From assembly GCA_017651265.1 (NCBI GenBank), contig JAGCDO010000010.1, positions 1-64,000 on the forward strand: 64,000 nt of DNA. Reading direction: 5' to 3'. A model generated the notes under the pieces. That model did no database searches, was not told the origin of the DNA, and saw only the letters and a program-made list of their open reading frames with translations. The stretch comes from Prevotella sp. (GTDB lineage Bacteria; Bacteroidota; Bacteroidia; Bacteroidales; Bacteroidaceae). The position numbers and the translations under genes were made by a program. Positions 1 through 64,000 of this stretch are shown in pieces. Each line of letters begins with the position of its first letter. Position 1 is the stretch's first letter.

Positions 1-194
1 ATATAATATAGGCTATGGTTTTCTGCACTTCAAAAACACCTTAATGTAAGAAAGTTGGAATGTAAGAATGTAAGAAAATGCCCCAATGCCGTACGCCCTC
101 GTCAAAATTGCTGCGTACCTGTTAATAAAACATAATGCTGAATACCAAGGCGATTTTTTCTATTCATTATGCATGATATGTCAGATATTTTTCA

Positions 195-202
195 TATCTT
201 TG
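195..202 (+). promoter_or_regulatory. -7 box TATCTTTG of the first TonB receptor gene
   Basis: This matches the Bacteroidota -7 consensus TAnnTTTG. The box ends 8 bases before the ATG at 211, so the predicted transcript start leaves only about 4-5 leader bases. This argues against the upstream in-frame ATGs at 169 and 178, which would lie in the promoter. Confidence 0.75.
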
Positions 203-210
203 CAGTTGTA

Positions 211-2103
211 ATGAAGAAAACAATACTCCTTGTTATTTGTGGCATATATGCCGCTGTAACGCACGCACAAACATTAGACTCTCTGGGTCTGCAAGAAGTG
301 GTAGTAACGGGCTCAAGAAGCGTCGTAGACATTCGTCATCTTCCCATGACAGTAACGGTTATCAGCAAGTCTAAGTTAACCGAACAGCATCAAACCAGTG
401 TGCTGCCCACTGTGATGCAGAAAGTGCCTGGTGTGTTCGTCACCTCGCGCTCCATGATGGGTTATGGTGTCTCTACCGGAGCAGCCGGCGGCATCAACAT
501 GCGCGGTATCACAGGCGGTGCCGGTCAGTTGATGGTACTCATCGACGGTCATCCGCAGTACCAAGGCATCTACGGGCACCCCATTAGCGATAGTTATCAG
601 ACCATGATGGCCGAGCGTGTGGAAGTGCTTAGAGGTCCGGCTTCAATGCTCTACGGCAGTAACGCCATGGGCGGTGTCATCAACATCGTTACCCGTCGTC
701 CTGAATACTACGACGATGTTGTCACCCAACTCACTGCAGGAGCCGGCAGCTACGGAACGGTGCAGTCGGAACTATCGAACCAGGTGCGCAGCGGGAGCTT
801 TTCGTCAACCATTGCTGGTCAGTATAACCGCACCGACAACCACAGGCCACGCATGGGATTCGAGCAGTATGGCGGCTATGTGCAGTTAGGTTACGACCTC
901 AACCACAACTGGAACGCCTACGTCAATGCCGACCTGACACGCTCCAATGCCAGCTATCCCGGCTCAACCGATAAGCCGATGTACAATGCCGACCAGTGGA
1001 TTACCCGTGGCGTGGTATCGGCGGGCATTGAGAACCGTTACAGAAGAAGCAACGGTGCCCTGAGCATCTATTCAAACTTCGGGCGGCACAAGATAGACGA
1101 CGGTACCACTGATCCTGCCAAGCCTACGGCACGCTATTTCCGCTCGAAAGACGCGCTGACAGGTATCTCTTGGTACCAGAGCTATAGAATCTTTGATAGG
1201 ATTCCCACGCAAGGACGCATCACCGTTGGTTTCGACTACCAGCATATCTACGGTAACGCCTACTACACATCGAAAGAAACTGGCGAGGTGATGGATACAC
1301 CCAACAAGCAAAGCGGTAAGTCATACCGTAACGAGGTGGCTGGCTATGTTGACTACCGACAGGATCTGGCTTCGTGGCTCACCCTTGATGCGGGTATCCG
1401 ACTGGATCACCACTCCATCACAGGAACGGAATGGGTGCCGCAGGCTGGTATCGTTGTACGACCTATCGACACGGGTGAGGTAAGGGCCTTGGTGAGCAAG
1501 GGTTTCCGCAACCCCACCATGCGCGAGATGTACCTCTATCCCCCATCGAACACCGAGCTGGAACCTGAACGCATCTGGAACTACGAGCTGTCGTGGCATC
1601 ATCAGGTAAGAGGCATTTCCTACGGCATCAACGCCTTTTACATCAAGGGCGACAACATGATTCAGACCATTCCGGTTGATGGAAAACCACGCAATGTGAA
1701 TACAGGTGAGATAGAGAACTACGGTGTGGAGATGGAGCTGCGCTATCCCTTCTCCCGTTTTGTCAGCGCAGTGTTCAACGCTTCCTACCTGCACATGAAG
1801 AACAAGGTGGTGGGTGCTCCCGAGACGATGACCTTTGAGGGAATCGAATATCGTAATCGCAAGTGGTTTGCCAATATCGGTCTGCAGACCATTAGCGGTC
1901 TCTACACAGCCGTGGGCGACGCAGCGAAGAAGGAATCCTTCCAACTGCTCAGTGCATCAGTTACTTATCCTGCCACAAAGAACCTCAGTCTGTGGGCTCG
2001 TGGCGAGAACCTGCTGGCACAGAAGTACGAGATCAACCTTGGCTATCCCATGCCACGAGCCACCTTCATGGCTGGTATCAGTTTGAAGCTGGAGAAAAAA
2101 TAA
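211..2103 (+). CDS. TonB-dependent outer membrane receptor
   Basis: 630 residues. The start is set at the ATG at 211 because it begins a good signal peptide (MKKTILLVICG...THA|Q) and follows a -7 box by 8 bases; the longer frame from 169 would translate the promoter. After the signal peptide comes a TonB-box-like stretch (LQEVVVTGSR, about residues 27-36), then the plug domain with the typical segments RVEVLRGPASMLYGSNAMGG and INIVTRRP, then a long beta-barrel. There is no N-terminal carboxypeptidase-like domain and no SusD partner. The next gene, 38 bp downstream, is an integral membrane protein resembling an ECF S component, which suggests that the pair moves a small scarce molecule (cofactor, metal chelate or precursor) across both membranes. 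The substrate cannot be told from the sequence, and I saw no cobalamin or thiamine riboswitch upstream. Confidence 0.92.
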   Translation: MKKTILLVICGIYAAVTHAQTLDSLGLQEVVVTGSRSVVDIRHLPMTVTVISKSKLTEQHQTSVLPTVMQKVPGVFVTSRSMMGYGVSTGAAGGINMRGITGGAGQLMVLIDGHPQYQGIYGHPISDSYQTMMAERVEVLRGPASMLYGSNAMGGVINIVTRRPEYYDDVVTQLTAGAGSYGTVQSELSNQVRSGSFSSTIAGQYNRTDNHRPRMGFEQYGGYVQLGYDLNHNWNAYVNADLTRSNASYPGSTDKPMYNADQWITRGVVSAGIENRYRRSNGALSIYSNFGRHKIDDGTTDPAKPTARYFRSKDALTGISWYQSYRIFDRIPTQGRITVGFDYQHIYGNAYYTSKETGEVMDTPNKQSGKSYRNEVAGYVDYRQDLASWLTLDAGIRLDHHSITGTEWVPQAGIVVRPIDTGEVRALVSKGFRNPTMREMYLYPPSNTELEPERIWNYELSWHHQVRGISYGINAFYIKGDNMIQTIPVDGKPRNVNTGEIENYGVEMELRYPFSRFVSAVFNASYLHMKNKVVGAPETMTFEGIEYRNRKWFANIGLQTISGLYTAVGDAAKKESFQLLSASVTYPATKNLSLWARGENLLAQKYEINLGYPMPRATFMAGISLKLEKK

Positions 2104-2141
2104 TAGACAATAACGAGAATATAATAAGAAATCAAACGAAT

Positions 2142-2642
2142 ATGGAAACAAACGTAAAGCTTTATGCATTGAATTATGACGAGGTGAAGACCTATCTGTG
2201 GGCAGCGCTTTTCGTGGTCTGCAACTTGGTATTGCCTCAGGTATTCCACCTCATCCCGCAGGGCGGAATCATCTTCGCTCCCCTATCGTTCGTCATCCTT
2301 GCCGGAGCCTATAAGTTCGGTTGGAAAACCGGATTGTTGGCTGCTGTGGCCTCTCCATTGGTGAATCATCTGCTCACCGGTCAGCCCGCTTGGGGTGTTC
2401 TGGAGGTGATGACACTGAAACTCGTGGTACTGGCACTTGTGGCAGGATTGGCTGCGCAATATTTCCGCAAGGTGAGCATACCCATTCTCATCGGTGTTGT
2501 TCTTGTTAGCCTGCTCGTTGGGGCTCTTGGCGAACTGATTCTCACGGGTGGTATTGCTGCCACCGTTGCCGATGTCACCATTGGATGGCCGGGCCTGCTG
2601 CTGCAGGTGATAGGAACCTGGTTGATTATTAAATGGGCTTGA
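2142..2642 (+). CDS. ECF-type transporter S component-like membrane protein
   Basis: 166 residues, mostly hydrophobic, with about five membrane segments and few charges. The size, the short polar N-terminus, and Gly/Ala-rich helices with PQ, PL and GQP turns fit substrate-binding S components of energy-coupling factor transporters. It follows the TonB receptor by 38 bp on the same strand, so the two are probably one transcript. No ATPase or T component is in the window, so it would need a shared ECF module elsewhere or work alone. A generic small permease is the alternative. Its stop codon runs directly into a 9-bp word array. Confidence 0.6.
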   Translation: METNVKLYALNYDEVKTYLWAALFVVCNLVLPQVFHLIPQGGIIFAPLSFVILAGAYKFGWKTGLLAAVASPLVNHLLTGQPAWGVLEVMTLKLVVLALVAGLAAQYFRKVSIPILIGVVLVSLLVGALGELILTGGIAATVADVTIGWPGLLLQVIGTWLIIKWA

Positions 2643-2645
2643 ATA

Positions 2646-2768
2646 GGATGGGCTTGAATAGGATGGGCTTAATGGGCAGAATGGGCATGATAGGCAATTA
2701 TAAAGCCCATTAAGTCTATTATACTTATCAAGCCTATTAAGCCCATTATGCCTATAAAGCCTATAAAA
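2646..2768. repeat. Two facing 9-bp word arrays
   Basis: The left arm has GGGC/AGGC words starting at 2650, 2665, 2674, 2683 and 2692. The right arm has the complementary words (AGCCCATTA-like) with their G or equivalent at 2705, 2714, 2723, 2732, 2741, 2750 and 2759, an exact 9-bp period. Left and right arms are inverted copies, so the whole can fold back. The array begins inside the preceding stop region and ends just before the tmRNA terminator. Confidence 0.85.
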
Positions 2769-2770
2769 CA

Positions 2771-2800
2771 TCCCCATGAGATCTTTCAATCTCATGGGGA
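2771..2800 (-). terminator. Intrinsic terminator of ssrA
   Basis: An 11-bp perfect stem (TCCCCATGAGA / TCTCATGGGGA) with an 8-base loop is followed on the minus strand by TGTTTTAT. It lies 12 bases beyond the tmRNA 3' end. Confidence 0.85.
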
Positions 2801-2812
2801 TTCTAACTCAAG

Positions 2813-3208
2813 TGGAGCTGGAGGGAGTCGAACCCTCGTCCGAACAAGGAAACCATACGCTTTCTACACGCTTATCTTAGACTTCGGTTTTCGTGCTGCA
2901 GCAAGACCTAAGCCACCAACTACAGCCTTAGCTCCTAAATTTCACCCCTGCATCGGAGCCTACAGAGGCTATTTCCGATTTAGCCTGCGCCGCTTGATCT
3001 TTGGATTCGGAACAACATCCTCGGAGCGACGTCTCGTTTCGCTACCTGGTAGCGAAATTGAGCCTTAATCTACTGTACTTCGATTAGGCAGCGAGAGCAT
3101 ACTCATTGTTGCCAATTAATTATTTGAGAACTCAGATTAAGGAGGGAACCCTCGAGCCTCCGCGTGCTTACGTACCATCTCATCTCGCCGTCAAATCCAG
3201 TCAACCCC
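2813..3208 (-). ncRNA. ssrA: Transfer-messenger RNA (tmRNA)
   Basis: Rescues stalled ribosomes by tagging unfinished proteins. Read on the minus strand, the 5' end is GGGGTTGACTGGATTTGACG and the 3' end is the T-arm GGGTTCGACTCCC followed by CAGCTCCA. The terminal seven bases pair with GGGGTTG as a tRNA-like acceptor stem; the discriminator is A and the CCA is not encoded. The tag frame lies near 3086-3115 and reads GNNEYALAA then TAA, ending in the conserved ALAA degradation signal. The total of 396 nt is normal for the family. A -7 box lies 47 bases upstream, so the 5' end is presumably made by RNase P processing. Confidence 0.96.
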
Positions 3209-3254
3209 AAGATTAAAATGACGTAAATGAATCGCCCACTGGCTAATTCGGGGG

Positions 3255-3361
3255 CAAAGTTACGATTAAGCGAGCAAAAAACCAAATATTTTTTTAGGTT
3301 TTTTCGAGCGTGAGTATCTTCGGCAAAGCCAATAATACGATTAAGCGAGCAAAAAACCAAA
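3255..3361 (-). promoter_or_regulatory. Tandem-promoter repeat element, copy A (drives ssrA)
   Basis: The proximal -7 box TAACTTTG is at 3255-3262 on the minus strand; a distal, weaker box (TATTATTG) is at 3330-3337. A 25-bp perfect direct repeat occurs at 3262-3286 and 3337-3361. An inverted repeat AAAAAACC / GGTTTTTT (3276-3283, 3297-3304) lies upstream of the proximal promoter. The same layout recurs as copy B at 41809-41914 and copy C at 48345-48451. Confidence 0.75.
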
Positions 3362-3390
3362 GGATATACCATATTTCTCAAAAAAATATG

Positions 3391-3398
3391 TAATTTTG
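3391..3398 (+). promoter_or_regulatory. -7 box TAATTTTG of the polysaccharide operon
   Basis: TAnnTTTG match, 45 bases before the ATG of the export lipoprotein gene at 3444. It lies back to back with the ssrA promoter element on the other strand. No UpxY-type antiterminator gene and no inverted repeats of an invertible promoter are seen. Confidence 0.7.
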
Positions 3399-3443
3399 CA
3401 GCCGATTTATAATAACAAGGTAGAATTTACGTTTTAACTGATA

Positions 3444-4262
3444 ATGAAGACCATGATGAAACTAAGAATAAACCAGTTGATAGCACCAGTATGTGCCATC
3501 ATGCTGTTTACCGCTTGTTCTACACCCAAGAACATTGCCTATTTCCCTGAAACCAGTAACGGCTCGACCTTTAACATGGCCGATAGCAGAGGTATCACGC
3601 TGAAATCGAACGACAAGCTATCGATCATTGTCAATACCAAGTCGGCTGAGCTGAACAACGCCCTGAACATGCCCGTATCATCACAGATTATCGGCTATTC
3701 AGAGGTACAGTCAACCAACCAGAGCCGTGCCACATCGGGCTATACCATTGATGCAAATGGTAATATCGACTTCCCACTGATCGGTACGGTGAAGGCTGCA
3801 GGCTTTACTCGTGCAGAACTGGCCAATAGTTTGAAGAAGACCCTCGAGGAGAAGAACGTGGCCAAGGATGCTGTGGTAACCGTGGAGTTCCTGAACGTGG
3901 GCTTCTCGGTACTGGGAGAAGTGACAGAGCCCGGGTTCTATCCCTTTGAGAACGATAAGACCACGCTGCTGCAAGCACTCGGCAAAGCTGGCGACATGAC
4001 CATCTTCGGCAATCGAAACAACGTCAAGGTGGTGAGGATGAAAGACGGTCAGCAGGAGGTGTTCGTGGTGGACATGCTCGATACGAAGGCTATGATGCAG
4101 TCGCCTGCCTACATCCTGCAGCAGAACGACGTAGTATATGTGGAGCCCAACAACTACCGCAAGCGTCAGGCAACCGCAAACGCCAGTGAGATCACCAAGG
4201 CCTCTTTCTGGCTGTCGGCCATGTCGGTGTTGACCACCATAGCTGTATTGATTTTCAAGTAA
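3444..4262 (+). CDS. Polysaccharide export lipoprotein (Wza/BexD family)
   Basis: 272 residues. The signal peptide ends in the lipobox LFTAC, so the mature protein is a lipoprotein. The next part (about 50-130) has the polysaccharide export domain (KLSIIV...GYTIDANGNIDFPLIGTVKAAG), followed by a SLBB-like ligand fold (about 150-225; VLGEVTEPGFYPF, VYVEPNNYRKR) and a C-terminal hydrophobic helix, as in outer membrane export pores of Wzx/Wzy capsules. First gene of the operon; its stop codon overlaps the next ATG by one base (TAATG). Codons 1 and 4 are both possible starts; the first is used. Confidence 0.93.
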   Translation: MKTMMKLRINQLIAPVCAIMLFTACSTPKNIAYFPETSNGSTFNMADSRGITLKSNDKLSIIVNTKSAELNNALNMPVSSQIIGYSEVQSTNQSRATSGYTIDANGNIDFPLIGTVKAAGFTRAELANSLKKTLEEKNVAKDAVVTVEFLNVGFSVLGEVTEPGFYPFENDKTTLLQALGKAGDMTIFGNRNNVKVVRMKDGQQEVFVVDMLDTKAMMQSPAYILQQNDVVYVEPNNYRKRQATANASEITKASFWLSAMSVLTTIAVLIFK

Positions 4263-5146
4263 TGTCGTACATCAGTAATAAGATAGGAATACTGAAAGAT
4301 GCATTCATGGGTAACCTCATGAAGATTGAAGTATTGTACGGTATTCGCATGCGCAAGCACATTACACGCTCCCCTATTCAAGACGACTCGGTAGTCGTGT
4401 CGTTAACCAGTTACGGCAAGCGTGTAAAAGGGAGCGCCATCTTTACGATCTATTCGCTATTGAAACAGAAGGTACGTCCTGAGCGCGTGGTTTTATGGCT
4501 TAATGAGGATGAATACAATGACGAGAATCTTCCGGACGACCTCCGTTTCCTTTGCGATTACGGATTGGATGTTCGCTATGTCAAGGACATTCGGTCGTAT
4601 ACCAAGATCATACATTCTCTGGAGGAATTCCCCGACAAGCACATCATTACAGCCGATGACGATGTTTACTACACCAAGAATTTCGTAGAGGAGTTTGTAG
4701 AGGCTCACCGTGAGCATTCCCATGCCATTATTACAGGATTTGCCAAAGTCCCGGTATTGGATGACCATCATCAGTTAGCGCCTTATCACGAATGGCCGGA
4801 GTATCACCATGTGCCAGCCACTTTCGAGTATGACAAGACGAAACTATTCCCGCTGGGCTGGGCAGGTGTCTTGTATCCGAGTCATGTCTTCGACGATGAA
4901 GTGACCAACGAGGCCGTCTTTTCTTCCCTCTGTCCTAAAGCCGACGATATATGGCTGTATGTGATGGGACTGCGGAGTCATGCGGAAAAGCGCATCCTGC
5001 CCCATTCGCATATAAACTATTATCATACAGACCTGCTGCGCCAGTACTTTACCAAAGACCGACTGACGGCCACAAACCGTTTCGGTGGTGAGAACGACGT
5101 TCAGTTAAAGGCACTGTTAGAACATTATGAATTAACAATAGAATAA
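4262..5146 (+). CDS. Glycosyltransferase (GT-A type)
   Basis: 294 residues, soluble. It opens with a Rossmann-like strand (VVVSLTSYGKR) and carries an acidic DDD motif (ADDDVYY, near residue 134) that would bind the metal and sugar nucleotide, as in GT-A enzymes. The N-terminal wording VSLTSYGKRV followed by LLKQKVRPERVVLWL is typical of a glycosyltransferase family common in Bacteroidota capsule clusters. Translationally coupled to the export lipoprotein. The sugar specificity is unknown. Confidence 0.8.
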   Translation: MSYISNKIGILKDAFMGNLMKIEVLYGIRMRKHITRSPIQDDSVVVSLTSYGKRVKGSAIFTIYSLLKQKVRPERVVLWLNEDEYNDENLPDDLRFLCDYGLDVRYVKDIRSYTKIIHSLEEFPDKHIITADDDVYYTKNFVEEFVEAHREHSHAIITGFAKVPVLDDHHQLAPYHEWPEYHHVPATFEYDKTKLFPLGWAGVLYPSHVFDDEVTNEAVFSSLCPKADDIWLYVMGLRSHAEKRILPHSHINYYHTDLLRQYFTKDRLTATNRFGGENDVQLKALLEHYELTIE

Positions 5147-5159
5147 ATACCGCAAGTTT

Positions 5160-6716
5160 ATGAAAGAAACAATGACCATCAGCGATTTTATCCGTTTATG
5201 TTTGAAGAAATGGAAGTGGTTTGCCCTTTCTGTAATCGCATTTCTGTTGCTTGGCATCGCATATCTGGTTACTACACCGCCCAAATATACAATGAAAGCC
5301 CAAGTCCTTATCAGAGACGAGGGAGGCATGGGTGGTCTGATGGGGCAGTTAGGCGGTCTGGCTGAACTGGGTGGAATCATGGGCTTCGGCTCGTCGAATG
5401 TCTATAACGAACTGTATGCCATGCAGTCGCCCTGGCTGTTGCTCAATGTTGTTCATGAGCTGAACCTCGACATGAGCTATACCGTCAAGGGGCTTCGCAA
5501 CAAGGAACTCTACGACACGTCGTTACCCATCAACGTGACATTTAAGAATCTCACAGAGGAAGATGACGTAAAAATGAAGCTCAAACTCAACAAGAAAGGT
5601 GAGTTCAGAATATACAAGATCAAGAAAAACGACGACAAGTATCGCGACGACCTGACCGGTCGTGTGAACAGTACCGTGAAGAGCAGTATCGGAGACATCG
5701 AGGTTACAGCCACCCCCTATCTGCAAACAATGAAAGACCAGGAGGTGACCATCACCGTGAACCGTAACGAGCCTATGGCTGTGGCAGAGTGGCTGAAAAA
5801 GAAAGCACTCAACATTGCCGTAGGAAGTCGCGATGCCTCTATCATCGACATCAAATGCAAAGACGTTTCAAGAAAACGCGCAACTGATATCATCAATGCA
5901 TTGATTACTGAATACCGCGTGGAGTCGAACGAGGATAAGGATGCGCAGACAGCAGTATCTGAGAAATATGTAGCTGAACGTCTTTTCACCCTCGAGCGCG
6001 ACCTGAAGGCACTCGACAATCGTGTGGCCGACTATAAGAGCAAGACGATGATGCCCGACCTTGAGGTGATGGCGAAGGTATATGCCGAAGGAGCCAAAGA
6101 TATCTCGACTGCCCATATGGAACTGAGCAATCAGCTCTATGTAGCAAAGGCCATTCGCGACTATCTGCGTGACGAATCCAAGAAAGACGAGCTGTTGCCA
6201 GCGCTGCTTATTGCCGACAACAAAGGACTGGCCGACCAGGTTGGCGAGTACAACAAGCTGCAGCTGCAGCGCAATAAGATCATTGCCAGCTCCAGCAAAG
6301 ACAGTCCGCTGGTGAAGGATATCGACAAGCAACTGTCGGCCATGCATGATGCCGTGCTGATATCAGCAGAGAATGCCATCAAGCAGATTCAGGCACAGTT
6401 GAAAGGCGTGACTGCGAAGGAGAAGGAAGGCAAGCAACTGATTGCATCGGCGCCCATCAAGGCCATCGGCGGATTAACCGACGAACGCGACTGGAAGGTG
6501 CTGAACGAGGTGTATGTGTTCTTACTGCAGAAACGTGAAGAGGCTCAGATGGCCAAGGCATTGAAGACGGATGTACGTATACTCACACCACCACTGGGCG
6601 TCAAGAAGCAGACATCTCCGATCAAGTCGAACGTCCTCTTCGGTGCGTTACTGTTTGGTCTGTTTGTTCCTGCCTGTGCCATATTTGTACGCGAACGCAG
6701 CAAAAAACAATCGTAA
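5160..6716 (+). CDS. Chain length determinant protein (Wzz/GumC-like)
   Basis: 518 residues with one membrane helix near residues 20-37 and another at the C-terminus (ALLFGLFVPACAIFV), with a large periplasmic, coiled-coil-rich region between (Glu/Lys/Gln-rich about 265-420). This is the classic co-polymerase layout that sets the polymer length. There is no C-terminal tyrosine kinase domain. The early periplasmic part has a Gly/Met/Leu-rich stretch (GGMGGLMGQLGGLAELGG), usual in Bacteroidota members. Lies between glycosyltransferase and polymerase genes. Confidence 0.92.
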   Translation: MKETMTISDFIRLCLKKWKWFALSVIAFLLLGIAYLVTTPPKYTMKAQVLIRDEGGMGGLMGQLGGLAELGGIMGFGSSNVYNELYAMQSPWLLLNVVHELNLDMSYTVKGLRNKELYDTSLPINVTFKNLTEEDDVKMKLKLNKKGEFRIYKIKKNDDKYRDDLTGRVNSTVKSSIGDIEVTATPYLQTMKDQEVTITVNRNEPMAVAEWLKKKALNIAVGSRDASIIDIKCKDVSRKRATDIINALITEYRVESNEDKDAQTAVSEKYVAERLFTLERDLKALDNRVADYKSKTMMPDLEVMAKVYAEGAKDISTAHMELSNQLYVAKAIRDYLRDESKKDELLPALLIADNKGLADQVGEYNKLQLQRNKIIASSSKDSPLVKDIDKQLSAMHDAVLISAENAIKQIQAQLKGVTAKEKEGKQLIASAPIKAIGGLTDERDWKVLNEVYVFLLQKREEAQMAKALKTDVRILTPPLGVKKQTSPIKSNVLFGALLFGLFVPACAIFVRERSKKQS

Positions 6717-6740
6717 GTAGTACATCTCTAGAGCCTCAAT

Positions 6741-7991
6741 ATGGTCTATCTGTTCATTGCTCTGACAATCATTGTGCTTCTGCTATCGTGGAAGTATATC
6801 CTAAGGCTGGAGCCAGCAGGCATCTTTGCCGCCTTATGGATATTCTTTGCGGTCTCGGCACTGTTGTTACAGAACTCTATAGACCTAAATTTCGCAGGAT
6901 GTGTGTTTATCATGGCGGGAGTGGTGTTCTTCGTTATAGGCACTATCTTCAGCGACTATTTCTACCATCCGGCCCCTTCGGATACACAGCTGCAACTGAA
7001 GAAGAAATGGGTAACGCCTTTGTTACTGATATTGCTTATCGGTGCCATGGTAAACCCCCTCTATTCCATTATCCTGCACGGTTTCAGTCTGCGGGCACTG
7101 CTTGAGTTAAGGGAGATCTTGGAGATGAACAAAGGAATATCTGAAGACCGATATGCAGGTGCTGAGGCACACGACCTCGTCAACCAGTTCTTCCTGATCT
7201 TCTCATATGCGGCTCCTGTGGTAGGTGGTCTGTGTTACCGACTTGTAAACAAGTGGAACAAAGTGCTCTGCGTCATCACACTCATCCCCTGCACATTTAT
7301 CGCACTGACGCAATCGCTCAAGATGGGAATGATCGCATCCTTCATTCTCTTCTTTACCAGCTATATCGTTTGTTCATACACCTATGGCCTCCCCATCCGT
7401 ATCAAGGGGAAAATCATCCTACGGTTTGTATTGGTTATTGCCGGTTTTCTGTTTACGCTCTTCATCTCCATGGTGTTCCGTACTGGTGAGGTCAGTCAGA
7501 AGACAATTATCGAGATCAGCGAGAAGTTCGTTTCATACGCCATCGGTCACATGCATAATGTTGATGTCTGGTATACTTCATATATGCCGACAGAACTGAC
7601 ATGGGGCAGCAGGACATTCCTCGGCATTTCCAACCTGCTGGGTATCGAAGAACGCGTACAGGGTATCTACCCAGAGTTCCTGAATGTCGGGAAAAACGGA
7701 TTCTATGGCATCTCTAATACCTATACCATATTCCGTCCGTTGGTAGAAGACTTTGGTGAGGTAGGCGCCATGATAGCGATGTTCGTCATGGGAGTCATCT
7801 CCAACATGTCGCTGAAAGCAGTCATCGCCCATCGTCATGTTGTATTGAATCAAGTAATCCTGGTGGCATTGTTTGCATATCTCATGTGGTCGTTCTCAGC
7901 CTCATTCTATGCCTACACCACCTACTTGGCCATGTTTGCCCTTGTTTTCGTACTATTCCACTTACTCCAAACAAAAGTACCACAATGCTGA
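6741..7991 (+). CDS. Oligosaccharide repeat unit polymerase (Wzy-like)
   Basis: 416 residues with about 10-12 membrane segments and a long periplasmic loop (about 262-330, with VDVWYTSYMPTELTWGSRTF), typical of O-antigen/capsule polymerases that join repeat units on undecaprenyl diphosphate. Sequence-level identification of Wzy is always weak; the topology, length and place between Wzz and Wzx make the call. Its last 7 bases overlap the flippase start. Confidence 0.8.
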   Translation: MVYLFIALTIIVLLLSWKYILRLEPAGIFAALWIFFAVSALLLQNSIDLNFAGCVFIMAGVVFFVIGTIFSDYFYHPAPSDTQLQLKKKWVTPLLLILLIGAMVNPLYSIILHGFSLRALLELREILEMNKGISEDRYAGAEAHDLVNQFFLIFSYAAPVVGGLCYRLVNKWNKVLCVITLIPCTFIALTQSLKMGMIASFILFFTSYIVCSYTYGLPIRIKGKIILRFVLVIAGFLFTLFISMVFRTGEVSQKTIIEISEKFVSYAIGHMHNVDVWYTSYMPTELTWGSRTFLGISNLLGIEERVQGIYPEFLNVGKNGFYGISNTYTIFRPLVEDFGEVGAMIAMFVMGVISNMSLKAVIAHRHVVLNQVILVALFAYLMWSFSASFYAYTTYLAMFALVFVLFHLLQTKVPQC

Positions 7992-9265
7992 ACGCTCTCA
8001 GAAAAAAAATCGGCACAGGAATGAGGCGTGACATCGTTTGGACATTCTCTATCCAAATACTCATCATGCTCTGCTCTTTTGCTATCAACAAGTTGTTAGC
8101 CAATAGAATGAGCATTGATGACTTCGGACAATACAACGTGATCAAACGCTCTGTCCAGGTACTCTCGTTTGTGATGCTCGCTGGCGTAGGTATCGCTATT
8201 CCACGCTACATACCGCTATATAAGAATGGTACACCACCGAAAAGAATACTGCCTCTGCTCTGCGCCTCTATTATATATATAATAGGTGTATCGCTCATCG
8301 TATTTCTGGTGTGCATGCTCTTCTCGTCGCAGATGCAGGACATCATTATCGGTCAGCACGACAATATGAATCTGCTACTCATCGCGCTGGCCTATGCCTT
8401 CGTGCTGGCCATGGCACAGTATGCCTTTGCCTATTATCGGGGAATCGGCAACTTCAAGTGGTATAACAGTACCCAACTGGCGATGCAGCTTTCCATTATC
8501 GTACCACTGATTCTATTGCCCATCATCACGGTAAGATATGTTTTTGCCTCATGGCTTATCATTACCTTGCTACTGGTGACTTACCTTCTGGGTAGGGAGC
8601 TGTGGCTATTCATCCGTAAGAACGGTTCCTTCAGATTAGACTCCCCGCTGAAGACACATCTTACTACGATTATCAAATATTCTTCTGGACGTCTGATAGC
8701 CGACTTCTTCCAGTTCTCCCTGTCGGCCTTCCCGCTTATATACATCAGCAATCATCTGGATTTGCAAACCACGGCGTATTTCTCTGTGGGATTATTCTTC
8801 GTAACCATGGTAACCCCCATCTTCTCTTTTATGGGAATCATTCTGCTGCCCTATATCTCACAATCCATTGCACGACATGAGATGGCTACAGCCAACCGAC
8901 TCGTCAACCGTCTGGCTTTGATCTACGTGGGTACATCACTGCTGATTACGGGATTCATCTATATCTTCACCCGTTTCCTTACCACACTGCTGTTCACCAG
9001 CGACTACACCGTAACCACCGACCTGACACATATCATCATTCTATCCATCCTGCCACAGGCACTTTATATGCTTTACCGGAACACCATCGATGCCGTCAGT
9101 GTCATTCCATACAACGCTATTTTGTTAGGATTCAGTTTCGTGGCCATGGTTGTCAGCTTCATGTTTTCCACCACGCTCACCCAATTTGCCTGGGCCTATT
9201 TCGGCGTTTCCGTCATTCAAGGCATATTGTCGTGGATTACATGGAAGTTGGTCAAAAAAGGATGA
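7985..9265 (+). CDS. Polysaccharide flippase (Wzx family, MOP superfamily)
   Basis: 426 residues with about 12-14 membrane segments. The N-terminus (DIVWTFSIQILIMLCSFAINKLLA) resembles lipid-linked repeat-unit exporters. The ATG at 7985 is chosen because it gives the usual amphipathic start; an in-frame extension upstream would lie inside the polymerase gene. The 7-base overlap with the polymerase suggests translational coupling. Confidence 0.86.
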   Translation: MLNALRKKIGTGMRRDIVWTFSIQILIMLCSFAINKLLANRMSIDDFGQYNVIKRSVQVLSFVMLAGVGIAIPRYIPLYKNGTPPKRILPLLCASIIYIIGVSLIVFLVCMLFSSQMQDIIIGQHDNMNLLLIALAYAFVLAMAQYAFAYYRGIGNFKWYNSTQLAMQLSIIVPLILLPIITVRYVFASWLIITLLLVTYLLGRELWLFIRKNGSFRLDSPLKTHLTTIIKYSSGRLIADFFQFSLSAFPLIYISNHLDLQTTAYFSVGLFFVTMVTPIFSFMGIILLPYISQSIARHEMATANRLVNRLALIYVGTSLLITGFIYIFTRFLTTLLFTSDYTVTTDLTHIIILSILPQALYMLYRNTIDAVSVIPYNAILLGFSFVAMVVSFMFSTTLTQFAWAYFGVSVIQGILSWITWKLVKKG

Positions 9266-9314
9266 ACTACTTAAGAAAATACTCCTTTACGCAGATAATT
9301 AAAAAAAAAAGTTG

Positions 9315-9322
9315 TATCTTTG
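9315..9322 (+). promoter_or_regulatory. Internal -7 box TATCTTTG
   Basis: A good TAnnTTTG match after an A-rich tract, 35 bases before the glycosyltransferase ATG at 9358. The 92-base gap is the largest inside the polysaccharide operon, so the second half (glycosyltransferase to phosphoglycosyl transferases) may have its own promoter. Confidence 0.65.
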
Positions 9323-9357
9323 CACACTTATTTTGAAGAATTTGCGTTTTACAAATA

Positions 9358-10380
9358 ATGAGTATAAAGAAAGTATCTGTAATATGCCCCGTTTTCAATG
9401 AAGAAAAATTCATTGAAGCGTGCATCTTATCCATTATAGAACAAGACTATCCGCAGGATTCTATGGAGGTTTTGTTCGTAGATGGGCGCAGTACAGACCA
9501 CACTCGAGATATTATCAAACGATATATAGAGCAGTACGACTTTATCAAACTGCTCGACAATCCTGAACGTATCGTGCCCTATGCCCTTAACAGAGGAGTT
9601 GAGGCAGCAAAGGGTGAAGTGATCATGCGGCTTGACGGCCACTGTACTTATCCCACCAACTATATCTCTGAACTTGTAAGATATCTATACCTGCTCGATG
9701 CAGACAACGTAGGTGGCGTTTGGAACACACAGCCAGCAAAAGACACCCCGATGTGTCAAGCCATCGCCTTGGCATCAAGTCATCCCTTTGGTGTAGGAGG
9801 ATCTATGCACAAGATCGGCACATCGAAGATCATCGAGACAGATACTGTGCCCTTTGGATGCTACAAGCGTGAGGTCTTTGAAAAGACGGGGCCGTTCGAC
9901 ACCGATCTGGTGAGGAATCAGGACGATGAGTTTAACGGACGTCTGCTCAACCTCGGTGGCAAGATCTACCTGATACCACAGGTGATCATTAACTATACGG
10001 CACGCGATACACTCTGCAAGACAAGAAAGATGTACTATCAGTATGGTTTATACAAACCACTGGTAAACAAGAAACTTGGAGCGCCTGCCACTATCAGACA
10101 GTTCTTCCCACTGCTGTTCCTTTTAGGATTAATAGTAGGTGGCATCCTAAGCTTTTTCTCTCCGATCATATTACAGATCTATACATCCATCTTGCTGCTC
10201 TATCTGTTTATAGGTATTGTTGTAGGATGTATGAGTGCAGTACGTGCACATCAGCCATTAATCGCATTGCTGATGCCATATGTTTTCTTCAATATTCACA
10301 TTTGTTATGGTGTTGGCTATCTCGTAGGAATATACAACGTGATTGCTAACAGATCAGCTCAAGTAGAACCAAACAGATAA
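9358..10380 (+). CDS. Family 2 glycosyltransferase with C-terminal membrane helices
   Basis: 340 residues. The N-terminal GT2 domain starts SVICPVFNEEKFIEACILSI, has the acidic motif FVDGRSTD near residue 40, a second acidic site (RLDGHCTYP) and the QDDEFNGRL acceptor motif near 185. The last ~100 residues hold three hydrophobic helices, as in ExoA-type enzymes that work on membrane lipid carriers. It likely adds a sugar to the undecaprenyl-linked repeat unit. Confidence 0.88.
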   Translation: MSIKKVSVICPVFNEEKFIEACILSIIEQDYPQDSMEVLFVDGRSTDHTRDIIKRYIEQYDFIKLLDNPERIVPYALNRGVEAAKGEVIMRLDGHCTYPTNYISELVRYLYLLDADNVGGVWNTQPAKDTPMCQAIALASSHPFGVGGSMHKIGTSKIIETDTVPFGCYKREVFEKTGPFDTDLVRNQDDEFNGRLLNLGGKIYLIPQVIINYTARDTLCKTRKMYYQYGLYKPLVNKKLGAPATIRQFFPLLFLLGLIVGGILSFFSPIILQIYTSILLLYLFIGIVVGCMSAVRAHQPLIALLMPYVFFNIHICYGVGYLVGIYNVIANRSAQVEPNR

Positions 10381-10381
10381 A

Positions 10382-11575
10382 ATGATGAAGATTCCGTTTT
10401 CACCACCAGATATATCAGAACAGGAAGTACAGGAAGTGACTGCCGCCCTGCTTTCAGGATGGATCACAACAGGTCCTCGCACGAAGGAATTTGAAAGGCA
10501 AATAGCCCAATTCTGCGAGGCGAAGGTTGCTGTATGCCAGAACAGTGCGACCGCCTGTCTTGAAGCAATACTACGTATACTGGGCGTTGGTCCTGGCGAC
10601 GAGGTGATAACGTCAGCCTATACCTATACTGCTTCAGCCAGTCCTGTATGTCACGTTGGCGCCAAACTGGTTTTCGTTGACACGAAGCCCGACTCTTACG
10701 AGATGGACTACGAAAAGCTTGCAGATGCTATCAACGAGAACACCAAGGTGGTGATACCGGTTGATATCGGTGGTGTTCCTTGCGACTTTGATGCGATCAA
10801 CAAGGTGATAGAGCGTACACGCCATCTGTTCAAACCAGCCAACAAGATACAAGAAGCTATTGGTCATGTGGTTGTAGTAGATGATGCTGCACATGCATTT
10901 GGTGCAAGCTGGCACGGAAAGAAGGTCGGATCGATAACCGATTTCACTTCTTTCTCCTTCCATGCCGTTAAGAATTTCACCACAGCCGAAGGAGGCGCCC
11001 TGATGTGGAAGCCCATTGACGGTATCGACGACAGCTGGCTTTACAATCAGTTCCAGTTAAACTCACTGCACGGACAAAGCAAGGATGCATTAGCCAAGAC
11101 CCAATTAGGAGCTTGGGAATACGACATCATAACGCCTGCCTATAAAAGCAACATGACTGACCTGACTGCAGCCATCGGCTTGGTTCAGTTAAAACGCTAC
11201 CCGGATATGCTGAAACGTCGCAAAGAGCTCATTGCCCATTACGACCAGGAGCTGGCAGGTCTGGATTTGCAATTACGCGATCATTATACAGCCGACCATA
11301 TCTCATCAGGACATCTGTACCAAGTGAGACTATTGGGACGTGACGAACAGCAGCGTAATGACATCATCGTCAAAATGGCTGAACGGGGTATTGCCACCAA
11401 TGTCCATTTCAAGCCGTTGCCCATGATGACAGCCTACAAGAAACTGGGGGCAGATATCAGTGACTATCCTAATGCTTACAATCAGTATAAAAACGAGATT
11501 ACACTACCGCTATATACAAAGCTTACTGACGAACAGGTAGAATACATCTTGGAAAACTTCAAAGAGGTAATATGA
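10382..11575 (+). CDS. DegT/DnrJ/EryC1/StrS aminotransferase
   Basis: 397 residues. A PLP-dependent sugar aminotransferase. The PLP-binding Asp is in VVVDDAAHAFGA (Asp167/168) and the Schiff-base Lys is Lys197 in SFHAVKNFTTAEGG. It begins one base after the previous stop and overlaps the next gene by 4 bases. Next to a phosphoglycosyl transferase, the arrangement resembles PglE/PglC pairs that make and load a 4-amino-4,6-dideoxy sugar, but no dehydratase or acetyltransferase is in this operon, so the keto-sugar would have to come from elsewhere. Confidence 0.92.
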   Translation: MMKIPFSPPDISEQEVQEVTAALLSGWITTGPRTKEFERQIAQFCEAKVAVCQNSATACLEAILRILGVGPGDEVITSAYTYTASASPVCHVGAKLVFVDTKPDSYEMDYEKLADAINENTKVVIPVDIGGVPCDFDAINKVIERTRHLFKPANKIQEAIGHVVVVDDAAHAFGASWHGKKVGSITDFTSFSFHAVKNFTTAEGGALMWKPIDGIDDSWLYNQFQLNSLHGQSKDALAKTQLGAWEYDIITPAYKSNMTDLTAAIGLVQLKRYPDMLKRRKELIAHYDQELAGLDLQLRDHYTADHISSGHLYQVRLLGRDEQQRNDIIVKMAERGIATNVHFKPLPMMTAYKKLGADISDYPNAYNQYKNEITLPLYTKLTDEQVEYILENFKEVI

Positions 11576-12159
11576 TCAGGTTTTTCGACATACTATTTTC
11601 TTTGTTGGGCATACTGTTGCTCTCACCCCTATTTGTGATTCTCTGTCTGGTGATCTGCGCAGAGAGCAAGGGGGGTGCCTTCTATATCCAAGAGAGAATA
11701 GGCTTGAACGGGAAGCCCTTTGGACTCTACAAGTTCCGCTCCATGCGAATCGGTTCTGATTCGGAAGGACTGCTAACCATTGGCGAACGTGACAACAGAA
11801 TAACGCGCATCGGCTACTTTATGAGAAAGACCAAGATGGACGAACTGCCACAGTTGCTGAATGTGTTGAAGGGTGACATGAGTCTTGTGGGACCAAGACC
11901 TGAGGTGAGAAAATATACCGACCTATATACAGAGGAACAACGCAAAGTACTCAGTGTAAGACCGGGCATTACTGACTATGCATCCATCGAGTATGTACAC
12001 GAAAACGAATTGCTTAGTCAGGCTGAAGATCCTGAACGCATGTATATTGAAAAAGTGATGCCTGACAAAATCAAGCTCAACATGAAGTATCTGGATCACT
12101 ACACGGTGGGCGAATACTTCAAGATTATCTTTCTCACCTTAATCAGTCTTGTGAAATGA
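11572..12159 (+). CDS. Monotopic phosphoglycosyl transferase (first of two)
   Basis: 195 residues. The N-terminal re-entrant helix with a Ser-Pro kink (ILLLSPLFVILC) is followed by ERIGLNGKPFGLYKFRSM and the catalytic Asp-Glu dyad (Asp90-Glu91 in DELPQLLNVLKGDMSLVGPR), as in PglC/WbaP catalytic domains. It transfers a phospho-sugar to undecaprenyl phosphate to start the repeat unit. The short form without the WbaP N-terminal membrane domain is PglC-like. Overlaps its neighbours by 4 bases on both sides. Confidence 0.93.
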   Translation: MIRFFDILFSLLGILLLSPLFVILCLVICAESKGGAFYIQERIGLNGKPFGLYKFRSMRIGSDSEGLLTIGERDNRITRIGYFMRKTKMDELPQLLNVLKGDMSLVGPRPEVRKYTDLYTEEQRKVLSVRPGITDYASIEYVHENELLSQAEDPERMYIEKVMPDKIKLNMKYLDHYTVGEYFKIIFLTLISLVK

Positions 12160-12728
12160 AAAGGGCTATTGATTTCTGTTTGGCACTCATCTGCATCATC
12201 ATCTTCTCGCCTTTATTCATCATATGCTATCTGGCCATACGATGGGAGGACGGAGGACCAGCATTCTTCAAACAAGAACGTATAGGACTGGGAGGAAAGC
12301 CGTTCAACATACTGAAATTCAGAAGTATGCCGACGGATGATAATCGTGATGAGTTTGCCCTATTCAATCACGACAAACACGAGAACCTGACACGTATAGG
12401 ACGGTTTCTTCGAGATCACCATCTTGACGAGCTTCCCCAGTTAATCAACGTGTTAAGAGGAGATATGGCGTTCGTGGGTCCACGACCAGAAAGGAAGTAT
12501 TACATCGATTTGATCATGGAACAGGATGCCAGATATGAGCGTTTGTACCAGTTGCGCCCAGGTGTTACCAGTTATGCAACTTTGCATAATGGTTATACTG
12601 ACACGATGGAGAAGATGCTTATACGACTGGAAATGGACCTGTATTATCTAGAACATCAGTCGTTGTGGTTCGATGCTAAAATACTGATGCAGACCTTCTT
12701 CTGCATCATTGGCGGAAAACGTTTCTAA
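12156..12728 (+). CDS. Monotopic phosphoglycosyl transferase (second of two)
   Basis: 190 residues, same family as the gene before it: FSPLFIICYLA re-entrant helix, ERIGLGGKPFNILKFRSM and the Asp91-Glu92 dyad in DELPQLINVLRGDMAFVGPR. The two proteins are clearly related but differ in the specificity region after the GPRPE motif and in the inserted stretch before the dyad, so they probably use different sugars. Ends the operon and overlaps the convergent lipoprotein gene by 4 bases, with no terminator hairpin in between. Confidence 0.92.
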   Translation: MKRAIDFCLALICIIIFSPLFIICYLAIRWEDGGPAFFKQERIGLGGKPFNILKFRSMPTDDNRDEFALFNHDKHENLTRIGRFLRDHHLDELPQLINVLRGDMAFVGPRPERKYYIDLIMEQDARYERLYQLRPGVTSYATLHNGYTDTMEKMLIRLEMDLYYLEHQSLWFDAKILMQTFFCIIGGKRF

Positions 12729-13165
12729 TACTTTCTGAAGTGCAGGCGTAGCACATCGTTGGTAAGCACCATGTACTTATCGTCCAACCGATCGATGGAA
12801 AAAACTTCTTCCAATCGATAGATACCAAATGGTTTGAGTACCTCAACATCATCAATGGGCTCATCTGTTTCATACAGGTGATGAACCATGGGCGACGACA
12901 GCGTAAGAAGCGGTTTCTTTTTCTCAAACCTGAACAACAATCCTTCTCCAAGATAAAGATTGTTTTCAGAGTAACGTATCTGCAAAAGATTTCCCTGTAT
13001 GCCCCAGTAGATAAGTGATTCACGGGTATCAGCGACGCCTCCCGTTGCCAGGGTATCAACCTGACTCATCTGCCAATAGCCGTCTAAGTCACCATTCCCC
13101 GACGTCTCCAAATCACAAGAGACGAACAACAAACCCATCACCAGTATATATAATATCTTTCTCAT
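12725..13165 (-). CDS. Small lipoprotein, lipocalin-like
   Basis: 146 residues. The lipobox LLFVSC is followed by acidic residues. The body is short beta strands with a GYWQMSQVDT start like small lipocalin-like lipoproteins of Bacteroidota. It lies 5 bases after wzi on the same strand and is probably co-transcribed with it; a role in the capsule surface is only inferred from this. No catalytic motif seen. Confidence 0.7.
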   Translation of the reverse strand: MRKILYILVMGLLFVSCDLETSGNGDLDGYWQMSQVDTLATGGVADTRESLIYWGIQGNLLQIRYSENNLYLGEGLLFRFEKKKPLLTLSSPMVHHLYETDEPIDDVEVLKPFGIYRLEEVFSIDRLDDKYMVLTNDVLRLHFRKY

Positions 13166-13170
13166 TGATT

Positions 13171-14727
13171 CTAATGAAATAATCCGCTTTTTGCTATTGT
13201 CACCTGCAGTCCCCAGTTATCCCCCATCAGTTTTCCCTTGTCGGCACCGAAAGCACCCTTTATGCTCCAATCCTTTAACCGAGATGTTGAAGGGAAGGAA
13301 TAGCATGCTTCTGCCAGCAGTGATACGGTCTTACGAGGATCGGAGTATGGAGTATCGTATGTACCATAACCTTTCAGATAAGTTCCAAGCATACGATAAT
13401 GGAAACAGGGATAAGGACTACCACTAAATCCGATGTGGTAAGCCTTGCTGCGGTTGTTCTTGATGTCAATACTCTGATCTGTGTTATAGATAGGAGAAAG
13501 GTATAGTGGGTTTCCTATCACCTGTCCCCAATGCTGCCATCCGGTATAGATGCTATGGTTATAGTAATTATCCTGTCCACCTATATGATCGGCGACCACC
13601 TCATCGTGGTCGTGGTATATAGGACCGCTCTGGTATTTAGAAAAGAGCGCCTCAAACAGGAAGGCATCTATCCAACGGAAATCCTTTAAGCGGAATTCCA
13701 GTCCCAACTGAATGTCTTTTAATGCATAGAGGAAGAAACGACTGTCCTTTTTCACTTGCCACTCTGTGCCTTCGCCATATCCATCGTACTCTGTTAGGAA
13801 CATAGAAGAGTGGTCTTCAAAGAAATGATCTGCATAGAGACTGAATCCCCATTTGTCGTTGTCGTAATTAAAACGTGCTAACCAACTGCCCAAGGTGTTT
13901 CCTGATCCACCGGAATAAAGATCATCAACGGCATCACTTCCATTTCCTGAGACGAAAGCTTTCAGCATGCCTTTAAGACCTCCTTGCTGATGAACCTCAT
14001 CATCAAAAGAGCCGTCTGAATGAAAACGATACGACGTTCCACCAAACTGACAAGCCATCTCCAAGCCCAACTCCAACGAAACCCTTGCCTTGTCGGCATT
14101 CCCGATTTTCAGATAACCCGCCTTACTATGATAGAGCGTTCCTTCGGTATAACGTTGATGAATATCGGTAAAATCCTTCTGCCAACGGTCGTCGGTGGTC
14201 TTTCCGTAGGCAATATGACCTTTCAGCGCCAGCCAGTTCTTGGTACCAGGAATAATCCAGTAGTCGGGCAAGGCCAGTCGTACCTGCGGCACAGGACGGG
14301 CATTGATGCCCAAGGTCTGCGAGCCAGTGGACAATTCATTGTTCTTCAGTTCCATCGGAAACTCCTTACTGCCAATGGTAACCACACCTTTCTTCCATCG
14401 CGCCTCGATAAAAGCCTGCTGGATAATGAAATTACTGGTGTAATGAAGAGGTGCAACCAGATCCAACGCATAGCCGATTCCCCAATTACGAGCACTGTCA
14501 GCTGCCAGCGGTCGTTCCACCATTCCCCTGAGATAGCCGTTCACCTCATCCAACGAACTCAGTCCGTGCTTGTTCGCATTCAGCCACAAGGGAGTCTGCC
14601 CGTCAGACACGCTCGACTGGAACTCAACCTTATAGTCGAGGTCGTTGAGAAGGGAGCGACTGTCTTCCTGGGCGTTCAGCGACAGTGCTGTGGCAATAAT
14701 GATGAATGCGAGTAAAAATCTCCTCAT
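13171..14727 (-). CDS. Capsule assembly outer membrane protein, Wzi family
   Basis: 518 residues with signal peptide (LSLNA|Q). The text GQTPLWLNANKHGLSS near residue 42 and the later GSKEFPMELKNNELSTGSQT and PVPQVRLALPDYW are typical of the Bacteroidota branch of Wzi, a beta-barrel lectin that anchors capsule to the outer membrane. It lies convergently right after the polysaccharide operon, which supports a role in attaching that polymer. No TAnnTTTG box was found upstream. Confidence 0.9.
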   Translation of the reverse strand: MRRFLLAFIIIATALSLNAQEDSRSLLNDLDYKVEFQSSVSDGQTPLWLNANKHGLSSLDEVNGYLRGMVERPLAADSARNWGIGYALDLVAPLHYTSNFIIQQAFIEARWKKGVVTIGSKEFPMELKNNELSTGSQTLGINARPVPQVRLALPDYWIIPGTKNWLALKGHIAYGKTTDDRWQKDFTDIHQRYTEGTLYHSKAGYLKIGNADKARVSLELGLEMACQFGGTSYRFHSDGSFDDEVHQQGGLKGMLKAFVSGNGSDAVDDLYSGGSGNTLGSWLARFNYDNDKWGFSLYADHFFEDHSSMFLTEYDGYGEGTEWQVKKDSRFFLYALKDIQLGLEFRLKDFRWIDAFLFEALFSKYQSGPIYHDHDEVVADHIGGQDNYYNHSIYTGWQHWGQVIGNPLYLSPIYNTDQSIDIKNNRSKAYHIGFSGSPYPCFHYRMLGTYLKGYGTYDTPYSDPRKTVSLLAEACYSFPSTSRLKDWSIKGAFGADKGKLMGDNWGLQVTIAKSGLFH

Positions 14728-14894
14728 ACCTTATTTATATATAATAACAACGGGAAAAGGATTTGTTTAGTGTGTATCTTTAGGGAAATTCCCGTACGAA
14801 GTAGGGATTTTCCTTTGTACAGGTGTTTTTTTCTTCGTTTCTTTGCAACGTGAAAGAAAGAATAAGAATAATAACCCTTTAAAAAGATACGATT

Positions 14895-16103
14895 ATGAAG
14901 AAGTTGATTTTTGCCCTTGTAGCACTGTTGACGATGACTGTTTCAGTCAATGCCATGAGTTACGAACAGGCTCGTGATCAGGCTTTGTTCCTTACTGATA
15001 AGATGGCTTATGAACTGAACCTCACCGAGGATCAGTATGAGGCTGCTTATGAGATCAACCTCGACTACCTGATGAGCATCGACAGTTATGATGACCTGTA
15101 TGGAGTCTACTGGACTCGTAGGAATCTCGACCTGAGTTATATCCTCCTCGACTGGCAGTACAGTGCCTATGTGGCCGCCAGCTATTTCTACCGTCCCCTC
15201 TACTGGGAGGCTGGTTACTGGCACTTCGGCATCTACGCCCGTTATCCGTATCGTACCTACTTCTACTTCGGTCGTCCAGCCTTCTACCTGACCTATCGCG
15301 GTGGACACAGCTGGAGGATGAATGGAGGACGTAGCTACTACCATGGACGTACCTACGGTGCAACCCACCGTCATGGTCGCGACCACCACGGATTCGGCAT
15401 GCGCAATGGCTATGATCGTGGTGACTACCGCAACCACAGCGGACACTTCGAGCGTGCTCAGGGCGGAAAGGCACTGGAACGCAGAAGCGGAAGCTCGAAC
15501 CATGGCAATGGCTCTTTCGGCGGAAACCGTGGAGATAGGCGAAACGACCGTGTAGGTGGACGCGACGTACAGCGTAACGATAACAACCGTGGTGCCGACC
15601 GTCGTCACGACGATGTAGCAACACGCGGAACCAGCTCTCGCAGCAGCGGCACCTTCGGTGGCAACCGTGGCGCAAACGTAGAGCGTCAGAACCGTAACAC
15701 AAATATTGACCGCCAGAATCGTAACACGAACGTGGAGCGTCAGAACCGTAACAGCAACATCGATCGCCCGACTCGCAGTACCAACGTTGAGCGTTCTTCT
15801 CGCAGCACGAGTGTGAACCGTGGTGATTTCGGAACCCGTCAGAGCAGTACCCGTAGCTCCAGCGTAGAGCGCAGCAGCTCTTCCCGCGGCAGCTTCTCTG
15901 CTCCCAACCGTTCCTTCTCATCCAGCAGCAGCTCATCAAGAAGTGTTTCTGCTCCCTCTACCCGCAGTAGCAGCTCTCGCAGCAGTGGTTCCTTCAGTGG
16001 CGGCTCACGCGGCGGTGGTTCTCACAGCGGTGGTGCCTCTCATGGAGGTGGTGGTTCACGCGGCGGCGGTGGCTCACGTGGTGGCTTCGGCGGACACAGA
16101 TAA
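14895..16103 (+). CDS. Secreted Tyr-rich protein with Ser/Arg/Gly repeat tail
   Basis: 402 residues. Signal peptide (MKKLIFALVALLTMTVSVNA). The first ~130 mature residues are Tyr/Trp-rich, beginning with a helix containing LTEDQYEAAYEINL that recalls the LTxxQ motif of Spy/CpxP proteins. After about residue 150 the protein is low-complexity, with a minisatellite in residues ~255-300 (RQNRNTN alternating with VE and ID) and a Ser/Gly/Arg tail ending in GGSRGGFGGHR. The tail is strongly basic and could bind nucleic acid or polyanions; that is a guess. No family assigned. A weak -7 match (TTTCTTTG) lies at 14838. Confidence 0.75.
   Translation: MKKLIFALVALLTMTVSVNAMSYEQARDQALFLTDKMAYELNLTEDQYEAAYEINLDYLMSIDSYDDLYGVYWTRRNLDLSYILLDWQYSAYVAASYFYRPLYWEAGYWHFGIYARYPYRTYFYFGRPAFYLTYRGGHSWRMNGGRSYYHGRTYGATHRHGRDHHGFGMRNGYDRGDYRNHSGHFERAQGGKALERRSGSSNHGNGSFGGNRGDRRNDRVGGRDVQRNDNNRGADRRHDDVATRGTSSRSSGTFGGNRGANVERQNRNTNIDRQNRNTNVERQNRNSNIDRPTRSTNVERSSRSTSVNRGDFGTRQSSTRSSSVERSSSSRGSFSAPNRSFSSSSSSSRSVSAPSTRSSSSRSSGSFSGGSRGGGSHSGGASHGGGGSRGGGGSRGGFGGHR
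15670..15790 (+). repeat. In-frame minisatellite in the secreted protein gene
   Basis: Units of about 24 bases encode (V/I)(E/D)RQNRNTN variants four to five times, with mixed synonymous changes between units, so the repeat is old enough to have drifted but keeps its frame. Confidence 0.75.
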
Positions 16104-16133
16104 AATAGATTAGTCTCTTTTCTATAATAAATT

Positions 16134-16643
16134 CTATAATAGTTTTACCTCTCGCACCTCGGCATTGGTCATTCGCGGAATCTCGCGCATCTCCTTGCCG
16201 AGGTGTACTGCTTGTATAGCCTTGTTGATAATACCATGACCAACAGCCAACACGGTTTTTCCTGAATACTGCTCACTGATGAAGTCGAGAAAAGCCTTTG
16301 CTCTGGTACGCAGATCGGTAATTGATTCAATATCATCTGGCCACGTTTCATCTTTCAGGTCGGGAATGAATCTACCCGTAAACCCTCCCCAGTCGCGTTC
16401 CCTCAACAACGGTGTCTGCACCACAGGAAGACCGTGCGACTGGGCGATGATCCTACAAGTATCAATACTGCGCTTAAGGTCGCTCGACACAAAGACATCA
16501 ATCTGCTCATCACGCATCTGCTGCGCCAGCTCTTCCGCCTGCAGCACACCCTTTTGAGTCAGCTCCCCCTGTGTCTGTCCCTGCATGATCTGGTTGACAT
16601 TATCAACCGTCTCACCATGTCTCACCAGTAATAATCGCGTCAT
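16134..16643 (-). CDS. Histidine phosphatase family protein (phosphoglycerate mutase-like)
   Basis: 169 residues. The N-terminal LLLVRHGETVDN holds the phospho-accepting His; a second catalytic His is in VLAVGHGIINKAI near residue 135, and SSDLKRSIDTC provides the conserved Arg. The size fits small broad-specificity phosphatases (CobC/PhoE type) rather than a glycolytic mutase. Substrate unknown. A -7 box (TACTTTTG) lies at 16661-16668, 18 bases upstream of the ATG. Confidence 0.9.
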   Translation of the reverse strand: MTRLLLVRHGETVDNVNQIMQGQTQGELTQKGVLQAEELAQQMRDEQIDVFVSSDLKRSIDTCRIIAQSHGLPVVQTPLLRERDWGGFTGRFIPDLKDETWPDDIESITDLRTRAKAFLDFISEQYSGKTVLAVGHGIINKAIQAVHLGKEMREIPRMTNAEVREVKLL

Positions 16644-16660
16644 TTCTCAGAAATTTTCGA

Positions 16661-16708
16661 CAAAAGTAATAAAAAAATTGCTTCTTTCATTCGTTTTTCG
16701 TAATTTTG
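16661..16708. promoter_or_regulatory. Divergent promoters of the phosphatase and membrane protein genes
   Basis: Minus-strand box TACTTTTG at 16661-16668 serves the phosphatase; plus-strand box TAATTTTG at 16701-16708 serves the membrane protein gene whose ATG is at 16726. Both match TAnnTTTG and give leaders of roughly 13 bases. Confidence 0.7.
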
Positions 16709-16725
16709 CGGAAAACTACAAAGCT

Positions 16726-17451
16726 ATGCGAATACTCCAGAGTTCCATCGTCCGCGCCATCTGCGCGATTGTTGTAGGCTACCTGCTGGTAATCTACCGC
16801 ACAGAAATGGTTCAGTGGCTGACCATCGCCACAGGTGCCTTGTTCTTCATTTCCGGTCTGATATCCGTTATTGCCTACTATGCAGAAAAGCGCAAGGCGG
16901 AGAAGACAGCCGAGCGTCTGGCTGCCATGGCCGAGATGCGCGATGGCAACGATGCTCCTGAGAACCCGGAAGACATTCAGCGAGCCATCATGCCCTCGTT
17001 CCCCATTGTGGGTTTGGGCAGCATGATACTGGGTGTTATCCTCGCCCTGATGCCTACCACGTTCGTCAGCGGGATGATGTATGTATTGGCGGCCATCCTC
17101 ATTCTCGGCGCCATCAACCAGTATTTCAACCTCGCTTCCGTCCGTAAGATCAGTACAGTACCTTTCATCTTCTGGCTCTTCCCCACCATCATCCTCGGCG
17201 TAGGAATCTTCATGTTGGTGAAGCCCATGGAGATGTCGGCCCTTCCCTTCCGCATTCTCGGTTGGTGCTTGATCTTCTATGGTGTGGTGGAGTGCATCAA
17301 CAATATCAAGATCTACAGGGCGAAGAAGCAATACGAGGACACGCAGCGCAAACTGGAGGAGGCTGCCAAGAGCATCCCGGCAGAAACAAATGAGATTGAG
17401 GAAGCGGTGATTGAAGAGGCTGAGATTATTGAACCCGAAGAAGTATCATAA
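16726..17451 (+). CDS. HdeD/DUF308-like integral membrane protein
   Basis: 241 residues. About six membrane helices in two groups of three, split by a charged segment (residues 55-90), the layout of DUF308/HdeD proteins. A Glu-rich cytoplasmic tail closes it (EEAVIEEAEIIEPEEVS). The ATG at 16726 is chosen because it follows the -7 box by 17 bases; an upstream in-frame ATG at 16585 would lie in the neighbouring phosphatase gene. Function unknown; family members are linked to acid stress in enterobacteria, which need not hold here. Confidence 0.75.
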   Translation: MRILQSSIVRAICAIVVGYLLVIYRTEMVQWLTIATGALFFISGLISVIAYYAEKRKAEKTAERLAAMAEMRDGNDAPENPEDIQRAIMPSFPIVGLGSMILGVILALMPTTFVSGMMYVLAAILILGAINQYFNLASVRKISTVPFIFWLFPTIILGVGIFMLVKPMEMSALPFRILGWCLIFYGVVECINNIKIYRAKKQYEDTQRKLEEAAKSIPAETNEIEEAVIEEAEIIEPEEVS

Positions 17452-17480
17452 CTACAATACCTATTTATATATTAAAAGAA

Positions 17481-17509
17481 GAAGGACTGGCCTAGATGGT
17501 CAGTCCTTC
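17481..17509 (-). terminator. udk terminator overlapping its stop codon
   Basis: Stem GAAGGACTG / CAGTCCTTC with an 11-base loop that contains the udk TAG stop. On the minus strand it is followed by TTCTTTTAAT. It separates udk from the convergent membrane protein gene. Confidence 0.7.
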
Positions 17510-18100
17510 AATGTATTTGCAGATAATGCCGATACCCTTCATATTCTCTCCGCCCTGCGGGATGATGATGTCGGCATACTTCTTGGTAGGCTCGATAAAC
17601 TGCTCGTGCATGGGTTTGAGCACTTCCAGATAACGGTTCAGCACCATGTCAACAGTACGTCCACGTTCCATCACATCACGAAGGATATTGCGGATGAGTC
17701 GTTCATCAGAGTCCGTATCCACGAAGATCTTCAGGTCCATCATGTTTCTTAGCTTACGATCTACCAAGGTCATGATACCCTCAATGATGATGACGGGCTT
17801 TGGCTCTACATGAACAGTTTCCGGCAAACGGTTACTGAGCACATAGCTGTAGGTGGGCTGCTCGATGGCCTCCCCCTTTTTCAGCATCGATATCTGCTTG
17901 TGCAGCAGTTTCCAGTCGAAAGCATCCGGGTGGTCGAAATTGATCTGCCGACGCTCCTCGTCGGTAAGGTCGGTTGTATCATTATAATAAGAGTCGAGAG
18001 GCACTACGGCCACGCTATGAGGTGGCAGTGCCTCCACAATTTTCTTCACGACGGTAGTCTTTCCTGACCCCGTCCCGCCAGCTATTCCTATAATAGTCAT
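17492..18100 (-). CDS. udk: Uridine kinase
   Basis: 202 residues. Phosphorylates uridine/cytidine for pyrimidine salvage. The P-loop is GIAGGTGSGKTTV at the N-terminus; the lid and base-binding regions DSYYND, NFDHPDAFDW and YSYVLSNR follow. The ATG at 18100 is used because the P-loop should start within ten residues; an upstream in-frame ATG would add seven residues made from a TTCAAAG repeat. Position next to a nuclease gene would fit use of released nucleosides. Confidence 0.93.
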   Translation of the reverse strand: MTIIGIAGGTGSGKTTVVKKIVEALPPHSVAVVPLDSYYNDTTDLTDEERRQINFDHPDAFDWKLLHKQISMLKKGEAIEQPTYSYVLSNRLPETVHVEPKPVIIIEGIMTLVDRKLRNMMDLKIFVDTDSDERLIRNILRDVMERGRTVDMVLNRYLEVLKPMHEQFIEPTKKYADIIIPQGGENMKGIGIICKYIEGLTI

Positions 18101-18108
18101 ATCATAAA

Positions 18109-18135
18109 GTTCAAAGTTCAAAGATCAAAGTTAAC
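18109..18135. repeat. 7-bp word array (GTTCAAA)
   Basis: Units GTTCAAA at 18109 and 18116, GATCAAA at 18123 and a partial unit at 18130. The same word recurs at 57821-57848 between lutA and lutB. It lies just upstream of the udk start. Confidence 0.85.
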
Positions 18136-18208
18136 TACGTTGACTTTCGTCACGACTCGGCCAATCAAGCAAGCTTATTGTCCCTCGCTGTTCCGAAAGT
18201 TCAAAGAA

Positions 18209-19258
18209 CTATTGTTGTTCTTTCACCAGGTAAACCACCACGGGCAAGTGATCGCTGTAGCCATCGAGCCACACACCGCCTGCATGGGTACGCTTGGGAT
18301 TTCCCTTGTACTTTCCTTCCTGCTGAATCAGATAGTCGCGACGGAACACCTGGCATTTCAGGTAGGTAAGACCGCTATAGTCCTTATTCCCCTTCTTATC
18401 GATAGCATTGGGAGTCATCACAATCTGGTCGAACAGGTTCCAGGCACCATTGTAGGCAAGAGTACCGATACCTTGTTTAACAAGCACGTTATACCAGGGA
18501 TTATACATATCTCCTGCTCCCACCTTGTTGACCTCCGACTTACAACTCAGTCCTTCGGTCATACTCTTGTTGGTCGGGTCATCATTAAGGTCACCCATCA
18601 CAAAGACCTTCCTCTCGGGATCCTCAAGCAGAAGGTTATCCTTGATGACACGCACCTGACGGGCGGCACTCTCACGATAGAAGGAAGTACTGTATCTACT
18701 GGGCCAGTGGCAAACGATAATAGCCACGCGCTCATTGGCCAGAATGCCCTTCACCGTCAGGAAACCACGGGTCTTGAAGGTGCTGTCTTCCGGAAGTTCA
18801 GGCACATAGGGCGGCAGCTGTACATCCTCCACCGTAAATAACGAAGGATTGTAGAGCATAGCGCAATCCACACCTCGTGAGTCAGGACCTTCGATATGCA
18901 CAAACTTCATGCCACGGGCACGCAACGGCTCCTGATCAACAAGATCACTCAGCGCCCGCGCATTCTCCACCTCAGAAAGACCGATAACGGCACAGCCAAC
19001 ATTCGGAAGCATGTCTGTTCCCATATCGGCCAAGGCTCTTGCCATATTCTGAAGCTTATGCGTGTATTTCCGCGCATTCCAACGGTTACTACCTGTGGGA
19101 AGATACTCATAGTCGTTCTTGCCCTCATCATGACATGTATCAAACAGATTCTCCTGATTATAGAAACCTATTCCATAAACAGAATATTTCTTCTGCGCCG
19201 AGACAACAGTCACGACACTGCAGAAAACAACGGCAAAAAGGATTCTCAGTCTATTCAT
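18209..19258 (-). CDS. Secreted endonuclease/exonuclease/phosphatase family enzyme
   Basis: 349 residues. Signal peptide (VVTVVSA|Q). The DNase I-like fold is marked by FYNQENLFDT, VIGLSEVEN (catalytic Glu), VIVCHWPSR (His), VFVMGDLNDDP (Asp/Asn) and YSDHLPVVV (Asp-His pair at the C-terminus). All metal and catalytic positions look intact. Secreted members of this branch are found beside TonB receptors and OB-fold lipoproteins in Bacteroidota, as here, and resemble the catalytic part of extracellular nucleases. The ATG at 19258 is preferred because it begins the signal peptide and lies 18 bases from a -7 box. A phosphatase or sphingomyelinase-like activity remains possible. Confidence 0.85.
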   Translation of the reverse strand: MNRLRILFAVVFCSVVTVVSAQKKYSVYGIGFYNQENLFDTCHDEGKNDYEYLPTGSNRWNARKYTHKLQNMARALADMGTDMLPNVGCAVIGLSEVENARALSDLVDQEPLRARGMKFVHIEGPDSRGVDCAMLYNPSLFTVEDVQLPPYVPELPEDSTFKTRGFLTVKGILANERVAIIVCHWPSRYSTSFYRESAARQVRVIKDNLLLEDPERKVFVMGDLNDDPTNKSMTEGLSCKSEVNKVGAGDMYNPWYNVLVKQGIGTLAYNGAWNLFDQIVMTPNAIDKKGNKDYSGLTYLKCQVFRRDYLIQQEGKYKGNPKRTHAGGVWLDGYSDHLPVVVYLVKEQQ

Positions 19259-19275
19259 AATTATGTTATTTTCTG

Positions 19276-19345
19276 CAAAGATACGAAAATTATAAATAAG
19301 TGAGAAGGAAATAAACAAAATTATTTTCAGAACATGAAGATTTTT
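19276..19345 (-). promoter_or_regulatory. Promoter repeat element, copy E (drives the secreted nuclease)
   Basis: -7 box TATCTTTG at 19276-19283 (minus), CTCACTTATT core, imperfect inverted repeat GAAATAA / TTATTTTC at 19308-19328 and the AATCTTCATGTTC stretch shared with copy D near 63510-63530. Confidence 0.6.
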
Positions 19346-19395
19346 ATATGACAAGAAAAATGTGGAAAAGATTTTGCACATACAAAAATATTGTT

Positions 19396-19403
19396 TATCT
19401 TTG
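19396..19403 (+). promoter_or_regulatory. -7 box TATCTTTG of the second TonB receptor
   Basis: Box ends 29 bases before the ATG at 19432, in divergent arrangement with the nuclease promoter. The longer in-frame ORF from 19348 would span this box. Confidence 0.7.
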
Positions 19404-19431
19404 TGGCAAATATCAAACAAGAATGCTTCTT

Positions 19432-21981
19432 ATGAATAAAAAACTGAAACTATTCGTGATTGCTCTTTGCTACGTCCCGTTAGCTTTTGCACAAACAGGA
19501 CAGACTGAAGGGCAGAATGCCAACGAGACGAATGAGTCGGCATTCACTTTCACTGAGGCGCAGTTGGGAGAAGATGATGACATGTCACAGAATGTGACCA
19601 TCGTCTCCTCGAACAACAACATCTATGCCAGCGAGGTGGGATATCTGTTCTCGCCTGCCCGGTTCAGATACCGCGCATTCAACCAGAAGTACAACGACGT
19701 CTTTATCAACGGCGTAGCTGCAAACGACCTGGAAAGCGGACAGTTCCGATTCTCTTTGGTGGGCGGTTTGAACCAACAGACAAAGAACCAGGAGTTTTCG
19801 CTCCCCTTCGAGAGCAATAACTTCTCTATGTCGGGCATGGCCGGTTCGAACAACTACAACTTCCGTCCTTCACAGATGCCAGCGGGACATAGAATCACGC
19901 TGAGCGGTGCCAACAGGAACTACACGCTGAGAGGCATGTACACCTTCAACAGTGGACTGAACAACAAGGGTTGGGCATACTCTGCCAACATCACCTACCG
20001 CTGGGCCGACCGTGGTTATGTAGAGGGAACGTTCTACAACTCTCTGAGCTACTTCCTCGGTGTAGAGAAGGTGCTCGGCGACAACCACGCTCTCTCGCTG
20101 GTTACCTGGGGTAACCCCACGGAAAGGGCATCACAGGGAGCCTCAACAGACGAGATGTACTGGCTGGCTAACGATCGCTACTACAACCCCTACTGGGGCT
20201 ACCAGAACGGGAAGAGACGTAATTCGCGTGTAGTAAATGACTTTGCGCCGACGGCGTTGATGACCTGGGACTGGGACATCGACCACGAGACGCGCCTTAC
20301 CACAACGCTGTTAGGGAAGTACTCGATGTACCAGAGCACCAAGCTGAACTACAACAACAGCGACAACCCACAGCCCGACTACTGGAAGTTGATGCCGAGC
20401 AGCTATTATAACGTGTTTGACGAGAACGATGTCTATAACCGCACGGAGCAGGATCTGGCCAACTGGACAACGGCTTACAGCTACCTGACAGGTAGGAAAG
20501 CAGATCGTCAGATCGACTTCGACCGACTGATCTATTCTAACCGTCAGGTAAGTGCGCAGGGTGGTGATGCCATGTATTTCATCCAGGCTAAGCACAATGA
20601 TGTGCTCACCTTCGCAATGTCTTCATCACTGAGCACGAAGCTGAACACCAACACCAGTTTCAACATCGGCATGCAGTTCGGCTCGAACAACGCCCGTCAT
20701 TACCAGACCATGGAAGACATGCTGGGCGCATCCATCTATCATAACATCAACACCTACGCCATCGGCAACTATGCTGATACTGACGACTGGGTACAATATG
20801 ACTTGAACAAGCGCAACGCAGCCATCAAGGAAGGTGATGTGTTTGGATATGACTATTATATTAAGGTGAACAAGGCCACGGCTTGGAGCAGTATCTCTAC
20901 CAAGACCGGCAACTGGTTCTTGATGGCTGCTGCCAAGGTGAACGGAACAGGCATGCAGCGCGACGGTAAGATGCGCAACGGTATGGCTGCCGATAACTCC
21001 TACGGCAAGGGCGGAACAGCCAAGTTCCTCGACGGAGGAGCCAAGGCGGGTGCCACATGGAATGTAGGAAGAGGACATCTTCTGACCTTCGGTGCCGGCT
21101 ACGAATGGAAGGCGCCGACCGCTGCCACAGCCTTTGCAGCACCTGAAATCAACAACGACTTCGTGACGAACCTGAAGAATGAGCGCATCCTGAGTACGGA
21201 GCTTACCTATAGCTACCAGACCTCTTGGGTGAAGCTGAACCTGAACGGTTATTACAGTCTGATAGACAATGCCTCTGAATGGCAGAACTTCTACTACGAC
21301 GACATCAACTCGTTCTCATATGTATCGCTGACCGACCAGCAGAAAGCCTACTACGGCGTTGAGCTCGGTGCCCGCATCAAGCTGACATCAGCGCTCGATG
21401 TATTACTCGTTGGTACGATGAGCGAAGGCAAGAACATGAAGAATGCCAACGTTCGCTACATGAACTCTACTTCGGGTGTCTACGTAGAGGATGTTTGCTA
21501 CAACAAGAATCACCACGAGAACGGTACGCCGCTCACAGTGGGAAGTGTAGGACTGAGCTACCACTCTGGCGGATGGTATATCGACGTGAATGCCAACTGG
21601 TACGACCGTATCTACCTCTCGAGTGCTCCCTGCTTCTATTATGAGAAATCTCTGACGAACCGACAGGCAGCCATCGGTGATGTAATGGACAATGAAGGCA
21701 ACTACCTGCCAGGCATCCTCGACCAAGCCAAAGGACACGGCGGTTTGATGGTCGATGGCTCCATCGGTCGTAGCATTCGCATGAAGAAAGGACAGTTGAG
21801 CATCAACCTCTCTATTACCAACCTGCTGAACAACCAGAGCATCACTACCTGGGGTTATGAGCAGGGTCGTTCCGACTACTCCAGCAGCGGTAAGGAACGT
21901 GTGTATAAGTTCTCCAAGAACCCGAAGGTGTACTACGCATTTGGTACCAACGGTTTGCTGAATCTTGCGTATAAGTTCTAA
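19432..21981 (+). CDS. Atypical TonB-dependent receptor of a nuclease/OB-fold locus
   Basis: 849 residues. Signal peptide (MNKKLKLFVIALCYVPLAFA|Q). There is no carboxypeptidase-like N-terminal domain and no clear TonB box; a reduced plug-like region runs about residues 40-180 (FRYRAFNQKYNDVFINGV, NYTLRGMYTF) followed by a long barrel ending LLNLAYKF, with the usual aromatic C-terminus. It is followed by two OB-fold-type lipoproteins rather than SusD and is divergent from a secreted nuclease. By context it may import nucleic-acid breakdown products; this is inference and no substrate motif is visible. Confidence 0.82.
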   Translation: MNKKLKLFVIALCYVPLAFAQTGQTEGQNANETNESAFTFTEAQLGEDDDMSQNVTIVSSNNNIYASEVGYLFSPARFRYRAFNQKYNDVFINGVAANDLESGQFRFSLVGGLNQQTKNQEFSLPFESNNFSMSGMAGSNNYNFRPSQMPAGHRITLSGANRNYTLRGMYTFNSGLNNKGWAYSANITYRWADRGYVEGTFYNSLSYFLGVEKVLGDNHALSLVTWGNPTERASQGASTDEMYWLANDRYYNPYWGYQNGKRRNSRVVNDFAPTALMTWDWDIDHETRLTTTLLGKYSMYQSTKLNYNNSDNPQPDYWKLMPSSYYNVFDENDVYNRTEQDLANWTTAYSYLTGRKADRQIDFDRLIYSNRQVSAQGGDAMYFIQAKHNDVLTFAMSSSLSTKLNTNTSFNIGMQFGSNNARHYQTMEDMLGASIYHNINTYAIGNYADTDDWVQYDLNKRNAAIKEGDVFGYDYYIKVNKATAWSSISTKTGNWFLMAAAKVNGTGMQRDGKMRNGMAADNSYGKGGTAKFLDGGAKAGATWNVGRGHLLTFGAGYEWKAPTAATAFAAPEINNDFVTNLKNERILSTELTYSYQTSWVKLNLNGYYSLIDNASEWQNFYYDDINSFSYVSLTDQQKAYYGVELGARIKLTSALDVLLVGTMSEGKNMKNANVRYMNSTSGVYVEDVCYNKNHHENGTPLTVGSVGLSYHSGGWYIDVNANWYDRIYLSSAPCFYYEKSLTNRQAAIGDVMDNEGNYLPGILDQAKGHGGLMVDGSIGRSIRMKKGQLSINLSITNLLNNQSITTWGYEQGRSDYSSSGKERVYKFSKNPKVYYAFGTNGLLNLAYKF

Positions 21982-22008
21982 TCAACGACAACATAAACGA
22001 CAAGCATT

Positions 22009-22914
22009 ATGAAAGAGCTCAAATATATCATGATGGCACTGGTCTGCATCCTCATGACAGGATGTATGGACGGTGACTATGACGAGATAGAACCGGCACA
22101 GCCTCCCTATGGAAACAACACCATTGTGGAGAGCAACCTGGTAACCATCGCGCAACTGAAGAATATGTACAAGACACAGCTGGCCACCGACTACCGCGAC
22201 GGGAACAGCTTTGCCAAGGTGACCAAGAACTTGCAGATCAAGGGATATGTTACCGGTAATGACCTTACGGGTAACATCTATAATGAGATATGGATCCAGG
22301 ACGAGACGGGAGCCATCAGCTTCTCTATCAGTCAGGGTGGTATCTGCGGTTATCTGCCGGTGGGTGCTGAGATCCTCGTGGAACTGAAAGGCCTCTCCAT
22401 TGGTAACTACCGTATGCAGCCTGTTATCGGTACTCCTTACACCACCGTTCTTACCAGTGGTAGGAATGCGGGTAAGGAAGTAACCTACGTAAGCAGAATG
22501 AACCGCATGGAATGGATGAATCATTTCAAGATCACAGGCGGCAAGCGTATCATCGAGCCTGAAGTGTTTGCTGAAGGCAGTACCAAGACCACATGGGATC
22601 TTGACAAAGATGCCGGTAAGCTGGGTACACTGAAGAACGTGACCTTCAAGAACGGTTCCTATTATGACGCCTCTAAAGGACAGTCGGTAACGGTTAGATA
22701 CAACGACAAGGCTGTCTATGCCTCTGGCTTCAACACGTCGTGGTATTTCAAGGAGCAGCCAACCACGGTGATGCTGTACAACAGTCCGTATTGCGACTTC
22801 GCCGGAAGAATCCTTCCACAGAGCAAGGTGAACCTTACGGGTATCATGAAACGCTACGACAACAACTGGGAGATTATCCTGCGCTCACTTGACGATGTAC
22901 AGGAAGTTCAATAA
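22009..22914 (+). CDS. OB-fold surface lipoprotein (DUF5689-like)
   Basis: 301 residues. Lipobox ILMTGC followed by MDGDYDEIEP, an acidic stretch like the surface-export signal of Bacteroidota lipoproteins. The body contains KGYVTGNDLTGNIYNEIWIQ and a five-stranded OB-type pattern around residues 40-130, then a second beta-rich half with RVYNDKAVYASG-like strands. This matches what I know of DUF5689 proteins, which are coded next to such receptors. It may hold nucleic acid or another ligand at the cell surface in place of a SusD. Function not shown. Confidence 0.7.
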   Translation: MKELKYIMMALVCILMTGCMDGDYDEIEPAQPPYGNNTIVESNLVTIAQLKNMYKTQLATDYRDGNSFAKVTKNLQIKGYVTGNDLTGNIYNEIWIQDETGAISFSISQGGICGYLPVGAEILVELKGLSIGNYRMQPVIGTPYTTVLTSGRNAGKEVTYVSRMNRMEWMNHFKITGGKRIIEPEVFAEGSTKTTWDLDKDAGKLGTLKNVTFKNGSYYDASKGQSVTVRYNDKAVYASGFNTSWYFKEQPTTVMLYNSPYCDFAGRILPQSKVNLTGIMKRYDNNWEIILRSLDDVQEVQ

Positions 22915-22924
22915 CAATTGATCA

Positions 22925-22949
22925 TTGAAAGTTGAAAATTGAAAATTAA
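22925..22949. repeat. Short TTGAAAAT tandem array
   Basis: Three to four copies of an 8-bp word (TTGAAAGT, TTGAAAAT, TTGAAAAT) between two lipoprotein genes of one operon. Confidence 0.7.
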
Positions 22950-22960
22950 AATATACAGAC

Positions 22961-24670
22961 ATGAAAAAGATTATTAATTCAATGTTGATGCTGGCCATGG
23001 CGGCCATGACATTCGTGAGCTGTGAAGATGTGCCGGAGCCCTACTCCTGGCCAACACCTCCGGAAAGCGGAAATGAAGAAGAGGTAATAACCCCGCAAGG
23101 TAGCGGAACACTCGAAGACCCGTATAACGTGGCAGCAGCACAGGCACTCATCCAGACTTTGGGAGCCGATGTACAGTCAGAAGAGATCTACGTCAAGGGC
23201 TTCATCTCTCAGATCGACGACATCTCACCGGTGCCTGAAACCACTTATGGTAATGCTACCTATTGGATTTCCGACCAGAAGGGTTCAACCGCAGGACAGC
23301 TGGAGATCTACCGTGGCTACTCATTAGGTGGAGAGAAGTTTACCTCAAAGGATGAGATCAAGGAAGATGATGAGGTTATTGTATTTGGTAAGGTCGTGAA
23401 CTTCCGTGGCAGCACACCTGAGTTCACCACGGGTAGCTCTATCTACTCGTTGAACGGCCAGACCGCTGGCGAGAAACCTCAAAGCGAAACCATCGGTACC
23501 CTCGATGAACCCATCACCGTGTCCAAGGCTGTTGAGCTGATCAATGCCCTGGCTGATGGCGGCACGACTGAACAGGATGCCTACGTGAAAGGAAAGATTA
23601 CCTCTATCAAGACCAAGGACGAGGATATCTCGAAGTACAAGAACATCGATTATATCATCTCCGATGGTACCAACGAGCTAACCGTCTTCCGCGGCAAGAA
23701 CTTGAACAATACCGACTTCACCGAAGCAGGACAGATCAATGTGGGTGACGAGGTGGTTGTCATCGGTAAGCTGACGAAGTATGTAAATGCAAACACTGGT
23801 GCTGTAGTACCAGAAGTTGCACAAGGCAACTATATCGTGAAGCTGACCAAGGGCGGTGGTGGTACACCAGTTGGTGACAACGATGGCTCACTGGCCAAAC
23901 CGTTCACACCTGCCGAGGCCAATGCTTTTGCAGCCCAACTGGCAGCCGATCAAAAAACCGACCAAGAGTATTATATCAAGGGAAAGATTATCGAAATTAC
24001 TGAAAAGAACCAGTTTAATACACAGTATGGTAACTGTACGTTCTACATCTCTGATGACGGAACAGATAAGGCTGATAAGTTCTATGTTTATCGTACCCTC
24101 TACCTTGGAAACGTGAAATACAGTGACGACTCTTGGGAAAAGCCGAAGGCAGGTGATGAGGTGATTATCTGTGGTAAGTTGGTGAATTACAAGGGTACAA
24201 CACCAGAAACTGTTCAGAACGAAAGTTATATCTACTCGTTGAACGCCAATGGTGGTGGCACACCTGGTGGTGATGAGAGCGGCACCTTAGCCAAGCCGTT
24301 CACACCAGCCGAGGCCAATGCCTTTGTGTCCAAAATGGAAGCTGGGGTAAACTCTGACAAGGATTATTACATCAAGGGAAAGATTATCGAGATTACGGAT
24401 AAGAACCAGTTTGGCACGCAGTACGGCAACTGCACGTTCTACATCTCTGATGACGGTACAGACAAGGCGGATAAGTTCTATATCTATCGTACACTCTACC
24501 TTGGTAATGTGAAGTACAGCGACGATTCATGGGTAAAGCCCAAGGCTGGCGATGAGGTCATCATCTGCGGTAAGGTGGTGAACTACCAAGGCAACACCCC
24601 AGAAACCGCTCAGAACCTGAGCTACATCTACTCGCTGAACGGCAACACCAGCCGTAGCAAAAGACGTTAA
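22961..24670 (+). CDS. Lipoprotein with four OB-fold-like repeats
   Basis: 569 residues. Lipobox TFVSC followed by EDVPEP. Four repeats of ~125 residues follow: about 47-172, 177-298, 308-432 and 439-562. Each starts (S/G)(G)TL-x-(D/K)P, has a helix with AEANAF or an equivalent, then YYIKGKI-type first strand, an ISD strand, a charged middle and DEVIICGK-type strand, the OB pattern. Repeats 3 and 4 are almost identical at both protein and DNA level, so the last duplication is recent; repeats 1 and 2 have diverged. Tandem OB folds would suit binding of a long, flexible ligand such as single-stranded nucleic acid or a glycan at the cell surface. Confidence 0.82.
   Translation: MKKIINSMLMLAMAAMTFVSCEDVPEPYSWPTPPESGNEEEVITPQGSGTLEDPYNVAAAQALIQTLGADVQSEEIYVKGFISQIDDISPVPETTYGNATYWISDQKGSTAGQLEIYRGYSLGGEKFTSKDEIKEDDEVIVFGKVVNFRGSTPEFTTGSSIYSLNGQTAGEKPQSETIGTLDEPITVSKAVELINALADGGTTEQDAYVKGKITSIKTKDEDISKYKNIDYIISDGTNELTVFRGKNLNNTDFTEAGQINVGDEVVVIGKLTKYVNANTGAVVPEVAQGNYIVKLTKGGGGTPVGDNDGSLAKPFTPAEANAFAAQLAADQKTDQEYYIKGKIIEITEKNQFNTQYGNCTFYISDDGTDKADKFYVYRTLYLGNVKYSDDSWEKPKAGDEVIICGKLVNYKGTTPETVQNESYIYSLNANGGGTPGGDESGTLAKPFTPAEANAFVSKMEAGVNSDKDYYIKGKIIEITDKNQFGTQYGNCTFYISDDGTDKADKFYIYRTLYLGNVKYSDDSWVKPKAGDEVIICGKVVNYQGNTPETAQNLSYIYSLNGNTSRSKRR
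23875..24640 (+). repeat. Recent tandem duplication inside the OB-repeat gene
   Basis: Two segments of ~390 bases (about 23883-24260 and 24276-24640) are nearly identical, including long runs of the same codons around the YISDDGTDKADKFY motif, which shows recent in-frame duplication. Confidence 0.85.
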
Positions 24671-24693
24671 AAAGTAACCTCACTTTCCTACAA

Positions 24694-24784
24694 GCCTAGT
24701 TGGAGCTACTTATCAGCCTTATAACCTATAGAAATCAGCCTTATAACCTGTAGAAATCAGCCTAGTTAGAGGGCGTTATAAGGC
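24694..24784. repeat. 22-bp period array with terminal inverted repeat
   Basis: GCCT starts at 24694, 24716, 24738 and 24760, exactly 22 bp apart. The two middle units differ at one position. The word GCCTTATAAC of the middle units meets its complement GTTATAAGGC at 24775-24784. Confidence 0.85.
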
Positions 24785-24843
24785 TTGTTGGAATTTGAAG
24801 GTAAACAGACGTCGTGAAGACATGAAGAATGTGAATAAAAGAA

Positions 24844-24896
24844 TGCTCCGCTAACACACCTAATTGACTTATGATCAATAGGTTGTTGGCGGAGCA
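24844..24896. other. Long imperfect hairpin
   Basis: Arms begin TGCTCCGC and end GCGGAGCA and pair over about 21 bp with two one-base bulges and a short loop. It may be a bidirectional terminator for the OB-fold operon or part of a structured RNA. A second pair TTCCTCCGC / GCGGAGGAA lies at about 24920-24975 and shares the CTCCGC core. Confidence 0.6.
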
Positions 24897-25118
24897 ATTT
24901 ATAGACACGCACACCTTAAATTCCTCCGCCCTGATTCTTCTGGTAATCATGTAATTACATAATTTAGCGGAGGAATATGTGTGGATTACTTAAGACTGAT
25001 GCAACATAAATATGTAATCTGTAAGGCTGGATAGCAACCTTAATTATTGTTAAACTTTTCGGTTTTCATGCAAGATTCCAAAGTTACTGAGTTTATCTTA
25101 CAAACAACTTATTGGAAT

Positions 25119-25715
25119 ATGAAACAACTTAAAAGTATTATCATGGCAATGATGGCTGTATGTGTGTTTACGGCCTGCTCCAGTAGCGATGACATTATGG
25201 GTAATAACAACCCAACTGACCTCTATGCTAATGACATTGTGGGTAATAACAACCCAACTGACCTCTATGCTATCATCAAACCAGAAGGGGAACAACTGAT
25301 AGACATTAATCCCAGTGACTATGTGCTGACCCTCGACAATATTCTTGCTGTCAATCCGGCGACAGGCGAATTCATGTTAAAAGGTACAGAGCGGATTGAT
25401 TCAAAAGCCTTTCCCATACCAGAGCAGTATGTCATCCTGTTCTATTCAAACGGCAGTTTTCTTTTCGATGCTAAGCTGAATAGTATGATCTCCAGCTATC
25501 TCCCCAGTGGACTGACGTTCTGCCATTTCATAACAGACAAGAACGGTTTGGCAAGATATGACCTTGGAGCAACCCATATTGTCAGTGCTGATGGAAAGGT
25601 AGTAGAGGGTAATCCTTCAGACCAGCAGGCACAAGGAATGCAGCGCATGTACCAGATACTACAAAAGGCAGGAAAGGTTAGAAGTAGTATCGATTATGAC
25701 TTTCAGTTTAAATAA
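25119..25715 (+). CDS. Lipoprotein with duplicated N-terminal tether
   Basis: 198 residues. Lipobox CVFTAC followed by SSSDD, a likely surface-export signal. Directly after it a 14-residue unit (DIMGNNNPTDLYAN) is repeated once with two changes. The rest (residues ~50-198) has mixed helices and strands; no family recognised. The ATG at 25119 is chosen because it begins the signal peptide. It lies between the OB-fold lipoprotein operon and a palindrome-rich noncoding region. Confidence 0.75.
   Translation: MKQLKSIIMAMMAVCVFTACSSSDDIMGNNNPTDLYANDIVGNNNPTDLYAIIKPEGEQLIDINPSDYVLTLDNILAVNPATGEFMLKGTERIDSKAFPIPEQYVILFYSNGSFLFDAKLNSMISSYLPSGLTFCHFITDKNGLARYDLGATHIVSADGKVVEGNPSDQQAQGMQRMYQILQKAGKVRSSIDYDFQFK
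25188..25271 (+). repeat. 42-bp in-frame duplication after the lipobox
   Basis: Two copies of a 42-base unit, 39-40 bases identical, encoding the tether next to the acylated Cys. Confidence 0.9.
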
Positions 25716-25985
25716 TCATGTTGGCTATAAAACTCGATTTTACCCTAACATCTAACCCAATTTGGGTGAAATGCCGATAAACACAGGTGATACTGAGGGT
25801 TAGATGTTGCTCAAACATCTAACCTACATCTAACCCAGATATCCCGTAGATCTCCTCAGACATGTTTATTTTTTTGTCCCGCAAAGGTACGAAAAAAGAT
25901 TGATTCTACCAAAAATGAGGGGCGTGTAGCTTGCAAAAATCCGTTAAGGAATCTCGTTTAAATGTTAAGAAACACTGAACGCCGT

Positions 25986-26024
25986 AAACGCTCCCAGTGA
26001 TCAAGGCAAACGCTCCCAGCGTTT
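25986..26024. repeat. Palindrome pair AAACGCTCCCAG, 22-bp period
   Basis: Copies start at 25986 and 26008. The second is a full palindrome (AACGC-TCCCA-GCGTT); the first has lost one arm. A diverged inverted version follows at about 26027-26046. Confidence 0.8.
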
Positions 26025-26063
26025 GACGTTCCCGCTATTGGCGTTTGAGACACTTTGCACCAG

Positions 26064-26100
26064 AAACTGCCATAGTTTCTAACGCAAACTGCCATAGTTT
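26064..26100. repeat. Palindrome pair AAACTGCCATAGTTT, 22-bp period
   Basis: Two identical 15-bp palindromes (5-bp arms AAACT/AGTTT, centre GCCAT) at 26064-26078 and 26086-26100 with a 7-bp spacer. Confidence 0.9.
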
Positions 26101-26125
26101 TCTTCATCACACTCCCTCGAAACAT

Positions 26126-26191
26126 CGTTATTTCGTAATAACGGGATTACGTAATTACGTTATTACGACAACTCTGTCTCTTACGAGAGTT
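26126..26191. repeat. Three further hairpins in a row
   Basis: CGTTATT/AATAACG at 26126-26143, CGTAAT/ATTACG at 26150-26167 and AACTCT/AGAGTT at 26170-26191. These have 18-22 bp spans and do not keep the 22-bp spacing. Confidence 0.75.
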
Positions 26192-26453
26192 GAACGGGAT
26201 ATGTGGGTTAGATGTGGGTTAGATGTGGGTTAGATGTTTGAGCAACATCTAACCCTCGAAAAAGCCTTTATACATCGATGTTTCAGGCGGATTGGGTTAG
26301 ATGTTACATGTTTTCATAGAATTCTACCTTAAGCGGTAAGATCACTGTGGTTGGCACAAGAAAGGTTGGCGACAGTTATTATGAATGAAGCCTTTTTCAT
26401 CAAGAAAAACGCAAAAAGTGATGGAAAGGTTTGCAGAATCGGAAAAAAGTTCG

Positions 26454-26461
26454 TAATTTTG
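26454..26461 (+). promoter_or_regulatory. -7 box TAATTTTG of rpmE2
   Basis: Gives a leader of about 67 bases, long for this window. The leader holds a small hairpin (GTTTGCG / CGCAAC, about 26475-26495) that could be an autoregulatory L31 site; this is a guess. Confidence 0.65.
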
Positions 26462-26532
26462 CAGCCCGATTCCGTTTGCGATGTGCGCAACGAATGAGAA
26501 GAAAGTATTAATAATCATATTTAAACAAAGAA

Positions 26533-26790
26533 ATGAAAAAAGGTATTCATCCCGAAAACTATCGCCCCGTCGTATTCAAAGATATGTCCAACGGCGATAT
26601 GTTCCTGTCACGTTCTACATGCAAGACTAATGATACAGTAGAATTTGAAGGCGAAACTTACCCTGTGGTAAAAGTAGAAATCTCTAGCACCTCTCACCCG
26701 TTCTATACCGGTAAGAGCAAGCTCGTTGACACAGCAGGTCGTGTTGACCGCTTCATGAGCCGCTATGCTAAGAGCACTTCTAAGAAGTAA
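26533..26790 (+). CDS. rpmE2: Ribosomal protein L31, type B (zinc-free form)
   Basis: 85 residues beginning [18 protein letters not shown], with [21 protein letters not shown], the L31 signature. The CxxC pair of the zinc-binding form is absent (only one Cys, in STCKTN), which marks the type B paralogue; in many bacteria this form replaces the zinc form under zinc limitation. It has its own promoter and terminator. Confidence 0.97.
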
Positions 26791-26828
26791 TATATATACC
26801 TTATTATATATATAGAAGAGTTTAAGGC

Positions 26829-26880
26829 AAAGTGTGTCAGGGTGTAGTTGCATATGCACGCTGACACACTTTCTTTTTTC
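26829..26880 (+). terminator. Strong intrinsic terminator of rpmE2
   Basis: 12-bp perfect stem AAAGTGTGTCAG / CTGACACACTTT followed by CTTTTTTC. It ends 17 bases before the next ATG at 26897, which shows that the following nuclease gene starts there and not at the upstream in-frame ATG at 26834. Confidence 0.93.
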
Positions 26881-26896
26881 CCCTATCGCTACGCTT

Positions 26897-27820
26897 ATGA
26901 CAATCCTGAAACGTTTCCTATACCTGACCGCTATCCTGATCACCTTTACTGCCTGTGGGGGTAGTGATGATGAGGATGAACCGATTACTGAAACGAACAG
27001 CAATCGGAACAACACGGTAGTATGTAAGGATGCCGACCGGTTGGAGTTCCCGCATCTGAAAGGCGGTAATAACGTGGTTATTGTTCACAAGACCGACAAT
27101 AACACGGTGGTGAACTATGCTGTGGAATGGGATTGTGACAAGAAGTCGCAGCGATGGTCATGCTACGAGATGAGCAGTAGGTATATGGTGGCCAACACCT
27201 CACGCTACTATGGGAACCCGCAGTATCCGCTGGATCCTGATCTTCCCTTGAAAGACTACCTCGACCGTCCTTCGGAGGATTATATCGTAGGTGATTATTT
27301 CTGGAACAGCGGCTTCGACCACGGACATATCTGTCCTTCAGCCGACCGCCTCTATTCCAAGGAAGCGAACTACCAGACCTTCTACCTCACCAACATGCAG
27401 CCTCAATTCAACACGTTCAATGCCGGATTGTGGGCCATGATGGAGAAACAGGTGCGCACCTGGGCTGCGGGGAAAGGAGTCGAGGCACTGTATGTCTGCA
27501 AGGGAGGCACCATCGACAAGGAGGAGAACATACTCGGATATATCACCTCGTCGCACACCCTGGCCAAAACGGGTAAGCTACTTGTGCCGAAATACTTCTT
27601 TATGGCCATCCTCCTGAAGAACGCACAGGGCTACCGCGCCATCGCCTTCTGGTGTCAGAACGAGAATATCGACCGCACCTATGATAGTCTGGCCAACTAT
27701 ACCATCAGCATCGATGAACTGGAGAAGCGCACAGGTATCGACTTCTTCTGTAACCTGCCCGACCAGACGGAGCAGAAAGTGGAACAGAGTTACGCGGCCA
27801 GTGTGTGGGGATTAAGATAA
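26897..27820 (+). CDS. Surface lipoprotein nuclease, DNA/RNA non-specific (NUC1) family
   Basis: 307 residues. Lipobox ITFTAC followed by GGSDDEDEP, a strong candidate for the Bacteroidota surface-export signal. The ββα-metal nuclease core is FDHGHICPSADR (general-base His in the second HG-H; the usual DRGH reads DHGH here) and YLTNMQPQFNTFN, where the first Asn would bind the metal. Family members cut DNA and RNA without sequence preference. With the secreted nuclease at 18209-19258, the TonB receptor and OB-fold lipoproteins nearby, it fits use of external nucleic acids. No -7 box was found in the 17 bases between terminator and ATG. Confidence 0.88.
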   Translation: MTILKRFLYLTAILITFTACGGSDDEDEPITETNSNRNNTVVCKDADRLEFPHLKGGNNVVIVHKTDNNTVVNYAVEWDCDKKSQRWSCYEMSSRYMVANTSRYYGNPQYPLDPDLPLKDYLDRPSEDYIVGDYFWNSGFDHGHICPSADRLYSKEANYQTFYLTNMQPQFNTFNAGLWAMMEKQVRTWAAGKGVEALYVCKGGTIDKEENILGYITSSHTLAKTGKLLVPKYFFMAILLKNAQGYRAIAFWCQNENIDRTYDSLANYTISIDELEKRTGIDFFCNLPDQTEQKVEQSYAASVWGLR

Positions 27821-27855
27821 GAAGTGAGAGGTGAGAAGTGAGAGGTGAGATGAGA
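27821..27855. repeat. 7-bp word array ending at a start codon
   Basis: GAAGTGA, GAGGTGA, GAAGTGA, GAGGTGA, GATGAGA at 27821, 27828, 27835, 27842 and 27849. The last unit contains the ATG at 27850. Confidence 0.85.
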
Positions 27856-28770
27856 AATAAGATAATTATAGCTTTGGTGGCATTGTTGCTGCTGTTGTTT
27901 ACTGCATGTAAGGAACAGCAACACTCCCGTGGCATGTATTATTGGAGCACCACTTTCCAATTAGACTCCACCAAGAAATCTTTTTTGAAGGAACACCAAA
28001 TAAATCGAATCTATTTGCGTTATTTCGATGTGGTGGTAGATGATAACGGTGAGCCGATGCCGAACGCTACGGTCAGGTTCAAGGATAGCATCCCTCAACA
28101 GCTGGAGATCATCCCCACGGTGTTCATCGTGAACGACTGCATGAAGAAGGATGTCAGCGACCTGCCGGAGAAGATGCTGCGCCGTATTCTGCAGATGAAC
28201 GAAACACACCATGTAGGGAAAGTGAAGGAGATACAGATTGATTGCGACTGGACCGGCAGTACCCGTAAGACCTTCTTCTCGTTCATGGAGAAGTTAAGGA
28301 CACTTGCCAAGGAACAAGGCATCCGACTCTCGTCAACCATCCGACTGCATCAGCTGTCACAAACGCCACCGCCTGCCGACAGGGGCATACTGATGATGTA
28401 TAACACAGGCGACTTCACCCAGCTCAGTTGTGAACGTCCGATTCTCGACATGCGCGATGTGAAGCCTTATCTCCCAGCCCTGCGGCGTTATAAGCTGCCG
28501 CTATCGACAGCCTACCCGCTATACCGTTGGAAGATTGTCTTCCGCAACGGTCGTTATATAGGCATCCTACACACCGACGATGAGCTGCCTGTCTTACCCG
28601 GCGACAGCATCGCCATCCGACAGCCGGAACTGAGTGAGATACTCGAAGCCAAGGCGGCGGTGTCGAAACAGCAAGCAAGGGCCAACGATGAGGTGATCCT
28701 GTTCGACCTTAACAATAGTAACATAACAAGATTTAAACATAAAGACTATGAAGAGATTCTTAACCATTAG
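27850..28770 (+). CDS. Lipoprotein of unknown function
   Basis: 306 residues. Lipobox LLFTAC. The text after it (GMYYWSTTFQLDSTKKSFLKEH, then YLRYFDVVVDD and IQIDCDWTGSTRKTFFSFMEKL) has the alternating strand/helix pattern of a TIM-barrel, with the acidic QIDCDW strand at a place where glycosidase-like barrels keep catalytic acids. I do not recognise a named family with confidence. The gene overlaps the next one by 23 bases and the pair is very likely one unit. The ATG at 27850 is favoured over 27838 because of the short charged N-terminus before the signal helix. Confidence 0.75.
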   Translation: MRNKIIIALVALLLLLFTACKEQQHSRGMYYWSTTFQLDSTKKSFLKEHQINRIYLRYFDVVVDDNGEPMPNATVRFKDSIPQQLEIIPTVFIVNDCMKKDVSDLPEKMLRRILQMNETHHVGKVKEIQIDCDWTGSTRKTFFSFMEKLRTLAKEQGIRLSSTIRLHQLSQTPPPADRGILMMYNTGDFTQLSCERPILDMRDVKPYLPALRRYKLPLSTAYPLYRWKIVFRNGRYIGILHTDDELPVLPGDSIAIRQPELSEILEAKAAVSKQQARANDEVILFDLNNSNITRFKHKDYEEILNH

Positions 28771-30850
28771 TTTGCTGATGCTCCTTGTGAGCACCCAGGC
28801 ATGGTGTTGTGGTGGCTTCACGCCTACACACAACTATTATATGTTCAGCATGTTCCCGAAGAAGCAGTCGCTGTGGAACGATCCGCGGCTGGATCAGTTC
28901 TGGGATACCTACACCAACGGGAAGGTCAAGGCTTACTACAGCTGGCATCATGACGACATCATTACCGTGGCCAAGGAGAAGAATGACAAGGAGATGCTTA
29001 CCTACCTCAACCTGCTCCAAGAGTACATGGACAATCAGGACGAGATCAGCAAGGGATGGGACTACCCCACGGAGGAGGAGCTTAACAAGCAGAACGATGT
29101 CATGAAGAGAATCCTTCAGGAGGCGAAGGCCTATACAGGAACGAAGCTCCAACCACAGTTCTGCCTGTTGGTGATGCGTGCCAACATGCAGCTGGAGAAA
29201 CATGCCGACAACAAAGCATATTGGGAGAACACTGCCTCCAAACTCAGCGACAGCGCCTACCGCGAGCTTATGAAGAATATCTATGCAGGTGCCATCCTCC
29301 GTTTAGGACAGCGCGACGCTGCCTGGAATATCTATGCTGAGCAAGGCGACTATGTCAGTCTGCGCTGGAGCGCCTTCAAGTACCGTAACCTGGCTGGCAT
29401 CAAAACACTCTTCGCTGATCATCCTGACTCGCCGGTCATCAACTACCTGGTGCAGGACTTCGTGAACAGTGCACAGGAAACCCTCGACCAGCAGCATTCC
29501 GCTGAAGGAAACGAGTTTGCCGACAAGTCGTGGATTGAGGACGAGATCAACATGGTGGGTGCCAATCCGATCTATGTGGAGGAGGTACGACAGTTCATTA
29601 CCTTCGCCAACGATGTGGTGAAGAGCAAGAAATCACAGTACCCCTGTATGTGGAAGGGTGCCACCGGACTCCTTCATTACCTGCTCGGAGAATACGATGA
29701 AGCCATTGCCGATCTGGATCAGGCACAGAAGCTCAACGGTACCCAGCGCATGAAAGATAATGTGCGCTGCATCCGTCTTCTCGCCTCAACAGGCAGTCCG
29801 AAACTCGACAAGAAATACAGTAGCTATGTAGTCAACGAACTGCAGTGGCTGGAGGGGAACCTCTCGAAAGACAGCTACTATGCCTATGCATGGGATCGTA
29901 TCGTTCACTTAGGACTCTCTCCCTGCTATGAGAAAGCGGGCAACAAGAACCTGTCAACAGCCCTGCTGGGCCTCAACACACCGAGCGAGTACGACAACGA
30001 CCCCTCCTCATGGAACAACAACTACAGCAGCGAGTACTATTACAACGCCTTGGATAAGTCAACTGCCGAGCAAACCCTTTCCTACTTCCAATACCTGAGC
30101 AGTAGTCAGAAGGATGTGCTGGAGCAGTATGTTATTGGTAAGGTGAACCACGACAATGACTATTTCAACGACCTCATCGGAACGAAATACCTTGCTGAGG
30201 GTAACTTCACCGAGGCTGCAAAGTATCTGGAGAAGGTACCGCTGAAGTTCATCGAGAACCAGAACATCAGTTGGTATATGGCGAACCGCGACTACACCAA
30301 GGATCCTTGGCTCAACGACCGCGAGAACGAAGGTTTTTCGAGCGGTGAGGACGGACCGGGTAAGGGTAAGATTACGGTGAATAAGAAGCTGGCTTTCTGT
30401 AAGGAGATGCAGCAGCTGCAGGCCAAGCACCTGCTGGCTGGTGATATTGCCCAGAAGAAACAGCTGGCCTATGATATTGCCGTTCGCTTCTTCCAAGCCT
30501 CGTTCAAAGGCGATTGCTGGTTCCTCACCCATTACGGATGGAGTTGTGCCGATGAGCAGAATTCCCTTGAGAAGGATTTCCTGCAGGCAGCCGTTACCTA
30601 TCTGAATGAAGCCAAGACCGCGAATAACTTCGACCTGAAGCAGAAGAGTCTGTATGCCCTCGCCTACATCCCCTTGGACGAATGGCAGGAATACAGTTGG
30701 GAAAAAGGTGAGTTTGTAACGAAGAAAGACTCACGCCAGTATCAGGCACTGAAAGAACTGAGCGATTTCCGTCGTGACAACCTGTCAAAGGTAAGCAGCT
30801 ACATCAGCAAGTGTGATGTGCTGGTCCAGTTTATGAAAAATGGGAACTGA
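28748..30850 (+). CDS. Large secreted helical (TPR-like) protein
   Basis: 700 residues. Signal peptide (LLVSTQAWC). Almost wholly alpha-helical, with TPR-like helix pairs (YLLGEYDEAIADLDQAQKL near 330; LAEGNFTEAAKYLEKV near 485). The mature N-terminus starts CGGFTPTHNYYMFSMF, so it may be acylated on the Cys although the lipobox is weak. Cys/Trp-containing segment CWFLTHYGWSC near 600. It overlaps the preceding lipoprotein gene by 23 bases. No family known to me. Its last codons and stop form half of a terminator stem. Confidence 0.75.
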   Translation: MKRFLTISLLMLLVSTQAWCCGGFTPTHNYYMFSMFPKKQSLWNDPRLDQFWDTYTNGKVKAYYSWHHDDIITVAKEKNDKEMLTYLNLLQEYMDNQDEISKGWDYPTEEELNKQNDVMKRILQEAKAYTGTKLQPQFCLLVMRANMQLEKHADNKAYWENTASKLSDSAYRELMKNIYAGAILRLGQRDAAWNIYAEQGDYVSLRWSAFKYRNLAGIKTLFADHPDSPVINYLVQDFVNSAQETLDQQHSAEGNEFADKSWIEDEINMVGANPIYVEEVRQFITFANDVVKSKKSQYPCMWKGATGLLHYLLGEYDEAIADLDQAQKLNGTQRMKDNVRCIRLLASTGSPKLDKKYSSYVVNELQWLEGNLSKDSYYAYAWDRIVHLGLSPCYEKAGNKNLSTALLGLNTPSEYDNDPSSWNNNYSSEYYYNALDKSTAEQTLSYFQYLSSSQKDVLEQYVIGKVNHDNDYFNDLIGTKYLAEGNFTEAAKYLEKVPLKFIENQNISWYMANRDYTKDPWLNDRENEGFSSGEDGPGKGKITVNKKLAFCKEMQQLQAKHLLAGDIAQKKQLAYDIAVRFFQASFKGDCWFLTHYGWSCADEQNSLEKDFLQAAVTYLNEAKTANNFDLKQKSLYALAYIPLDEWQEYSWEKGEFVTKKDSRQYQALKELSDFRRDNLSKVSSYISKCDVLVQFMKNGN

Positions 30851-30866
30851 TTAGACTCAGTTCCCA
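30841..30866. terminator. Bidirectional terminator over a stop codon
   Basis: 10-bp stem TGGGAACTGA / TCAGTTCCCA with a 6-base loop; the left arm contains the TGA stop of the helical protein gene. On the minus strand it is followed by TTTTTCATAAA, so it also ends trxB transcription. Confidence 0.85.
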
Positions 30867-30870
30867 TCTC

Positions 30871-31803
30871 TTATCTTTGCAAATATCTTTCTGCTTCCAG
30901 CGCCGCCTTGCAACCGGTGCCAGCAGCCACAATCGCCTGTCGATAGACAGGATCGCATACATCCCCGGCAGCAAACACGCCGGGGATTTTTGTTGCCTGC
31001 GTGTTCCCGATGGTCTTGATATACCCAATCTCATCGGTGTCGAGCCATTCCTTGAAGACATCACTGTTGGGTTTATGACCGATGGCGAGGAAGAAACCGT
31101 CAACAGGAATATCATAATGACTCTCGTCGGCTTCGCCCTTGCGCTTCACCAGATGAACACCCTCTACCCCGTTCTCACCATAGAGACCGATGGCATTATG
31201 CTCGAAGAGAATCTCGATATTCTCCGCATTCATCACCCGTTCCTGCATCACCTTCGAGGCACGGAGGAAAGGCTTACGTACAATCAGATACACCTTCTTA
31301 CACAAGCCCGACAGGTAGAGTGCATCCTCGCAGGCCGTATCACCACCGCCCACCACGGCTGTCACCTTCTTACGATAGAAGAAACCGTCGCAAGTGGCAC
31401 AGGCAGAGACACCTTGACCACGGTATTTCTCCTCATCTGCCAAGCCCAAGTACTTCGCCGAGGCACCTGTAGCGATAATCACCGTATCGGCCTCGATCTG
31501 CGTTCCATCATCAATGGTGATTACATAGGGAGGCTTACTGAAATCGACTTGTGTCACGATTCCGTCGCGCAGGTCGGCCCCGAAGCGTTCTGCCTGCTCA
31601 CGCATATCCATCATCATCTGGTTTCCGTCAACCCCCTGCGGATAGCCGGGGAAGTTCTCCACCTCGGTGGTCTGCGTAAGCTGACCGCCCATCTGCAGTC
31701 CGCAATAAAGCACAGGCTGCAGGTTGGCACGACTGGCATAGATGGCAGCGGTATATCCAGCCGGTCCGCTACCGATAATCAAGCACTTTGTCTTTTCCAT
31801 CAA
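30871..31803 (-). CDS. trxB: Thioredoxin reductase
   Basis: 310 residues. FAD site GSGPAGYTAAIYASRANL, redox pair Cys135/Cys138 in SACATCDGF, NADPH site VVGGGDTACEDALYLS and the C-terminal GVFAAGDVCDPVYRQ. All standard for the low-molecular-weight enzyme that reduces thioredoxin with NADPH. Four bases after the glutathione peroxidase gene on the same strand; the two form an oxidative-stress unit. Confidence 0.97.
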   Translation of the reverse strand: MMEKTKCLIIGSGPAGYTAAIYASRANLQPVLYCGLQMGGQLTQTTEVENFPGYPQGVDGNQMMMDMREQAERFGADLRDGIVTQVDFSKPPYVITIDDGTQIEADTVIIATGASAKYLGLADEEKYRGQGVSACATCDGFFYRKKVTAVVGGGDTACEDALYLSGLCKKVYLIVRKPFLRASKVMQERVMNAENIEILFEHNAIGLYGENGVEGVHLVKRKGEADESHYDIPVDGFFLAIGHKPNSDVFKEWLDTDEIGYIKTIGNTQATKIPGVFAAGDVCDPVYRQAIVAAGTGCKAALEAERYLQR

Positions 31804-31806
31804 TGA

Positions 31807-32355
31807 TTATAGTAATTCCCTGATTTGTTGTTCAATCTTCTCCGTTTTCTCTGTCGGCTCAAAGCGGGCCACCACCTGTCCTTTCTTGTTGATCAGGAAT
31901 TTGGTGAAGTTCCACTTGATGTCTGACTTGGTCTTGTAATCGGGATCAGCCTTGGTAAGCATATCGTCGAGGATATGTGCAATCGGGTGTTCCATATCCC
32001 AGCCTGCAAATCCTTTCTGCTTCTTCAGGAACTTGTACAGCGGATCAGCATCTTCGCCATTTACCTTGATCTTCTTGAAGCGGGGGAACTCTGTACCGAA
32101 GTTCAGCTTACAGAACTCATGAATGCTCTCGTCGGTTCCAGGAGCCTGCTGTCCGAACTGGTTACAAGGGAAGTCGAGAATCTCGAATCCCTGACTGTGG
32201 TATTGCTCGTAGAGCTTCTCCAGTTCCTCATACTGTGGGGTGAATCCGCATTTTGTGGCTGTGTTGACGATGAGCAGCACTTCATTGGCATACTCCTTCA
32301 GTGATACATCCTTACCTTTTCTGTCCTTGACAGAGAAATCATAAACTGTCTTCAT
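31807..32355 (-). CDS. Glutathione peroxidase family (thiol peroxidase)
   Basis: 182 residues. Catalytic Cys36 in NTATKCGFTPQY (Cys, not selenocysteine), Gln in FPCNQFGQQAPG and Trp in WNFTKFLIN. No signal peptide. Bacterial Cys members usually take electrons from thioredoxin, which fits the trxB gene right behind it. A -7 box (TATCTTTG, minus) is at 32390-32397. Confidence 0.95.
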   Translation of the reverse strand: MKTVYDFSVKDRKGKDVSLKEYANEVLLIVNTATKCGFTPQYEELEKLYEQYHSQGFEILDFPCNQFGQQAPGTDESIHEFCKLNFGTEFPRFKKIKVNGEDADPLYKFLKKQKGFAGWDMEHPIAHILDDMLTKADPDYKTKSDIKWNFTKFLINKKGQVVARFEPTEKTEKIEQQIRELL

Positions 32356-32389
32356 TTTAATGGGTTCGTTGATTTTATACTATTCCTTG

Positions 32390-32469
32390 CAAAGATACGG
32401 ATAAGTAAGCACAAAACAAAATAAAAATCAGTTTTTCTTTTATTTTATCGAACAAAAATATTACCTTTG
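32390..32469. promoter_or_regulatory. Divergent promoters with promoter element copy G
   Basis: Minus box TATCTTTG at 32390-32397 (peroxidase) with GCTTACTTAT core and inverted repeat AAAATAAAA / TTTTATTTT (32418-32426, 32438-32446). Plus box TACCTTTG at 32462-32469 serves the small lipoprotein gene, ATG at 32494. Confidence 0.7.
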
Positions 32470-32493
32470 CAACAAATAAATACCTATTGAATC

Positions 32494-32973
32494 ATGAAAC
32501 GCATTACATCCATGCTGACGATGGTCATGATAGCCATGCTGTCGTTTACCTTTGTTTCCTGTGAAATGGACGATGATGATATCGCCTACAACCTCGAAGG
32601 CATTTGGGAAGGCGAGATCAGAGGCGAATATTTCGACCGTTATGGACATGGTACCACCTACAATGGTGCCCGCATCGAGTTCTACCAGAACCCGTATGAG
32701 TATGCCAGTGGAAGTGGAAGGGAGATTGACTTCGATGCTTACGGCTATTACACCGATGTGGTGAACTTCCGTTATACGGTAGAGAACGGCACTATCTACC
32801 TCAGCTATAGTGACGGCACCGATGTCGCCATTACCCATTTCACCCTTTGGTCGGATGAATTCCGTGGGGAGTTCCGCGACTACGATACCGGCCGTTACTT
32901 GGCCACCTTCCGTTTCTATCGTGTCAACAGCTGGCGGAACGACTGGCGCTACGATCATTACTACCGCTGGTAA
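32494..32973 (+). CDS. Small lipoprotein, lipocalin-like
   Basis: 159 residues. Lipobox FTFVSC followed by EMDDDD, a surface-export-like signal. The body is rich in Tyr/Asp/Arg beta strands (LEGIWEGEIRGEY start, FRFYRVNSWRNDWRYDHYYRW end), as in small lipocalin-like lipoproteins. The last 50 bases overlap the 3' end of the convergent symporter gene. Confidence 0.75.
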   Translation: MKRITSMLTMVMIAMLSFTFVSCEMDDDDIAYNLEGIWEGEIRGEYFDRYGHGTTYNGARIEFYQNPYEYASGSGREIDFDAYGYYTDVVNFRYTVENGTIYLSYSDGTDVAITHFTLWSDEFRGEFRDYDTGRYLATFRFYRVNSWRNDWRYDHYYRW

Positions 32974-34384
32974 GCCACAACCCGCAGAACGTCAGCAGAC
33001 CGTTGAGCATCAGTAGCTCATAACCGAACTGATAACCCGTTGTCTTCGCCACAATGACATTGAGTGCATAGCATATCAGCGGCGAAGCCACTGCTATATA
33101 GGGTACGACCTTGTCGTGCCCTATTTTTCTTTTGGTGAGCAGTCCGAAGGCGAACAAGCCCAGCAGCGGACCGTAGGTATAAGAGCACAGGATATAGATG
33201 AAGTCGATGACACTCGTGCTATTCACCACATCCACCATCAGGATAATGAGCATGAATACTACGGCCATGCCTACATGCACCCGTTTCCTCAACTGTTCAT
33301 CCCCTGCCCTTTCCTTGATATCCACACAATAGGTAGTGGTCATGGCCGTCAGTGCACTGTCGGCACTGGAGAACGAAGAGGCCACGATACCGATGGTGAA
33401 CAGTATCACCACCACCTCACCCAGTCGGCCTGTGGCAGCAAACATCGGCAGTAAATCATCACTGTTCTCCGGTAATGCCATTCCTTCTTTCTGCGCCAGC
33501 AATACCAGGAGGACACCCAAGGCCATGAACAGCAGGTTGGCCGGTACAAAGGCGAAACCATAGGAGCACATATCCTTCTGTGCTTCGCGCAATGACTTAC
33601 ACGTCAGGTTCTTCTGCATCATATCCTGATCAAGACCCGTCATCACGATAACAATGAACACACCGCTCAGGAACTGCTTCCAGAAGTTCTGTCGCGAGAG
33701 CCAGTCATCCATCACGAACATCCTGCTATGGGTATCTCCCGAAATGGCTTGCACCGCCTCCCCCACATTCATCTCCAGGTTTCCCATCACCTGCCAGATA
33801 ATCAGCAGCAGGGCCGTGAACATACAAGTGGTTTGGAACGTATCGGTCCACACCAGTGTCTTGATACCCCCTCGCCGGGTATAGAGCCATATCAGGACCG
33901 TCATCACCAAAACGGTAACGACAAAAGAAGTAAAGCCGGGCCACAGTGGGGTTACCACAAAGCGGTGCAGCAGGATGCACACCACATAGAAACGCACGGC
34001 AGCTCCCGTCATCTTCGACAACAGGAAGAAGCTCGCTCCCGTTTTGTGCGCCTTGTTCCCCAGTCTTCTTTGCAGATAGGAATAGATGGTTGTCATGTTC
34101 CAGCAGTAATACACGGGCAACAGGATAAACGCCACCGCTGCATAACCTAAGATGAATCCTAAGCAAGTCTGGATATAGGTCATATCCATCTTCAGCACCA
34201 TTCCCGGCACACTGATAAAGGTAACGCCCGAGATGCTGGCGCCCACCATACCGAAGGCCACCATATACCATGGCGACTGTCGGTTACCGCGGTAGAAGGT
34301 ATCGTTATCCGACCGCCGTGCCGTCCATCGGCTCAGCAGCATCAGTACGGCAAAGTACACAAGTACTGTAACTACAATCATCAT
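32924..34384 (-). CDS. Sodium:solute symporter (SSS family)
   Basis: 486 residues with about 13 membrane segments. The N-terminal helix, RGNRQSPWYMVAFGMVGASISGVTFISVPG motif region and GIVASSFSSADSALTAMTTTYCVD (Na-binding Ser cluster near 345) are typical of solute/sodium symporters. The substrate cannot be told; relatives carry sialic acid, proline or sugars. The last residues (GSNDRSASRSASC) come from DNA shared with the convergent lipoprotein gene, so the tail may be a recent extension. Confidence 0.9.
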   Translation of the reverse strand: MMIVVTVLVYFAVLMLLSRWTARRSDNDTFYRGNRQSPWYMVAFGMVGASISGVTFISVPGMVLKMDMTYIQTCLGFILGYAAVAFILLPVYYCWNMTTIYSYLQRRLGNKAHKTGASFFLLSKMTGAAVRFYVVCILLHRFVVTPLWPGFTSFVVTVLVMTVLIWLYTRRGGIKTLVWTDTFQTTCMFTALLLIIWQVMGNLEMNVGEAVQAISGDTHSRMFVMDDWLSRQNFWKQFLSGVFIVIVMTGLDQDMMQKNLTCKSLREAQKDMCSYGFAFVPANLLFMALGVLLVLLAQKEGMALPENSDDLLPMFAATGRLGEVVVILFTIGIVASSFSSADSALTAMTTTYCVDIKERAGDEQLRKRVHVGMAVVFMLIILMVDVVNSTSVIDFIYILCSYTYGPLLGLFAFGLLTKRKIGHDKVVPYIAVASPLICYALNVIVAKTTGYQFGYELLMLNGLLTFCGLWLTSGSNDRSASRSASC

Positions 34385-34393
34385 ACAGGGTGC

Positions 34394-34473
34394 GAAGGTA
34401 CGAAGATACTTTCATTCGAGCAAAGAAAAAACACGTTTTTTCTTTGTATTGTGCTCGTTTATCTGTATCTTTG
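34394..34473 (+). promoter_or_regulatory. Promoter repeat element, copy F
   Basis: Plus -7 box TATCTTTG at 34466-34473, GCTCGTTTAT core, perfect inverted repeat AAAGAAAAAAC / GTTTTTTCTTT (34422-34432, 34435-34445). The left edge also holds a minus TACCTTCG box (34393-34400) 8 bases before the symporter ATG, so the symporter mRNA would be almost leaderless. Confidence 0.65.
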
Positions 34474-34596
34474 CAGTGTCGAATAATGGGTATCTATGAC
34501 ATATCTGTGGTTATAACAAACTTTAACAATTACGGATGCAAGTTTTCCTAGTCTTCGCGTTTATAAAGATAAAGAGTCTAACAATAATAGGAGGTT

Positions 34597-35664
34597 ATGA
34601 GAAAGAATTGCGTTATGAATACCTTGCTGTTCAGAGGGGTAATGCTTCTAGTTTTTTTGTTGGGAGCAGAAGTTTGGTGTGTTGCCCAAGAAGATAATCA
34701 AGACGTGACAGTGGGTGACGTGTCAAACACGAATTGTGCGAATCAGGCTAGAGGCGAGAGTGTCATGGGTCATCCTACACTCAAGCTAACTCGTATTGAT
34801 AGTGGTATATTGGGAGAGCTAAATAACTACCAGGCCAATTGTGCATTTGGTGATATTAAGGTGATCTGTAAAGAAAATGAGCAGAATCTTGCTATTTATG
34901 TTGACGAAGGGACAGGTGAAACGATTGCTACTTGCATTTGTCCTATCAACATCTATTTCACAATCTTTAATGCCCTCAAAGAAGAATACAATCTAACAGT
35001 GCTAGGACATGATATAGGATTAGTATCTTTTAAGGAACACTCTGTTGTGGAAATCGACTTGATTACACTGGACCAAGCCAATGAAGAAGGTTTCAGCTAT
35101 CCTGTCATGGCACAGAATTATTGGGCTTATGAGATCACTAATAGCGTCAAGCCAGACTATGACTTGAGTCAAAGTCTTGCCATTGATAATTACTTTGACA
35201 AGCAACTTAATTGTGTGTTTCACAATTATGTACTACCAAGTGTTTACAACTATTTAGATGTTCAAGCGGGGTTGGATCAAGAAGGCACGATGGTGATCAA
35301 TGTGCTTACGGATGGAATACCTGATAAAGACGGCAAACGGGTGGCTCACCTGTTTTTTGACATTGTTAATGTTCTGAAAGATAAGTATCATCTTCTGCTA
35401 AACCACACCGTCATGGCCGGAAGCGAGAACGAATGCACAGTATGTCTATACGATGGGGATTTTACGGTACCAAATCAAGATGAGCTGTCTATTCCTATAA
35501 ATGACAGTTTCAATTATAGTGCACTCATTGCTGCCATTACACCACTTCAGTTAACAGGTATAGGTCCCAACGTCATGTACTATGATCTACAGGGGCGTCG
35601 TATTGCAGGTCTGCCCAAGAAAGGAGTATATATACAAAACGGGAAAAAGGTCGTGATCAAGTGA
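34597..35664 (+). CDS. Secreted protein with Prevotella-type C-terminal tail
   Basis: 355 residues. Signal peptide (LLGAEVWCVAQ). The last residues (MYYDLQGRRIAGLPKKGVYI then QNGKKVVIK) match the short C-terminal tail found on many secreted Prevotella proteins and related to type IX secretion sorting domains. The main body has two similar halves, each with N..(Y/F)..IV(F/V)..LK(E/D)(E/K)Y(N/H)L, suggesting an internal duplication; no family named. Upstream AGGAGG at 34589 is only 2 bases from the ATG, too close to act normally. The leader is about 120 bases. Confidence 0.7.
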   Translation: MRKNCVMNTLLFRGVMLLVFLLGAEVWCVAQEDNQDVTVGDVSNTNCANQARGESVMGHPTLKLTRIDSGILGELNNYQANCAFGDIKVICKENEQNLAIYVDEGTGETIATCICPINIYFTIFNALKEEYNLTVLGHDIGLVSFKEHSVVEIDLITLDQANEEGFSYPVMAQNYWAYEITNSVKPDYDLSQSLAIDNYFDKQLNCVFHNYVLPSVYNYLDVQAGLDQEGTMVINVLTDGIPDKDGKRVAHLFFDIVNVLKDKYHLLLNHTVMAGSENECTVCLYDGDFTVPNQDELSIPINDSFNYSALIAAITPLQLTGIGPNVMYYDLQGRRIAGLPKKGVYIQNGKKVVIK

Positions 35665-36089
35665 GAGATATGCAAACTTGTTTGCACATCCGAACGAGAA
35701 CGAGCTAGAACGTAGTTCAAGGTCGTGATCAAGTAAAGCCACCCCATCCCCTCCATAGGAGAAGCGATAGAATGCAGATTAATCCTCGGATAGTGAAACT
35801 ACCCGATCCATTCCAAGCATGGGCGGGTAGTTTTATTTTTTCTGATGAATTTTCGCAATTTTCGAAAGACCTAACATTGAAAAAAGTTAATTGCTTTATT
35901 TAGAGCAACTTAGGAGTAAAAAGAGGGCCGGCGAACGACAGATGTTGCCCAAACAGATAAAGAGTATCCTTTTCATGTTCTCCTTCATTCAATTTGAGCG
36001 CAAAGGTAACGTTTTTTGTCGATGTCAACAAGAGAAACAAGAAAAAGTATTATCTTTGCTAACGAATAAGGAAGCGATTCCCAACAACA
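35665..36089. other. Gap with repeated gene tail, terminator and promoters
   Basis: 425 bases without a gene. Contents: a second copy of the 18-base end of the preceding gene (35719-35736), a terminator (35796-35840), a minus-strand -7 box TTACCTTTG near 36001-36009 with no gene to serve, and the plus -7 box TATCTTTG at 36051-36058 for the GNAT gene. Confidence 0.8.
35796..35840 (+). terminator. Intrinsic terminator of the secreted protein gene
   Basis: 10-bp stem AAACTACCCG / CGGGTAGTTT, loop of 18 bases, then TATTTTTTC. Confidence 0.85.
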
Positions 36090-37001
36090 ATGGAAGAGGT
36101 TTACAAACTTTACAGAGAAGTGTTTCCCTATATCTGCAGAGAGGAAGAGACGCTGAGGGAGATCATCGGTCATGATAGCAATATCAGGATTGAGAAAAGG
36201 AACGACGGTCATGAACTGATTGCCGTCAGCCTCATCCGTAAAAACACCATTCTGTTGTTGGTGGTGAGGGAAGACTATCGACGACAGGGTATCGGAAGTC
36301 ATCTGCTACGCGAATCCGAAGATATTATACGGGAACAGGGATACAACAAGGTGGTGTTGGGTGTTGGTGATGATTACCTGATGCCTGGCGTACCGACTAG
36401 TAAGCGCTATTTCCCAGCAGAGCACGAGAACCTGTACCACTTCCTGAATACAGAAGCGAGCGATTTCTTTGAGCGACGAGGCTACAAGCACAGCTGGCAC
36501 GACTCGAATTGTTTCGATATGCGCATGTCGTTGAAAGACTTCCCGAACGAAAGTCCCAACGTAGGCGATACCATCAACGGATGCCACTACAAATGGGCAA
36601 ACAAAAGTGATGTGGAAGGAATCATCAAATGTGTGCAGGAAGCAGAAGAGGACTTCGTTAAATACTATCGTAATCCAGATCTTTATGTCTCTAACGACCA
36701 CGAACGCGTACTAGTGGCCATTGTCAATCATGAAATCGTAGGAACACTCATTGTTGGTTTCGAAACAGAAGGGAAAGGTCAGGGTTGTGTAGGCTGTACC
36801 ACCGTGAAGCCCTCACAAAGAGGTCGACATATTGGTGTAAACATGGTAATGATCGGTACCAGAAGTCTGAAAGATGCTGGTTTGGATACTGCCACGCTCA
36901 GCTACACATATTCTGGTCTGGATCACATGTATGGTTATTCAGGTTATCAGATCTGCACTTATTATATGATGGGTGAAAAGTATCTAACTTTTGGCAAATA
37001 A
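36090..37001 (+). CDS. Double GNAT-domain acetyltransferase
   Basis: 303 residues with two GNAT folds. The first (1-150) has the acetyl-CoA site VREDYRRQGIGSHLLRESE; the second (155-303) has VKPSQRGRHIGVNMVMIG, where the QxxGxG/A motif is R-x-x-H-I-G and so partly degenerate. Two-domain GNATs include mycothiol synthase-like enzymes, where one half is often inactive. Substrate unknown. Soluble. Preceded by a clear -7 box 31 bases upstream. Confidence 0.85.
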   Translation: MEEVYKLYREVFPYICREEETLREIIGHDSNIRIEKRNDGHELIAVSLIRKNTILLLVVREDYRRQGIGSHLLRESEDIIREQGYNKVVLGVGDDYLMPGVPTSKRYFPAEHENLYHFLNTEASDFFERRGYKHSWHDSNCFDMRMSLKDFPNESPNVGDTINGCHYKWANKSDVEGIIKCVQEAEEDFVKYYRNPDLYVSNDHERVLVAIVNHEIVGTLIVGFETEGKGQGCVGCTTVKPSQRGRHIGVNMVMIGTRSLKDAGLDTATLSYTYSGLDHMYGYSGYQICTYYMMGEKYLTFGK

Positions 37002-37036
37002 TCTATAAACCATTTGGCAAATCCATTTAATCTCTT

Positions 37037-37044
37037 TACTTTTG
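37037..37044 (+). promoter_or_regulatory. -7 box TACTTTTG, near-leaderless
   Basis: The box ends 9 bases before the ATG at 37054, so the predicted leader is about 5 bases. It probably drives the small Cys/His protein and the following TonB receptor. Confidence 0.65.
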
Positions 37045-37053
37045 CAAACCGAA

Positions 37054-37413
37054 ATGAAGAAGACGACCATTGAACAGCGAAGAAGATGTTTTTCACGGAT
37101 ACTACTTGGAGTATTCGTGCCTATGCTGTTGTTGGCGGCCTTCCATTGGCATGATGACGAGACTGGGAAAGCAAATGCCTGTGTGGAGTGTGTGCATCAT
37201 GTACCCCATAGCGGTCATCTAACAGCACAATCATTCTCCGTTGACGACTGTCTGCTTTGTCAGTTCCATGCCCTGCCCTACCTGCCTGCAGCCGTAGTGA
37301 TGCTTGTCGCATTACTTCCTGTTGACAGAATGGTTTGCAACCTGTCAACCGTCGCAGTAGAGAGCGGTCAGTCATCATGCATCTCCCTTCGTGGTCCTCC
37401 TATCTGTTTCTGA
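37054..37413 (+). CDS. Small membrane protein with Cys/His pairs (DUF2946-like)
   Basis: 119 residues. N-terminal membrane helix (FVPMLLLAAFHWHDDE), then CVECVHHVPHSGH and DDCLLCQFHALPYLPAAV, and a second helix. The paired CxxC and His residues suggest metal binding. Such small proteins are commonly coded just upstream of TonB receptors in Bacteroidota, as here (74 bp gap). A role in sensing or handing over Cu/Zn/Fe is inference from residues and context. The ATG at 37054 fits the promoter better than 37042. Confidence 0.65.
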   Translation: MKKTTIEQRRRCFSRILLGVFVPMLLLAAFHWHDDETGKANACVECVHHVPHSGHLTAQSFSVDDCLLCQFHALPYLPAAVVMLVALLPVDRMVCNLSTVAVESGQSSCISLRGPPICF

Positions 37414-37487
37414 TTCATCGTTAAGAACTGAGCACCTGTTGTCATTCGGCAATAGGTCAGAACATTGATCATTAACAGAAACAAGCA

Positions 37488-39800
37488 ATGAAAAAACTTT
37501 TTATCATCGCTTTGCTGCATAGTATCTGTATGACAGTATTCGCAGATACAGCTGCAGGCAAGGCATCATTGTCGGGCATTGTTACCGACGACATCGACAA
37601 GGCGCCACTGGTTGGCGTAAGTATATTCTTTCCAGAACTGAAGGAAGGAACCATTACCAATGAAAAAGGTGAATACAACATAACCGGTCTGCCAGCCGTG
37701 AACACCACGATACAAGTAAGTTATGTAGGTCATCAGACCATCATCCGCGATGTTGACCTGCGGAAGGTCAGTAAGATGGACTTCGTGATGAAAGAGGCTA
37801 ATGCCATGATCAACGAAGTAGTGGTTACAGGTTTGACGGGTACTGAACTGCTCAGGAACTCCCCATCGCCGGTAAGCATTGTCTCCCCCCGTGAACTGCA
37901 GATGACTCCCTCTACCAATATCATCGATGCGGTGGCCAAGCAACCGGGAGTATCACAGATTACTACAGGAAGCGGCATCTCCAAGCCCGTGATTCGAGGA
38001 CTGGGTTTCAACCGCATCCTTGTCGTGAACGACGGAATCAGACAGGAAGGTCAGCAATGGGGTGACGAGCACGGCATTGAGATCGATGCCCAGCGAGTAC
38101 ACTCTGTCGAGATATTGAAAGGTCCTGCGAGTCTGGTATATGGCTCTGATGCCATGGCAGGCGTACTCATCTTCCACGATGAGCCAGTGATGGCCAGGGG
38201 AATGATGAGTGGAGAAGTGGAATCGGAATACCAGACCAATAACGGACTCTTTGACTATTCAGCCGACTTCGCGGGTAATCAGGGCGGACTGATATGGAAC
38301 TGGCGATGGAGTGAGAAGATGGCACACGACTACAAGAACCCATACGACGGCTATGTCACGAACTCACGATTCCGTGAACGGGCGCTCTCAGGACTCCTTG
38401 GCGTGAACCGCAACTGGGGTTACTCGCATCTGAAACTATCGTACTATCATCTCACTCCCGGTATTGTGGAAGGAGAACGCGATGAGGAAAAAGGTGAACT
38501 GGAAAGAAGCGGCGACATCAAGTCGTACGGTAAGCTCTCACCCTTCCAACAGATCCACCACTATAAAGCTGTGTGGGATAACTCAATACTGATTGGCGAC
38601 GGCTCCCTGAAAATGCTCGTGGGTTATCAGCAGAACAGACGACAGGAGTATGAGGACTATGACGAGTGCGGTCTTGACTTCAAACTGCACACCCTGAACT
38701 ACGATCTTCACTATCAGTCGCCTGAGTGGAACGGATGGAAGAACGTGGTTGGTGTAAACGGTATGTACCAGAAATCCGAGAATCTGGGTGAAGAGTTCCT
38801 GATTCCGTCGTATAACCTCTTTGACATCGGCGCGTTTGCCACCACCTGTCGTTCGTTCGGCAACTGGCATGTTAGTGGCGGACTGCGTTACGATACGCGA
38901 CATCTGCATAGTCATGGACTTTGGACAGAGGAGGAAGGACAGCGTTTTACCACCTTCTCACGCACCTTTAACGGTATGACAGGTAGTCTGGGAGCCATTT
39001 GCAACATCACTGACAATCTGGATTTCCGTGTGAACCTCTCAAGAGGATTCCGCGCACCGAACATGAGTGAGTTGGGCAGTAATGGTGAGCATGAGGGAAC
39101 GCTGCGGTATGAGATCGGTAACCACCAACTCGATCCAGAATACAGCTGGCAGTTTGATGCGGGTATCGACTACTCTTCTGCCATTGTATCTGCCCAGCTG
39201 GCCGTCTTTGCCAACCATATCGACAACTATATCTTCCTGCAAAGAAAGGAAGGAGCGGTGGTTGATGACACCCCGGTATTCCTGTATCACGCTGGCGATG
39301 CCCGCATCTTCGGCGGAGAGGCCATCTTGCATATCCATCCTGTAGAACCTCTACATTTCGAGAATACCTTCTCGTATGTACGTAGTGTCCAGCTTCATCA
39401 GTCGGAAGATACTAAGTACCTGCCCTTCACCCCTGCTCCTCGCTGGCTCTCTACCCTACGCTACGATTTCATTCGCGACGGGAAGGTGCTGAACAACACC
39501 TATGCCAGTATCGAGATGGACTGTAACCTGAAGCAGGATCATATCTATGCTGCTTACGACACCGAGACCGCCACACCATCATATACCTTATTTAATATAT
39601 ATGCTGGTACCGACATCCTCAGGAAAGGTCGTAAGACTGCCTCGGTGTTCTTCTTTGTCAACAACCTGTTCAACCGTGCCTACCAGAATCATCTGAGTAG
39701 GTTGAAATATGCCGATACCAATGAGGTTACAGGACGAACGGGCGTGTACAACATGGGAAGGAACATCGGCGTAAAACTGATCTTGCCCATTACCTTTTAA
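37488..39800 (+). CDS. TonB-dependent receptor with carboxypeptidase-like domain
   Basis: 770 residues. Signal peptide (MTVFA|D), then a CarboxypepD_reg-like domain (about 25-105; ASLSGIVTDDIDKAPLVGVS, NEKGEYNITGLPA), the plug (about 112-235; RNSPSPVSIVSPRELQ, VEILKGPASLVYGSDAMAG) and a barrel. Histidines cluster in loops (HHYK, RHLHSHGLW). Together with the Cys/His-rich small protein upstream, a metal or metallophore substrate (ZnuD-like) is likely but unproven. Confidence 0.9.
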   Translation: MKKLFIIALLHSICMTVFADTAAGKASLSGIVTDDIDKAPLVGVSIFFPELKEGTITNEKGEYNITGLPAVNTTIQVSYVGHQTIIRDVDLRKVSKMDFVMKEANAMINEVVVTGLTGTELLRNSPSPVSIVSPRELQMTPSTNIIDAVAKQPGVSQITTGSGISKPVIRGLGFNRILVVNDGIRQEGQQWGDEHGIEIDAQRVHSVEILKGPASLVYGSDAMAGVLIFHDEPVMARGMMSGEVESEYQTNNGLFDYSADFAGNQGGLIWNWRWSEKMAHDYKNPYDGYVTNSRFRERALSGLLGVNRNWGYSHLKLSYYHLTPGIVEGERDEEKGELERSGDIKSYGKLSPFQQIHHYKAVWDNSILIGDGSLKMLVGYQQNRRQEYEDYDECGLDFKLHTLNYDLHYQSPEWNGWKNVVGVNGMYQKSENLGEEFLIPSYNLFDIGAFATTCRSFGNWHVSGGLRYDTRHLHSHGLWTEEEGQRFTTFSRTFNGMTGSLGAICNITDNLDFRVNLSRGFRAPNMSELGSNGEHEGTLRYEIGNHQLDPEYSWQFDAGIDYSSAIVSAQLAVFANHIDNYIFLQRKEGAVVDDTPVFLYHAGDARIFGGEAILHIHPVEPLHFENTFSYVRSVQLHQSEDTKYLPFTPAPRWLSTLRYDFIRDGKVLNNTYASIEMDCNLKQDHIYAAYDTETATPSYTLFNIYAGTDILRKGRKTASVFFFVNNLFNRAYQNHLSRLKYADTNEVTGRTGVYNMGRNIGVKLILPITF

Positions 39801-39804
39801 CATC

Positions 39805-39838
39805 AAGTGGAGAGTTCAAAAAACTCTCCACTTTTTTC
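39805..39838 (+). terminator. Intrinsic terminator after the TonB receptor
   Basis: 12-bp stem AAGTGGAGAGTT / AACTCTCCACTT with a 5-base loop, then TTTTC. Confidence 0.9.
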
Positions 39839-39882
39839 AACAAAAAATATAACCCGCCGACACAACCTATCGATTTTTTTTG

Positions 39883-39890
39883 TATCTTTG
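39883..39890 (+). promoter_or_regulatory. -7 box TATCTTTG of ald
   Basis: Ends 33 bases before the ATG at 39924, after a T-rich tract. Confidence 0.7.
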
Positions 39891-39923
39891 CGAATGTAAA
39901 TCTACAACCTAAATGATACGATT

Positions 39924-41027
39924 ATGAAAGTAGGTATTCCAAAAGAAATCAAAGACAATGAGAACCGTGTGGGTATGACTCCCGCTGGAGTAGCAGAAAT
40001 GGTGAAACACGGTCATGAGGTGTTTGTGCAGCACACTGCTGGTGAAGGCAGCGGTTTCCGTGATGAACAGTATCAGAATGTTGGAGCCACCATCCTTGGA
40101 ACCATCGAGGAGATCTATGCCACAGCCGACTTGATTGTGAAGGTGAAGGAGCCTATCGCCCCAGAGTATCCCCTGGTACGAAAGGGACAGGTGCTGTTCA
40201 CGTATTTCCATTTTGCTTGTGAACAAGAACTGACGGAGGCCATGCTGAAGAGCGGGGCCGTGTGTATAGCCTATGAGACGGTGGAGATGAAAGACCGCTC
40301 ACTGCCATTGCTGATTCCCATGAGTGAGGTGGCAGGACGAATGGCTACGCAGAACGGTGCCTACTACCTGCAGAAGACACAAGGAGGTAAAGGAAAGCTG
40401 ATGGCTGGTGTACCTGGTGTGAAACCCGCAAAAGTATTGGTGTTAGGCGGTGGTACTGTTGGTGAGGCTGCAGCCCGTATCGCCATCGGTATGGGAGCAG
40501 ATGTAACCATCACGGATATCTCGTTGCCGCGGTTGAAACGGTTAGCTGCCGATATGCCTCAGGTGCATACCCTCTATTCATCAGAACATAATATCCGTTT
40601 GGAACTGCCCACTGTGGATATCGTCATCGGCTCCGTGCTCATCCCCGGAGATGCCACACCGCATCTGATTACCAAGGACATGCTGAAGTTGATGGAACCT
40701 GGAACAGTATTGGTTGATGTGGCTATCGACCAAGGTGGTTGCTTCGAGACCTCTCACCCCACCAAGCACAGCGATCCGGTATATACCGTTGACGGCATCG
40801 TACACTATGCTGTGGCCAATATCCCTGGAGCCGTACCCAATACATCCACGATGGCACTGACCAACGCCACTCTGCGTTATGCATTGGCACTGGCTGATAA
40901 AGGTTGGAAGAAAGCCTGTCTGGATGACGAAGCGCTGCGCAAAGGCGTGAACATCGTAGATGGTAAGATTACCTACGAGGCGGTGGCCAAGGTATTTGGC
41001 AAGGATTACACACCGTTGGAATTATAA
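39924..41027 (+). CDS. ald: Alanine dehydrogenase
   Basis: 367 residues. N-terminal [20 protein letters not shown] holds the substrate Arg; Lys in VKVKEP (near 73), His in YFHFACEQ (near 96), NAD site [17 protein letters not shown] near 170 and Asp in DVAIDQGGC near 270. Interconverts alanine with pyruvate and ammonia. Single gene with its own promoter; overlaps the convergent trmB by 6 bases. Confidence 0.97.
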
Positions 41028-41792
41028 TGCGGTGGTTTTCGGACTGCGCTTATCGCGCTTATAGCTGCGGTATTCGTCCAAAGGAATCTCGATATTCGGT
41101 TCTTCCAGCTTTCCTTCGCGGGGAAGCTGGAATTTCATATATTTGATATTGAGTCCTCGCTCTATCCACATCGACTCGTAGTAGGTCTGGATACTTCGAG
41201 GAAGGACGAAGGACGAAGGAGGAAGGAGATTACTATACAGATCTTCTGTTTTCTCTACAAGTGGAAGATGATTGTGTTCCACTAGATAGGTGGTGTAGGT
41301 GAAGAGGAAGTTGGAATCGGTCTTCAAGTGAATGATGCCATCATTCACCAGAAAACGACGGTAACGCTCCAGGAAATAAGAGGAAGTGAGTCGTTTCCGC
41401 GGATTCTTCATCTGTGGATCACTAAAGGTTAGCCAGATTTCCTGCACCTCATCCTCGGCGAAGAAGCGGTCGATGATCTCAATATTGGTCCGAAGGAAAG
41501 CCACATTCTTCAGACCTTCGTTCAAGGCCTGTGTGGCTCCGGTCCACATTCGCGCCCCCTTGATATCCACCCCGATGAAGTTGATGTCAGGGAAGAGTTT
41601 ACCAAGACCAACGGTGTATTCCCCCTTACCACAGCCCAGTTCGAGGACGATGGGGTTATCGTTGTGGAAAAACTGTTCCCGCCAGTGCCCTTTCATATCA
41701 AAAGGCACATTGTCAACTACAGAGAACGGATATTGAAACACGTTCTCATAACGCTCCATATCAGCGAACTTTGCCAGTTTTCCTTTTCCCAT
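41022..41792 (-). CDS. trmB: tRNA (guanine-N7)-methyltransferase
   Basis: 256 residues. SAM site [29 protein letters not shown], and the family motif [15 protein letters not shown] (usual PDPWPKKRH, here [11 protein letters not shown] as in Bacteroidota). Methylates G46 of tRNA. The ATG at 41792 is used because it starts at MGKGKLAKF and lies 16 bases from a -7 box; longer in-frame readings pass through the promoter element. Codons near residues 188-198 are built from four 7-bp units. Confidence 0.94.
41201..41228 (+). repeat. 7-bp array inside trmB
   Basis: GAAGGAC, GAAGGAC, GAAGGAG, GAAGGAG in direct tandem, 7 bp each. On the coding strand it encodes a Ser/Pro/Leu stretch. One unit gained or lost would shift the frame. 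Confidence 0.85.
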
Positions 41793-41808
41793 ACCTTCCT
41801 TTTTCTTG

Positions 41809-41914
41809 CAAAGATACGAATAAGCGAGTGAAAAGCCAAATTTATTTGAGCTTTTCCGAGCGAGAGTATCTTCGGCGAAGCCAAAGGTACGATTAAGTGA
41901 GCGGAAAACCAAAA
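41809..41914 (-). promoter_or_regulatory. Tandem-promoter repeat element, copy B (drives trmB)
   Basis: Proximal box TATCTTTG 41809-41816, distal box TACCTTTG 41882-41889 (73 bp apart). Inverted repeat GAAAAGCCAAAT / ATTTGAGCTTTTC (41830-41856, one bulge). The segment GGCTTCGCCGAAG between the promoters is shared with copies A and C. Confidence 0.75.
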
Positions 41915-41934
41915 GATTATTGAGTTCTCCCTTG

Positions 41935-43548
41935 TTACTCCTGCAATTTCTGGATGCGCGCATCGAAATCCTTGGCACCACCCTTCTCGCCAAACACCTT
42001 TCCCAGTAACCGGGCACGTCGGTTCGTGATGGTCTGCGGGGATTCTCCGATCAAAGTAGCAATCTCTGTGGGAATGAAACGTAATTTGATCAGCATACAG
42101 ATACGGATATCACGTTCGCTGAGCAGTCCGTTCCGGTTCACAATTCCCAAGAAATCCGGCAGAATCCGGTTCATCAGGTCGTACAAGTCCTTCCATGACT
42201 CATCATCAGGTGTCTTACCACGATCGGCCAAACGATGGAAGTAATGAACAGTCTCGTCGCTCAGTAAGGTATCCATCAGGGAGAGGTCAATTGGAGTCTC
42301 TGGTTCTTTCTGTGTTTCCTTCAACTCGTTTTGCAGATCCTCAATCCTCGACAACACCTTGTTATAGTCTTTCATTTTCCTGCGATGGTAATAGTAGAAA
42401 GAACCGATGATGATGAGTAAGACAAGCGATGCCCCCAACAGCAACAAGACGTTCCGATAAAGACGGTGCTGCACTACCCGGTGGTCGTATTCCTTCTGCA
42501 TGGCGGCGATGGTTTCTGCCTTATCGTTCACACGAATACCCTGATACAACTTATTCAGATGCTCACTCAAGTCAAGCGCCCGCCATTCCTCACGGTCCCT
42601 ATAATACTGCACCAGTTTCTCATACGCCTCGATTCTTACCTGTATATGATCGGTGTTCAACGACTCGAACCAATAATCAGTGGCCTCCTTCATCTTTCCT
42701 TCTGCCTCCATGAGGTCACCCATTCGCTTGGCACCATAGTCGTTAGGGAATACCTCCAGTGCTTGCAACAGATACTGCTTGCCTTTTACCGTGTCCTTCT
42801 CCTCCAAGGCATTACAGCCAAAGCTGACGAGGAGGTCTGACTGCACCTGTCTCTCCACCGATGACAAGAGTGGCTTTGCCTGTTCCACATAGACCTTTGC
42901 ACTGTCGAGCTGACCTTGGTGGATATAGGCTCTTATCAGTTTGTTCAGACTCGCTGCCTTTCTGGAGTTACTGTTCATCGCCGTTGCACTGGCCAACGCA
43001 CGCTGATAATAGGTTAGCATCAGCTCCCTGCAGTTGGCTGCTGCATTCAGGTTTCCAATGGCATCATACACATCATAACAAAAGACCTTGTCGTTGCAAC
43101 CATCAATCATTCCCTCTGCCTCTTTCAGACAAGTCACTGCATCCTTCCATCGACCGTTACTCTGATGGGTAATACCAAGATGAAGCAGTGCTTTGGCCAA
43201 CCGAGTGTGCTCCTTCTGCTGCCGATAATAATCCACGCTATATGTAATCAGAGAGTCGTTACGTATCTCCAATCCTATTTTATGTATAGCAGCAATATAC
43301 AGGAGGCCGAAGAGGGCCGAGTCCTCCTTGGTATCCAACCGTGAGTGCTCAATATCACTTTTATCTCCATCCTCCCCTGGTTTATTCTGCGCATTCTCCA
43401 GCTCATAGAGCATCTGCATGGCCTTGTTTGGATCCTCATCGATGATCTTCTCCACCTGCTGTAAAGCAGCATGGTTGCCGGATTGCCCATGCGAGCAACC
43501 CGACAACACACAAATGATAATCAGAGTAATGATAGTATAGTATTTCAT
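41935..43548 (-). CDS. TPR lipoprotein with TM helix and HTH domain
   Basis: 537 residues. Lipobox/signal (CVLSGC), six to seven TPR-like helix pairs (about 30-340), one membrane helix (about 363-385), a coiled coil, and a C-terminal helix-turn-helix (about 465-520; [44 protein letters not shown]) like LuxR-type DNA-binding domains. It would sense in the periplasm and act on DNA from the membrane. The topology is odd for a lipoprotein, so the Cys may not be acylated. Overlaps the TonB C-terminal gene by 4 bases. Target unknown. Confidence 0.82.
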
Positions 43549-43943
43549 TTCGTTTTATCAAGACTGAACGAGATGGGGAGAGAGTACTTCACACGTACAG
43601 CCTGACCTTTCTGTTTACCTGGTGTCCAGTTCGGCATACTCTTTACTATACGTATAGCCTCCTCATCCAATGAAGGGTATAACGGTTTTACCGTCTGCAC
43701 TTCGCTAACCGATCCGTCCTTGTCTATGACGAAGGAAATGATCACCCTACCGCTGATCTTCTTCTCCTGGGCATCCTTCGGATAAGAGATGTTCTCACTC
43801 AGGAATTTGATCATTCCCTGAATACCGCCAGGGAATACCGGCATCTCTTCCACCACGTCAAATGCATCGTTGTTCTTTACTTGCGCCTGAGCGCTAAGTG
43901 TCATCATACAGGCTGCGATAGCCATCAGAATAGTCCTTTTCAT
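43545..43943 (-). CDS. Secreted TonB C-terminal domain protein
   Basis: 132 residues. A cleavable signal peptide (LSAQA|Q) instead of the usual TonB membrane anchor, then one TonB C-terminal domain (MPVFPGGIQGMIKFLSENI, YPKDAQEKKISGRVIISFVI, PLYPSLDEEAIRIVKSMP, WTPGKQKGQAVRVKYSLPI). Without an anchor it cannot transduce energy in the standard way; it may act as a free periplasmic partner or sensor. First gene of an operon with the TPR-HTH protein. Confidence 0.88.
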   Translation of the reverse strand: MKRTILMAIAACMMTLSAQAQVKNNDAFDVVEEMPVFPGGIQGMIKFLSENISYPKDAQEKKISGRVIISFVIDKDGSVSEVQTVKPLYPSLDEEAIRIVKSMPNWTPGKQKGQAVRVKYSLPISFSLDKTK

Positions 43944-43964
43944 TGTTCTATTGTTTTTAGTTAG

Positions 43965-43989
43965 AAAAACCCCACGGTCTTTCCGTAGG
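43965..43989 (-). terminator. Candidate attenuator in the leader of the TonB-domain gene
   Basis: Stem CCTACGG / CCGTGGG with loop AAAGA, followed by GTTTTT, all within the ~85-base leader between the -7 box (44029-44036) and the ATG at 43943. A second small stem CGAG/CTCG lies further upstream. No leader peptide was found. Confidence 0.55.
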
Positions 43990-44028
43990 AGGTAACGTGA
44001 CGAGTCCGGATCTCGCTGTTTCCGTCGG

Positions 44029-44036
44029 CAAAAGTA
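44029..44036 (-). promoter_or_regulatory. -7 box TACTTTTG of the TonB-domain/regulator operon
   Basis: Matches TAnnTTTG; the resulting long leader contains the candidate attenuator. Confidence 0.65.
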
Positions 44037-44110
44037 GGGAAAACCTACATACGCTCCAAAGAAATCATTACATTTGATTACACAAGAGAAGAAAAAGATT
44101 ACACAACATT

Positions 44111-44137
44111 AAAAAAGGGCACCTTTCAGCGCCCTCT
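44111..44137 (-). terminator. Intrinsic terminator of ilvE
   Basis: Minus strand: AGGGCGC / GTGCCCT stem with a short loop, then a run of six T. Confidence 0.8.
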
Positions 44138-44146
44138 TCCTGTTGT

Positions 44147-45163
44147 TTATTCGATGACAACCGTCGTCCATCCGTGCTTGTCTTCGATGGTACCATACTG
44201 AATACCACGCAGTGTATCGAAGAGTCTCTTGGACATCGGACCAGGTTCCGGACCGAAGTCATAACGCTTACCTGTGTCAAGGTCGTCGATATAGGATATC
44301 GGACTGATCACTGCGGCAGTACCGCATGCACCAGCCTCCTCGAAAGTCTCCAGTTCATCCTCAGGAATAGGACGACGCTCCACCTTCATACCTAAGTCCT
44401 CTGCCACCTGCATCAGACTCTTGTTGGTGATAGAAGGCAGGATGGAGGTTGATTTCGGTGTGATATAGGTATTGTCCTTGATGCCGAAGAAGTTGGCTGC
44501 ACCGCACTCATCCATGTACTTCTTCTCCTTTGCGTCGAGGTAGAACTCGCAGGCATAGCCTTTCTCGTGTGCCAGGTTGTTGGCAAACAGACTGGCAGCG
44601 TAGTTACCGCCTACCTTATATTTACCTGTTCCCAGAGGAGCAGAGCGGTCGTAGTCACGAACGATGACATAGGGATTGCTGGAGAATCCGCCCTTGAAAT
44701 ACGGTCCTACCGGTGTGACGAAGATCAGGAAAAGGTATTCCTTTGCAGGATGAACACCTACCTGAGCACTTGTACCGATGAGCAGTGGACGGATATAGAG
44801 TGTGGCACCACTCTCATAGGTGGGAATCCACTCTTGGTTCAGGCGCACCACTTTCTTTACCATCTCACAGAACAGTTCTGTTGACACCTCGGGCATCATA
44901 ATTCCACGACAGGTGCTCTGCAGACGAGCCGCATTCTCCTCCATACGGAATACACGCACCTTACCGTCAGGACAACGATAAGCCTTCAGTCCTTCGAAAG
45001 CCTCTTGTCCATAGTGCAAGCTGGTAGCTGCCATATGCAGTTTCAGATACTCATCGGAGCAAACCTCTATCTCGCCCCACTTACCGTCGCGATAGTAGCA
45101 ACGCACGTTGTAGTCAGTCGGCATATAGCCAAACGACAGACTCGACCAATCAATATTCTTCAT
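44147..45163 (-). CDS. ilvE: Branched-chain amino acid aminotransferase
   Basis: 338 residues. Fold-type IV PLP enzyme: Lys in GTGKYKVGGNYAAS (near 183), LHYGQEAFEGLKAYR near the N-terminus, and EAGACGTAAVISPI near 280. Last step in Leu/Ile/Val synthesis and first in their breakdown. Single gene; -7 box TACTTTTG at 45188-45195. Confidence 0.96.
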   Translation of the reverse strand: MKNIDWSSLSFGYMPTDYNVRCYYRDGKWGEIEVCSDEYLKLHMAATSLHYGQEAFEGLKAYRCPDGKVRVFRMEENAARLQSTCRGIMMPEVSTELFCEMVKKVVRLNQEWIPTYESGATLYIRPLLIGTSAQVGVHPAKEYLFLIFVTPVGPYFKGGFSSNPYVIVRDYDRSAPLGTGKYKVGGNYAASLFANNLAHEKGYACEFYLDAKEKKYMDECGAANFFGIKDNTYITPKSTSILPSITNKSLMQVAEDLGMKVERRPIPEDELETFEEAGACGTAAVISPISYIDDLDTGKRYDFGPEPGPMSKRLFDTLRGIQYGTIEDKHGWTTVVIE

Positions 45164-45234
45164 ATTATCCTAATTAAAAGAGATGCGCAAAAGTACGCAT
45201 ATTTGTTGAGAACGCCAAACTTTTTCCCAAAAAC

Positions 45235-45264
45235 CTACTTTGCAGCAAGGATTTTCTTGATCTC
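45235..45264 (-). pseudogene. Duplicated xseB 3' end after the stop codon
   Basis: Directly after the xseB stop, a 30-base unit repeats the end of the gene in the same frame: EIKKILAEK-stop is followed by EIKKILAAK-stop, with mostly synonymous differences. It is a tail copy, not a gene by itself. Confidence 0.85.
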
Positions 45265-45462
45265 CTACTTCTCTGCAAGAATCTTTTTGATCTCCTCGTC
45301 GGTCTTGGTAAGCTTGTCTTTGCATAGGCGGATGAGTTCCTGTGCTCGCTTCAGCTGTTCCGACATCTGGTCGATATCGAGTTCATCGTTCTCCATCTTA
45401 TGCACGAGGGCCTGCAGTTCTGCAAAGGCTTCTTCGTATTTGATATTCTCTTCCATATTCAT
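45265..45462 (-). CDS. xseB: Exodeoxyribonuclease VII small subunit
   Basis: 65 residues. KYEEAFAELQALVHKMENDELDIDQMSE is the family signature (here shown as YEEAFAELQALVHKME and DELDIDQM), a short helical hairpin that caps the large subunit. 98 bases after xseA on the same strand, separated by a CTAG array, so they still likely share a transcript. Confidence 0.93.
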   Translation of the reverse strand: MNMEENIKYEEAFAELQALVHKMENDELDIDQMSEQLKRAQELIRLCKDKLTKTDEEIKKILAEK

Positions 45463-45482
45463 TGGGTTTGGGTTAATGATAA

Positions 45483-45564
45483 CTAGTAGTACTAGTTGTA
45501 CTAGTAAAACTAGTTCTAGTAATTCTAGTATTTCTAGTAACTCTAGGTTTTCTAGGATTTCTAG
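45483..45564. repeat. 9-bp CTAG array between xseA and xseB
   Basis: CTAG occurs ten times, at 45483, 45492, 45501, 45510, 45516, 45525, 45534, 45543, 45552 and 45561: all gaps are 9 bp except one of 6. The last unit supplies the TAG stop of xseA. Confidence 0.95.
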
Positions 45565-46832
45565 GTTGTATCAGGCAGCACCTTGGAACGAACGCTTCCA
45601 TAGGCAAGACGTGTTTCAAGTTCATCACCGGCACTCAACGCTGCAACATCCTTCACTACCTTGCCATCATGCAGTGTGATGCTGTAACCACGGCGGAGAA
45701 GAAGTGTCGGGTCAAGGCTCTTCAGCTTCTCGGAAACCAGTTGAATACGGTGTTGCTCTGTTTCCAATCTGCGCTCAATAAGCATGATCATCTTTTCCTG
45801 CATATTATCGAGTCTTGCATCCTGGCGGGTTTTAACCACAGAGAACAGTCGTGGTATCGCTTCAGCAACCACCGAGAGCTGTGCATCGAGCGTTGAGAGT
45901 TTCTGCTGGGCATAACGGGTAATGCGTTCCTGAGCGTCGATCAACACCTCCAACACTTCTTTCAAATGGTCGATTAAGAAGGCTGCAGCTGCCGTGGGGG
46001 TCTTCACCCTTGTATGCGAAACCATGTCGAGAATACTCTCGTCGCGTTCATGACCTATACCCGTAATAATAGGTATAGGGAAATTCGCCACGTTCTCTGC
46101 AAGTGCCAGCGTATCAAAACCCGAAAGATCGGCTGTCGCTCCGCCACCGCGGATAATGACGACACAATCGAAGGTGTTCTCGCTTCCCCGGAAGATCTGC
46201 TCCAGTGCTGCTATCACACTCTTCTCCACATCTTCGCCCTGCATCACGGCAGGAAAGAGCTGGGTATGGAACTGGAAACCGTATTCGTTATTCTCGAGTT
46301 GGTTGACGAAATCACCATAACCTGCCGCATTCGCACTACTGATGACGGCAATGCGCTGACAGAACAACGGCAACGGCAGTTCTTTCTGTAGATCGAATAC
46401 TCCTTCTTCTTTCAGAACACGGATAATCTCCTGTCGCTTCCTTGCCATGTCGCCCATCGTATAGGTGGGATCAATATCAGTAACAATCCAGGAAAAGCCG
46501 TAGGTTTCATGAAACTGTGCATAAACCTGCAGCAACACTTTCATGCCAGCATGCAGCCGTTGTCCTGTTTCCTTCTCGAAATACGGACGAAGCAGTTGCC
46601 ATGACGACTGCCAGCATTTGGCGGAAGCCTGGGCAATAGGTGTATTCTCGTATCTCTTTCGTTTTCCTCCTTCTTCCGAACGATCATACTGCACCAGTTG
46701 CATGTAGCAATGCCCACGCACCTCACGAACTTCCGACAGCTCTGCCTCCACCCAGTATTTCTGGTGAAGTTCCTCCTCTATCGTCTCTCGTACGAGTGAG
46801 TTCAGTTCATAAAGTGTCAACGCTTTTTCCAT
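45561..46832 (-). CDS. xseA: Exodeoxyribonuclease VII large subunit
   Basis: 423 residues. N-terminal OB-type domain (LYELNSLVRETIEEELHQKYWVEAELSEV), catalytic region with ISSANAAGYGDF, VVIIRGGGATADLSGFD and ITGIGHERDESILD, then the coiled-coil arm (about 290-370) and the C-terminal TLLLRRGYSIT. Cuts single-stranded DNA with the small subunit. 10 bases after the subtilase gene. Confidence 0.96.
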   Translation of the reverse strand: MEKALTLYELNSLVRETIEEELHQKYWVEAELSEVREVRGHCYMQLVQYDRSEEGGKRKRYENTPIAQASAKCWQSSWQLLRPYFEKETGQRLHAGMKVLLQVYAQFHETYGFSWIVTDIDPTYTMGDMARKRQEIIRVLKEEGVFDLQKELPLPLFCQRIAVISSANAAGYGDFVNQLENNEYGFQFHTQLFPAVMQGEDVEKSVIAALEQIFRGSENTFDCVVIIRGGGATADLSGFDTLALAENVANFPIPIITGIGHERDESILDMVSHTRVKTPTAAAAFLIDHLKEVLEVLIDAQERITRYAQQKLSTLDAQLSVVAEAIPRLFSVVKTRQDARLDNMQEKMIMLIERRLETEQHRIQLVSEKLKSLDPTLLLRRGYSITLHDGKVVKDVAALSAGDELETRLAYGSVRSKVLPDTT

Positions 46833-46841
46833 CGGCTATCC

Positions 46842-48251
46842 TCACTCACCTCCTTTTCGTATTTCTTTATTATAGATAGACCAGAAATCGGGTATCCCAT
46901 AACCATAGATATTGTCTGGACAGATAGCACGGTTGCCACCTTTCCTTACCATCTCCATGATCTCCAGCGCTGTTTTGTCCGGGAATGCCTGCCATAGACA
47001 AGCTATCATTCCTGCTATCAGAGGAGCAGAGAAGGAGGTACCGATATCCTTGCTGATGACACCCCGTCCAGTAATAACTGATGTAGGACTGCCCAAGGCC
47101 ATCACGTCAGGCTTCACCCGTCCGTCGGCCGTAGGACCGATGGAGCTGAAGGCGGCATTATTCCCATTGGCGCTCACTGCTCCCACGGTGATGATATCGT
47201 ACGCATCGGCAGGCACATTGATCTTTTTCCAGGTACCCATACCATCATTCCCTGCACTATTCACTAAGATGATTCCCTTTCGCGCCAGCATGGAGGCTGT
47301 TCGGGAAATCATCGAAGAAAGACCGTCCAGCTGACAATAGTCGTAGTTCTGCGACGGATCGTCAAAATGATGATAGCCCAACGAACTGTTGATGACATCC
47401 ACACCTGCACTATCGGCAAACTCCACCGCTGCCGCCCAATAATCCTCTTCCACCATGGTTTCCGATTGTGTGTCTTCGCATCGCAGGAGCCAATAGGCAG
47501 CATCAGGGGCTGTTCCGATGAACATTCCCGGTTCGTTGACCGCCATGGTAGAGAGTACCATCGTACCATGATCGATTCCATGGAAGATGCTCTCCTGGTT
47601 CACAGGCTGGGCAAAATCAGCAAAACCAAGCTGTCTGACCTTAGTCAGGGCTGGTATCACATCGGCATTCATGAAACCACCGTCGAGAACGGCAATCACC
47701 ATTCCCTTGCCACGGAAGCCATGACGGTGTAGACGGTTACCTCCCAGCATTTCCAACTGATCGTATGTTACACCATCGGGATTATTGTCGATATTATCCC
47801 ATTGATTGAATTCCGTATGATAGTTCGTCCTTGGCTTTTGTCGTTCAATGGAATCAGGAGATGTCCACACCTTTCTTACATCTTTGACAAAAGGATATTT
47901 GCTGATTTCCTTTATCACGTCTTGTTTCTTGGTACGAACAAGCAGGGTGTTGTTCCATTTGCTTTTGGAGACCATCTCGACACCTGTTGTCAAGACCGCC
48001 TCTATATAGCGGGCACTTAAGGGCAGGTCGGTACTGTCGAGATCAAGGTTCTGACGTCTCCTTCTTTCAATCGCCCGCTGAGAAAGAAACTGTTCCGGTC
48101 GGTCGAGCGAATACTCCGTGCCATTCTTGTCTTTCAGTTCAATCCTGAACATATAGCTTTTACCGCCAGGATATTTCACCCGGTCAGTACCTCGAGCCAT
48201 CAGCACCGTCGCTGACAGCAGGAACAGGAACACATTCAGCCATCTCCTCAT
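46842..48251 (-). CDS. S8 family serine peptidase (subtilase)
   Basis: 469 residues. Signal peptide, a propeptide-like region (to about 130), then the protease domain with Asp190 (VIAVLDGGF), His228 (GIDHGTMV), Asn335 (NSAGND) and Ser406 (GTSFSAPLIAG). All triad residues are present. No C-terminal sorting tail, so probably periplasmic or outer-membrane associated. Role in protein turnover or maturation unknown. -7 box TACCTTTG at 48290-48297 (minus). Confidence 0.94.
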   Translation of the reverse strand: MRRWLNVFLFLLSATVLMARGTDRVKYPGGKSYMFRIELKDKNGTEYSLDRPEQFLSQRAIERRRRQNLDLDSTDLPLSARYIEAVLTTGVEMVSKSKWNNTLLVRTKKQDVIKEISKYPFVKDVRKVWTSPDSIERQKPRTNYHTEFNQWDNIDNNPDGVTYDQLEMLGGNRLHRHGFRGKGMVIAVLDGGFMNADVIPALTKVRQLGFADFAQPVNQESIFHGIDHGTMVLSTMAVNEPGMFIGTAPDAAYWLLRCEDTQSETMVEEDYWAAAVEFADSAGVDVINSSLGYHHFDDPSQNYDYCQLDGLSSMISRTASMLARKGIILVNSAGNDGMGTWKKINVPADAYDIITVGAVSANGNNAAFSSIGPTADGRVKPDVMALGSPTSVITGRGVISKDIGTSFSAPLIAGMIACLWQAFPDKTALEIMEMVRKGGNRAICPDNIYGYGIPDFWSIYNKEIRKGGE

Positions 48252-48344
48252 AGAAAGACAAACGATTATTAGAAATAGTATTCGTGGTGCAAAGGTACTA
48301 CATATTTATAATATTACCGAAAAAACGGGTTCTTATTTTAGATT

Positions 48345-48451
48345 TTTGCTTGTTTATCCGTACCTTTGACTTCGTCGAAGGTACTCTCGTTCGGAAAAGC
48401 AAACAAAAACAAGCTTTTGTTTGGTTTTTCGCTCACTTAATCGTACCTTTG
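48345..48451 (+). promoter_or_regulatory. Tandem-promoter repeat element, copy C (leaderless start of a long operon)
   Basis: Distal box TACCTTTG 48361-48368 and proximal box TACCTTTG 48444-48451, 83 bp apart. Inverted repeat AAACAAAA / TTTTGTTT (48401-48408, 48415-48422), then TTTGG at the -33 position 19-20 bases before the box. The ATG at 48456 follows the box by 4 bases, so the mRNA start should fall on or next to the start codon. Confidence 0.8.
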
Positions 48452-48455
48452 CACT

Positions 48456-49826
48456 ATGGATAATAAATCTGCGACACTGGAATTAGGTACGAAGCCTGTG
48501 GGAAGTCTGCTCATGCAGTATGCCATACCAGCCATCGTGGCCATGGTGGCTTCGTCTCTCTATAACATGGTTGACTCCATCTTCATCGGTCAGGGTGTAG
48601 GACCGATGGCTATCTCGGGTCTGGCCATTACTTTCCCCTTTATGAATCTGAGCGGTGCCATCGGTGCATGTATCGGTGTTGGTGCCTCTACATATCTGTC
48701 GGTGAAATTAGGACAGAAAGACTACTCCATGGCCCAGCGTATTTTGGGAAACTCTGTTGTCTTGAAGATCATCACAGGTATCATCTTCGGTGCCATCTGT
48801 CTACTGTTCCTGGATCCTATTCTCCGGTTCTTTGGCGCATCCGACAACACATTGCCCTATGCCCATGAATATATGGTTGTCATCTTGTTAGGCAACGTGT
48901 TCACCCACCTCTATTTTGGTATGAATGCTCTTCTGCGAGCTGCATCAAAGCCCAAGCAAGCCATGTATGCCACCATCTTCACTGTAGTATTGAATACGGC
49001 ACTCGACCCGATATTCATCTACACTTTAAATATGGGCATTCGCGGTGCGGCCTTGGCAACCATCCTGTCACAAACCACAGCCTTGTGCTGGCAGATCAAG
49101 CAGTTCTCCAATCCTAACGAACTGTTGCATTTCAAACGGGGTATCTACAAACTGGATTGGAACATCATCAAGAATATCCTGGCTATTGGTGTTTCCCCAT
49201 TAGCCATGAACACCTGCTCCTGCATTATCGTCATCTTCATCAATACGGCACTCGTGAAATACGGTGGTGACCTTGCCGTGGGAGCCTATGGCATCGCTAA
49301 CCGTATCGGATTCCTGTTCTTTATGATTGTGATGGGAATCAACCAAGGTATGCAACCGATTGCTGGATATAACTACGGTGCCATGCATTTCGACCGCATG
49401 CTGAAGGTGCTGAAACTGTCCATGATATCTGCCACTGCCATCATGGCGGTTGGCTGGCTGGTGGGAGAGCTGATACCTTATCCCTGTGCCCGTTTGTTCA
49501 CCACAGATTCTGAACTGATAGCACAGGCGGTGAAAGGTATCCGCCTCAACATGATTGCCTTCCCACTGATTGGTTCACAGGCGGTCATCACCAATTTCTT
49601 CCAATCAATCGGCAAGGCAAAGATCAGTATTTTCCTCTCTTTGTCACGTCAGATGATTTTCCTCTTGCCCCTATTAGTAGCACTCCCGCCTATGCTGGGG
49701 GTTGACGGTGTATGGTTAGCCTTACCCGCCAGCGACACCGTAGCTTTCATCGTGACTTGGATCATCATGATCAGATACATGCGTAAATTCAAACTACAAC
49801 ATCAAAAGCAGATCTATGCAGCATAA
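48456..49826 (+). CDS. MATE family efflux transporter
   Basis: 456 residues, 12 membrane segments in two halves. LGTKPVGSLLMQYAIPAIVAMV at the start, NMVDSIFIGQGVGPMAISG and QPIAGYNYGA are typical of the NorM/DinF-type Na+ or H+ driven drug exporters. First gene of an eight-gene operon; overlaps the following kinase gene by 11 bases. Confidence 0.95.
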   Translation: MDNKSATLELGTKPVGSLLMQYAIPAIVAMVASSLYNMVDSIFIGQGVGPMAISGLAITFPFMNLSGAIGACIGVGASTYLSVKLGQKDYSMAQRILGNSVVLKIITGIIFGAICLLFLDPILRFFGASDNTLPYAHEYMVVILLGNVFTHLYFGMNALLRAASKPKQAMYATIFTVVLNTALDPIFIYTLNMGIRGAALATILSQTTALCWQIKQFSNPNELLHFKRGIYKLDWNIIKNILAIGVSPLAMNTCSCIIVIFINTALVKYGGDLAVGAYGIANRIGFLFFMIVMGINQGMQPIAGYNYGAMHFDRMLKVLKLSMISATAIMAVGWLVGELIPYPCARLFTTDSELIAQAVKGIRLNMIAFPLIGSQAVITNFFQSIGKAKISIFLSLSRQMIFLLPLLVALPPMLGVDGVWLALPASDTVAFIVTWIIMIRYMRKFKLQHQKQIYAA

Positions 49827-50442
49827 GAATATCATCATCAATGTAGGCAGACAATTAGGAGCGGGCGGACACGCCATCGCCAAACTGCTGGCTGAAGAGT
49901 TCAATTGTAAGCTCTTCGACAAGGAGATTCTGAACCTGGCAGCCAAGGAGAGCGGATTCTCCGAGCGTTTCTTTGAACAGAATGATGAGCAGAAGGGCTT
50001 CCTGAAATCACTGTTCCACCTGCATGCCCCACATGTAGGAGACAATAATTTCTACAACAGTCGGTTCTCGCAAGAGAGTCTGTTCCAGTTCCAAAGCGAT
50101 GCCATCGTCAAAGCTGCTGACGAAGGATCGTGCATATTCATCGGCCGCTGTGCTGATTATGTGCTACGCGACCGTGACAACGTGGTGAACATCTTCATCA
50201 CGGCGAATATAGAAGACAGACTGAAGGCTGTCATGGAAAGGGACGAGTGTGATGAGTATACTGCGATGAAGATTCTGAAGACCAAGGAAAGTGCCCGCGC
50301 TTCCTACTACAATTACTACACAGGCAAGAAATGGGGGTGCGCAGAGAGTTATGACTTCTGTATCAATTCCAGCATACTCGGATACGAGGAGACAGAGAAG
50401 ATCATTGCTGCATTTATTAAAGAAAAGATGGAACTAGTATAA
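49816..50442 (+). CDS. Cytidylate kinase-like protein
   Basis: 208 residues. N-terminal INVGRQLGAGGHAIAKLLAEE is a P-loop variant of the cytidylate-kinase-like family (Cytidylate_kin2), followed by CKLFDKEILNLAAKESGF and FIGRCADYVLRDRDNVVNIF. Not the standard cmk (the GxxGxGK motif is not canonical). Substrate uncertain. Its stop codon lies inside a CTAG array. Confidence 0.85.
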   Translation: MQHKNIIINVGRQLGAGGHAIAKLLAEEFNCKLFDKEILNLAAKESGFSERFFEQNDEQKGFLKSLFHLHAPHVGDNNFYNSRFSQESLFQFQSDAIVKAADEGSCIFIGRCADYVLRDRDNVVNIFITANIEDRLKAVMERDECDEYTAMKILKTKESARASYYNYYTGKKWGCAESYDFCINSSILGYEETEKIIAAFIKEKMELV

Positions 50443-50475
50443 CTAGTGTCTCTAGTAAAACTAGAAAACTAGAAA
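50433..50475. repeat. 9-bp CTAG array between kinase and phosphoesterase genes
   Basis: CTAG at 50434, 50443, 50452, 50461 and 50469 (gaps 9, 9, 9, 8). The array starts in the last codons of the kinase gene. Confidence 0.93.
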
Positions 50476-50482
50476 GAAGATT

Positions 50483-50977
50483 ATGAAGAGAATCGGCATC
50501 ATCAGCGACACGCACAGCTATTGGGACGAGAAGTATCTTCACTATTTCGAGCCCTGCGACGAAATCTGGCACGCCGGCGACATCGGCAGTGTTGAGGTGG
50601 CAGAGAAGTTAGCTGCCTTCCGTCCGTTCCGTGCTGTTTGTGGTAACTGTGATGGTGGAGACCTCAGACTGATGTATCGTGAGCTCAACCGGTTCAAGAT
50701 AGAGGATGTGGACGTACTCATCAAACATATTGGCGGCTACCCTGGTAATTACGATGCCAGCATCCGCTCCACCCTCTTCGCCAATCCGCCGCAGCTCTTC
50801 ATTGCCGGACATTCGCACATCCTGAAGGTGAAGTACGACAAGACGCTCAACCTGCTCCATATCAATCCCGGAGCCGCTGGTCTGCAGGGTTGGCACAAGG
50901 AGCGCACACTTATCCGACTCACCATCGACGGAAAAGAATTCAAAGATTTAGAAGTGATCACTTTGGGTGGTAAATAG
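50483..50977 (+). CDS. YfcE/MJ0936-type metallophosphoesterase
   Basis: 164 residues. Metal ligands in IGIISDTHSY, HAGDIGS, GNCDGG and AGHSHILK, plus a late His in LLHINPGA: the complete small calcineurin-like phosphodiesterase set. Acts on small phosphodiesters in related proteins; the cellular substrate is not known. Confidence 0.95.
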   Translation: MKRIGIISDTHSYWDEKYLHYFEPCDEIWHAGDIGSVEVAEKLAAFRPFRAVCGNCDGGDLRLMYRELNRFKIEDVDVLIKHIGGYPGNYDASIRSTLFANPPQLFIAGHSHILKVKYDKTLNLLHINPGAAGLQGWHKERTLIRLTIDGKEFKDLEVITLGGK

Positions 50978-51008
50978 TGAAATAGTAAAATTGTAAAACA
51001 GTAAGATA
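50977..51008. repeat. 8-bp word array ending at the rfbB start codon
   Basis: GTGAAATA, GTAAAATT, GTAAAACA, GTAAGATA at 50977, 50985, 50993 and 51001. The last base is the A of the rfbB ATG. Confidence 0.9.
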
Positions 51009-52144
51009 TGAAGCGAACGATTGTAATTACCGGTGGCGCAGGCTTTATTGGAAGTCATGTGGTGCGCCTATTTGTGAACAAATACCCGGATTACCACATC
51101 ATCAACCTCGACAAGCTGACGTATGCGGGGAATCTGGCTAATCTCAAGGATATCGAGGACAAGCCCAACTACGAGTTTGTGAAGATGGACATTTGTGATT
51201 TCGATGCGTTCTACCAGCTGATGCAGGACAAGAAGGTGGACGGCATCATCCATCTGGCAGCAGAGAGTCATGTGGACCGCAGTATCAAGGATCCCTTCAC
51301 CTTTGCCAAGACCAACGTCATGGGAACACTGTCCTTGCTCCAGGCTGCCAAGCTCTATTGGGAGTCGTTACCTGAGAAGTACGAAGGCAAACGGTTCTAC
51401 CATATCTCTACCGATGAGGTGTACGGAGCATTGGAACTGTCACATCCAGAAGGCATCGAACCTCCGTTCACAACAACAGCCAGCAGTGCTGAGCACCATC
51501 TTGCCTATGGAGATAAGTTCTTCGTAGAAACGACAAAGTACAATCCTCACTCACCCTACTCGGCTGCCAAGGCTTCTTCCGATCACTTTGTGCGTGCCTA
51601 CCATGACACATACGGAATGCCTGTTGTGGTGACGAACTGCTCGAACAACTACGGTCCTTACCAGTTCCCCGAGAAACTGATTCCCCTCTTCATCAATAAC
51701 ATCCGTCATCGCAAGCCTCTGCCCGTGTATGGTAAGGGAGAGAATGTACGCGACTGGCTGTTCGTGGAGGATCACGCCCGTGCCATCGACCTGATTTTCC
51801 ATGAGGGAAAGATTGCCGAGACCTATAACATCGGCGGTTTCAACGAGTGGAAGAACATCGATATCATCAAGGTGGTCATCAAGACCGTCGACCGTCTGCT
51901 GGGACGCAAGGAAGGTGAGGATATGGATCTCATCACCTTCGTCACCGACCGTGCCGGACATGATCTCCGTTACGCCATCGACTCATCGAAGCTGCAGAAG
52001 GAACTCGGATGGGAACCCAGTCTGCAGTTCGAGGAAGGCATCGAGAAAACCGTACGCTGGTATCTCGACAACCAGGAGTGGCTCGACAATGTCACATCAG
52101 GTGATTATCAGAAGTATTACGATAACATGTACGCCAACAGATGA
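51008..52144 (+). CDS. rfbB: dTDP-glucose 4,6-dehydratase
   Basis: 378 residues. NAD site [12 protein letters not shown], catalytic [11 protein letters not shown] and Tyr/Lys of [12 protein letters not shown], with [20 protein letters not shown] at the C-terminal side. Makes dTDP-4-keto-6-deoxyglucose. The glucose-1-phosphate thymidylyltransferase (rmlA) is not in the window. Overlaps purT by 4 bases. Confidence 0.96.
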
Positions 52145-53337
52145 AAAAGATTTTGCTTTTAGGCTCAGGTGAACTGGGCAAGGAGTTCGTGATTGCCGCC
52201 ATGCGTGCCGGCCAGTATGTCATTGCTTGCGACCGCTATGACAATGCCCCAGCCATGCAGGTGGCTGACGAGCGCGAGGTATTCTCCATGCTCGACGGTG
52301 ATGCGCTGGAGGCAGTGGTGAACAAACACAAGCCCGACATCATTGTACCCGAGATTGAAGCCATCCGCACCGAGCGCCTCTTCAAGTTCGAGGAGCAAGG
52401 CATTCAGGTGGTACCGTCGGCTCGTGCCGTGAACTACACGATGAACCGTCGCGCCATCCGTGATCTTGCTGCCCGCGAACTGGGTTTGCGCACAGCGAAA
52501 TATTTCTATGCAAAGACTTTTGAAGAATTCAAGATAGCTGCAGACGAGATTGGTTTCCCCTGTGTGGTAAAGCCGTTGATGTCATCCAGCGGTCATGGAC
52601 AGAGCTATGTCCACAATGACGATGAGTTGGAACAGGCATTCAAAGATGCCATGGAAGGCAGTCGCGGCGATGTCAAGGAGGTTATCATCGAGGAGTTCAT
52701 CGACTTCGAATCGGAATTCACCCTGCTCACCGTAACCCAGAAGAACGGTCCTACCCTCTTCTGTCCACCTATCGGACATGTACAGAAAGGGGGTGATTAT
52801 CGTGAGAGCTGGCAGCCATACCAGATTTCCGATGCAGCATTGAAGCAGGCGCAGCACATGGCCGACCAAGTGACGAAGGCCCTGACAGGTGCTGGCATCT
52901 GGGGCGTAGAGTTCTTCTTGACCAAACAAGGTGAGGTGATCTTCTCTGAGCTTTCACCTCGTCCCCATGACACAGGAATGGTAACCCTTGGTCATACCAC
53001 CAACCTCTCAGAGTTCGAACTGCACTTCCGTGCCGTGATGGGTCTGCCCATTCCTGCCATCCATCTGGAACATGCGGGAGCCAGCGCCGTGATTCTCTCA
53101 CCCAAAGAAGCAAAGACGCCAGTTGACCGTTCTCTGTTTAACTACAACCTCGAGGAGGCACTGAAGGAAGACCGCACTCGTATCCGTCTCTTCGGTAAGC
53201 CAGAAGCACATAAGGGACGCCGCATGGGTGTTGTTCTCTGCTACGGAGAGGTAGGTGATGATGTCAATGCGTTGCGTGATAAAGCCAAACGATTGGCTGC
53301 AACCGTATTGGGTACCGACCCTTATATGAAGAAATAG
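52141..53337 (+). CDS. purT: Formate-dependent phosphoribosylglycinamide formyltransferase
   Basis: 398 residues. ATP-grasp enzyme of purine synthesis: [19 protein letters not shown] start, [48 protein letters not shown] and [14 protein letters not shown]. Its place inside a dTDP-sugar operon with 4-base couplings is unusual. No sign that it has been changed for another substrate; the motifs are those of standard PurT. Confidence 0.95.
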
Positions 53338-53340
53338 CAT

Positions 53341-53745
53341 ATGTTAGGAAAAATCATCAATCTGACAAAGATCGTCGATCCACGTGGGAACCTCACGGTG
53401 GCCGAACAGATGAAAGACGTACCGTTTGACATCAAGCGGGCATACTGGGTGTATGATGTTCCTGGAGGAGAAAGTCGGGGCGGTCATGCCCACAAACGAC
53501 TCCAGCAGTTTGTCATTGCCCTCAGTGGTTCGTTCCATGTCACACTCGACAACGGTCATGAGAAAAAGACCGTTCTGCTGAATCATCCATGGCAAGGACT
53601 GCTGATCGACACCAACACCTGGCGTACCCTCGACGATTTCTCTTCAGGGGCTGTATGTCTGGTATTGGCTTCTGAACTTTATGACGAGGATGATTATATC
53701 TATGATTACGACGAGTTCCTAAAATACATCGGATGTTCGAAATAA
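53341..53745 (+). CDS. fdtA: dTDP-4-keto-6-deoxyglucose 3,4-ketoisomerase (FdtA/QdtA family)
   Basis: 134 residues, cupin fold. GGESRGGHAHKRLQQFV holds the catalytic His residues; VLASELYDEDDYIYDYDEFL is the family C-terminal signature. Converts the RfbB product to a 3-keto sugar for transamination. FdtA and QdtA give galacto or gluco products that I cannot tell apart by eye; the symbol is provisional. Overlaps the acyltransferase gene by 13 bases. Confidence 0.9.
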   Translation: MLGKIINLTKIVDPRGNLTVAEQMKDVPFDIKRAYWVYDVPGGESRGGHAHKRLQQFVIALSGSFHVTLDNGHEKKTVLLNHPWQGLLIDTNTWRTLDDFSSGAVCLVLASELYDEDDYIYDYDEFLKYIGCSK

Positions 53746-54683
53746 GACGATATGCGCCTGAGTATGCTGACGAATGGAATCAGTTCGTTGCTGAGTCGAA
53801 GAATGGTGTCTTTCTCTTCGACCGAAAGTATATGGACTACCACTCAGACCGCTTCTGCGACCATTCGCTGATGTTCTATTTAGACGGTCGGTTGTTAGCA
53901 GTACTGCCTGCGCATCTGTCTGGGGATACACTCTGCTCTCACAACGGTCTTACCTATGGCGGATTGGTAATGAGTCCCCGTCTGACGGTTGTACAGACCA
54001 TGCATCTCTTCCGGGAGATGAATGAGTATCTGCGTTCTCAAGGTATTCGTCATGTCAGTTACAAGGCAATTCCATGGATTTATCATCGTCTTTCGGCTGA
54101 AGAGGATCTCTATGCTCTCTACCATGAGTGTCATGCTCGTATCGTGGCAAGGGATTTTGCCACCAATATCTATCTCTCTGCAGGTTTACGATGGGAACGG
54201 GTTCGCCGCCGTGGTATTGTCCGTGCCCAGAATGCTGGCGTTGTTGTTGAACGTTCCGACCATTATGAGGCTTTCTGGCAGGTGCTGGCAGATAACCTCA
54301 TGAACAAGTACGGAGTAAAGCCAGTTCACTCTCTTCAGGAAATAGAATTACTGCATGGACGCTTTCCTCAGAACATCCAGCTCTACCAAGCGGTAAGAGA
54401 GGGTAAAGTATTAGGAGGTGTCGTTCTGTATATTTCCTCCCAGGTGGTTCATGCTCAATACAGTTCAGCTTCCCCTGAGGGAAAGAAACTGGGCGTGATC
54501 GATCTGCTCTATGACCAGATCTTCAAAGATTATCGTGATTATCCCTATTTCGACTTCGGGCGCTCTACTGAGCATCCTGACGGCAGTGGACTGAATGAGA
54601 ACCTGGTGTTCCAGAAGGAAGGCTATGGCGGACGGGGACTCTGTTATGATATCTACGAGTGGGAAGTGAAAAGTGATAAGTAA
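53733..54683 (+). CDS. FemAB/GNAT-fold acyltransferase
   Basis: 316 residues. RYAPEYADEWNQFVAESKNGVFLFDRKYM at the start (in parts RRYAPEYADEWNQF) and a C-terminal GNAT-like half with LGGVVLYISSQVVHAQYSS and DFGRSTEHPDGSGLNENL, as in FemAB/CelD-type N-acyltransferases. In the order ketoisomerase, acyltransferase, aminotransferase it stands where FdtC (a left-handed beta-helix acetyltransferase) usually is, so it may acylate the 3-amino group; this is by position only. Confidence 0.75.
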   Translation: MFEIRRYAPEYADEWNQFVAESKNGVFLFDRKYMDYHSDRFCDHSLMFYLDGRLLAVLPAHLSGDTLCSHNGLTYGGLVMSPRLTVVQTMHLFREMNEYLRSQGIRHVSYKAIPWIYHRLSAEEDLYALYHECHARIVARDFATNIYLSAGLRWERVRRRGIVRAQNAGVVVERSDHYEAFWQVLADNLMNKYGVKPVHSLQEIELLHGRFPQNIQLYQAVREGKVLGGVVLYISSQVVHAQYSSASPEGKKLGVIDLLYDQIFKDYRDYPYFDFGRSTEHPDGSGLNENLVFQKEGYGGRGLCYDIYEWEVKSDK

Positions 54684-54704
54684 CAAGTTTGATTTGCTGA
54701 CGCT

Positions 54705-55811
54705 ATGATTAAGTATCTCCCCCTGAAACAGATTAATGACCGCTACGATGCGGAGTTACGCGAAGCTGTTGGTCGTGTAATGGACAGCGGCTGGTATCTG
54801 AAAGGTGAACATACCCAACGCTTTGAAAAGAACTATGCGACCTATATAGGAACGGAGTACTGCGTGGGGGTTGCCAACGGACTTGATGCATTGACATTGA
54901 TCCTTCGTGCCTATATAGAAAAAGGTGTCATGCAACCTGGCGATGAGGTCATCGTTCCCGCCAATACTTTCATCGCATCGATATTGTCTATTTCCGAATG
55001 CGGTCTGACCCCTGTTTTGGTGGAGCCGTCTATCGATACTTTCCAGATTGATGATTCACTAATTGAAGAGGTCATTACCGAACGAACCAAAGCCCTGATG
55101 ATTGTTCATCTCTACGGACGATGTGCCTATACGGAGAAGATCGGGATGATTTGCAAGAAGCATTACCTGAAACTCATTGAGGACAATGCTCAGGCACATG
55201 GGTGCTTCGCGTCAATGGACAATGGTCAAAAGAGGCGGACCGGCTCTTTGGGTGATGCCGCTGCCCATAGTTTCTATCCTGGGAAGAACTTAGGGGCTTT
55301 GGGAGATGCGGGTGCTGTTACTACCAACGATAAGGAACTGGCACAGATCATCGAGGAATTAGGTAATTACGGCTCATCGAAGAAATATGTCTTCGACTAC
55401 CAAGGTCGTAACTCCCGCTTGGATGAGATACAGGCAGCCATGTTGGATGTGAAACTCAGACACCTGGATGAAGATAACCAGCGCAGACAGGCCATTGCCG
55501 ATTACTATATCAACAACGTTAAGCATCCGGAAATACTTCTCCCTACACCTTCTAAGAGTGTTTATCATATCTTCCCCATCCTTTGTGAAAGACGTGATGA
55601 ACTACAGCAATATCTGAAGGAGAACGGGGTGGAGACCATGATCCACTATCCTATCCCGCCGCATAAGCAAGCTTGCTACAAGGAATGGAACGACCTTTCC
55701 TTCCCGATTACCGAACGAATCCATCGTCAGGAACTGAGTCTGCCCTGTCATCCTGCCATGAAACAAGAAGAGGCCGACCAGATAGTCAGCCTCCTCAATC
55801 GTTTCCGTTGA
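54705..55811 (+). CDS. fdtB: dTDP-3-amino-3,6-dideoxyhexose aminotransferase (FdtB/QdtB family)
   Basis: 368 residues. DegT-type PLP enzyme: Asp160 in [10 protein letters not shown] and Lys194 in [16 protein letters not shown]. The motif [15 protein letters not shown] is typical of 3-aminotransferases working on the FdtA/QdtA product. With rfbB and fdtA it completes synthesis of dTDP-Fuc3N or dTDP-Qui3N. Symbol provisional. Ends 4 bases from the convergent lutC gene with no terminator hairpin. Confidence 0.88.
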
Positions 55812-55815
55812 TGTT

Positions 55816-56397
55816 TTAGACGAGAACCACCGTGGCACTACGGGCAGCCTGAGCACCCATCACCAGCACCTGTGCGATATCCGCTGTCTTCGACGGTCCG
55901 CTGATAAACGTGCCGTAGCCATAGTCGTTAAACTCGATTCGCTTGTAGGCCTCGTGCATATTGTTCACAATCTCACTCTTTTTCAGTAAGATCACCAGAT
56001 TCTCGGAGATAAAGCATACCGCCTTCTCCACCATCTGCTGAGGAATCCACACACAGGCATTCTCAGCCACGCCGAACATTCCCCTGATGATACCCACATC
56101 CGTTCCGTTCAATGCCTGAGCCGAACCGATGGTATCTGGATTACGCGTAGCAATAGTAATCTCAGGTAAGTTACTGGCAATCTCCTTGGCATCAGGATAC
56201 AATTCCTTGATCAGTTCGTTGATATCCTTTCCTGCTTCCAGTTCCACCACTTTACCGCCCACCGACTGTGTCATGGAGATGAACTGAGCAAGAGGATCAG
56301 GATAAGTGATACCCCTGATATCAGTCAGGTCGGGCATATCAAACTGTTGATGTATGTTTTTCCTGTACTTTGACAGGATCTCTTCCTTTGTACTCAT
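55816..56397 (-). CDS. lutC: LUD domain protein, lactate utilization subunit C
   Basis: 193 residues. LUD fold with VVELEAGKDINELI and EAYKRIEF/GTFISGPSKTADIAQVLVMGAQ near the end. Third gene of lutABC, which oxidises L-lactate to pyruvate through iron-sulfur proteins. Confidence 0.9.
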   Translation of the reverse strand: MSTKEEILSKYRKNIHQQFDMPDLTDIRGITYPDPLAQFISMTQSVGGKVVELEAGKDINELIKELYPDAKEIASNLPEITIATRNPDTIGSAQALNGTDVGIIRGMFGVAENACVWIPQQMVEKAVCFISENLVILLKKSEIVNNMHEAYKRIEFNDYGYGTFISGPSKTADIAQVLVMGAQAARSATVVLV

Positions 56398-56436
56398 ACG
56401 CTTTTAATTGTCAATTATCCATTATCAATCGTCAAT

Positions 56437-57810
56437 TCACTTCACCTTTCCTTTCCGCCAGAGTTCCTGGAACGAGTTCTTGGGGAAGGTCATCATCTTA
56501 TGACCGCTCTGAGCCCATGGGTTAATACCACTCTGCATCAGTGCGCCAGGTACCCAGTTGGCCAGTGGAGCGAACTTCATGGCGGTGTTATAGATACCGC
56601 TGCTGCCGAACAGCACGCCCATACCCTTGCACATCATCTTCTTTTGCGGATTCGCCGTACCGAAGTCATCTAACTGCTGACGCCATTGGTAGATCTGGTC
56701 GCCCAGGTTCACCTTGACAGGACAGACGGTCTGACAACTCAGACACAAGGTACAGGCACTCACATTACCACTGTGTTTCTCCTTGTTTCGAAGCATACCC
56801 AGGTTGATGCCAATCGGACCGGGAATGAAGTAAGAATACGAATAACCGCCGGAACGACGATACACAGGACAGGTGTTCATACAACTGCCGCAGCGGATAC
56901 ACTTCAGCAGTTCCCAATGGTCGGGATTAGCAATCCAGTCGCTCCTGCCGTTATCCACCAACACAATATGCATGTTCTTTGCGGTAGGACGCGCCTTGCG
57001 GAAATGCGAGGTGAACGTGGTTGTCGGCTGACCCGTTCCTGCCCGGCAGAGCATACGCTGGAAGACCGCCAGACAATCGTAGTTGGGAATCACCTTCTCC
57101 AAGCCGATGGCAACAATATGCAGTTTAGGACAAGAAGTGGACATATCCGCATTTCCCTCATTGGTGCAAACCACAATGTCGCCCGTTTCCGCGATACCGA
57201 AGTTCGCACCCGTCATTCCCGCATCAGCAGTAAGGAACTCATTGCGCAAACTCAGTCGTGCCATATATGTCAGATAGGTAGGATCATGGTTTCCCTTTTC
57301 CGTTCCGAGCTTTTCTTCAAAGAGTTCTCCCACATCATCATGATTCAGGTGGATGGCCGGCATCACGATATGACTCGGAGCCTGTCCTTTCAGCTGGATG
57401 ATGCGTTCACCCAAATCGGTCTCCACCACCTCTATGCCATGTTTCTCCAGATAAGGATTCATCTCGCACTCCTCGGTGAGCATCGACTTACTCTTCACAA
57501 TCTTCTTTACCTCATTCTCCTTGAGGATGCCATAGACAATCTCGTTGAACTCCTCGGCATCCTTCGCCCAATGAACGATACATCCATTCTTCTCGGCATT
57601 GGTGGAGAACTGGTCCAGATACTCATCCAGATGACTGATGGTGTGGCGTTTGATCTGCGAAGCCTTCTCCCGCAGCTGCTCCCACTCATCCAGTCCGTAG
57701 GCCATATTATCTCTCTTGGTGCGAACCGACCAGAACGTGGCGTCGTGCCAGCCCGCATATTTCTGGTTCTTCAAAAACGCTTTCGCCGCGTTACTATGTG
57801 CTGTACTCAT
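56437..57810 (-). CDS. lutB: Lactate utilization iron-sulfur protein B
   Basis: 457 residues. N-terminal LUD domain (to about 290; GMTGANFGIAETGDIVVCTNEGN) and a two-cluster ferredoxin region (CIRCGSCMNTCPVYRR near 308 and CTLCLSCQTVCPVKVNLGD near 360) followed by a C-terminal tail. Eight Cys for two 4Fe-4S clusters are present. Confidence 0.94.
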   Translation of the reverse strand: MSTAHSNAAKAFLKNQKYAGWHDATFWSVRTKRDNMAYGLDEWEQLREKASQIKRHTISHLDEYLDQFSTNAEKNGCIVHWAKDAEEFNEIVYGILKENEVKKIVKSKSMLTEECEMNPYLEKHGIEVVETDLGERIIQLKGQAPSHIVMPAIHLNHDDVGELFEEKLGTEKGNHDPTYLTYMARLSLRNEFLTADAGMTGANFGIAETGDIVVCTNEGNADMSTSCPKLHIVAIGLEKVIPNYDCLAVFQRMLCRAGTGQPTTTFTSHFRKARPTAKNMHIVLVDNGRSDWIANPDHWELLKCIRCGSCMNTCPVYRRSGGYSYSYFIPGPIGINLGMLRNKEKHSGNVSACTLCLSCQTVCPVKVNLGDQIYQWRQQLDDFGTANPQKKMMCKGMGVLFGSSGIYNTAMKFAPLANWVPGALMQSGINPWAQSGHKMMTFPKNSFQELWRKGKVK

Positions 57811-57820
57811 AACTAATAAA

Positions 57821-57848
57821 GTTCAAAGTTCATAGTTCAAAGTTCAAA
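57821..57848. repeat. 7-bp GTTCAAA array between lutA and lutB
   Basis: GTTCAAA, GTTCATA, GTTCAAA, GTTCAAA at 57821, 57828, 57835 and 57842. Confidence 0.92.
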
Positions 57849-57849
57849 A

Positions 57850-58587
57850 TTAAAGACCAGATGCTAATATCTGGACGACATGGATGAACTGGATAGGCAG
57901 GTCCTGCTTCTTAGCTATACCAGCCATATGCATCAGACAAGAGCAGTCGGGACCGGTAATATATTCAGCCCCAGTATCCATGTGACGTTTCACCTTATCC
58001 TTACCCATCTGCTCACATACTGCAGTTTCCTCCACAGAGAACATTCCACCGAAGCCACAGCACTCGTCAGGTCGTTCCGGTTCAACTACTTCGATTCCCT
58101 CTTTCAGTTCAAGAAGATCCTTGATCTTGTTGAACTTAGGTTCGTTCTGCTCGCTGGGAGAGCTCAAGCCCAGTTCTCGCACGCCGTGACAGGAGTTATG
58201 CAGACTCACCTTGTGTGGGAACTGTCCAGGCAGCTTATCCACTTTCACCACATCATGCAAGAACTCTATCACATCCATAATCTTATCGGATGTAGTACAT
58301 TCATGCTTACCTTTAAGTAAACGGGGATAGTTGATTTTCACAAATGCCACGCAGCTCACAGACGGAGCAACGATATAGTCAAAACCCTTGAACTTGTCTT
58401 CGAACTTCTCCGCCAGTGGTATCGCCTGTTTCTCAAATCCGGCATTCGCCATCGGCTGTCCGCAGCAGGTCTGGTTGAGCGGATACTCCACATCCAGTCC
58501 AAGACTTGTCAAGAGTTTGTATGTGGCTACGCCTACCTCTGGATACACGGCGTCCACATAACACGGGATAAATAAACCGATTTTCAT
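57850..58587 (-). CDS. lutA: Lactate utilization Fe-S oxidoreductase subunit A
   Basis: 245 residues. Two CCG-type domains: LNQTCCGQPMANAGF and RPDECCGFGGMFSV, with HNSCHGVRELG and SCLMHMAG, as in LutA/GlpC-type subunits that bind Fe-S clusters. First gene of lutABC. -7 box TATATTTG at 58652-58659 (minus). Confidence 0.93.
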   Translation of the reverse strand: MKIGLFIPCYVDAVYPEVGVATYKLLTSLGLDVEYPLNQTCCGQPMANAGFEKQAIPLAEKFEDKFKGFDYIVAPSVSCVAFVKINYPRLLKGKHECTTSDKIMDVIEFLHDVVKVDKLPGQFPHKVSLHNSCHGVRELGLSSPSEQNEPKFNKIKDLLELKEGIEVVEPERPDECCGFGGMFSVEETAVCEQMGKDKVKRHMDTGAEYITGPDCSCLMHMAGIAKKQDLPIQFIHVVQILASGL

Positions 58588-58651
58588 GTGATTACTATTG
58601 TTCGTTTATTAGTGATTTTTAGTTAAATGTTATTCCGTTACTGTTTGAATG

Positions 58652-58659
58652 CAAATATA
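58652..58659 (-). promoter_or_regulatory. -7 box TATATTTG of lutABC
   Basis: TAnnTTTG match preceded by a T-rich tract on the minus strand; leader about 60 bases. No operator symmetry noticed. Confidence 0.65.
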
Positions 58660-58720
58660 CAAAAAAAATCGATACGAACAATAGTTTGATGAAACAAATT
58701 CCGATTTATTTTCACTTTTA

Positions 58721-60088
58721 TCATCGTGAGAGTTCATAGCGAACACCCACCTGTAGGTTGAAGTTGAAAGGATGGTCCTTGAAATAGTTATCCACCCGAC
58801 TCTTGTTGTCGAGATAGTATTTCACGCCTGGCTCCACATACAAACCCATCTGGGGCAGAACCTGATACTGCACACCTGCGGCAGCATCAGCAGAGAACTG
58901 CACACGGTCTTTCCTGGCTTTACCTTTCACGCCTTCAGTGGCATAGGAACTCTTCACATTCATGTCGGCTGCCCCTCCTGCAATGCCATACAAGGAGAAG
59001 CCTTTCCATGAAAGCAGTTGATAACTGAGTCGCACGGGTACTCCAACATAATGCAGCTCCTGCTCGTTCACCACCTTGGTGTCGTTCATCTTCTGGATGA
59101 AATCCGAAGAGAGTTTGGTATAGGTGACACCTGACAGTACCGACAAACGGGAAGTAAGCGGATACGACAACGACAGACCGAACGTTACTGGCTGATGATG
59201 TTTCGTGATCTCCTCATAGTTGTACAGATAGATGGGAGCATGGCGTGTATTAACCGTATAGCTTATCTGCTCTACATCGCTATACATCGCCGCTTTGTCC
59301 AAACTCATCAATACAGGATCACGATGCAAGTCGTTACCCCCCATCGCATTCTGCGCATAGAGCATGGCCGACATCTTCGGCTGCTCTTGCTTCTTGGTCG
59401 TTATGGTTTGGGCATGCTCATAGCCCAAAGAGCGATGGGAAGCCGAAGAGACTGACTGAGAACTCACTGCCGGCTTCCGCATACGCTCATTACCATCGTT
59501 TCGTGCCAAGGTCGAAGTTTCTGTCGACTGGCTCGCTCTCAAATCTTCATCTTGCTTTCTCTCTTCATGACTTATAAGCTCTTGCTTCTCTTCTTCAATG
59601 GTAAGCGTTGGAGAAGATGGATGAGATGGGCTGGATGGGCTTAGTGGGCTGGATGGGCTAACTAGATTATCTAGATGCGCTAGTTTATCTAGGTTTTCTA
59701 GATTATCTAGATTATCTGGTGTATCCAGGTTTTCTGGTGTATCTAATTCTCTTGGGTTTTCCGTTGGCCCTGCTTTCTCTGTGATTACTGCCGTTTCCAC
59801 CACTGGTGCCCCAGTATTTACCTTTTTATGGATGTAATAGCCGCCTCCAACTACTAACAGTAAGGCAGCAGCGGCAGCAGCCCAACGTCGTAAAGGTACG
59901 ATGCGGGCTTTCTCCTTTGAAGGAGTACCTGCCTCTTCAACCTTGGAAGGACCTGCACCTGCTATCTCTTGAGAACCACTCTTTTCAGAAAGAGTGCTCT
60001 CAATGCGCTCCCACAGCTCATCGTTGACAGGCTCTTGGTAGTCTGCCATCCGCTTGCGAAGCTCTGATGTCCACTCTTTCTCGTTCAT
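58721..60088 (-). CDS. Inner-membrane helix plus outer-membrane barrel protein (candidate anti-sigma)
   Basis: 455 residues. A charged ~75-residue N-terminus (WTSELRKRMADYQEPVNDELWERIE) like those of anti-sigma factors, one membrane helix (RRWAAAAAALLLVVGGGYYI, about 78-97), a long low-complexity linker with a 3-residue repeat (LDN/ENL, about 113-147) and Ser/Pro blocks (about 147-167), then a C-terminal beta-barrel domain (about 285-455; FGLSLSYPLTSRLSVLSGVTY, VGVRYEL end). Overlaps the sigma factor gene by 4 bases. It would cross the envelope from cytoplasm to outer membrane. Anti-sigma role is inferred from position and N-terminus. Confidence 0.78.
   Translation of the reverse strand: MNEKEWTSELRKRMADYQEPVNDELWERIESTLSEKSGSQEIAGAGPSKVEEAGTPSKEKARIVPLRRWAAAAAALLLVVGGGYYIHKKVNTGAPVVETAVITEKAGPTENPRELDTPENLDTPDNLDNLENLDKLAHLDNLVSPSSPLSPSSPSHPSSPTLTIEEEKQELISHEERKQDEDLRASQSTETSTLARNDGNERMRKPAVSSQSVSSASHRSLGYEHAQTITTKKQEQPKMSAMLYAQNAMGGNDLHRDPVLMSLDKAAMYSDVEQISYTVNTRHAPIYLYNYEEITKHHQPVTFGLSLSYPLTSRLSVLSGVTYTKLSSDFIQKMNDTKVVNEQELHYVGVPVRLSYQLLSWKGFSLYGIAGGAADMNVKSSYATEGVKGKARKDRVQFSADAAAGVQYQVLPQMGLYVEPGVKYYLDNKSRVDNYFKDHPFNFNLQVGVRYELSR
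59628..59746. repeat. 9-bp array inside a coding linker
   Basis: GGGCT at 59628, 59637, 59646, 59655, then CTAG or its variants at 59662, 59671, 59680, 59689, 59698, 59707, 59716, 59725, 59734, 59743: exact 9-bp period throughout each block. As 9 is three codons, the frame is kept. Both words also occur in noncoding arrays in this window. Confidence 0.95.
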
Positions 60089-60627
60089 TTTGTTTGTTGT
60101 TTTATGTAATCTTTAATTTTCTTTGCCAATATCATCCTTGCTCGTAAGAACTGTGAAGATGATGATTTCTCTTTGATGCCTAACTCTTCGGCTATTTCCT
60201 TATGACTCAGTTGTTCGAACACGTAGAGGTTAAACACCGCCCTATAACCTGTTGGTAATTCCTCAATCAGTCTTTGCATCAGCTCCAGCGGCACAAAGCC
60301 TATGTCGGGTGCCTCCTCTTCCACCTCATCGGGAATCTCATCGCTTAGGGTGAACCGCTCATTCCGTTTCAGGTACGACAGTGATTCGTTCACCACCACC
60401 CTTGTCATCCAAGCCTTCAGCGATCCCTCTCCGCGATATTCAAAGTGGTTGACAGCGGTAAGTATCTTAACGAAACAGTCTTGCAGCACATCCTCTGCGG
60501 CCTCCCTGTTGGCAAGATACCGCAAGCACACCGCCATCAGATAGCCGGCAAAGCGCTCATACAGCCTCCGCTGCGCCCCGCGCTCCCCGTTCTTTATCTC
60601 GTACAATAACTGTTTCTCTGTTTCCAC
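60085..60627 (-). CDS. ECF-type RNA polymerase sigma factor
   Basis: 180 residues. Region 2 (RRLYERFAGYLMAVCLRYLANREAAEDVLQDCFVKIL: core ENREAAEDVLQDCF-like part) and region 4 (YRAVFNLYVFEQLSHKEIAEELGIKEKSSSSQFLRARMIL: core SHKEIAEELGI). Starts with GTG overlapping the stop of the lipoprotein gene by one base (TAGTG), and ends overlapping its putative anti-sigma by 4. Targets unknown; the promoter array at 61503 may be worth testing. Confidence 0.93.
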   Translation of the reverse strand: METEKQLLYEIKNGERGAQRRLYERFAGYLMAVCLRYLANREAAEDVLQDCFVKILTAVNHFEYRGEGSLKAWMTRVVVNESLSYLKRNERFTLSDEIPDEVEEEAPDIGFVPLELMQRLIEELPTGYRAVFNLYVFEQLSHKEIAEELGIKEKSSSSQFLRARMILAKKIKDYIKQQTK

Positions 60628-61373
60628 TAATTGTCGTTAGAGATGAATGTAAGTTCCAGCAACGGATCGAGAGTTATGCTTTGCTCTTCGTATTTTATTT
60701 GGTTGCCCCAGTCACTGTGTTTAGGTTCCCAAACTTGCAACTCCTTGATGAATAACTTAACAACTTGAGACTTTTGCTTTGCATTATATACTCCATAGTT
60801 CTCATCGCTGAACATCAGATAGTAATAAGTTGTTTTATCCATATAGAAATCACCTCCATTTACACTTACATTGATGCCAAAAGAATAGAAACTCATACCA
60901 TTATACTTTGAAGCGAATGCTGGCATCTCTGATTGTGCAGATAAGTATTTGGTTGTATTTGTGTTCTCAAAATACACATAATTATCTGTATAACCAATTG
61001 GTTTAGCTATTACCGCTAAAGGTCTTGCAACTAATTTGAATTTAATATCCTCACTTGTTCCGTTACTAGGTGATTCTTGAGAAGCTTCTCCTGATTGTTC
61101 AAGATTCTGGGCAATACCAAAATTCATCGCCTTTAAAATGGCTACTACTGGCATCGTGGAGAAAATAATAGTTTTACCGTCGTGTACCATTACACAACTG
61201 TCAGCCTTAACACCATTTACCATCCAGTATCCGGGATACCCACCCGGCGTTCCCAAGAAGGCTTTGAAATCACTGGCATTCTTATTAATATCATCCTCGT
61301 CTTCACTTTTACACGAGGTGGCCATCAGACACATACAGGCCATCAAACCCATTATAAGTATATACTTCTTCAT
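60627..61373 (-). CDS. Lipoprotein (DUF4840-like) upstream of sigma factor
   Basis: 248 residues. Lipobox LMATSC followed by KSEDEDD, a clear surface-export-like acidic signal. The rest alternates strands (GYWMVNGVKADSCVMVHDGK, LFIKELQVWEPKHSDW) and resembles DUF4840 proteins of Bacteroidota, of unknown function. As first gene of the sigma operon it may be the surface sensor or a target. Confidence 0.72.
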   Translation of the reverse strand: MKKYILIMGLMACMCLMATSCKSEDEDDINKNASDFKAFLGTPGGYPGYWMVNGVKADSCVMVHDGKTIIFSTMPVVAILKAMNFGIAQNLEQSGEASQESPSNGTSEDIKFKLVARPLAVIAKPIGYTDNYVYFENTNTTKYLSAQSEMPAFASKYNGMSFYSFGINVSVNGGDFYMDKTTYYYLMFSDENYGVYNAKQKSQVVKLFIKELQVWEPKHSDWGNQIKYEEQSITLDPLLELTFISNDN

Positions 61374-61406
61374 ACTTGCTTTTATTTTGTTCTACCTTCT
61401 AAACTG

Positions 61407-61414
61407 CAAATATA
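61407..61414 (-). promoter_or_regulatory. -7 box TATATTTG of the sigma operon
   Basis: Leader about 29 bases. The palindrome array lies 90-170 bases upstream. Confidence 0.68.
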
Positions 61415-61502
61415 CAAAATACTGCACGGAAGAGTGCAAAAAAAACAAAAAAAATGAGTTTGCCCGTTACAAACATGCTGATGATAGTATGGAAAGCAAA
61501 TA

Positions 61503-61583
61503 TTCCCAACGTGGGAATAAAATGTTCCCAACGTGGGAATAAAAAGTTCCCAACGTGGGAATAAATTGTTCCCACGTTGGGAA
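61503..61583. repeat. Array of four 15-bp palindromes at exact 22-bp spacing
   Basis: TTCCCAACGTGGGAA at 61503-61517, 61525-61539 and 61547-61561, and its reverse complement TTCCCACGTTGGGAA at 61569-61583. Spacers of 7 bases are A/T-rich (TAAAATG, TAAAAAG, TAAATTG). A separate 7-bp stem GTCCGAA/TTCGGAC at 61602-61618 may end GH2 transcription. Confidence 0.95.
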
Positions 61584-61626
61584 AAAGTGAGAAATGAATT
61601 AGTCCGAATGGTTCGGACGGTTCTTT

Positions 61627-63435
61627 CTATTGTTTTTTCACGTGTTTGAACGCACCTTTCTTCTTGTAGAAATCCTGCAAGACATAGAACGCCTGCTTGG
61701 TTCTACCCTTGTCGGAAACGATTCCCTTGCGGTTGAAGAAGTCCTGTGTGCCATGCAACTGTCGGCGCGGCGAACGGAAATCCATCAGAATCCAAGGAGT
61801 ACAGCCCGCAAAGTTCGAGACCTTGTCGTACATCTTCAGCGTCTGACGATAGACCTCAGCCTGATATTCCTCAGTCCACTTCTCATCTTTGTCGCCAAAA
61901 CGACCAGCCACGGCACCTGCACCGAACTCGCTCACCACCACGGGCTTATCCTGATCAAAGAACCACTTACGACGTTCACAGTCAGAAGGCTTTCCACCAT
62001 ACCATCCCAGATAGTTGTTGAAACTGAGGATATCCACCAGATCACTGAGGTTATCCTCCACGGTAGAGATATTATCATGTGTTTCCGTTTCCATGGCCAT
62101 GCTGACCAAACGGTCGTTATCCAGCTCGCGAGCCCTTTGAATGAGTCCTGTCAGGAAGTGGTCACGAGCTTGTCCTCGTGGTGTTTCATTGGCAACACTC
62201 CACACGATGACAGCACAGCGGTTATGGTCGCGCTGGATATTATCAGTAAGCTGTCGGTAGGCATTATTATAGGTTTCCTGATTATCCCATTGGATAGTCC
62301 AATACACAGGAATCTCACTCCACACCATCAAGCCCTCTTTCTCGGCCATGCGCACCATCTGTTCGTTATGCGGATAGTGAGCCAGACGGATAAAGTTACA
62401 TCCTAAGAACTTCGCCCATTCAATCAGTACGCTGTCATCTTGTTCTGTTGTGCAACGTCCTGAGCGGAAAGGAGCCTCCTCATGAATACTGATACCACGC
62501 AGGAAAACCTGCTTACCGTTCAGCAGGATTTTCTTTCCGTTGGTGTCGATATGGCGGAATCCAATCTGATCTTTCAGATGTTCGCCCTCGCAAACCAGTT
62601 CCACATCATACAATTTAGGACGGTCGGGCGTCCAAAGTTCGGGATCTGCATCCAGCACAATCTGAGCCACACCGCTCTGATTGGTCGTTATCCGTTCAAA
62701 GATGCTCAGTTCAGGGATGTTCACCTCAATCTTCACGTTAGCCACAGCCAGGTTCAGTCGTACTTTCACCAACACCTTCTCGTACGAACCTTCCTGCAGA
62801 CGGATCTCATAGTCGTCCACATGAGCCATCGGTGTCTCCACCAGCATCACGTCGCGGGTGATACCACCATAGTTCCACCAGTCGCTATTCAGAGTGGGCA
62901 CGCCTTCTGCATGACGGTCGTTATTCACTCTCACAACGATGAAGTTATCACCTTTCTTCACCTTATCGGTAATATCGAAGTTGAAAGGCGTGAAGCCGCC
63001 GATATGCGTCCCTATCTTCTCACCATTGAGATAGACATCCGTCTGGTAGTTCGAAGCGCCGAAATAGAGATAGAGCAGACGGTCCTTCTTCAGGTTATAC
63101 TTAAAGGTTTTCTTATACCATACACTTCCTTCGTAGAACATCAGTTCAGGTCGCTGTGTATTCCAGTCGCCCGGCACCTTCAACGTTTCCTTCTCAGAGA
63201 AGTCGTATTCCACATGGTCGCCTTTCGACTGTGGTTTCTGGTCTTTGAAGAAACCATTGGGTGATACGTTCATTCTATAGTCATAATACCCCGCATCAAA
63301 GGGGTCGATGATAGTCTGCCACTCTCCGTTCAACGAAGTTGTCTTACGTGCATATACATTCTGCAGCACCTTTGCTTCCAGCATTTCAGCCGACATGGCC
63401 AGCATGCAGAACAGCATGATATAAAGCTTTCTCAT
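61627..63435 (-). CDS. Glycoside hydrolase family 2 enzyme
   Basis: 602 residues. Signal peptide, jelly-roll sugar-binding domain (about 30-205; SVWYKKTF, NYQTDVYLNGEKIG), Ig-like domain (about 205-300) and TIM barrel with acid/base Glu417 (WSVANETP) and nucleophile Glu503 (VSEFGAG). Length and the NYGGITRDV and NNYLGWYGG motifs are close to beta-glucuronidases. Specificity (glucuronide or galactoside) not certain. Periplasmic. Confidence 0.93.
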   Translation of the reverse strand: MRKLYIMLFCMLAMSAEMLEAKVLQNVYARKTTSLNGEWQTIIDPFDAGYYDYRMNVSPNGFFKDQKPQSKGDHVEYDFSEKETLKVPGDWNTQRPELMFYEGSVWYKKTFKYNLKKDRLLYLYFGASNYQTDVYLNGEKIGTHIGGFTPFNFDITDKVKKGDNFIVVRVNNDRHAEGVPTLNSDWWNYGGITRDVMLVETPMAHVDDYEIRLQEGSYEKVLVKVRLNLAVANVKIEVNIPELSIFERITTNQSGVAQIVLDADPELWTPDRPKLYDVELVCEGEHLKDQIGFRHIDTNGKKILLNGKQVFLRGISIHEEAPFRSGRCTTEQDDSVLIEWAKFLGCNFIRLAHYPHNEQMVRMAEKEGLMVWSEIPVYWTIQWDNQETYNNAYRQLTDNIQRDHNRCAVIVWSVANETPRGQARDHFLTGLIQRARELDNDRLVSMAMETETHDNISTVEDNLSDLVDILSFNNYLGWYGGKPSDCERRKWFFDQDKPVVVSEFGAGAVAGRFGDKDEKWTEEYQAEVYRQTLKMYDKVSNFAGCTPWILMDFRSPRRQLHGTQDFFNRKGIVSDKGRTKQAFYVLQDFYKKKGAFKHVKKQ

Positions 63436-63458
63436 TTCCTGTATGAATTAAATTGGGG

Positions 63459-63560
63459 CAAAGGTACGAAAAATCTGATTAAGTGAGAAAGAAACAAATG
63501 AATTTGTTTGCTCGAACATGAAGATTTTATCCAATAAGTGAGCGAAAAATCAAAAGTATG
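63459..63560 (-). promoter_or_regulatory. Promoter repeat element, copy D (drives GH2)
   Basis: -7 box TACCTTTG at 63459-63466 (minus), CTCACTTAATC core, perfect inverted repeat AAACAAAT / ATTTGTTT (63492-63499, 63502-63509), then a second GCTCACTTATT core near 63533-63545 without a good -7 box. Confidence 0.65.
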
Positions 63561-63635
63561 GAAAGAGATATCAATGAAAACTGTTAATCTTTAATAAAAC
63601 GCCCGACACATATTAAGAATCTTAATTATTTATCG

Positions 63636-63643
63636 TACCTTTG
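63636..63643 (+). promoter_or_regulatory. -7 box TACCTTTG of tRNA-Ser
   Basis: 13 bases before the tRNA 5' end. No further -7 box is seen before exbB. Confidence 0.75.
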
Positions 63644-63656
63644 CACTCGTCTTTTT

Positions 63657-63744
63657 GGAGAGGTGCTCGAGTGGTTGAAGAGGCACGCCTGGAAAGCGTG
63701 TAACCGGCAAAACTGGTTCGCAGGTTCGAATCCTGTTCTCTCCG
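63657..63744 (+). tRNA. tRNA-Ser (anticodon GGA)
   Basis: 88 nt. Acceptor GGAGAGG pairs with TCTCTCC, discriminator G, CCA not encoded. Anticodon loop CTGGAAA gives GGA (codons UCC/UCU). Long class II variable arm (AACCGG...CTGGTT) and T-loop TTCGAAT confirm a serine tRNA. Confidence 0.97.
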
Positions 63745-63765
63745 CTAAGTTGAAATGTATCGCTT

Positions 63766-64000
63766 ATGAAACATCTCGTTTTGATTTTCCTTCTTCTTTT
63801 TACTCCCTTGGTGGTTTCCGCTCAAGACGGGAAGCAGTTGAATGATTCTGTGGTAGCGGTATCCGACTCCACCGCCCTCGACTCTCTGAATGCCAGTCTA
63901 CCTGTTGAGGCAGTTGATGAGAGTATGCTGGACGATGAAGAGGGAGGAGTGCATAAACGACTGAAGAAGACGTTCCTTGACGGAAATGCAGCCTTCATGT
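63766..64000 (+). CDS. exbB: ExbB/TolQ-like proton channel subunit (start only)
   Basis: The first 78 codons; the gene runs off the window. Signal-like helix (LVLIFLLLFTPLVVSAQ), an acidic Ser/Asp linker and GVHKRLKKTFLDGNAAFM, which matches the stretch before the first ExbB membrane helix in Bacteroidota members that carry an N-terminal extension. It would power TonB receptors such as those in this window. It starts 21 bases after the tRNA. Confidence 0.7.
   Translation, partial: MKHLVLIFLLLFTPLVVSAQDGKQLNDSVVAVSDSTALDSLNASLPVEAVDESMLDDEEGGVHKRLKKTFLDGNAAFM

Follow-up and report, generated by a model that had tools for sequence, protein, structure and literature searches.

A dispersed palindromic promoter repeat of Prevotella that appears to insert behind resident -7 boxes

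Results

Promoter repeats within the window

The window analysed here is a 64,000-nucleotide stretch of Prevotella sp. DNA (contig JAGCDO010000010.1, positions 1 to 64,000) that had been reported in a preliminary description to carry three copies, A, B and C, of a tandem-promoter element ahead of unrelated genes. All three were recovered, in promoter orientation towards ssrA, a TrmB-type gene and a MatE gene, respectively. A covariance model (R1) was built from 18 copies, with the downstream units of A, B and C and a further copy, F, in its seed. The full unit of copy A lies at 3254..3321 on the minus strand (83.1 bits), and its right arm is the proximal ssrA promoter, with the -7 box TAACTTTG at 3255-3262. 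The region upstream of it (3329..3397, minus strand) scored 22.3 bits (E 0.006) and contains a promoter core recognised by its motif, GCTCGCTTAATCG at 3338-3350, with a poor left arm. The full unit of copy B (41808..41873, minus strand, 81.3 bits) forms the proximal promoter of the TrmB-type gene (Methyltransf_4), with the -7 box TATCTTTG at 41809-41816, and a partial unit with the box TACCTTTG at 41882-41889 stands upstream (41881..41941, minus strand, 35.7 bits). Copy C has its full unit at 48377..48452 on the plus strand (85.4 bits), where it provides the proximal promoter of the MatE gene with the -7 box TACCTTTG at 48444-48451. An upstream -7 box, also TACCTTTG, and the small hairpin ACTTCGTC that joins this box to the left arm occupy 48361..48376 (plus strand); the upstream promoter itself is weakly unit-like (48291..48369, plus strand, 29.5 bits, E 1e-4).

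The two promoter cores were found to be 75, 73 and 83 bp apart in A, B and C (C measured by eye), within the range of 73-83 bp given earlier. The motif TAnnTTTG had been ascribed to both cores of each copy; the upper -7 box of copy A reads TATTATTG instead. By its score, the upper "promoter" in each of the three copies is either a partial unit or a promoter that neighbours the full unit.

Shorter or diverged relatives had also been listed. Three of them matched R1: copy F (34402..34474, plus strand, 63.4 bits), upstream of an ORF at 34597-35664 that has no Pfam match at E<=1e-5; copy E (32389..32465, minus strand, 50.9 bits), which has diverged and precedes a glutathione peroxidase gene identified by Pfam; and copy G (63467..63529, minus strand, 35.9 bits), which is of the second subfamily and lies ahead of a glycosyl hydrolase family 2 gene. 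The fourth, copy D (19276..19345, minus strand; AAAATCTTCATGTTC...TCTCACTTA...TTTTCGTATCTTTG), gave no R1 match at E<=1. It has its left-arm pattern in common with G and looks like a member of the same second subfamily.

Structure and promoter content of the unit

The repeat is one imperfect palindrome of about 75-85 bp carrying one promoter. Most covariance-model matches span about 66-77 bp, and the insertion, including a small hairpin, about 73-85 bp. Read in promoter orientation, the unit consists of GGCTTCGCC, the left arm GAAGnTACTYnCGYTCG, a stem-loop of variable sequence, the right arm GCTCRCTTAATCG and the -7 box TAnCTTTG, its consensus ends being GGCTTCGCCGAAG and GTAnCTTTG. The promoter consensus of the Bacteroidota is outlined in PMC8748976 as TTTG at -33 and TANNTTTGY at -7. 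The right arm, which ends in the -7 box (GCTCRCTTAATCG-TAnCTTTG), matches a complete promoter of this type; together with the TTTG of the stem it fits the consensus, and GCTCRCTTAATCG is the conserved spacer between -33 and -7. This sequence occurs 26 times in the window's genome, compared with 0 occurrences of a reversed control pattern. The unit is short, non-coding and repeated with inverted termini, as MITE-like elements are. A search of the whole window against Rfam at the gathering threshold found no family matching the unit, and copy C searched at E<=1 gave sub-threshold matches only.

A tandem-promoter element as the repeated unit, as first described, was rejected because single units are common and the period of arrays is that of one palindrome. 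The repeat is instead a single palindrome with one promoter that stands behind an existing -7 box, and tandem promoters arise where units stand behind other promoters. A plain promoter consensus was ruled out as well, the left arm and the hairpin being common to the copies.

Most units face a gene. An ORF of at least 100 codons started no more than 120 nt downstream of 30 of the 34 copies with long flanks and on the opposite side of 7 of the 34; the four exceptions include ssrA, an RNA gene, and the first unit of an array. The genes downstream encode tmRNA (ssrA), a TrmB-type methyltransferase, MatE, glutathione peroxidase, S-adenosylmethionine synthetase (metK) and 3-dehydroquinate synthase (aroB), which have no obvious common function, as had been claimed.

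Covariation and folding

The left arm pairs with the right arm. When 18 copies were aligned with MAFFT and compared with 500 shuffles under a structure specified by the analyst, 91.0% of positions were paired (82.0% shuffled), 36 cells were changed on both sides (11.6 shuffled) and the covariation score was 0.272 (0.108 shuffled), with 0/500 shuffles reaching each value. Two of the five covariation measures did not exceed the shuffles (218/500 and 457/500). A second test employed 81 distinct genome copies aligned to the model, an alignment that is fitted to the structure and leans towards it. It gave 90.7 vs. 79.4% paired, 167 vs. 59.1 two-sided cells and a score of 0.324 vs. 0.133 (0/500 each), while one measure was borderline (28/500). 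Covariation is no proof of selection for the fold, because template-switch mutation can make palindromes self-complementary.

A small hairpin before the left arm showed 3-bp complementarity in 60 of the 81 copies (mean 26.4 and maximum 38 in 2000 shuffles), the pairs being mostly GGC/GCC, GAC/GTC and AAC/GTT. The left arm, the small hairpin and the covarying stem are thus all common to the copies, in keeping with the earlier claim that their similarity exceeds the generic promoter consensus. The variable nn positions also agreed more often than expected between left arm and right box (54/80, 23.7 expected), left box and right box (43/67, 20.7 expected) and left box and left arm (33/68, 17.6 expected). 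Five units were folded as single-strand DNA. Folds better than those of shuffles were obtained for C (z -3.85), B (z -3.08), the metK copy (z -6.14) and the aroB copy (z -4.59), and the fold of copy A was no better than its shuffles (z -0.85). In the metK copy the native box and the left end of the element form a 10-bp stem.

Copy number and distribution

The covariance-model search that the preliminary description had proposed found at least 123 copies in the window's genome (G000) at E<=0.01, a lower bound since the best 150 of 1798 first-look candidates were scored. Near-identical promoter sequence thus precedes unrelated genes within one genome. Among the draft assemblies compared, matches at E<=0.001 were present in 29 of 36 genomes of the genus, the window's included, and in 2 of 24 genomes of other families. 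In this stricter pass, in which about 82 candidates were scored per genome, the genus genomes contained 0-83 copies each. The copy numbers were 123 in G118, 120 in G203, 102 in G287, 83 in G238 and 26 in G356. Thirty-one exact left arms occur in the window's genome. Around four unusual ones, about 390 bases were read; the arm leads there into other repeats or into partial units, and neither a coding insert nor a full-length relative with a transposase was seen in these stretches.

The exact right-arm pattern was found in at least 117 stretches of named genomes. Among the matches listed, these belong to Prevotella, Prevotellaceae, Bacteroidaceae, Porphyromonadaceae, Bacteroidales, one Candidatus Minthosoma and one unplaced "bacterium UBA3734", and many are from ruminant guts. 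A simple regular expression placed a left arm ahead of 52 of 128 right-arm motifs; the rest, inspected by eye, have a variant left arm or a right arm alone. The exact right-arm motif was also present in 5 stretches of viral contigs. None of 50,697 phage records matched, and the single match among 72,556 plasmid records was a related promoter hairpin from Phocaeicola massiliensis.

The possibility of an associated transposase was considered. No match to PF01797 (Y1_Tnp) was found at E<=0.001 in the window's genome, which is 94% complete. In the 36 genus genomes the median number of copies was 9 in those with PF01797 (n=19) and 16 in those without it (n=17), with p 0.91 at about 82 candidates scored per genome.

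Presence, absence and replacement in relatives

Two close relatives, G118 and G203, share 93-97% identity with the window's contig across most of the length aligned. In G118, ssrA has a plain promoter without the unit, and 28 of the 29 other genomes in which the locus was fetched likewise have none at E<=0.1, the exception being a diverged copy in G035 (55.9 bits). At the MATE locus G118 has the same downstream unit as the window. G203 has at that place a unit with a different stem sequence in which both sides of the stem have changed together. At the 63.5-kb locus, the second-subfamily copy G of the window corresponds to two tandem canonical units in G203. G118 also has copy F, its loop differing in length by 2 bases; copy E is present in both relatives, and copy D has the same sequence in G118.

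For a broader comparison, joined gene-side flanks were searched in G118 and G203 for 55 of the 123 loci; these came from better-scoring copies, and 20 were chosen as single units with a native-looking upstream box. Six were dropped because the orthologue was missing in one or both relatives. Of the 49 loci counted, the unit is the same (>=90% identical) in both relatives at 18, absent from both at 8 and different in both at 7; the remaining 16 are mixed. "Absent" here means below a score cut of about 43 bits; at several of these loci a weaker remnant (27-42 bits) or a promoter made up of the right arm alone persists. Thus 31 of the 49 loci differ in at least one of the two relatives, and the gain or loss between orthologous loci that the earlier description had made a test of its proposal is borne out, with ssrA, metK and aroB as examples. 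Of the two outcomes named beforehand as refuting the proposal, neither similarity confined to the promoter consensus nor invariable shared descent was found. No inverted version of the unit was seen by eye among the orthologous loci inspected.

Empty sites and the junction at the -7 box

Six hand-picked loci were measured: metK, aroB, L071, L075, L076 and L085. At metK an 85-bp insertion relative to G118 and G203 lies between flanks identical at 239/242 and 238/242 positions and is accompanied by a 10-bp direct repeat, CGTACCTTTG. The aroB insertion is 81 bp relative to the same genomes (flanks 242/243 and 240/243). Relative to G118, L071 carries 82 bp with flanks of 243/243 and a 9-bp repeat, GTACCTTTG, and L075 carries 84 bp with flanks of 241/242. 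Two loci are less clean: L076, with 73 bp vs. G118 (36-bp repeat) and 83 bp vs. G203, and L085, with a 106-bp gap and flank differences. The junction in the clean cases is at the -7 box. At L071 the difference may be a precise loss in G118, because G203 has the unit.

At aroB the left box is still the native TACTTTTG and the right one reads TACCTTTG; L085 has TAACTTTG, its native box, to the left and the element's TACCTTTG to the right. In neither case is the right box a copy of the native one, and no target-site duplication was therefore found there. Since the right box at aroB differs from the native box, it would belong to the element and probably came with it rather than from duplication of the target, although a later point mutation could give the same result. 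The equal left and right boxes at metK and L071 do not discriminate between these origins.

Of 12 genomes compared at aroB, the window's was the only one with a strong R1 match (81 bits). Eight, G118 and G203 among them, were without the unit at E<=0.1, and weak matches at the same promoter were found in G285 (30.0 bits), G238 (26.1 bits) and G287 (21.8 bits), so that a right-arm-like promoter may already have preceded aroB in the ancestor. At metK, R1 found no unit in seven genomes, among them G118 and G203. Units of other versions are present there in G287 (71.6 bits), G238 (63.9 bits) and G327 (55.4 bits); the difference could therefore represent a loss in G118 and G203, and either direction of change would be compatible with it.

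Sequence change after insertion

Mismatches relative to the two relatives were counted at the 18 loci conserved in all three genomes, a choice of conserved loci that limits the test. The -7 box had 0/288 mismatches, the right stem 3/396, the right spacer 8/468, GAAGnTAC 2/274, the loop 9/470, the left stem 12/360 and the left internal-loop segment 16/360, compared with 49/1518 in the upstream flank and 30/2154 downstream. The -7 box (p 0.0003) and the right stem (p 0.005) change more slowly than the upstream flank; for the right spacer and the left internal-loop segment the difference from that flank was not significant (p 0.11 and 0.26, respectively). By these counts, the promoter half is kept by selection and the left internal segment, which is conserved between copies, drifts in place. 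Such drift would be expected if the segment served movement and not the host gene, and it fits a role in spreading. GAAGnTAC, little changed between the relatives, may have a role in cis.

Discussion

How the unit may move

Mobility of the unit, which had been proposed as a mobile or copied promoter cassette, is well supported by its presence and absence at orthologous sites; the molecular mechanism is inferred. The reading that we prefer, and consider probable though not securely so, is that the unit is a mobile element, palindromic and non-autonomous and about 75-85 bp long, whose right arm supplies a promoter and whose insertion point lies directly 3' of the -7 box (TAnnTTTG) in a promoter already in place. 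Four features can be read directly from the aligned sequences: presence or absence at matching sites, the junction at the -7 box, the element-borne right box at aroB and the orientation towards genes. Because the target would be the -7 box, insertion would swap the promoter of a gene while its 5' leader stays. The GAAGnTAC of the left arm appears complementary to the left box as well as to the unit's own right box, which would allow two alternative hairpins. Since it could pair with either box it is probably an internal guide, and this would explain the choice of -7 boxes. The likely intermediate would be a folded single strand, cut at both boxes by a putative trans-acting recombinase. Loss is possible without an enzyme, by slippage between two boxes that flank a hairpin.

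The ends of IS200/IS605 elements contain guide sequences that pair with the cleavage sites. By analogy, the unit would resemble these elements in its insertion 3' of a short site, a right cleavage site inside the element and an internal sequence complementary to both. It differs from them in being non-coding and in having an 8-base promoter box as its target, and the genome yielded no Y1 transposase. A stronger version of the proposal is speculative and on balance somewhat doubtful: that the units form a new class of promoter-homing element, in which the GAAGnTAC guide of a folded single strand pairs with the target -7 box and a putative trans-acting recombinase joins the strand behind it, replacing promoters genome-wide with turnover on the time scale of species divergence.

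Alternative explanations

The main rival, which we regard as unlikely but still worth serious attention, is copying without an enzyme. A nascent strand would leave one -7 box, anneal through an 8-10-base microhomology at the box adjacent to an element elsewhere, copy one box-to-box unit and return; selection would then fix a good promoter, and slippage and gene conversion would lengthen, shorten and homogenise the runs of tandem units. Such template switching would account for units that run from box to box, for the long identical right arms often seen in neighbouring units (36 bp in L076; L049 and L075 by eye), for the exchange of cores between relatives at fixed sites (the MATE locus and L032) and for a copy number unrelated to the presence of PF01797. 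However, the left internal segment is conserved between copies yet drifts once inserted, for which promoter selection alone would be insufficient, and the native metK promoter is little like the element beyond the box.

The variable copy number, small size, extragenic palindromic form, occurrence singly or in arrays and single-strand folding of the unit would also suit a REP/REPIN-type element moved, in the past or at present, by a Y1 tyrosine transposase (RAYT); the same likeness in palindromes and copy number appears in the descriptions of these systems in PMC3733652 and PMC6006769. In a REP, as defined in PMC3733652, the palindrome is tagged at one end by GTAG or CGTC, and the unit consensus has neither. 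The PF01797 results argue against this origin as well, both in the window's genome and across the 36 genomes, and the unit targets a promoter box and is itself a promoter, setting it apart from REP/REPIN as outlined there. We therefore consider this origin improbable. An element of the classical MITE type, mobilised by a DDE transposase and marked by terminal inverted repeats and target-site duplication, seems more improbable still. The imperfect inverted arms and the 9-10 bp direct repeats at L071 and metK would agree with it, but the flanking boxes differ at aroB (TACTTTTG and TACCTTTG), though the flanks there are 242/243 identical, and at L085 (TAACTTTG and TACCTTTG). Least credible is an immobile, selected family of regulatory promoters, either a transcription-factor regulon or a structured 5' element. 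The conserved spacer GCTCRCTTAATCG and the constrained -7 box and right stem are what such a family would display; its genes nevertheless lack an obvious common function, no Rfam family scored above threshold, and presence or absence at -7 boxes between genomes about 95% identical largely refutes it through the empty sites.

Relation to known systems

Putative mobile promoters were reportedly described by Matus-Garcia, Nijveen and van Passel in 2012. The concept, as presented in PMC8049555, is that of a promoter-bearing intergenic repeat spread ahead of unrelated genes, and the present unit is alike in this respect. It differs from those promoters, as they are described, in being a defined palindrome with covarying arms that sits at a resident -7 box and has sequenced empty sites. 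BrickBuilt and other MITEs of Porphyromonas gingivalis are likewise Bacteroidales intergenic repeats with promoter activity according to PMC4596501, where BrickBuilt is characterised as minisatellite-bearing and MITE-like, with IS-like terminal repeats and bidirectional promoters, rather than as a unit of about 80 bp at -7 boxes. The invertible promoters of Bacteroidales have the same -33 TTTG and -7 TANNTTTGY consensus and inverted repeats, as outlined in PMC8748976; no inversion was seen here, where the palindrome itself constitutes the promoter and varies through insertion, loss and replacement. Palindromic candidate structured RNAs from Bacteroidetes of the human microbiome are intergenic, 80-130 bp long and were found by structure search (PMC8040213). 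These are presented as RNA or terminator candidates near particular genes, and the present unit may be one of them. Among the papers listed in a literature search, judged by titles and the beginnings of abstracts, none described this element. To the extent that these sources describe them, the idea of a mobile promoter is known, and what appears new is a palindromic variant that targets promoters.

Repeated sequences have given rise to earlier proposals of mobile promoters. The defined unit, its insertion point (the -7 box) and the empty sites in close relatives allow a direct test of whether promoters move, and by what route. If the unit is active, rumen Prevotella would rewire housekeeping and RNA genes (ssrA, metK and aroB) by swaps of whole promoters, and most of the loci compared differ between species that are about 95% identical. 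The guide-like left arm would yield a concrete prediction on the choice of target.

Related repeats and minor observations

Arrays and related hairpins were also noted. One locus in G238 (L175, G238:C125:14929-15316) holds five units in tandem at a period of 79 bp, and four of the five have almost the same score. The Phocaeicola massiliensis plasmid OY725997.1 has at 43678-43731 (L512) a related stem-loop promoter (GTTCGGAAATGCTCAAATAAATTTGGCATTTCGCTCAC...TAACTTTGC) outside Prevotella. The second subfamily (AAAATCTTCAYGTTCGAG...CTTCTCACTTANTCAGATTTTTCGTACCTTTG) is represented in the window at 19276-19345 and 63467-63529, both on the minus strand, and also at L464, L480 and L062; its outer stem is seemingly AAAATCT/AGATTTT and its spacer to the -7 box seemingly longer.

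Another dispersed hairpin (CACGACTC ... GCTGCTCC) stands between the left and right arms, or replaces the left arm, before the same promoter core; it was found at L001, L009, L015, L026 and L486 in G000, L425 in G118 and L401 in G203. In yet another version of the unit, which follows a -7 box at L023 and L028 (G000), L397 (G118), L063 and L086, the hairpin is of the GCCATCGGAGATGGC type and the left arm is GAACTTGCTCACGCTCGG; the L028 copy is absent from G203. Short tandem runs of CAATTNTCAATT-type repeats lie directly upstream of -7 boxes at ssrA and at the L085 locus and constitute another repeat class that forms promoter upstream regions. Such runs are present at L097 (G014), L104 (G027), L085 (G000), L376 (G118) and L361 (G203).

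Within the window, ARAGORN reported a tRNA with anticodon gctg at 51439-51515 (minus strand), which overlaps ORFs, has no Rfam support at the gathering threshold and is probably spurious. Finally, a degenerate copy of the unit (31.5 bits) without a good -7 box lies at 35645-35707 on the minus strand, at the 3' end of the ORF at 34597-35664, and is also present in G118.
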